From Nannochloropsis salina CCMP1776 (taxonomy: Eukaryota; Sar; Eustigmatophyceae; Eustigmatales; Monodopsidaceae), in assembly GCA_004565275.1 (NCBI GenBank), contig SDOX01000140.1, positions 61,887 through 89,310 on the forward strand: DNA of 27,424 bases, written 5' to 3'. The translations under genes and the position numbers were made by a program. Within the stretch, counting starts at the first letter, position 1; every line of letters begins with the position of its first letter. Below the pieces are notes generated by a model that was not told the DNA's origin, did not search any database, and worked only from the letters and a program-made list of their open reading frames with translations. Positions 1 through 27,424 of the stretch are shown here, one piece after another.

Positions 1-24
1 CCTCCCTCCCTCCCCCTCCCACAC

Positions 25-522
25 CTTGGGATGCCCCTCCAAGAGACTGTGCACGGCTCGGTCTACAACCTCGGGGGGCCGGAGGTCCACCCCCAGTTCC
101 TTCAGGATCTCGTCCGCGGACACCTATGGAGGAAAATGGCGGTGGAGAGAGGCAAAGAAAAAAGGGAGAGTTAGGGTTAGGGTTAGGGTTAGGGTTAGGG
201 TTAGGGTTCCAGGAAATGATGGGGATCCGCCTTGTCACGAGGGGGATGGGAGTCGATGCATATCTGTTATACATAAATCAGATACACATGTGAGGCACCA
301 GGAACATGGGAGCATGCCGAGTCATGGCGCTATGCCCATACAGGACATATGCTGGGATGGAAATACCACCTATGTTCTCCCCCCCCCTGCCATCTCGGTC
401 TATCGCACCGGTCTATGCCCCGGGATCTGCTGGAGGAGGGTCACCACGTCGAAGAGCTTGTCCGTGTCGGGGCGGTTCCGGCGAGGGTCAGCCCTGCGGA
501 GGATGGCGAAAGTGTAGCACAT
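25..522 (-). CDS. Winged-helix protein resembling TFIIE beta (5' exons only, runs off left edge)
   Basis: Two exons read leftward. Exon 1 is 522-409, from an ATG that follows an in-frame stop, and ends in CCG before a GTGCGA donor. Exon 2 is 123-25, entered through a CCATAG acceptor and left by a GTGTGG donor; the gene continues outside the window. Both junctions are phase 0 and the 71 residues join without a stop. The segment DKLFDVVTLLQQIPG, then VSADEILKELG, then EVVDRAVHSLLEGHPK has the helix-helix-helix pattern of the TFIIE beta winged helix, whose relatives read roughly 'lt..EIL.E......k..lv.eaL..NPKI'. TFIIE beta helps recruit TFIIH and open promoters in RNA polymerase II initiation. 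The match is from memory and short, so another winged-helix protein is possible. A further open stretch in the same frame upstream (about 526-627) is cut off by the stop and was not included. Confidence 0.5.
171..208 (+). repeat. Interstitial telomere-type array (TTAGGG)6
   Basis: Six perfect TTAGGG units plus TT, with no degenerate flanks. It lies inside the intron (124-408) of the TFIIE-beta-like gene, so the transcript of that gene would carry CCCTAA units. TTAGGG is the telomere repeat of many stramenopiles and other eukaryotes. The flanks are ordinary intron and exon, so this is not a chromosome end. Confidence 0.95.
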
Positions 523-1921
523 GAGGTGCGATCAAAGAAAGGGCTCGTGCACATGAGCGGCCAGGAGGATGGAAGAGGTGGTTTCGAAGTAGACCCTAGA
601 GCCCTCCGAGAAAGTCAGGTCCGTAGCATCGCTTCGCGACTTTTGCACCGCATTCCTGCCTCTTTCCTCCATTCCATCCGATTATCTGTTTTCTTCCCTT
701 TCTGCTCGTGTACCTTGCCGCTAAAATATCAGCTGCTGTCCTGCGAGGTATTGAGGGAGCCAGGACCTGCTGCTGCGGCCCTGAGGCTCTCTCCCCTCCT
801 GCAACTCCATCTCCCACACCTCCCCTGCCTGGCCCTTTTTCCTCAACTTGAGATAGAAATTGAAAGCCATACGAAACTTTTTGATTCGGGTCGACCATGA
901 GGCCTACGTGGGGACGGGGCTTGGAAAAGAAAAATGGAGAGGAAGGAAGTCGAACAGGAAAGATGTCAGGGCTACCAGGGGAACTTTGGGAAGGGACGGC
1001 GTCAATGATATAAAGGAGCCTTCCATCGGATGCGAGATTCACATTGTTTACGTTGCCACGTGATATGCGAAAAATCTCATGTTATTGTGAGGGTCTCGCG
1101 ACTTGGAAGATGGTCTCGGTTAACCTCCTCCCCCCTTCAACCCCTATGTATAAGCTCGCAAGAAATGTTCAATAAATTGCTAGGATGTCCTGGCACAGTG
1201 AATGTAAATCATGATGATTTTGAACAATCATAATGCGAATCGGTATTTGAAGCCTGTGTTTTGGATTGTCATAAGGCAAAGTAGCACGGCCGAACAACGA
1301 GTAGAGAGGTACTGAACATAAAACGCATAAAACGAAAAGGATGGAAAGGATTCGGCTCATCATGACTTTTCTTTCGAAGTTAAGTACTCTAACACTGCGT
1401 CGTTTCCCATTCACTTCAATAGAGTCCGTCTCCTTTCTTCGTACGCCGCCGCTATTTTTGCGTCCCCGTCCACTCATCCCCTCGGCCTACTTCGTGTTAC
1501 TCAACGGTCCTTACTTTTCTTTTAAAAACCAACTTTTGCTGAACCAAAGCCTTTCAGTTATAGGATCTCCATTCCACCATCCCGGTTTCTAGCTTTTCCC
1601 GCTGCCCTCTCTTCTCTCCTCCTCCGCTTCTTCTTGAGGCCGCGGTACTTCGCCATAAATCATGTGCTGGTTTGTGGGAGTCACAATACACGTATATGTA
1701 GTCAAATTCTCTCTCTTCTCCCCATCGCAGGCAGTCATTAACACACAACACCGACAAAGGATGTAAGACTTCTCACATAAACCCGATCAAAGGTCTCTCT
1801 CGACACGTTTTCCTCCATTCGATTATTCCTCCACCCCCAGGGCGGAACCATAGGCATGAATTATCCTTTTTGTACAGTTAGGTGCCTGAACAGTCGGCGG
1901 TATCTTCAGGTACGCGCGCGC
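523..1921. other. Intergenic, no gene supported
   Basis: This lies between the 5' end of the TFIIE-beta-like gene and the 3' end of the Trp/Asn-rich gene. Minus-strand open stretches at 596-1042 (148 codons) and 1169-1477 (102 codons, with a hydrophobic run) have no recognisable similarity or splice partners. The right part probably holds the 3' UTR of the neighbouring minus-strand gene. Confidence 0.5.
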
Positions 1922-4644
1922 TTAGACCCAGTTCCAACGGTTGACGTTGTTCCACTGACAGAAAGGAGGGGAGGGGGAATCGAGGGAGAGAATGTGAGAA
2001 GGCAAGGTCTGGGGGAGGAGCTTCTCGGAGGCACTGGCGAATGCAACAAGGGAAGTGTGTTTCATGAGGGATACACGGGGACAAGACGCACACGATGACG
2101 CGGGGACGTGATGGAAAAGGGAAGAAAGGACAAGGGAGGGGCCGAATGTGAACGTGGGGCTTACCTGGTTCCATCCGCCGTTGTTCCAGCCGTTGTTCCA
2201 CTGCAAAAGGAAAGAAAGGGGAAGAGGGAGTTGACGGTTAGTGCCAGTAGAGATCGAGACAGCGGCTTGCGGAGGTCAATTCAACCACGGAGATACGATC
2301 AGAAACGGAAAGGCAGGGTTGGATGCATATATATGTGTGTGGCGGCTCGAGCTAGACAAGTATTGGGAGCGATTCGTGTCTGACGATTTTTGCGGTCATA
2401 TTGAGGGAGATAGAAATGACAGCATCATAAGAAAGCGGGCTCTGTGATCGCGGGCCTAGTCACCTGGCCCTGTCCGTTCTTATTCCACTGGAGTGGAGAA
2501 TGGAGAGGTCGGGGGGGAGGACGGGGGGGAGGACATGATAGTAAAGGGGTGTATGGGGTAATAGGGGGATGTGGATCAAGATGGATGTGATCGGGGTGAG
2601 CAAGACGAGGTCGAGTGGTGTGCTCCGTGGACTAACCTGATTGTTGTTCCACTGGGGGCAGGAGGGATCATGGTATGGAAGGGAAAGGGGGGTGCACGCG
2701 ATGAGGGTGATAGCAGTCAGGAAGACAGTGGGTGAGAGTCACGCAGGGGGCGGGATAGATTTGATGAATCCGAGTAAAGGATATGGCAGGTGGGGGAAGG
2801 GAAGTGAGGGGTCACGGGGGTACAAGCTTAAAGGACGAGGAGGATAGTAAGAGTGGAGGGGGTGGTGCGGGAGCAAGAGGAGGGGAGGGAGGGCGAGCCG
2901 GAGGGGGGGGGGGACCATGACAAGCAGAGGAGAGAGGGGAGGACGAAAAAAGGGACTAGTAAATCGACCTCTCTAAACCACTCACGTTGTTGCCCCAGCC
3001 GTTGTTCCAGCCGCCGTTGTTCCAACCGTTGTTCATGCCGTTGTTCCAGTTCTGAGGGATACAAAAAATCAGATCAGAAGAAGCGCCCATGCAAGAAGGA
3101 CCACTAGACAACCATTTCTCGATGCATGCTTTCGCGCTACTCACGTTGTTGCCCCAGCCGTTGTTCCAGCCGTTGTTCCACTGCTAGGGTACGGGAAGGG
3201 GGAGGAAAAGGGTTAGTCCGAAGGAACAGTATAGAGAACCCTGTCGAGGAGACCAGGCGGCACATCTGGGGGAGGACGATACTTCTCCCACAGGAAAAGG
3301 AGGGAATGAGGGGAGGAGACATGGGTGCTTACGTTGTTGTTCCAGCCGTTGTTCCAGCCGTTGTTCCACTGGGAGGGGGGAAGCGTAGGAGGGAGTATGA
3401 GTGCGGATCCTTGGAAAAAAGGGTCGAGGTTTCCTCCTTGGAAGGTCCGGGTAGGAAACCGCGCGTCCACTGGCTCTCCGTACGCCGGGAGTCAGGGTAC
3501 GGGGGCACTGAGGACCGCACGCAAGGGCAGGAGGGAAACGAAGCACAGGTCCCAAGAGGCCAAAAAAACAGAGAGAGCCTCGGCAAGCAGGGACGTGTGG
3601 CGGGGCCTTATGGCGAAGGAGTCCCATGCCCGCACGTCGGGTGTGAACAGACAGGTCCAGAGTGCTTGCGGGGGCACGAGATGCTCTGAATAAGAAGGGA
3701 CAACGCTCACCTGGTTGCCCCAGCCGTTGTTCCAGCCGTTGTTCCAGCCGCCGTACTTCTGGCCATACTTCCAGGCCCACTAAAAGGGAGGGAGGGAGGG
3801 AGGGAGGGTGGGATCAGTGGATGAGTGGAGATCCAAGTAATCCAGGAGGGAAACCAATGTGAGCTGTCTGTCACTGTCTGTCAATGAGTGCTGGTCTATG
3901 GAAATGAGACTTACCGGGTCGTTCCAGCCCCAGTTGTTGTACTTGTTCCACCACCAGAGCTGTGCGAGGGGAGAGAGAGAGGGCGGACGATGGGAGAAGG
4001 GAAGCGATAGTGCAGTGCGGGTGAGTTCAGGAGATAGTGCCAAGCAGAATGAGAGCAAGTAGGCCCTGATCCTGCGACAGAGAGGCACCCAAGAGGAAAA
4101 CTAGAACAGCCGGGAACGAAAAAACGCTGGTCGTACGCACCTTTCGATGGTTATCATCTCCCTCTGTGGGGGGGCCCTCCTCCATGTTCATGCCGTCCAT
4201 CGCCCCAGGCATGGGCATATCCTGTTCGCATGAAGAGCGGTAGTGTCGAGGTGAGCCCTGATCGTGTCACGACCGTCATCCCGGCTTCCCACGGAGGGTG
4301 CTCTTACCATGCGGAGGTTCGGTGTGTTGGCATCCGGAGCCGCCACCGCCGGCATGCTTGCCTCCGTCGCAGGTTCTTGTACCTTCTCGACTGTGGTCTC
4401 AGCCGACGCTTCTTGCGCCTGTGTGTGTCAGCGTATAGAAGATGAGATTCATGATGGGCGAAAGTACGTGATCGGGACCGGGCGAGATCTTTCCTGCCTG
4501 ATCAGTCTCCTGAACTCGATCCAGCCCAACCAAAAGAATAAAACTTACCCTGCGAAGGTTGGGAGTGTTCATAGTGTCGCCATGGACCAAGGCTAATGCG
4601 CCAAGGAGCAGGTAGAAGGTGCAGGTGGTGGCGTGAAATCGCAT
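1922..4644 (-). CDS. Secreted Trp/Asn/Gly-repeat protein encoded by 12 phase-0 exons, several of them micro-exons
   Basis: Exons, in order of translation: 4644-4549, 4418-4308, 4221-4141, 3959-3915, 3779-3711, 3368-3333, 3180-3145, 3051-2986, 2651-2637, 2487-2464, 2200-2165, 1954-1922 (stop TAA). All introns are GT-AG, 86-342 nt long, and every junction is phase 0. The sum is 648 nt, or 215 residues. Residues 1-22 form a signal peptide with core FYLLLGALALVHG. Exon 1 ends in NTPNLRR and exon 2 ends in NTPNLRM, so a small module is repeated. Exons 2-3 are Glu/Ala/Pro/Met-rich. Exons 4-12 (119 residues) hold 28 Trp and 47 Asn in units such as WNNGWNNGWGNN, and seven of these nine exons start with a TGG codon directly after CAG. 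One exon is only 15 nt (WNNNQ). Exon skipping would never break the frame. I know no matching family. A wall, matrix or adhesive protein is an inference. Confidence 0.85.
2637..2651 (-). other. 15-nt micro-exon (WNNNQ) of the Trp/Asn-rich gene
   Basis: On the minus strand TGG AAC AAC AAT CAG sits between a pyrimidine-bearing CCCCCAG acceptor and a GTTAGT donor. It keeps phase 0 with the exons on both sides. Its coding content matches the repeat of its neighbours, which is the main support for such a small exon. Confidence 0.75.
3784..3808 (+). repeat. (GGGA)n tract before the acceptor of exon 5 of the Trp/Asn-rich gene
   Basis: A short GGGA run on the plus strand. In the sense of the minus-strand gene it is a CCCT polypyrimidine tract ending in TTTTAG at the exon 3779-3711 acceptor. 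It is the only clear tract of this kind in that gene. Confidence 0.85.
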
Positions 4645-7451
4645 ATCTTTGGAAGGTGCTGTTCTATGTTTGCGATAAGTGTGATGTGTGATCAATGGGC
4701 AGAGACATGAAGCTAAACATGATCTAGTGTTATAAGTCATGAGTACAGTGCTGCCATTGAAGGCTCAACTTATTGCATTGTTATACCCGCGGAAACAAGT
4801 GAAGTGATGCAGGAGGAAAGGAGATTGAAGTGACGACGAAGTAGAACACAGGGAAAGTCATTGAATGAAGACAATCACGACACTGTCAACGAGCTGCGGC
4901 GGCTGTAGGACGGTACGTCGGCAACAGCCGCCAGATGGGCCTGGCAGTCACACCACTTTCACACACTTCCGCTCCATGCCAAATGAAATGAATGAACATG
5001 ATCGATCATAGCAAGCTGTCTCGAGGTCATGCAGCTACCAAAGTTGCTCAAAATTGGGTATTGCAATTGCAGGAGGTTGATGACACCACGTGCGATATCT
5101 TTCAGTATAGTATCTTTAGGTACCAGTGTCCCGAAATATTGAAAATCAACCCGGGGAAAAAACAATCAACTGGTTCACACGTCAAGTCTATGACATATTA
5201 GAAGGTTGGACGTGTCGGTATGACTTTAGGTTTGGACATGACCAGATGGACCATGTGATTCTGAAATGCCAGTGGGTTCAGGAGGGGGTACGTGGCAGAG
5301 CCGTGGCGTTAATAAGAAAAGCGCCAAAACTTGTGTAACAGCCACATTGGGAAAAGTTCTCCCGTTTCCTATGGCACAGCCCTGGCTGTTTTTCTTTTTG
5401 AAAAAATTCGTTGTCAGTGTGGAATGTGTGACAATGCGTTGTGCAATTTCATTTCTGCGTGTGCGTGGAATTTTTAGCTGTTCTCTCGCTTTGTTCTATC
5501 ACGTTTACAGTGGCGACATAAAATGTGGATTAAAAATCACGTTTCCTTGCATTAAGTGACCATGATTCTGAATTATTAGAGCTAAAATCAACTGATGTAT
5601 ATGGCACAATAGGACCACTGAGTAAGTCGTGTACATCTCAAGCTTCCCAAAACGCTTAGGCACGATAATTTGGGAGGAAAAGAAGACCAAAAAATGTCAT
5701 AATAAGACTCTGAATGCAGCACTTCAAGGAATAATTTTGCGTCTAAATTATGCCACCTACGCTAGTCATCAAGCGTGAAGTGCAATGGCAGCCTAAACTT
5801 TATGGAGCTTTTTTTTTCATATCTAGATATCCCTCCGATGCGCATTTACGGTTTCTTTCCTTATAGACTCTCATGCTCATATTTTGATGAAAGCGATAAC
5901 AAACGAAAAGTAAATCGTTTTTTTCCTGAAAATCATGCTGACAGTGCTGGTCTATTACTTTGGAGCACGATTTATCTCAATTCTCTATTCTGTGGTACAT
6001 GACTGGTGTGCTTCAAAGCTCAAGAACGAAATCTCAAGCTGGCACTCAAGGAGGTGTATTTCATAGACTGTAGCCATGAGAACAAGTGGGGCTAAGTAAA
6101 ATATCGAGCGTCTGAGTCTCGCACCTGCTGCTTCGACTTGTTCGCCCCGTGCCTCTGTGCCTAGCGTCCCGACCGTCTCAAGTATCTTCTTAGGTGTGAA
6201 GGACTAGTAACTGGCCTAAATTGACATGCAATTTAAATCCTGTACCTACTACTATGTGGAAATCCCTAAAATCTCACACAGAATCCAACAACAAGGGGTA
6301 GTTCCAAAAAACTTGCGACTGACGTCGCCGAGCGGAGGGGGGAGTCTCATGTCTTGCTTTATAAATATGATATTTTGATAAAATAATTATTTATACACTC
6401 CTAAGCATGCTGCCATGCTTACTATAGTACATACAAAAGAGGGCTTCGGTATTCTTTGCGACAGAAGGAATTGTCAACCAACGCTAATTGATAAAATAGT
6501 CGATGGCAGACTGTGCTCATCCCCCCTGCATTACCCTGCGTCTAGCGTTATTTATTATTATTCTCTTTCCTACGGCGGGCGCGCATTAATTCACGCATAA
6601 TAGATTCTTCATGCTTTGCTGCGACCCAGGTGGCATCCCAAACAGGCTTGATTGTGTGAACAGGCACTTTCTGTCAGAAAAGCGAAAACGATGTTCCTCT
6701 AGAGGAATCAACGGGAGGAGTGCGGCTTGTGTCAAAAGGTACTGAGTGTCGTAGAAGTTTAATTAGAATTTTTCGAGAGGATCAGTAAAAGAAGGGCCGG
6801 CTCACGTTAAGAGGCACTGCCGGTCATAGGGGCTACAAATATACACTTAAAAGAGGAGTCAATGGACAGAGCGCCGCTGTGCCCACTGCGCGAAAGGCGA
6901 TGGGCCATCGGGCGGAAGGGGAGGACATCTCGTTATCCTCGTTCACAACTATGAGAGAAGTCAGTCGCAGTCACAATTAGCTCTTTTGTCCTTCGAATTC
7001 AACTGCTTAGTTTATCCTCGACAAGACTCCCGTAGGTGATCTTTCTTGCCTCTGGGATCACGCTGCTGGTTTCGCTCTGAGGGATAATTAGGGGTTCCCA
7101 CAACACGTGCATCGCCAAGACGAACGTGGACGCCGCAGTGGATGTGACTTAAGGCCCTTTTTAAAACACTTTATCCCCGCCAAAGCCTACAGTCATGCGC
7201 ATTGTCCCTCTAATTAATCCCCACGAACAGGTTGGGCAGGGCTGAGGGGGCAGGGGAGGACGACGAGGAGCGAGAATATCACACTTGAGCACACACAGCC
7301 TTCAAGGTAAGTTCAGACATAGTTCGTAGTACTTGAGGCTCGCAGGCTAGACTCCCTCCGATGCAGAGGTGAGAGTCACACTCCTTTCTCCACACGACCG
7401 AGGCATTTTTTGACATATTTTGGGCCATCGATCTTGTGCTTTTAGGACTGA
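4645..7451. other. AT-richer divergent intergenic region, no gene supported
   Basis: This lies between two divergent starts: the Trp/Asn-rich gene reads left from 4644 and the kinase reads right from 7452. It is visibly richer in A and T than the genes around it and has no GGGA/CCCT tracts. Open stretches here are all below 100 codons. The one at 5126-5338 carries DHVILKCQW, which faintly recalls the Cys/His end of LINE reverse transcriptases, but is too weak to call. Both promoters must lie here. Confidence 0.55.
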
Positions 7452-10400
7452 ATGGCATTTCTTCAGCGTCGATTGCAGTGGAGGGGACTCCTCGTGCTGT
7501 CAGCGGTCATAAATGCCTTGTGCTACGTGCGGCTTCCGTTGCCGCTGCCTGGGTACCCTTGTCCCTTGGAATATATGAAGAATCCCCACAGAGGAGGCGA
7601 CGCGGGCGGCGCCGCATTTCCATCCCTGGGGGGGGGGTATGGGGGCATGAGCCAGAAGAGGAGTGGGCGGCATGGACACAGGGTGAGTGATGAGGGTGGT
7701 AGGGGAGGAAAGGCTGAGGAGTGGGGAAATAAAAACAAAAAGTTTTAGCGTGAGCAAGCAATAAGATAAACTACGCAGGGGATGCACAAGATTTAAGCAT
7801 CACAGTGGGACTTGTGACATTGGGTAGAACTTCCCTCGATTTCCACACGTCTCCTTGTTCGAATTCTGCAGGCATTAGCAAAGGCAATAGCCGGGGTTCA
7901 AAGCTCGGAAGTAGCGAAGGTCCTGGTCGAAGAAGCGGAAGATCCGCATTCCATTGCGGCGGTCAAGCGTTACGTGCTGCGCTATGTGGACGAGAAACGT
8001 CGCCCCCACCGGCGCAAAGAAGGAGGGAAGGAGGAGGCGGAGGAGGAGGAAGGACGGTGTGAGTTGACACGCGTGCTTGGAAAGGAGGGCGAACTGGGTA
8101 TACAGTGGATGCCGGGGGGTAGCACTAATTACAAGTGAGGAGGGAGGGCGGAAAGGGAGGAGGGAGGGAGGGAGGGAGGGAGGGAGGGACTGGAGGGAGG
8201 GAGGGAAAGAGGACGAGGAAAAGGTGGTGTTTCTTCGACCGACGCAAGGCGCCACAGTGTACACACGACCTAGCCTTGACGTGGTCCATTCATCCTGCAC
8301 TCCCTATCTCCCTCCCTCCCTCCCTCCCTCCCTCCCAGCTTCCGCGTCTACAACACGCGCTTGGGGTCGGCCAGGCACTCCGTCTTTGTCAAGCACGCCA
8401 AGGATTTCGTACGAGGCTTCTCCGAGACCGCCGCCCTAAGCAGGGAGCGGGTTTGGTACGAGGCCGAGGGGATCAAGGAGCTCACCAAGGTGCCTCCCTC
8501 CCTCCCTTCCTCCCTCCCTCCCTCCCTCCCGCCCTGTCTGTCTGTCGCCCTCCTTCTTTCGCCCTTTTCCTCTTGATGGCCCCTCGCAGCCAGGTCGTGG
8601 TACTCCCATTTCCGTGATTTCTGTTCGCAGGCTTCAAACCCTCCTCCCTCGGCCCCACTCTCCCTCCTTCCCTTCCTCAGTACCTCCCCAACGGCCTTCC
8701 CCGAGTCTACTTGCTCGAGCCAGAGGAGGGACTCTTGGTGTGCGAGTGGCTTGAGGTAAGGCAGGGAGGGAGGGAGAACGAGAGAGAGGGGCGGAGGGAA
8801 TGGAGGACGCTCGATGAAAAGGGAGGAGCTACAATGTCGAAAGGTGGATGACACTCGCCCGGCCCTTCTGCCCTCCCTCCCTCCCTCCCTCCCTCCCTCT
8901 CTCCCTCTCTCCCTCCCTCCAGGGGTACACCTCCCTGGCCGATTCTCTCGCCCGCGGGGAGGTTGTTTCTCGTACCATCGCCCCTTCCCTCGCTCGTATG
9001 ATCGCGCGATGTCACGCTGCCTCCTACCATCCCACTCCGGAGCCCTCCCCTTTCGAGGGTGAGAGGGAGGAACCGGGGGAGGGAGGGAGGGAGGGAGGGC
9101 AGGAAGGAGGGCCGGCGTCCGCACCACGGTCCAGCCGGCCCCATGTCCTAGGGCAGGGGGGCGAAAAGGACGCAGGGAGGAGTCTGGGAAGCGGCTGGGT
9201 ACCGCCAGCGGCACAGAGGCCGGGGCGCTTGTGGCAAGGGGAGCGTCCAGAGCGAGCCCCCCCGCGGGCGAGGCACGCAACCACCCACCCCAACCGCATG
9301 CACATCGATTTCTGGTCCCTATGCGTCTTCCCCCCCCTCCTCTCGGCCCTTCCCCCCGCCCTCCCTCCCTCCGTCCCGCCCGCCCTCCCTCCCTCCCTTA
9401 CCAAAGCTTACCTCGCCCCCCTCCTCGAAGCGCTGAATCGGGGCGGCGAACTCCATCAAGCCATCGCCCACCTGTGGGGTAGTTACCGGGACAGGAAACA
9501 GTGCCTTGTGCACGCAGACTTGCATTGCAAGAACCTGCTGGTGCGTCTCCGTCCGCGACCCTCCCTTCCCCTGCTTGCTTGGTTCCGAGACTCATCTTGC
9601 CCCCTGCTCTCCCTCCCTCCCTCCCTCCCTTTCCCCTTCCTCCAGGTCCGCTCCTCCCGCTCCCTTAAGGTGGTGGACTGCGAAAAATTCATGTCGGGCC
9701 CCGCAGGCTTGGACTTGGGTCAGCTGTCGGCCAACTACGTCTGGTACATCGCCACCTTTGCCGTCGGGGCGGACCGGTACGTCCTCTCTCCCTCCCTCTT
9801 TCCCTCCTTCCCTGCTTCATGTTCCTTCCTCCCTCCCTCCCTCAGCCGTGAGACGGTCACAACCATGGAGAAGGCGCTGCTGGCCATATGGACCACCTAC
9901 ACCAACGAATTTCGTCAGTCCTACAACAAGCGGATCAAGGAAGAAGCCCAGAGGGCCCCTCTTCCCTTTCTTTCCTCCCTCTTCAGGCGAAAAGGGAGGA
10001 CCGGCAGAGGGCGGGAAGAGAGGGAAGACGCAGAGAGGGCACTGCGCTCCATCCTCCTGGAGGCGCAAGGCTTCTTGGGCATGTGGCTCCTCTTTCTCAC
10101 GATCGCGTGCCCGGTGGAGATCATGGAGATATGGCCTCCGTCGGCTCGAGGTAGGGGGAGAGGGAGGGAGGGAGGGAGGGCGACGCACCTGTTGTCGTGG
10201 GACAGGGGTAGGAAGCGTCTTTGCTTTTCTTACGCTTCCTCTCTCCTCCATCCTCCCTCCTTTGTCCTCCACAGACACCTGCCAACGCGTGGACAAGGAC
10301 GCTTACATCCGAGCCGCGCACACCAACCTCGTGTGTGTCGCTGCTGCCCTCCTTGTCGACTACCTCCACGCCCTCCCCCCCTCCCTCCCTCCTTCCCTCC

Positions 10401-10627
10401 CACCTTCATCGGTCCCTGCTCCTCCGGCCAAGGACGCACAGCTTCTTCGCGCCATGGCCTTGGACTTGACGGAGGAGGGGGATGGGAAAGAGGGAGGGCG
10501 GGAGGGACCGAGGGAGATATCTTGGTCCTCCCTAATGGACGCGTACCCTTACCTGTCCCGAGAAGACCCGCGGCGTTTGATCGGGCTCATTCGAGAAGGA
10601 ATTCGCTATTCCCCCGCGAGCAGCTGA
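7452..10627 (+). CDS. Methylthioribose-kinase-like small-molecule kinase (APH/protein-kinase fold)
   Basis: Nine exons: 7452-7682, 7872-8134, 8339-8489, 8681-8755, 8923-9058, 9407-9540, 9646-9776, 9846-10150, 10275-10627 (stop TGA). The phases agree and total 1779 nt, 592 residues. An in-frame TGA at 7449 supports the ATG. The N-terminus has a hydrophobic run (GLLVLSAVINALCYV, about 12-26), perhaps a signal or organelle leader. GGSTNYNFRVYNT (about 160-172) corresponds to the DGNLNYVFRV nucleotide loop of MTR kinases, followed by SVFVKHAKDFVRG. HADLHCKN (321-328, Asp323) is the Brenner catalytic motif. VVDCEKFMSGPAGLDLG holds the D-x-E pair (341, 343) of MTR kinases. MTR kinase phosphorylates methylthioribose in methionine salvage, but the substrate here is inferred. 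The sequence is longer than the roughly 400-residue bacterial enzymes. The fifth intron (9059-9406) could hide an exon. The donor at 8490 (GTGCCT) is poor. Confidence 0.85.
8139..8336 (+). repeat. Complementary purine and pyrimidine arms in kinase intron 2
   Basis: The intron 8135-8338 starts with GGGA repeats (about 8139-8212) and ends with CCCT repeats (8301-8336) just before the CAG acceptor. In the transcript the two arms could base-pair across the intron. Confidence 0.85.
8762..8920 (+). repeat. Complementary purine and pyrimidine arms in kinase intron 4
   Basis: The intron 8756-8922 carries GGGA-type repeats after the GTAAGG donor (about 8762-8803). Its end carries a CCCT/CTCT tract (about 8868-8920) that doubles as the polypyrimidine tract. 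Confidence 0.85.
9061..9398 (+). repeat. Complementary purine and pyrimidine arms in kinase intron 5
   Basis: GGGA repeats occupy about 9061-9115 after the GTGAGA donor, and CCCT/CCCG repeats occupy about 9331-9398 before the CCAAAG acceptor. Intron 8 (10151-10274) has the same design on a smaller scale. Confidence 0.8.
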
Positions 10628-11314
10628 TCGCTAAGGAGAGAGGGACGATCATCGTCTTCCATACCTCCCTGTTCTCCCTCCCTCCCTTGTGGAAGAATAT
10701 GAAAATACCCGATGGAAAGCTCCAATACTTCCCTGCGAGCAGCTCAGGGTCACAAGTAGGAAGAGGGCTCATTTCCTCCTTCTTTCTCCGTGGCGGTGAT
10801 CGTGTTTGTCCTGGTTTGACAAGGGATCTTTGTACTGTATGTGCACAATCTGAGAATAGGGATTGCTAAGAAGGGGAGGGCGAAATGCCAAGGGGTAGAG
10901 GGGGAGGGACTGTACTTGTAGGGCTGTGGGGGCGCAAATGGAGACGAGGGAAGTATTGTCGGATGATTTTTCGGAGCTGGACGTGGCATTGACGATGTGA
11001 TAGATGGGGACCGACCTGAGGAGGCCAGGGGCCTTCTCATTTTTGAGACGTGGGCGGCGTGCAACGGGAAAGAGGAGACAGAGGAGGAAGGAAGCGATGA
11101 GGTTAATTCGAAGAAAGCTCTTTTTAGAGGGAGGCGAGAGCCTCTTTCAAACAGAGAAAAATGGTAAATCCCCTCGGCCTTGAGTATCCGTTCGTGGAAA
11201 CGCTTTCTTTTTTTCCTAGCCGACTTTGCGATTTATCTTCTCGATGCTTTCGTTGTTTTAAGTAAACATTTGCCTGCCTCACTGTCTGCTTCCCTCTCCC
11301 TCCATCTTTCCTTT
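10628..11314. other. Convergent 3' intergenic region
   Basis: This lies between the stops of the plus-strand kinase and the minus-strand NAD kinase and should hold both 3' UTRs. A short near-repeat (GCGAGCAGCT at about 10615 and 10735) brackets the kinase stop. I see no gene here. Confidence 0.6.
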
Positions 11315-14300
11315 TTACAAAGGTTTTTGTCGGGTGCGCATATTAAAATTGAAGGCTTTGTTTAAGGCCCTAAACCAGTCGGCTGTCACGTTGCGGTGCG
11401 TCACGGTGGGTAAGGGGTACTCTGAGTTCGACACCTGGAGAGGGAAGGAGGGAAGGAGGGAGGGGCAGAGGGGCGGAAGGAAAGGAATTTGGGTGCATGG
11501 AGAGCGACAGCAGGCGGTACGAGGGAGTCACTTCGGGGTGCAGATCGATCGAGAGATAGAAAGGGATGGAGGGAGGGGTGAGCCCGACCTCCAGGATATC
11601 TCCATCCATGAGTCGATGCCGGAATCGACCGTCGAAGGAGACCCATGCGTGGGAGCGCACGTCCAGCGGCATGCAGAGGGAGATGACGGCGGAGTCGGGG
11701 AAGACGAGGGGGCGGAAGGAGAGGGAATGGGGACATATAGGCGTGAGAAGCAGGGCTTGAATACCCGGATGCATCATCGAGCCGCCTGCGGACATGCTGT
11801 AGGCGGTGGATCCTGTGGGGGGAAACAGTAGAGGCGAGCGGGGTGAGTATAGGAAGGAAATCTCAATCTCATTCTTGATGGGTCAAGGAAAGGTTCGGAT
11901 ACAGGAAATCAGAGAAGAATTAGGCTCCTGTGCATGCCCGCCGGCTGTATGTGCTGACGTGGTGAAGAAAGAGAAGGGAGGAAAGCGACAGGACCAAGGA
12001 CACGGAAACCGACGCTTTCGGGAGAGAAGGGGGAATCAAAAGAGAGGGGGGAAAGGAAAAGGGTGTACCTGTGGGAGTGGCGATGATGAGGCCATCGGCT
12101 TGCACGGTGGTGACGTACTGGCCGTTGCAGAAGCAATCCAGCGAGGCAAGATAGGGGGAGGACCCTACAAGGATTGGGCGGAGGCGGGGAGGTTGAAAGC
12201 AAGGGTTAGCAGCCCGTGAGCAAGCAGAGATAAGCATACGCACACGAAGAAGCGCTGTAGAAGGTTTTAGGACGTCGCGTTTTCCTTTTCCACGGCTCGG
12301 GAAGGGGGCCAGGGGAGGGAGAAAAGGAAGGGAGGAAGACAGGGATGCGTACCGCGTTCGACGACGGCATCGTTCATGACCACCAAGTCCATGACCACCG
12401 TCTCGTTTCGAATGATTCGACACCGGAGGCGCATCCGCATGGTCAGGTCCACGTCCTGGGTGAGTACTCGCTCGATGGTCGGGTAGATGTCGTCGTACTC
12501 GAAAGGGAGGAGGAAGCCTGAGGGGGAGGAAAGAGGGAGGGAGGAAGGGAGGAGGGTGGCAAGGTGAACGCTGGTGTAGACATAGGGAGCGAAATGAAGG
12601 CGAAGGAAGGGGTGGGGATGAAAAGGTAGGAGGGAAAAAGAATGGGAAGGGGGGAAGGAAGGATGGAGGGAGGGAGGGAGGGAGGGAGGGAGGGAGGGAG
12701 GGAGGAAGGACGTACCGAGCGAGCCCAGGTTGACGGGAAGAATGATAGGAGCAGACTTCTGAAAGAGCCAATTCGCGTGCATGAGGAGGCCATCGCCTGA
12801 GGACACAAAGAGGGAGGATGTTGAGAGGGGTGATGAGCAGGATGGAGGGACGGCGGGTGGAGGACTGTCAGCTCCGAACAGAGCCTTCCAAGGAAGTTCC
12901 ATGAGACAAGAGAGAGAAGGAGAGAAGCATGGGTTTAAATGGATCGCGTCAGCCATTCAAAGAAACACAGAGGGAAGGGGACAAGGAGGGACGGAGAGAG
13001 GTACCGCCGAGGGTGATGACCAGGTCGACGGCGTGGTGGGAGCGGTCTCGGGCGCCGTATAGCTCCGCCACGTGGATGTCGAACGAGTCCAGGAGGTCGT
13101 ATCTGAAGGTCGGGAAGGAGGGTGGGGGGGAGGACGCGTGCGACAGGGGAAGGCAGGGGAAGTGTGGGAGGAGGAGGCGAGGCCGTGAGACATTGGGAAA
13201 GAAGGTGCCTTAGTTAGGGGGAGAGCGGGATTGGCATGCAAGCAGGGTACCACGGAAGGGAGAGTGAGGGGAAGGGAGGGAGGGGGGACTCAGATAGGAG
13301 GGAGGGAGAACAAAAGAAAAGGATGGAGAAATGAGAATGGGAAGGAGAGTAGTAGGAGATGTAGGAGGCGACAGACAAGAAAGGGAGGGAGGAGGGAGCT
13401 AGGAAGGGAGGGAGGGAGGGAGGGAGGGAAGGAAGGAGGGAGGGAGGGAGGGAGAGGTCTCACTTGACTTGACGCTCTACCAGTACCCGCACCCCCTCGC
13501 GGGCCTGAAGGAAATTGGTGATGTCCGCAACCCTCTGAAGAATGTCGTGGGAGCCGCGTTTCATGAGGAGGAGGACGTTTCGGGGGCTCTCTTGCCAACG
13601 GAGGAGGGTCTGAGGGAGGGGGGAGATGGGGAGAAAAAGCCTCATTTTATGAGCATGCGTACAGAGAGAATTAATCAATGCCACATGGGCTATAGGGAAA
13701 AAGAGGAAGGAGTCAGGAGCTTTGCAAATCTATCGAGAAATTTGAGGGCGGTAAAAGTATGACAGGGGGAAGGAGGGAGGGAGGGAGGGAGGGAGGAGGG
13801 GAGGGAAGAATAATACCTGTTCTGGCAAGCCCTTTTTGGTCCCTCCTAGGATCTGTCCGTCTTCCACCACATCCACACTCGTCACCGACTGCCAGCGTCT
13901 GCGGAGGAAAGGGAAAGGAGGGGGGAGAAAGGCAAGAAGGGAGGGAAGGAGGGAGGGAGGGGGGAAAGGAAGGTGGGAGGGAGGGACCGCGAATGAAGAG
14001 GTAAGAGGAATAATCGACGATGGGGTTCAGGAGACGTTCGGCTTCGTATCATAACTACATCACATCCATGAAAGTCGTCCTTTCCGTATACTAAATGTAT
14101 CCCTTCTTCCTTTCCATCTCCCTCTCTCCCTCCTTCCCTTCCTCCCTCCTTCCTTCCTTCCCTTCCTCCTATCCTCCCCCTCTCCCTCTCCCCGTTCCTC
14201 ACTTGTGCAGCTCAAAGCGCGCGCGGCGTGGGTGCGGTTCCGTCCCTTCCACTACTATCACTTCCCGCCTCATCATCACCCTTTCTTCCTCCTCTATGAT

Positions 14301-15094
14301 GTAGTAATGCCCGCCCTCCCCGGCTGCCTCCTTCTCCTCCACCCCTTCCTCCTCCTCTGCGGTGAAAGGTGGCCAGGGCCGGGGGTAGGTCGGTGGCTTC
14401 TCCCGCTCCGGCTGAAAATCGTCGTCAGGCAGCGCGTTGGAAATAGGCGGGATGAAGGGCCTTTGGACCCTGGTGTACATTGGGCGAAAAGGAGAGGCGA
14501 GGCGGGGAAGAGGGGGGGCGCGCCAGGCTGAGGGGGTCTGGGGGAGGGGGGAAAGGGGGGAAACAGGGTCAGCCGGGAAGTATTGCTTAGATATTTCGAG
14601 ACTTTATGCCGAGGGACATGAAAAATCTTGTTCTGATGACGTTGATAGCTGTTCAAACATGCGTTGATGATTTTGAGGGATAAATATTGATGTCAATTTT
14701 GCAGGGTAACCCTTCCTTCGGCGAAAAAGTGTTCTGTAACTAGTAATAAGAGCACTTGTTGATAAGTCAACAATATCATATAACATACATCACGTACCGG
14801 AAAGGCGTTCAGAAGGATGAGTACCAAAAAAATGGCTGAAATTTGGAAGTTCCGTGTGCCCTGCAGTAGACGGCTTGGACTTAGCAGATGGTGAGAAGAG
14901 CATGATGTGGAAGAGCCGGAGGCATTAGAAGGAGGAAAGGAGCACAAAATCATATGAAAAGGTGCTGAGGAGGAAGAAGGAGAGGAGGAGGATGTCGGGG
15001 GATCAGAAATGGAGGGGAAGAAGGAAGTTGTAGAGGAGGCGGTGGATGAGGAAGGGGTTAGAGACGAAGCATGACTTAAAGGTCGCTCCTGCAT
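11315..15094 (-). CDS. NAD kinase (ATP-NAD 2'-phosphotransferase), plant/animal type with long N-terminal extension
   Basis: Exons: 15094-14798, 14537-14203, 13898-13817, 13609-13464, 13102-13005, 12796-12716, 12517-12353, 12164-12069, 11812-11589, 11434-11315 (stop TAA). All phases agree, giving 1644 nt and 547 residues with this start. NAD kinase makes NADP from NAD and ATP. Hallmarks: [11 protein letters not shown] starts the core; VITLGGDGLL carries GGDG (319-322); [15 protein letters not shown] follows; MNDAVVERG (395-402) is the NE/D motif with Asp in place of Glu; [20 protein letters not shown] is the NAD-binding loop; [21 protein letters not shown] is the C-terminal signature; YPLPTV and ADWFRAL end the protein as in plant NADKs. 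The N-terminal 240 residues are low-complexity (Ser/Pro/Glu). The first exon is least certain: Met at 15094 or 14953, or an unseen upstream exon. [11 protein letters not shown] at its end could be a signal peptide with an AFP-like plastid motif. The last two junctions use donors GTCGGG and GTACAC. Confidence 0.92.
12665..12710 (+). repeat. (GGGA)n tract in NAD kinase intron
   Basis: About eleven GGGA units directly behind the GTACGT donor of the exon 12796-12716, so the sense strand is CCCT-rich. Unlike the kinase and DGAT1 introns, NAD kinase introns tend to be pyrimidine-rich at both ends. A similar tract lies at 13404-13455. Confidence 0.9.
13404..13455 (+). repeat. (GGGA)n tract in NAD kinase intron
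   Basis: GGGA/GGAA units fill the intron next to the GTGAGA donor at 13463. They are pyrimidine-rich in the sense of the gene. Shorter tracts lie at 13768-13797 and 13940-13985 in neighbouring introns. Confidence 0.9.
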
Positions 15095-17276
15095 GGCATG
15101 TACCACCACCCCTCTTCGTGCTTTCTCAACAGCACTAACAAGGCCTCCCTCTCGCGGTTTGACCACTCCCCTGCCGTCTGGGGAGGTATTGATGAGCAAG
15201 TGATAAGGAGATGCACGAGGGAATATGAGTACGTACGTCTGATATCTACTGAAGGAAAGATAAAAGTCGTCGATTTCATCCCCTGTCGCCACACGACGAT
15301 AAATGGAACGATATTCGTACCTAGAGTTCCTTTTTTGTGAAGGCTACTGCGCATTCGATCACGTGCCAGCAGGCTGCGCAACAAAGTAAAAGGGAACTGC
15401 AAGGGGGGGCAGAAATCTTTCCTTTGTGACGTTAGGCTTGATTGCCCCCGGACACAACGAAGGGGTTTTATAGAGCTTTTTATACAACGGCTCGAACTTC
15501 GTTTTTACCGCGTCAAAGCTTCCGCTATATTCCATATACGTACCGATAATAACAGCTTAGCAACATTGTTGCCCGTTCAGAGGCAAAAATGAATTTGGAA
15601 AACCAAATGAGCAGGTACAGACACACCGCTTCGACGCAAGGATTGAGGCTTCCAACTACGCGCCGCAACGATTTGATTTTGTGGGATTCTTTGCGTTCAG
15701 ACTCCAAACGTCCACCTTAAAATGCGTTGACTTTATTTCTCTTCTTTTCCTTCAGCTTCTCTCTCGGTATTCAGCACCAAGATATAAACCTCGAGGAAGG
15801 GAGGTAGGCCTTCTTGGAAATATGCATCTCTGCACTCTACTGCTTTTACTTCCACTGAAGTATGTAGATGCTTAAAAGTCTTTAATGCGATATTTACCGA
15901 GTAAATCAAGCGATTCTGACACGAGCCAGCGTGAGCGCAACACATTTCCGCCTCCAGTGTCCCCCAACGAAGGTCCTCGATATTTCGCTCGTTCAAAAAT
16001 AATTATCCTTAGGCGACATGTCTCGTTCGACTTACAAGGTATAAGAAATTTCAGCTATACCGTAAATATGAGAGCCCTAGCACGCGTAGTCAACTACCGA
16101 GACTTCTTCGAAATTAGAACTCTGCAACAACCTCTGAAGATGGGCAGCCCGGTACAAGGATCCTAGCAATGTTTTTGGTCTATGACCTTCAACTTATGCA
16201 TGATCAATTAGAACTTCTCTCCCATTGCCAGGATGTTGGAAAGAGGATGAAGCTTCAGACAGTAAAAAATGTTGCGGTGACATTGATGTCCAAGAGACAA
16301 TCCACGGCGTTTAAATTCAGTCCCAGTTGGATTTAAAATCGCTTTTGGGAGCCGAAATGTGTTTCCAAGAACAATTCCTTTTCGAAAGTGATCAAGGCTA
16401 CGATGTGAATGACGTAAAACAGTCAATAGGGGATGACAATTATTATGGAAGTGCGTAAAAATATGTTGCCTGAAGTGATGCGATCTCGACATGCCAAATA
16501 GTGCCATCACTAACATATGGTCCATTTTCACCCAATTGTATAGATAGAAAGGATTAAAAGATTGTAATTTGTTTGCTGTTCTTCAATTTGTCATTTACAT
16601 AAGAAATATAACAGCCACGTCCCGGCAAGGTTTCAGCAGTGTTTGGGAACTTGAAGCGATTTAGCGACTCCGAGAGCGCCTCATCGAATAAATGTACAAA
16701 GGTCGCAGAAAGGTGATCAAGTGGGAGATCATAACTGTGTGCGATGCCTCATTATCTGCACAATTTAAATTACACTAACCTTTTTAATAAGTTCTGAGGG
16801 AGGGGGTGCGTCAACGACTCTCAACGGCTTTTCAAACTGCCTCAACTTCAAGGAAAGGAACGTATTCGAGCTGCTAACCGAGCGACACCTGCCTGTACTC
16901 TGCGGTACGAATCCGATCCTTTGATAAAGTCGTGTATTCCAACTACCAATCAGAGAGTATCGACGAATAGGTCCAGAAGAGGCACGTTTGTTTTTCTCAC
17001 TACTTCCAATCAGGTGTTGTGTTCACTTTCTTCCTCGAGCGATAGTTTAGGTATTGCAAAAGTTTACGGCTGTGCAATGGCATCATTTGTAAAGGCTGCC
17101 ATGTAGATTTGTATTTAACGAGGCCCATCAATGTATCGATTTTGCAAGCTTCTGAACTCTGTCCTACTAAGACGAGCATTTTCGAGCCTCGCAATGAGCA
17201 CCACCTGAACATCTCACACATCAATGCCAGGTCAAAAGCTACACAAATAAACAGAATTCTTTCAAAGCAAACCTCC
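15095..17276. other. AT-richer divergent intergenic region
   Basis: This separates the NAD kinase start from the first Tyr-rich repeat gene. It is AT-richer than its surroundings and free of GGGA tracts. The best open stretch, 16208-16531 on the minus strand (107 codons, His-rich), has no recognisable domain, signal or splice partner. The promoters of both neighbours, and possibly a missed first exon of the NAD kinase, must lie here. Confidence 0.5.
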
Positions 17277-18176
17277 ATGCGCTTCACATTGGCTTTATCT
17301 GGTCTTTTGGCCACCACAAGTTTTGTCACCATCTCCTCGGCCGCTGATGTTGTCGCAAATGCTGACAAGGCGGCGTACAAAACAATGGCCACGCATAAGG
17401 CTCCTGTCAAGAGCTACGACGCACGCGAACCTGTGCAAGTCCAACACGTCGAGAAGTATTCTGAGTTCTATGAGCCTCGCTCTGAGTACCATGATTCGCA
17501 CTACGAGCCGCACCGTGAGTACCACACACATGAACATGAAAAGCCGTACACCAAAATGGCCGGTGGTGAAGGGGAAATGGACTGGTATTTAGGTAGTCAA
17601 GATGAGTCAATGCATGGTTTTTTGGACGGTAACTGGCTTCATGATGGGAAATGGGATATGAAGAAGGACGATAAGGGATATAAAAAGGATGATAACGGCT
17701 ACTATGAGGAGAAGTATGACAACAAGAAATTGTACTACGGAGGCAAGGATGTAAAGAAGGGTGACTACGGCTACTATGATGATGAGTATGACAACAAGAA
17801 ATCGTACTACAATGACAAGTGGGATAAGAAAGATGGATATGGCCACTATGATGAGAAATATGATGGTAAGAACGCGTACTACGGAAATAAGGGCATGGAA
17901 AGGAAAGGGTATGGCTACTATGATAACAAGAATGATAATAGGAAATCGTACTACGGCGACAATTGGAGCAAAGAAGACGGCTATGACCGCTACGATGGGA
18001 AATATGACAGCAAGGACTATGCCAGTAAAAACATTAAGAAGCATGACTACGGCTATGAAGGCAAAGAGTACGATGGGAAGTACAAGAAGGAGGCATACCA
18101 CGGAAGTTACGAAAGCGGATATAGTGAAGCGAAGAAGGACATTTATAAGCCCCACCTTCGCAAGGGATATGAGTAA
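17277..18176 (+). CDS. Secreted Tyr/Lys/Asp-rich tandem-repeat protein (family A)
   Basis: An intronless 299-residue frame. The frame is open upstream to about 17109, but Met at 17277 directly starts a signal peptide with core LALSGLLATTSFV and a likely cut after ISSA. Residues about 50-95 are His/Tyr/Glu-rich. A DESMHG element (17601-17618) precedes the repeats. Then about six imperfect units of roughly 24 residues follow, for example GYYDDEYDNKKSYYNDKWDK, alternating Tyr pairs with Lys and Asp. The protein ends in YKPHLRKGYE. Nearly every repeat residue is charged, Gly or Tyr, and no Cys is visible in the mature part. Such composition is typical of cross-linked or adhesive extracellular proteins and of disordered matrix proteins; the function is inferred and no family is recognised. 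It shares YGY-aromatic-DD, DxSMHG and KPxLRK with the gene at 19532. Confidence 0.9.
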   Translation: MRFTLALSGLLATTSFVTISSAADVVANADKAAYKTMATHKAPVKSYDAREPVQVQHVEKYSEFYEPRSEYHDSHYEPHREYHTHEHEKPYTKMAGGEGEMDWYLGSQDESMHGFLDGNWLHDGKWDMKKDDKGYKKDDNGYYEEKYDNKKLYYGGKDVKKGDYGYYDDEYDNKKSYYNDKWDKKDGYGHYDEKYDGKNAYYGNKGMERKGYGYYDNKNDNRKSYYGDNWSKEDGYDRYDGKYDSKDYASKNIKKHDYGYEGKEYDGKYKKEAYHGSYESGYSEAKKDIYKPHLRKGYE

Positions 18177-19531
18177 GTTTTAGGATGGGCTCCCGCGCAA
18201 AGAAAGGGCAGGAAATCTCAAAAGAGAGCTAGCGCGAAAAATATGAGACAGTAGAGCAAATGCACGAATAAAAATAAGATGATAGATTCGGGTATCGGAA
18301 CACTGAGAAAAAATAGCTTACTAGAAAGAGAAATAGCAAAAAAGCTAGTGATACTTAGTAGAATGACCGCAAAGACAGAATGTAATACATATAAATTAAA
18401 AACCAAAGGCCTTTGAAAAACGCGCATGTCGATCCCAATGCGAGTCACTAATGCTTATGAGACGCTTGGACACATACACTGGAGCGTTTATACTTGTTAA
18501 AACTCAGCCTTACCACTACGGTTTTATTGTATGCCTTTGAGGGCAGCACGGCATCCAGGTAACATATTAATCTGAGTACATTTCGCAGCAGTCCATCCCA
18601 TAAGTATGCATTAGTTGTAAATCAATGTACATTTTTATGGCTTAACTACGTAATATGATAATTTCAGCAATTACTTTTCAATATTTTGTTAAGGATGGAC
18701 CGGCAGCATGAGCTCTTTTTTTATCTGGCTGTCTTATTCTCCTCATTTCCTCTCGTCCTATAACGCGTCTAAAGCGATTGAGAATCTACGAAAGACTCCA
18801 GTTTTGGTTTTTCGTCACTCTATTTAAATATTCTCGTCGATTATGTCGCATGTAGCTAAAATTAGAGGGTTGATAGTCCGGGAGTAGGAACTGGGATTGA
18901 ATCTAATGAGACATTCCGAGAGAGCGATTCCAATTCTTTCTCCCTTCTTCAACAGAAATCAAATATGCCGCGGACACCCACGTGCAATAATGGCTTCGCA
19001 TGATGTCTTTCTCAGAGTCACACGTACGGTAAGGATATCTCTTATTACTCAAAGTTTTGAAAGAAGTGAGGGAAAACGTCATTTCACACGCCTCCGTCCG
19101 CCGAGCTGTCAACGTAGCGCACGCGTATCAAGCAGTACGAAATCGAGCCATTAAACCTCCCCACCATTGGAAGCCACGAACATTAGCCAATCAGGACGCA
19201 CCGACGGGCAGCTCTGATACGTAATCTTTCCTTTATCACTAGTTTCTTAAATTCCTCATTTATCGTCTTGAGGCATTTTGGGGGCGTTATATTGCGAGCA
19301 GATACAGACGCACGTACACATAGGAACGTAAATCGAAGTAATTGTTGAAGTAGAACCCGACTCAATAATACAAGTAGCGTGCAGCAAATTATTTAGAAGG
19401 AGATTTAAAAAATGCATGCACTGCTGTCTCCCCAATATTAATTCAGACGATATCGTTTCTTTATAAGCCTCTAATGAGCTCACTATTTTGTTTCCTTCAG
19501 ATTACGATACCACCCTAAACCGAATTAAAAG
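18177..19531. other. Intergenic region between the two Tyr-rich repeat genes
   Basis: AT-rich, with no supported gene; open stretches are at most 85 codons. A TATAAG at 19462-19467 lies about 70 nt before the next ATG and could be a core promoter element. A pyrimidine run TTTGTTTCCTTCAG ending at 19500 could be a 5' UTR acceptor. Confidence 0.45.
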
Positions 19532-20800
19532 ATGCGGTGTGCATTCTCTTTATCACTTGTTTTAAGCGTTGCGAATGTCGTGGTGTGGTCCTTAGCCACA
19601 GAGGTGGCTTCTGTAGGAGTTACTGCACAGGCCGCAAACCAGACTGAAGTGGATTTGCAGAAGCTTCAAGCTCAAAATCTCAACTACTCTATTGTGCCCG
19701 CAATTCTGCCGTCCTCAAAATTTGTGCCGACCTCCAATAATACGGAGTCCAAAAGTGAAGATGATCCTCTTCAAGTCGAGAAAATCGAAGAGGTGGTTGC
19801 AGGAAATACAACGAACGAAGAAGTTGTTTCGAGTATGAGTGGTCACGATTCTTATGATGGTGCGCACGTAAAGAGTTACAAAGACATCCAAGACCACTAT
19901 GGTGAAATGAAGCATGACTATTCTCAAAACAAGAAGTACGGCTACTTCGATGACAAGCACGTGACGGACTACGGGAAGCGTAATAGTAAGTATGGCAAGA
20001 TGGAGCACAAGCACCACAAGAAGGACCAGGACCACGAGTACGGCTACTTCGATGACAAGCACGTAACGGACTTCGGGAAGCATGACAGCAAGTATGGCAA
20101 GATGGAGCACAAGCACCACATGAAGGACCACGACTACGGCTACTTCGATGACAAGCACGTGACAGACTACGGTTATGACAAGATGGAGCACAAGCACCAC
20201 ATGAAGGACCACGAGTACGGCTACTTCGATGACAAGCACGCCAATGACTACGGTAATAGCAAGTATGGCAAGATGGAGCACAAGCGCCCTAAGAAAGATA
20301 GTTATGGCAATATTCATGGAAATGGCGACGGAAAGCACAATAATCAGTACGGCAAGAACGAGTACATTCAGGATGAATACGGCTACAACGATGCCCATGA
20401 ATTTTCACAGGACAAGGATTACAAACCTCGACTACGCAAGCCAAGTCACGAGAAGGAGAAACAGGGTAAAATCCAGCAACATTATAAAGAGACCGAAAAA
20501 GTGATCGGGAAGGGCTTTGGGAAGGTGGGCGAGGTGCTGAATGATGGCAAAGATGCCATGTGGCCCGGGCACAAGGACCAGAGCATGCATGGTCATAATC
20601 ATCACCACGCAAATAATGTTGACAATCTAGGATTCGAAGATCAGGTTTCAATTCGCCGCGGTTACAGTAATAGTGATGCAGGGGCTGTCAACAGGAATTA
20701 CAATTACAATAGCTACAACAACAATGATTATCAATCCAATACCCAAGGGTACACGTGGCAGGGGAGCTGGGAGAGTAATGAAGGACAGTACTATTATTAG
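19532..20800 (+). CDS. Secreted Tyr/His/Lys-rich tandem-repeat protein (family B, related to family A)
   Basis: An intronless 422-residue frame. Residues 1 to about 22 are a signal peptide (CAFSLSLVLSVANVVVWSLA). Residues about 34-110 form a Ser/Thr/Glu-rich part with sequons NQT, NYS, NNT and NTT. Four tandem units begin at 19937, 20039, 20135 and 20216 (spacing 102, 96 and 81 nt), each with YGYFDDKH followed by VTDYGK or similar and then KYGKMEHKHHKKD or a shortened form. Then come DYKPRLRKPS (20417-20446), a Lys/Glu stretch, GFGKVGEVLNDGKDAMWPG, DQSMHG (20576-20593), a His cluster, and an Asn/Tyr-rich tail ending YYY. His and Asp clusters could bind metal ions. It is probably a wall or matrix protein; no known family was recognised. 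Shared elements show kinship with the gene at 17277. Confidence 0.9.
   Translation: MRCAFSLSLVLSVANVVVWSLATEVASVGVTAQAANQTEVDLQKLQAQNLNYSIVPAILPSSKFVPTSNNTESKSEDDPLQVEKIEEVVAGNTTNEEVVSSMSGHDSYDGAHVKSYKDIQDHYGEMKHDYSQNKKYGYFDDKHVTDYGKRNSKYGKMEHKHHKKDQDHEYGYFDDKHVTDFGKHDSKYGKMEHKHHMKDHDYGYFDDKHVTDYGYDKMEHKHHMKDHEYGYFDDKHANDYGNSKYGKMEHKRPKKDSYGNIHGNGDGKHNNQYGKNEYIQDEYGYNDAHEFSQDKDYKPRLRKPSHEKEKQGKIQQHYKETEKVIGKGFGKVGEVLNDGKDAMWPGHKDQSMHGHNHHHANNVDNLGFEDQVSIRRGYSNSDAGAVNRNYNYNSYNNNDYQSNTQGYTWQGSWESNEGQYYY
19937..20290 (+). repeat. Coding tandem repeat, four units
   Basis: Units start at 19937, 20039, 20135 and 20216 with TACGGCTACTTCGATGACAA. The lengths differ (102, 96, 81 nt) by whole codons, so the copies expand and shrink in frame. 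High DNA identity between units points to recent unequal exchange or slippage. Confidence 0.9.
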
Positions 20801-21518
20801 GGGCTTGTCTTGGGATTACTGTGTAACATGCTCGTAACGCGGGGAGCTAACCTCAACAGTCTGTTGTGAGATCAAAATAGTTGGTAGGTGGAAATATAGA
20901 TAATCGGGAAAACTTATGAATATAGCGTCAACTTAGTTGTCAAGATTTCCGGAGCTCAGAAGCAAACGGCGTTTATGAACATGATATGGTTAAATTGACT
21001 GGAAAGGACGTTGATTGTTGTGCTCTCGCTCAGATTTATTACTACCAAGAGAGCTGAGTGAGATTAACGTATTTTTTTCCTATCAATTGCATCTATTCAT
21101 GCAGATATTACATTGCTCGTATAAAGGCCTCTCATATGCCACCAAAAAAAGATGGAAGGACATCCCCCGTGGTAAATCGTACAGCATGTACATATTCTCA
21201 CTTTCACGTAATAGAGTGCTCCTTACAATCTAATACGCTATGTTCTCTCGGTACGCTAACCACTTATTTTAGAATATATTTATCCATCGAGCTTTTGTTG
21301 TGTGTACTTGTGGCCATGGTTGGTATGTTGGAGGGTGCTATAATTGGTGCAAGACCTCAAGCAGCGATCAGACTGATACAGCCCTCGCTAGCATGGACAT
21401 AACGTCCTCGATCCCTATGATCTTGCATAAATCCCTGGTACTGAGCCGCACAAAAACATCAATAAAAGCACGGAAGAAACATTTCTGCAGCCTGATGAAA
21501 TACGATCATCCCAAAGAG
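20801..21518. other. AT-rich flank with no intact gene
   Basis: Nothing clear. A hydrophobic open stretch in the frame starting at 21058 (IELLLCVLVAMVGMLEGA, about 21290) could be a decayed signal peptide of the pseudogene that follows, but it is in another frame and unproven. Confidence 0.4.
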
Positions 21519-21830
21519 GACGAGTACAGCTACCTCGGTCACCAGCACGTCAAAGACTACGGGAAGCGCGACTCTAAATATGATAAAATTTATGAGTCAA
21601 GGTAATATCATGCACCTATTTTTGGTGGTAAAATTATGTTGGGCAAAAATCCACTTTAAAAGATAAGCCGAAAGAGGGATGGCACTATATGGATCAGTAC
21701 AAGTCCAAACGGTTCATAGAACAGGTCGGAAAGGTGCGTTGGAAAGTAGCCGCATATTATCTTGACGGCAACGCGAAAGGCAATCTGACAGGATTGAGGA
21801 CCGTCTCCAACGCCCCTTATTTTGGATAGA
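21519..21830 (+). pseudogene. Decayed relative of the Tyr/His/Lys-rich repeat gene
   Basis: At 21519-21590 the frame reads DEYSYLGHQHVKDYGK then RDSKYDKI. This aligns with the repeat unit HEYGYFDDKHVTDFGK then HDSKYGKM of the gene at 19532, and the DNA is also clearly similar. The frame ends at a TAA shortly after (21603-21605). A second open stretch about 60 nt on (21664-21828, DKPKEGWHYMDQYKSKR and onward, ending in TAG) may be more of the same copy in another frame. There is no signal peptide or full repeat array. It could be a partial tandem duplicate or the remains of a third gene; a spliced short gene is less likely. Confidence 0.6.
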
Positions 21831-22450
21831 GCGACCGACGTAGAATCCCGAAAGCGACCCGGATCTTGCTTTTGTGGGCATAGTTGTGATATTGCATGCT
21901 GGTTTCACGGTTCACCCACGATCAATACTTTCCCTACCGTCGCTCTCAGTCCAGTATGCTCTAGTAAGGATTCACAGATCTAAGTCGCTTGCAAACGGTG
22001 ATTGTGACGTGTACAATCCTGGAGTGAAGCGGGCGCACGAATAAACCAACGAGACCGCTGGGACCAAGCGCTGTTTTGGCGAGCCGATGCACAAAAATGA
22101 CCTCAAACTACTGTTGATCACGAAGTGCAATGCTGCCGGCTGCTTTCATTACTCCTCTGATGCAATGTTGTACCTTTAATTGTGCAGGGCGCCGTAGGTA
22201 GTACTTGAGCTTATCTACTTGTGACACTCCCGTGGTTGTTAGGGAGCTGAATTGTAACGCTGAACAACCCTACCAGACGAGCGACGGGTCATACAGTCCC
22301 CGCTACTATCACCGCGTTGTTCCTCCCGTCCCAGCAACAAGCGACATGAGTTTGATAATTTGATAAAGAAGAGTGTAGCGCCTGCCTGGTGTGTTCACAC
22401 GTTCCCATACCTTCAAATCTTTTTACACTCCTGTCACGACAGCTCGAGCC
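21831..22450. other. Intergenic, nothing recognised
   Basis: This lies between the pseudogene and the small membrane protein. There are no coding, RNA or repeat signals that I can support; the promoter of the gene at 22451 should lie at its right end. Confidence 0.5.
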
Positions 22451-23294
22451 ATGGCCTTTCTAGCTGACGTTCAAAAGGAGGTGTGTGACGGAGAAGTTCC
22501 AGCGTTGCCTTTGCGGTGGTGGGGGCTGTTCGCTGGCATTCTAAATTTCTTTTTCTTCGGATGGGGTGAGTTACTATCAGAAAATGCGAGGTCGGAGGGT
22601 CATAGGGCAGCGGTGACGGGTCGTGGGCGGCTCATTGAAGAGGCGTGATCGTCCTTATTTCACCTTATGCTCGAGCAGGAACCATCCTGGCCGGTGTCCG
22701 CAGTGATCGACCCACCACGATCTTCATAGGGGTGCTGCAGGTGAGAAAAGGCCCAAATCCCTGGGCGGGAGAACCGCCGGGTCGGAAGCGTCCCCGGTGT
22801 GGGCCCTCGGGTGTAGGCGCTGCTCCCGCCTCGCGTTGACGAGGTGGTGTCGCGCTTTCTGATCGCTTTTTCCATTTTTCCTTCCTTTCCTTCTCATGCT
22901 AACCCTCTCTTTATCATCAATCCTCAATCCCCACGGTGACTTACTCTACATTCAGTTCATCCTTCCAGTGGTGGGGTGGATCTGGAGCATGGTGTGGGGA
23001 TATCTGCTCATCAGGTTGGGAGGGAGGAAGGGAAGGAGGGAGGATGGACAGGGGACGGATGCAGCAATGCCGTGAGGGGAGGGGGAATGTTTAAGAAAGA
23101 AACGCGTGCACGTACAAATGCATGAGTGGCGTCCAAGACATCATGGTGCACGGGGAAGAAAGGGAGCACACGCACTAGGACTTCCCAGTCGTCCATAGAC
23201 TCACACTTGGGATTCTGGAACCACCTTCCCTTCTCCTCACTCCTGTCTCTTATGCTACCACAGTCGCGCTGAACAGTACAGCAGCTTGATTTGA
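22451..23294 (+). CDS. Small two-span membrane protein resembling SPEC3/Stum
   Basis: Four exons: 22451-22565, 22679-22740, 22956-23014, 23264-23294 (stop TGA). Phases 1, 0 and 2 fit at the joins and give 88 residues. After a short acidic N-terminus come a first membrane segment (LFAGILNFFFFGWGTILAG), a short loop RSDRPTTIF, and a second segment (LQFILPVVGWIWSMVWGYLL), ending SRAEQYSSLI. The pairing of a G-x-G-T turn after the first helix with GWIWS-x-x-WG in the second resembles the SPEC3/Stum family of small membrane proteins, some of which act in mechanosensory cells. The comparison is from memory, and other two-span families have similar Gly/Trp patterns. The membrane topology is well supported; the family is only likely. 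The gene is convergent with DGAT1. Confidence 0.8.
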
Positions 23295-24433
23295 GTCCTT
23301 ACCGTCGCTATGACCTGCGAACTGCCAGCTTGAAGGCGCCTCATCCTGAATACCGCCCTTCTGTACAGGGGCGAGCCTGCGCTTTTGTCTAGATAAACGT
23401 GCATGCTCCTTCTTACGCTTTGCTTTCTTGGCAACTGTGGCGGAACAAGGGAGAGATTAAGTGTTTCGAAATCGCTGCAGTCAAAATAGAAGGGGGAATT
23501 AACTCGTTTGCATTCATGCGGGAAGTGACAGTGCGTTGCCCAGAGGTCGTGTTGGCGAGGCCAGAAGGTCATTTTTGAAATTTAAATAGCACTTCAAGAG
23601 CTTTGTATTGCTCTTTGATAGCCCGTTCTGTAATAAGTCGATATAATATGAGTTTGTTATAAAATTCCTCACTGCGAGAGGAGGAAGTATCGGAAGGATG
23701 AAGACACAAAGTGGACTCCTGCGATTCTTAAAGGAGCATGGCTGAGGGAACAAAAGCATGGTTGATGAACGGATGTTGCGGACGAAGTGTCGCGTTTGTT
23801 CACGGGTAGATTTTCTTTCCGCTAGGGCAAGACTCGATACCTCCTTCCAATGAGATCAACCTCGATCGCTTGTCTCGCTTGGGACGGATAGAACGGTAAA
23901 GATTTCATTTTGGGGTCTGCATTTCTCCATCCTCCTCCACCATGTACAGGGGAACAAAGCCCCTGCCTAAACGGATATAGAAGTAAGACCCCCCTAAGCC
24001 GCTCCTCGCACTCCAGGAAGAGACTTCAGTGGAAACCAGCAGCTGTACCTCTATTCATGTCAATTGCCAAAGACAACATCCTAACTGTTATTATTCACAC
24101 CCATTCTGCCCATCTTCCCCTTAATTCCCCATCAACATCCTCCCCCAAATGTGCGGTCAAAAAAGGTATCCACAGCCCTAAGTCTAGCTCCTTTTAATTG
24201 CTTGAAGCATGCTCCCATTTCCTCCCTCGTCCATTCATTTTCCATCTCGTTATACCACAGCTTTCCATTCCTCCCCTCTCTGCTTGCTATTCATTCCGCC
24301 TGACTTTTACAGATTCCCCTTCCCGCCCGCTTCACCAGCCTGTCTCTTGCCTGCCAATCGCGTCAGCATACACATATGTCCTCACTCATTTCCCTCCCCT
24401 GTCGTTTCCTCTTCCCCCCTCTATACTCCCTCC
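23295..24433. other. Convergent 3' intergenic region
   Basis: This lies between the stops of the small membrane protein (plus) and DGAT1 (minus). Pyrimidine-rich stretches at 24200-24440 continue past the DGAT1 stop. There are no credible coding signals, and both 3' UTRs should lie here. Confidence 0.55.
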
Positions 24434-27195
24434 TTATGCCACCCCTTCCCTGGAACGGGCTGAGAAATCAGCATAGTAGAGGAGCACCGCCATGGGCTGA
24501 CCGAAAATGCAGAATATGAGCCTGGGGAGTATCGGGGTGTAGGTAGCAATGAACAGCGAGCACTCTCCTCATTCCTGAAAACAAAGCTGGAGCAACCTTC
24601 TTTCCCACCCATCTTTCCTAATTCCTCGGTAAGCGCTCTTCCCCTTCCTCCCTCCCTCCCTCCCTCCCTTCCTCCCTCCCTCCCTCCCTCCTGCCCACCA
24701 GAACATGTAGTTCCCAGCCTGCGTCTCCTTGAAGAGCGTCTTATCCAAATGGTCCGTGATGTAAATGAGAGGAATCTGACCCATCATGGCCAAAAACGCC
24801 CACAACCGCACGACGTGGCAGGGAATCTGCAGGACGGCCGAGGGAGAGGGAGGGGAAGGGGGTGAGGGGGAGGGAGAGGGAGGGGGAAGGGGGTGAGGGT
24901 GAGGTGGATGGATAGAGCCGACGTGTGGGTGTCCGGCCAGGACTGCCGAAGGATTGATGTTTTCGGGGGAGGAGGAAAGGAGAGGAGGGAGGGCAAGAGG
25001 GAGGGCGGGAGAGAGAGGAAGGGAGAAGTTTCTGTCCTGGATCCAACGCGTGCGTTTTCAGCCTCTACCCAACGTCGCTTATCCCTCTATCAAACTGACA
25101 CCGGACTGGGCACGACCCCGTTATTCTTGAGAAGGTATCCGTCTGGCTCCTTTTATCCTCCCTCCCTCCCTCCCTCCCTCCCTTCCTCCGTCTCTCCCTC
25201 CGTCTCTCCCTCCCCTTCTCCACTCCGCCCCTGCTACTGCCCTGCCTCCCTACCGATATCAAGAGCTCATGAAAGAAGGCGGACACGGCGAAGACAGTCA
25301 CGTTGGCCGTCATCTTCGAGGCGCCGGCCCTGAATGAGGGAGAAAGGGAGGGAGGAAAGGCAAAAAGAGATCGTTTCCGATGCTCAATGTTCGGTCGTGG
25401 GACCACGTCGATGCGGTAAAGCCAACGAACGCGAGGGACACGACAGTAGGGGATGGATTCGCAGAGCACGTCGACGGCTGGTGTCAAAATAGAGAAGGGA
25501 TTGAAAGGAGAGGAAAAGAGGCGGCCCGGAAATGGATTGGGGCGGGGAGAGGACGCGACGAGAGCACGGGGGAAAGGGCGGGGGCACCCACCGGAGCAGG
25601 GGGAAATAGACGTGTCGGACGAGGAATTGATGGACTGGGAGGTTCCAGGTCCGCCTGGGGTGAGAAGAGGGATAATATATATATATATATATATAGGGTG
25701 AGCAAAGGGATAAAGGATGCCAGCGTGAGACGATCGACAGAGGCGCTCTTCGATTTTTAAAGGTCCTTCCCCCTCCCTCCTATCAACCTGTCTGTTCCTC
25801 CTCCCTCTTGAATTTCCCTCCCTCATATCCCCCTGTCCATTCCCCTTCCCTTCCTCCCTCCCTCCCTCCCTCCCTCCCTACCAGTAGCGCGAGAAGCTAG
25901 TGCAGTTCCACCAGTCCTTGAAGAAGAGGCGGTCCCCGAAACGCGTGATCTCGGCAAACAAATTCAGCGTGCAGTGGAAATAGACGTAGAAAGTGATGAG
26001 CCAGACAAAAGTGGAGGGAATCGCCAGGCGCAGGAGCTCGCCCAGGGCCTGGGGGACAGGGAGGGAGGGAGGGAGGGAGGGAGGGAGGGAGGTGGGCCAT
26101 CTAGGGGATTTCCCGGGCATTCTTGGCGCGTTGCCTCCCTCGTGCCCTCTTTCCCTCCCTCGTTCCCTCCCTCCCTCCCTCCCTGTCTACTTTGAGCAGG
26201 TCGAGTTTCCCCACGTGGCCCATAGTGCTCTGGATGATGGGGTGGATCTGCTGGTCGATGATGAATCCCTGGGAGGGGAGGGCGGGAGGGAGGGCGGGAG
26301 GGAGGGAGGGAGAGAAGGGAGGGAGGAAGGAAGGAACCCTGAGGGTGCCGAACATGCTCAGGAGCCGGCCGAGGGAGGGAAGGCGGGAGGGAGGGAGGGA
26401 GGGAGGGAGGGAGGGAGGGAGGAAGTAAGAGGCTGGTACCGAGAAGGCGGTCATGACGATGATTCGAAAGCTAAGGGATGCCAGGGTGCGGAGGCGGATC
26501 CTGAGGGAGGGACCGAGGGAGGGACCGAGGGAGGGGGAGGGGAAGGGGGAGGTAGAAGGAGGAGAGGAGGTACGTCAAGGAGAAAGGCAATAGGTGAAGA
26601 CGGGTAGCAAGGGAGGGGGGAAAGTAGAGGAGGGGAGGGAGAAAGAAGTGAGGGACGCCATCATTAGGCATATCCGGTGACGAAAAAAGCCACAAAGAGC
26701 GATGAAGAGGGACGAAAAAACAAACGACATGCCCCTTATCCCGTGGAGGGGTTCTTCCCCCTGCCCTCCCCCCCGCCCTCCCTCCCGCCCTCCTTCCCTA
26801 CTTGGACGCGCGTGGATAGTCAGTCTGGTAGCAGAGGGTAGGGGCGAAGAAGAAGAAGAGCATGCTTTGGAGCGACACCGAGTGGGGGTAGCCCATGTAG
26901 CGGATGCTGGAGGGGAAGGAAGGAAGGAAGGGAGGGAGGGAGGGAGGGAGATCTCGTTACCGTAAGTGTCTGCCTGCGCGCTTTCCGTCCCTCCTGCTAT
27001 GCATCTCTCCTTCTAGACATTCCACTCGCCCTCCACTCGCTGGAGACTCCTCATATTCCCTTTCTCTCCCCCTCCCTCCCTCCCTCCCTTCCTCCCTCCC
27101 GACCTCAGGTCGAGGGGTTTGTTGTTGTTGTAGCCATCGTCGTGAAGGGCGGCTAGATGCGATTGAGACTTGCGGAGCCGGCGCAAAAAGAAGGC
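24434..27195 (-). CDS. DGAT1: Diacylglycerol O-acyltransferase 1 (MBOAT family), C-terminal 285 residues; 5' part outside window
   Basis: Exons: 27195-27104, 26906-26802, 26500-26440, 26268-26191, 26048-25882, 25654-25592, 25329-25254, 24826-24699, 24521-24434 (stop TAA). Phases agree throughout (858 nt). DGAT1 makes triacylglycerol from diacylglycerol and acyl-CoA in the ER membrane. Order of hallmarks: RKSQ region; FFFFAPTLCYQTDYPR; GFIIDQQIHPIIQ; FGDRLFFKDWWN (Phe replaces Tyr of the usual FYxDWWN acyl-CoA motif); WRTWNLPVHQFLVRHVYFP; SAFFHELLIS with the catalytic His of MBOATs; VVRLWAFLAMMGQIPL; GNYMFWLIFCIFGQPMAVLLYY. Comparison with plant DGAT1 shows every C-terminal block present in order and spacing. 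The N-terminal cytosolic part and first membrane spans lie beyond 27424. Steroid O-acyltransferase is the main alternative, but the APTLCYQ and FKDWWN contexts favour DGAT1. Confidence 0.93.
24835..25250 (-). repeat. Complementary purine and pyrimidine arms in a DGAT1 intron
   Basis: In the sense of the gene, the intron 25253-24827 starts purine-rich (plus-strand CCCT at about 25157-25250) and ends pyrimidine-rich (plus-strand GGGA/GGGGGA at about 24835-24900 and 24966-25025). The 24840-24895 part is itself a tandem of AGGGAGAGGGAGGGG-like units. Confidence 0.8.
25675..25695. repeat. (AT)n microsatellite
   Basis: Twenty-one bases of alternating A and T in the DGAT1 intron 25881-25655, about 20 nt before the acceptor. 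In the sense strand it sits at a position where a branch site or pyrimidine tract would be expected. Confidence 0.95.
26051..26184 (-). repeat. Complementary purine and pyrimidine arms in a DGAT1 intron
   Basis: In the short intron 26190-26049 the plus strand shows CCCT at about 26144-26184 and GGGA at about 26051-26094, that is GGGA after the donor and CCCT before the acceptor in the transcript. Few other bases remain between the arms. Confidence 0.85.
26501..26800 (-). repeat. Complementary purine and pyrimidine arms in a DGAT1 intron
   Basis: Intron 26801-26501: the plus strand has C-rich 26757-26800 next to the donor and G-rich 26501-26560 next to the acceptor, giving a purine start and pyrimidine end in the transcript. 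Confidence 0.8.
26908..27103 (-). repeat. Complementary purine and pyrimidine arms in a DGAT1 intron
   Basis: Intron 27103-26907: plus-strand CCCT at about 27062-27103 and GGGA/GGAA at about 26908-26952. The orientation is the same as in the other DGAT1 introns. Confidence 0.8.
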
Positions 27196-27424
27196 CTAAG
27201 AGCCAAGGAAGGAGGGGGGAAGGGAGGGAGGAAGGAAGGAAGGAAGGGAGGGAGGGAGGGAGGGAGGGAGGGAGGGAGGGAGGGGAGGAAAGGCAGTGGA
27301 TGTGGAAGTATGGAAAGTGTGAGAGGGTGAATGACACAGTGTTGAGACGGCCTCTATAGTATGCCCTCCTCCCCGTGCTTCCTTGAGAGGGAGGGAGGGA
27401 GGGAAGGAGGGACGGAGGGAGGGA
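27196..27424 (-). other. Partial DGAT1 intron with long GGGA tracts, at the right edge
   Basis: Upstream of the first DGAT1 exon seen (acceptor CTCTTAG at about 27196) lies intron sequence with GGGA tracts at 27211-27290 and 27388-27424. I found no further DGAT1 exon here, so the preceding exon lies beyond the window. Confidence 0.7.

Follow-up and report, generated by a model that had tools for sequence, protein, structure and literature searches.

Why should an alga piece together a protein from exons of a few codons each, and build the tail of that protein largely from tryptophan, asparagine, and glycine? The locus raising this question lies in the window analyzed here, by which we mean the whole stretch of 27,424 nucleotides (C26:61887-89310) taken from an assembly of 26,503,672 bases in 103 contigs. 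An earlier note had described twelve exons with GT-AG borders, phase 0 joins throughout, and a stretch of 119 residues containing 28 Trp and 47 Asn. An exon-by-exon rebuild reproduced all of these features, coordinates included, on the minus strand of the window from 4644 to 1922, where the 12 exons yield 215 codons and a stop codon (1922-1924). That the host is an alga, as the note had also supposed, was borne out by a light-harvesting protein that is nearest, among solved structures, to fucoxanthin-chlorophyll proteins. A second light-harvesting protein comes closest to chains labeled LHCI in 9vfj, and the assembly encodes plastid PsaA and PsaB, of which PsaB agrees with chain b of PDB entry 8zo9 at 733 of 737 residues. 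Assignment to an ochrophyte alga has good support, and a eustigmatophyte is plausible by the size and style of the genome.

The exons, all on the minus strand, fall into an N-terminal part and a repeat array. Exon 1 (4549-4644, 96 nt) carries the start codon and, judging from hydropathy, a likely signal peptide, MRFHATTCTFYLLLGALALVHG, and closes with NTPNLRR. Exon 2 (4308-4418, 111 nt) encodes linker sequence and exon 3 (4141-4221, 81 nt) an acidic Met/Pro linker. The word NTPNLR ends both exon 1 and exon 2, followed by R in one and M in the other, and resembles a doubled exon end. The array then runs through exon 4 (3915-3959, 45 nt, LWWWNKYNNWGWNDP), exon 5 (3711-3779, 69 nt, WAWKYGQKYGGWNNGWNNGWGNQ), exon 6 (3333-3368, 36 nt, WNNGWNNGWNNN), exon 7 (3145-3180, 36 nt, WNNGWNNGWGNN), and exon 8 (2986-3051, 66 nt, NWNNGMNNGWNNGGWNNGWGNN). 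It continues with exon 9 (2637-2651, 15 nt, WNNNQ), exon 10 (2464-2487, 24 nt, WNKNGQGQ), exon 11 (2165-2200, 36 nt, WNNGWNNGGWNQ), and exon 12 (1922-1954, 33 nt including the stop, WNNVNRWNWV); exons 9, 11, and 12 are marked by an exon-start word in addition to the rebuild.

The borders of these exons stand out from the surrounding sequence. All 11 introns, which are 86 to 342 nt long, begin with GT and end with AG. The donors of introns 1 to 11 are GTAAGT, GTAAGA, GTGCGT, GTAAGT, GTGAGC, GTAAGC, GTGAGT, GTGAGT, GTTAGT, GTGACT, and GTAAGC; seven of the 11 fit GTRAGY, and those of introns 3, 9, and 10 deviate beyond the last base. The acceptors are YAG in every case (10 CAG and one TAG). When the 2,723-nt gene is read on its sense strand, 9 of the 13 GTRA strings are exact donors and 11 of the 52 YAG strings are exact exon starts. 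The window has 14 copies of the word TGGAAYAAY, each inside an exon of the gene (expected, 0.90; largest count in 100 shuffles, 4), and YAGTGGAAYAAY occurs five times, always as an exon start (expected, 0.02). For 9 of the 11 introns, all except introns 7 and 11, retention would break the frame or introduce a stop, and a scan for hidden exons found no further W/N-rich pieces between AG and GT in any of the 11 introns. On this evidence the predicted gene model is almost certainly correct in outline; exons 9 and 10 are less certain because omitting either keeps the frame. The case that the locus is a real and unusual protein-coding gene rather than an artefact is convincing, the splicing itself being predicted.

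Several other features of the window were recorded. Two plus-strand frames (17109-18176 and 19532-20800) have secretion-type starts and tandem repeats rich in Tyr, Lys, Asp, and His (YGYYD and YGYFDDKH types), and both carry K-P-[HR]-L-R-K near the C terminus. Neither has a Pfam match, their mutual BLASTP comparison is not significant (E value of 0.21), and the second occurs only once in its own genome. Six and a half telomere-like GTTAGG units lie internal to the contig at 170-208. The minus-strand segment 11920-12771, with a subthreshold match to the C-terminal domain of NAD kinase (E value of 0.0016; 18.6 bits against a cutoff of 23.7), is probably an exon of an NAD kinase gene.

The product is uneven in composition. 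Its tail of 119 residues contains 28 Trp, 47 Asn, and 23 Gly, with no Cys, no Ser or Thr, one Pro, one acidic residue, and five basic residues; WNNGWNNGWNNG is a Trp-containing peptide of the array type. The shares of 24% Trp and 39% Asn given in the earlier note hold for this tail and do not hold for the whole product of 215 residues, in which there are 28 Trp (13.0%) and 53 Asn (24.7%). The linker at residues 23 to 96 has 14 Asp or Glu against 6 Lys or Arg. The N terminus is hydrophobic, with a top mean hydropathy of 1.89 over 15 residues starting at residue 6, and from its appearance we predict that the product is probably secreted. Within the tail, Asn is encoded by AAC in 45 of 47 cases and Gly by GGC in 20 of 23; the strong AAC preference would fit high expression, though the control gene, which encodes a light-harvesting protein and uses AAC in 13 of its 14 Asn codons, offered few such codons for comparison. 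No Pfam family matched the window protein at an E value of 1, and none in NCBIfam did so at 0.1.

Some modifications and conformations that such a sequence might call to mind were set aside. C-mannosylation of Trp was rejected, with a single WxxW motif in the 215 residues and another single one in a second array in the same genome, on contig C77, whose name we also use for the protein encoded there, and N-glycosylation was rejected with no NXS/T motif in the window protein. A β-strand with all Trp on one face is weakly suggested for the window tail, in which 19 of 27 spacings between neighboring Trp residues are even (as high in 6 of 1,000 shuffles); no such face is indicated in the C77 array (62 of 130 spacings even; as high in 352 of 1,000 shuffles).

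How did an array of this kind come to be divided among exons? All 12 exon lengths are divisible by three and all 11 joins are in phase 0, but these are not 11 independent facts. Among introns 4 to 11, which interrupt the array, seven of eight stand before the TGG codon of the repeat, and their common phase arises because the splice site context recurs at one codon position of the repeat. The clearly independent joins are 1 to 3, in or beside nonrepeat sequence, and phase 0 there is notable but not rare. Exons 5, 6, and 7 are mutually identical at 32 to 34 of 36 nt (exons 6 and 7 at 34), a likeness that is due in part to the almost uniform use of AAC for Asn and GGC for Gly, and they contain 12-nt tandem units with a 100% match. 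The introns show no mutual likeness: when 6 nt were cut from the donor side and 20 nt from the acceptor side, none of the 55 pairs scored above all 100 shuffles, and the best pair was equaled by 4 of 100. Recent doubling of exon-plus-intron units was therefore rejected, since no intron pair has detectable similarity; the introns either diverged long ago after doubling of the unit or were gained separately at the same position of the repeat. Mobile introns were likewise rejected: compared with its own genome at the DNA level, simple repeats being skipped, the entire region matched only itself. The gene is a compact natural case for the rise of exon-per-repeat genes, combining near-identical exons with unrelated introns. 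In a published genome of Nannochloropsis oceanica, genes average 2.7 exons, with a mean exon of 417 bp and a mean intron of 230 bp (PMC3499364), and if the present alga is of that kind, its gene is an outlier in both the number and the size of its exons.

Neither the tail nor the N-terminal part, used as queries in protein searches of the genome, brought up a second copy of the gene. A DNA pattern of two WNNG units, with up to three mismatches, matched seven places, five in the gene and two on C77, and a pattern for WNNQ matched 55 places, all of them on C77; the reversed control of the first and the control of the second gave none. A protein search with the window tail missed C77 even at an E value of 10, so that it was found by the DNA patterns only, and the two arrays appear to be related by motif alone. 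C77 is a stop-free frame of 1,434 codons (L016:2233-6537, minus strand), which from the Met at residue 39 starts with the hydrophobic sequence MRLLFFVPLLLLGCRA. By our own delimitation its array occupies residues 322 to 1190, about 869 residues that include 131 Trp, 323 Asn, 110 Gln, and 97 Gly. WNNQ is the commonest unit, making up 59 of the 89 units of the WNN type; three longer linkers are interspersed, and the protein also has an extended stretch of DWKGN-type units. Asn is encoded by AAT in 108 of 323 cases and otherwise by AAC, and the three codons of the 89 WNN units occur in four synonymous spellings, a variety to be expected where it is the protein, and not the DNA, whose sequence is kept.

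The part of C77 that follows the array matches structures of vanadium-dependent haloperoxidases (10 sequences at E values of 1 or less; best match, 4cit, 4.5e-11), while the whole frame has no match in Pfam. A search of the genome with the joined flanks of C77 found two paralogues, on contigs C73 and C79 and likewise named after them, both free of arrays; one match to C73 crosses a TAG. In the alignment these keep two histidines, as SGH and GGIH in C79 and as AGH and IGAH in C73, and C77 lacks both, having PSGY and GGLQ (Tyr and Gln) where PSGH and GGIH are expected. We take the replaced residues to be the catalytic and the vanadate-binding histidine, as in the fungal chloroperoxidase. C77 is thus probably a pseudo-enzyme whose two halves are separated by an inserted array, which suggests an enzyme scaffold turned into the carrier of a structural array. 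W/N arrays are thus found more than once among the secreted-looking proteins of this alga, and, since the C77 array is uninterrupted, they do not need micro-exons.

Arrays of this composition also occur outside the alga. In a pattern scan of prokaryotes, at least 29 of the 116 stretches listed carry comparable arrays, defined by a frame of at least 100 residues with at least 15 Trp and 15 Asn per 100 residues; the densest among the matches listed has 27 Trp and 46 Asn. Among the examples are proteins of Bacteroidota that begin in a lipoprotein- or signal-like manner and short ones of Magnetococcales that have a signal-like start, and none of the six prokaryotic W/N proteins compared with NCBIfam reached a family cutoff. 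Uncharacterized WNNG-array proteins were seen in Magnetococcales (L094, L100, L114, and L092) and in Bacteroidota (L136, L080, L063, and L129), the latter four sharing, by eye, an N-terminal D-D-[VIM]-Y-[FY] motif. None of the 48 viral stretches with the pattern had a dense W/N frame of 100 residues or more. A W/N array as such is therefore already present in nature, and the composition of the product is not unique, both because of the prokaryotic arrays and because of the longer array of C77 in the same genome.

The reading that we prefer, to which we would give about an even chance, is that the product is secreted and serves as structural material in the wall or the extracellular matrix. It would enter the secretory pathway carrying a neutral, cysteine-free Trp/Asn/Gly repeat as its tail. 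The Trp rings might stack on glucan chains or on a hydrophobic wall polymer, Asn and Gly might allow sheet-like packing through hydrogen bonds, and the acidic third at the N terminus might hold the chain soluble until delivery. The phase 0 micro-exons would leave the frame intact whether a given exon of the array is included, dropped, or duplicated, and the array could therefore vary in length without harm. Secretion, wall location, stacking by Trp, and variation in length are what we infer from the gene. The composition of the tail, with no Cys, Ser, or Thr, few charges, and no sites for N-glycosylation, would suit a packed, insoluble, or surface-binding material better than a folded enzyme, and a wall role is also favored by the occurrence of the second, longer array in a protein with a hydrophobic N terminus. 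Published infrared spectra of shed Nannochloropsis walls have strong protein bands, whose amide I position was interpreted as β-sheet, and the passages concerned name no Trp/Asn protein (PMC11211512).

The secreted structural reading could be carried further, to two versions of a single wall material, namely a micro-exon array adjustable by splicing and an array of nearly 900 residues carried by a dead haloperoxidase. We advance this extension tentatively and regard it as doubtful. If it is true, such a material could have escaped notice, since Trp does not survive acid hydrolysis and the array would hardly be cut by trypsin, and a unicellular alga would have arrived independently at genes for an aromatic structural polymer that, like those of collagen, have an exon per repeat. 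Trp is the costliest amino acid and usually the rarest residue in proteins, and that two genes of a 26.5-Mb genome should each use dozens of Trp residues calls for a reason. Were the product located in the wall, it would be a concrete protein component of a very resistant algal wall, with a reason why it had been missed.

A different use of the same residues is oxidative cross-linking: haloperoxidases or other peroxidases of the alga would oxidize the Trp side chains of the array and so weld the protein to itself or to a wall polymer. The second array is built into a protein of the haloperoxidase family, and two members of that family with both histidines, C73 and C79, are encoded in the same genome. 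However, the loci are linked by composition only, the chemistry is invisible in sequence, and C77 is itself unlikely to be the cross-linking enzyme because both of its histidines have been lost. We consider cross-linking unlikely.

Ranking just after it is the possibility that the tail is a low-complexity product of slippage, grown by 12-nt units and tolerated rather than used. The perfectly matching tandem units within exons 5, 6, and 7 and the nearly exclusive use of AAC for Asn are what slippage might leave behind. Plain slippage would nevertheless not have made an array that spans nine exons, all of which keep the frame and their splice sites, and the array of C77, which is synonymously diverged, argues against it as well; this explanation, too, is improbable.

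A slightly lower place still belongs to a proposal made by analogy, that the product is a variable secreted surface or released protein like those of the schistosome micro-exon genes (MEGs), whose isoforms, formed by alternative exons, would meet grazers, viruses, or bacteria. The statement that an exon can be skipped or doubled without a change of frame was confirmed, as all internal exons are multiples of three with joins in phase 0, so that any subset of them keeps the frame; splice variants are possible in that the arithmetic allows them. MEGs also have short exons, most of them multiples of three, and a secreted product, as the window gene is predicted to have. Because the products of the exons are nearly identical, however, skipping would alter length far more than sequence, and the gene is present in single copy with introns of modest length. 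The likeness to schistosome MEGs drawn in the earlier note thus survives for the exon architecture and fails for intron size, which reaches 5 kb in the MEGs. We think such a role for the product rather improbable.

That the gene model is instead an artefact, with W/N words lying between chance splice-like sites and the micro-exons partly or wholly unused, might be argued from the deviating donors of introns 3, 9, and 10 and from the frame that is kept when exons 9 and 10 are skipped. The exact coincidence of GTRA and YAG strings with exon borders and the harm done by retention of most of the introns make this very unlikely. Least probable of all, and barely credible, is a cytosolic GW/WG-repeat protein that binds Argonaute by the GW hook, an idea suggested by 17 overlapping GW/WG dipeptides in a protein whose hydrophobic N terminus points instead to secretion and which has no Pfam or NCBIfam match.

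Comparison with known systems places the secreted structural reading among several partial parallels. Schistosome MEGs share many short exons, most of them multiples of three, and a product that is secreted, as is predicted for the window protein; 10 to 20 very short exons are typical of them (PMC10526429), and the window gene has 12, of which exons 3 to 12 are 15 to 81 nt long. They differ in that their introns are long, up to about 5 kb with the longest in the middle, that their exons are mostly of 15 bp, that isoforms are documented, and that they belong to another phylum (PMC10526429). The cingulins of diatoms, also stramenopiles, are secreted and highly repetitive proteins, with regions rich in Trp and/or Tyr, that make up an insoluble wall matrix and are built into its microrings (PMC4557024). 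The window gene shares with them a Trp-rich repetitive region, its tail; in the cingulins such regions alternate with KXXK stretches, and by inspection there is no KXXK in the 215 residues of the window protein. The W/N/G proteins of Bacteroidota and Magnetococcales share arrays of the WNNGWNNGWG type behind hydrophobic N termini, but those arrays are intronless and their flanks differ, so that the likeness is compositional; the Magnetococcales set is reminiscent of the envelope proteins of sulfur globules. Vanadium-dependent haloperoxidases are comparable with C77, not with the window gene, by a C-terminal match, but in C77 an array is inserted and the two histidines are replaced. Fibrillar collagen genes also have short repeat-coding exons bounded by whole codons of the repeat, and they differ in encoding Gly-X-Y in exons of the 54-bp type for a triple helix, whereas the window gene encodes W-N-N-G in exons of mixed length. 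Within the literature on Nannochloropsis walls and haloperoxidases and on tryptophan-rich repeats, judged by title and abstract and with subscription journals mostly outside its range, no such protein appeared. As far as these searches extend, no precedent is known for symmetric micro-exons in combination with a Trp/Asn array, but each half of the combination has parallels.
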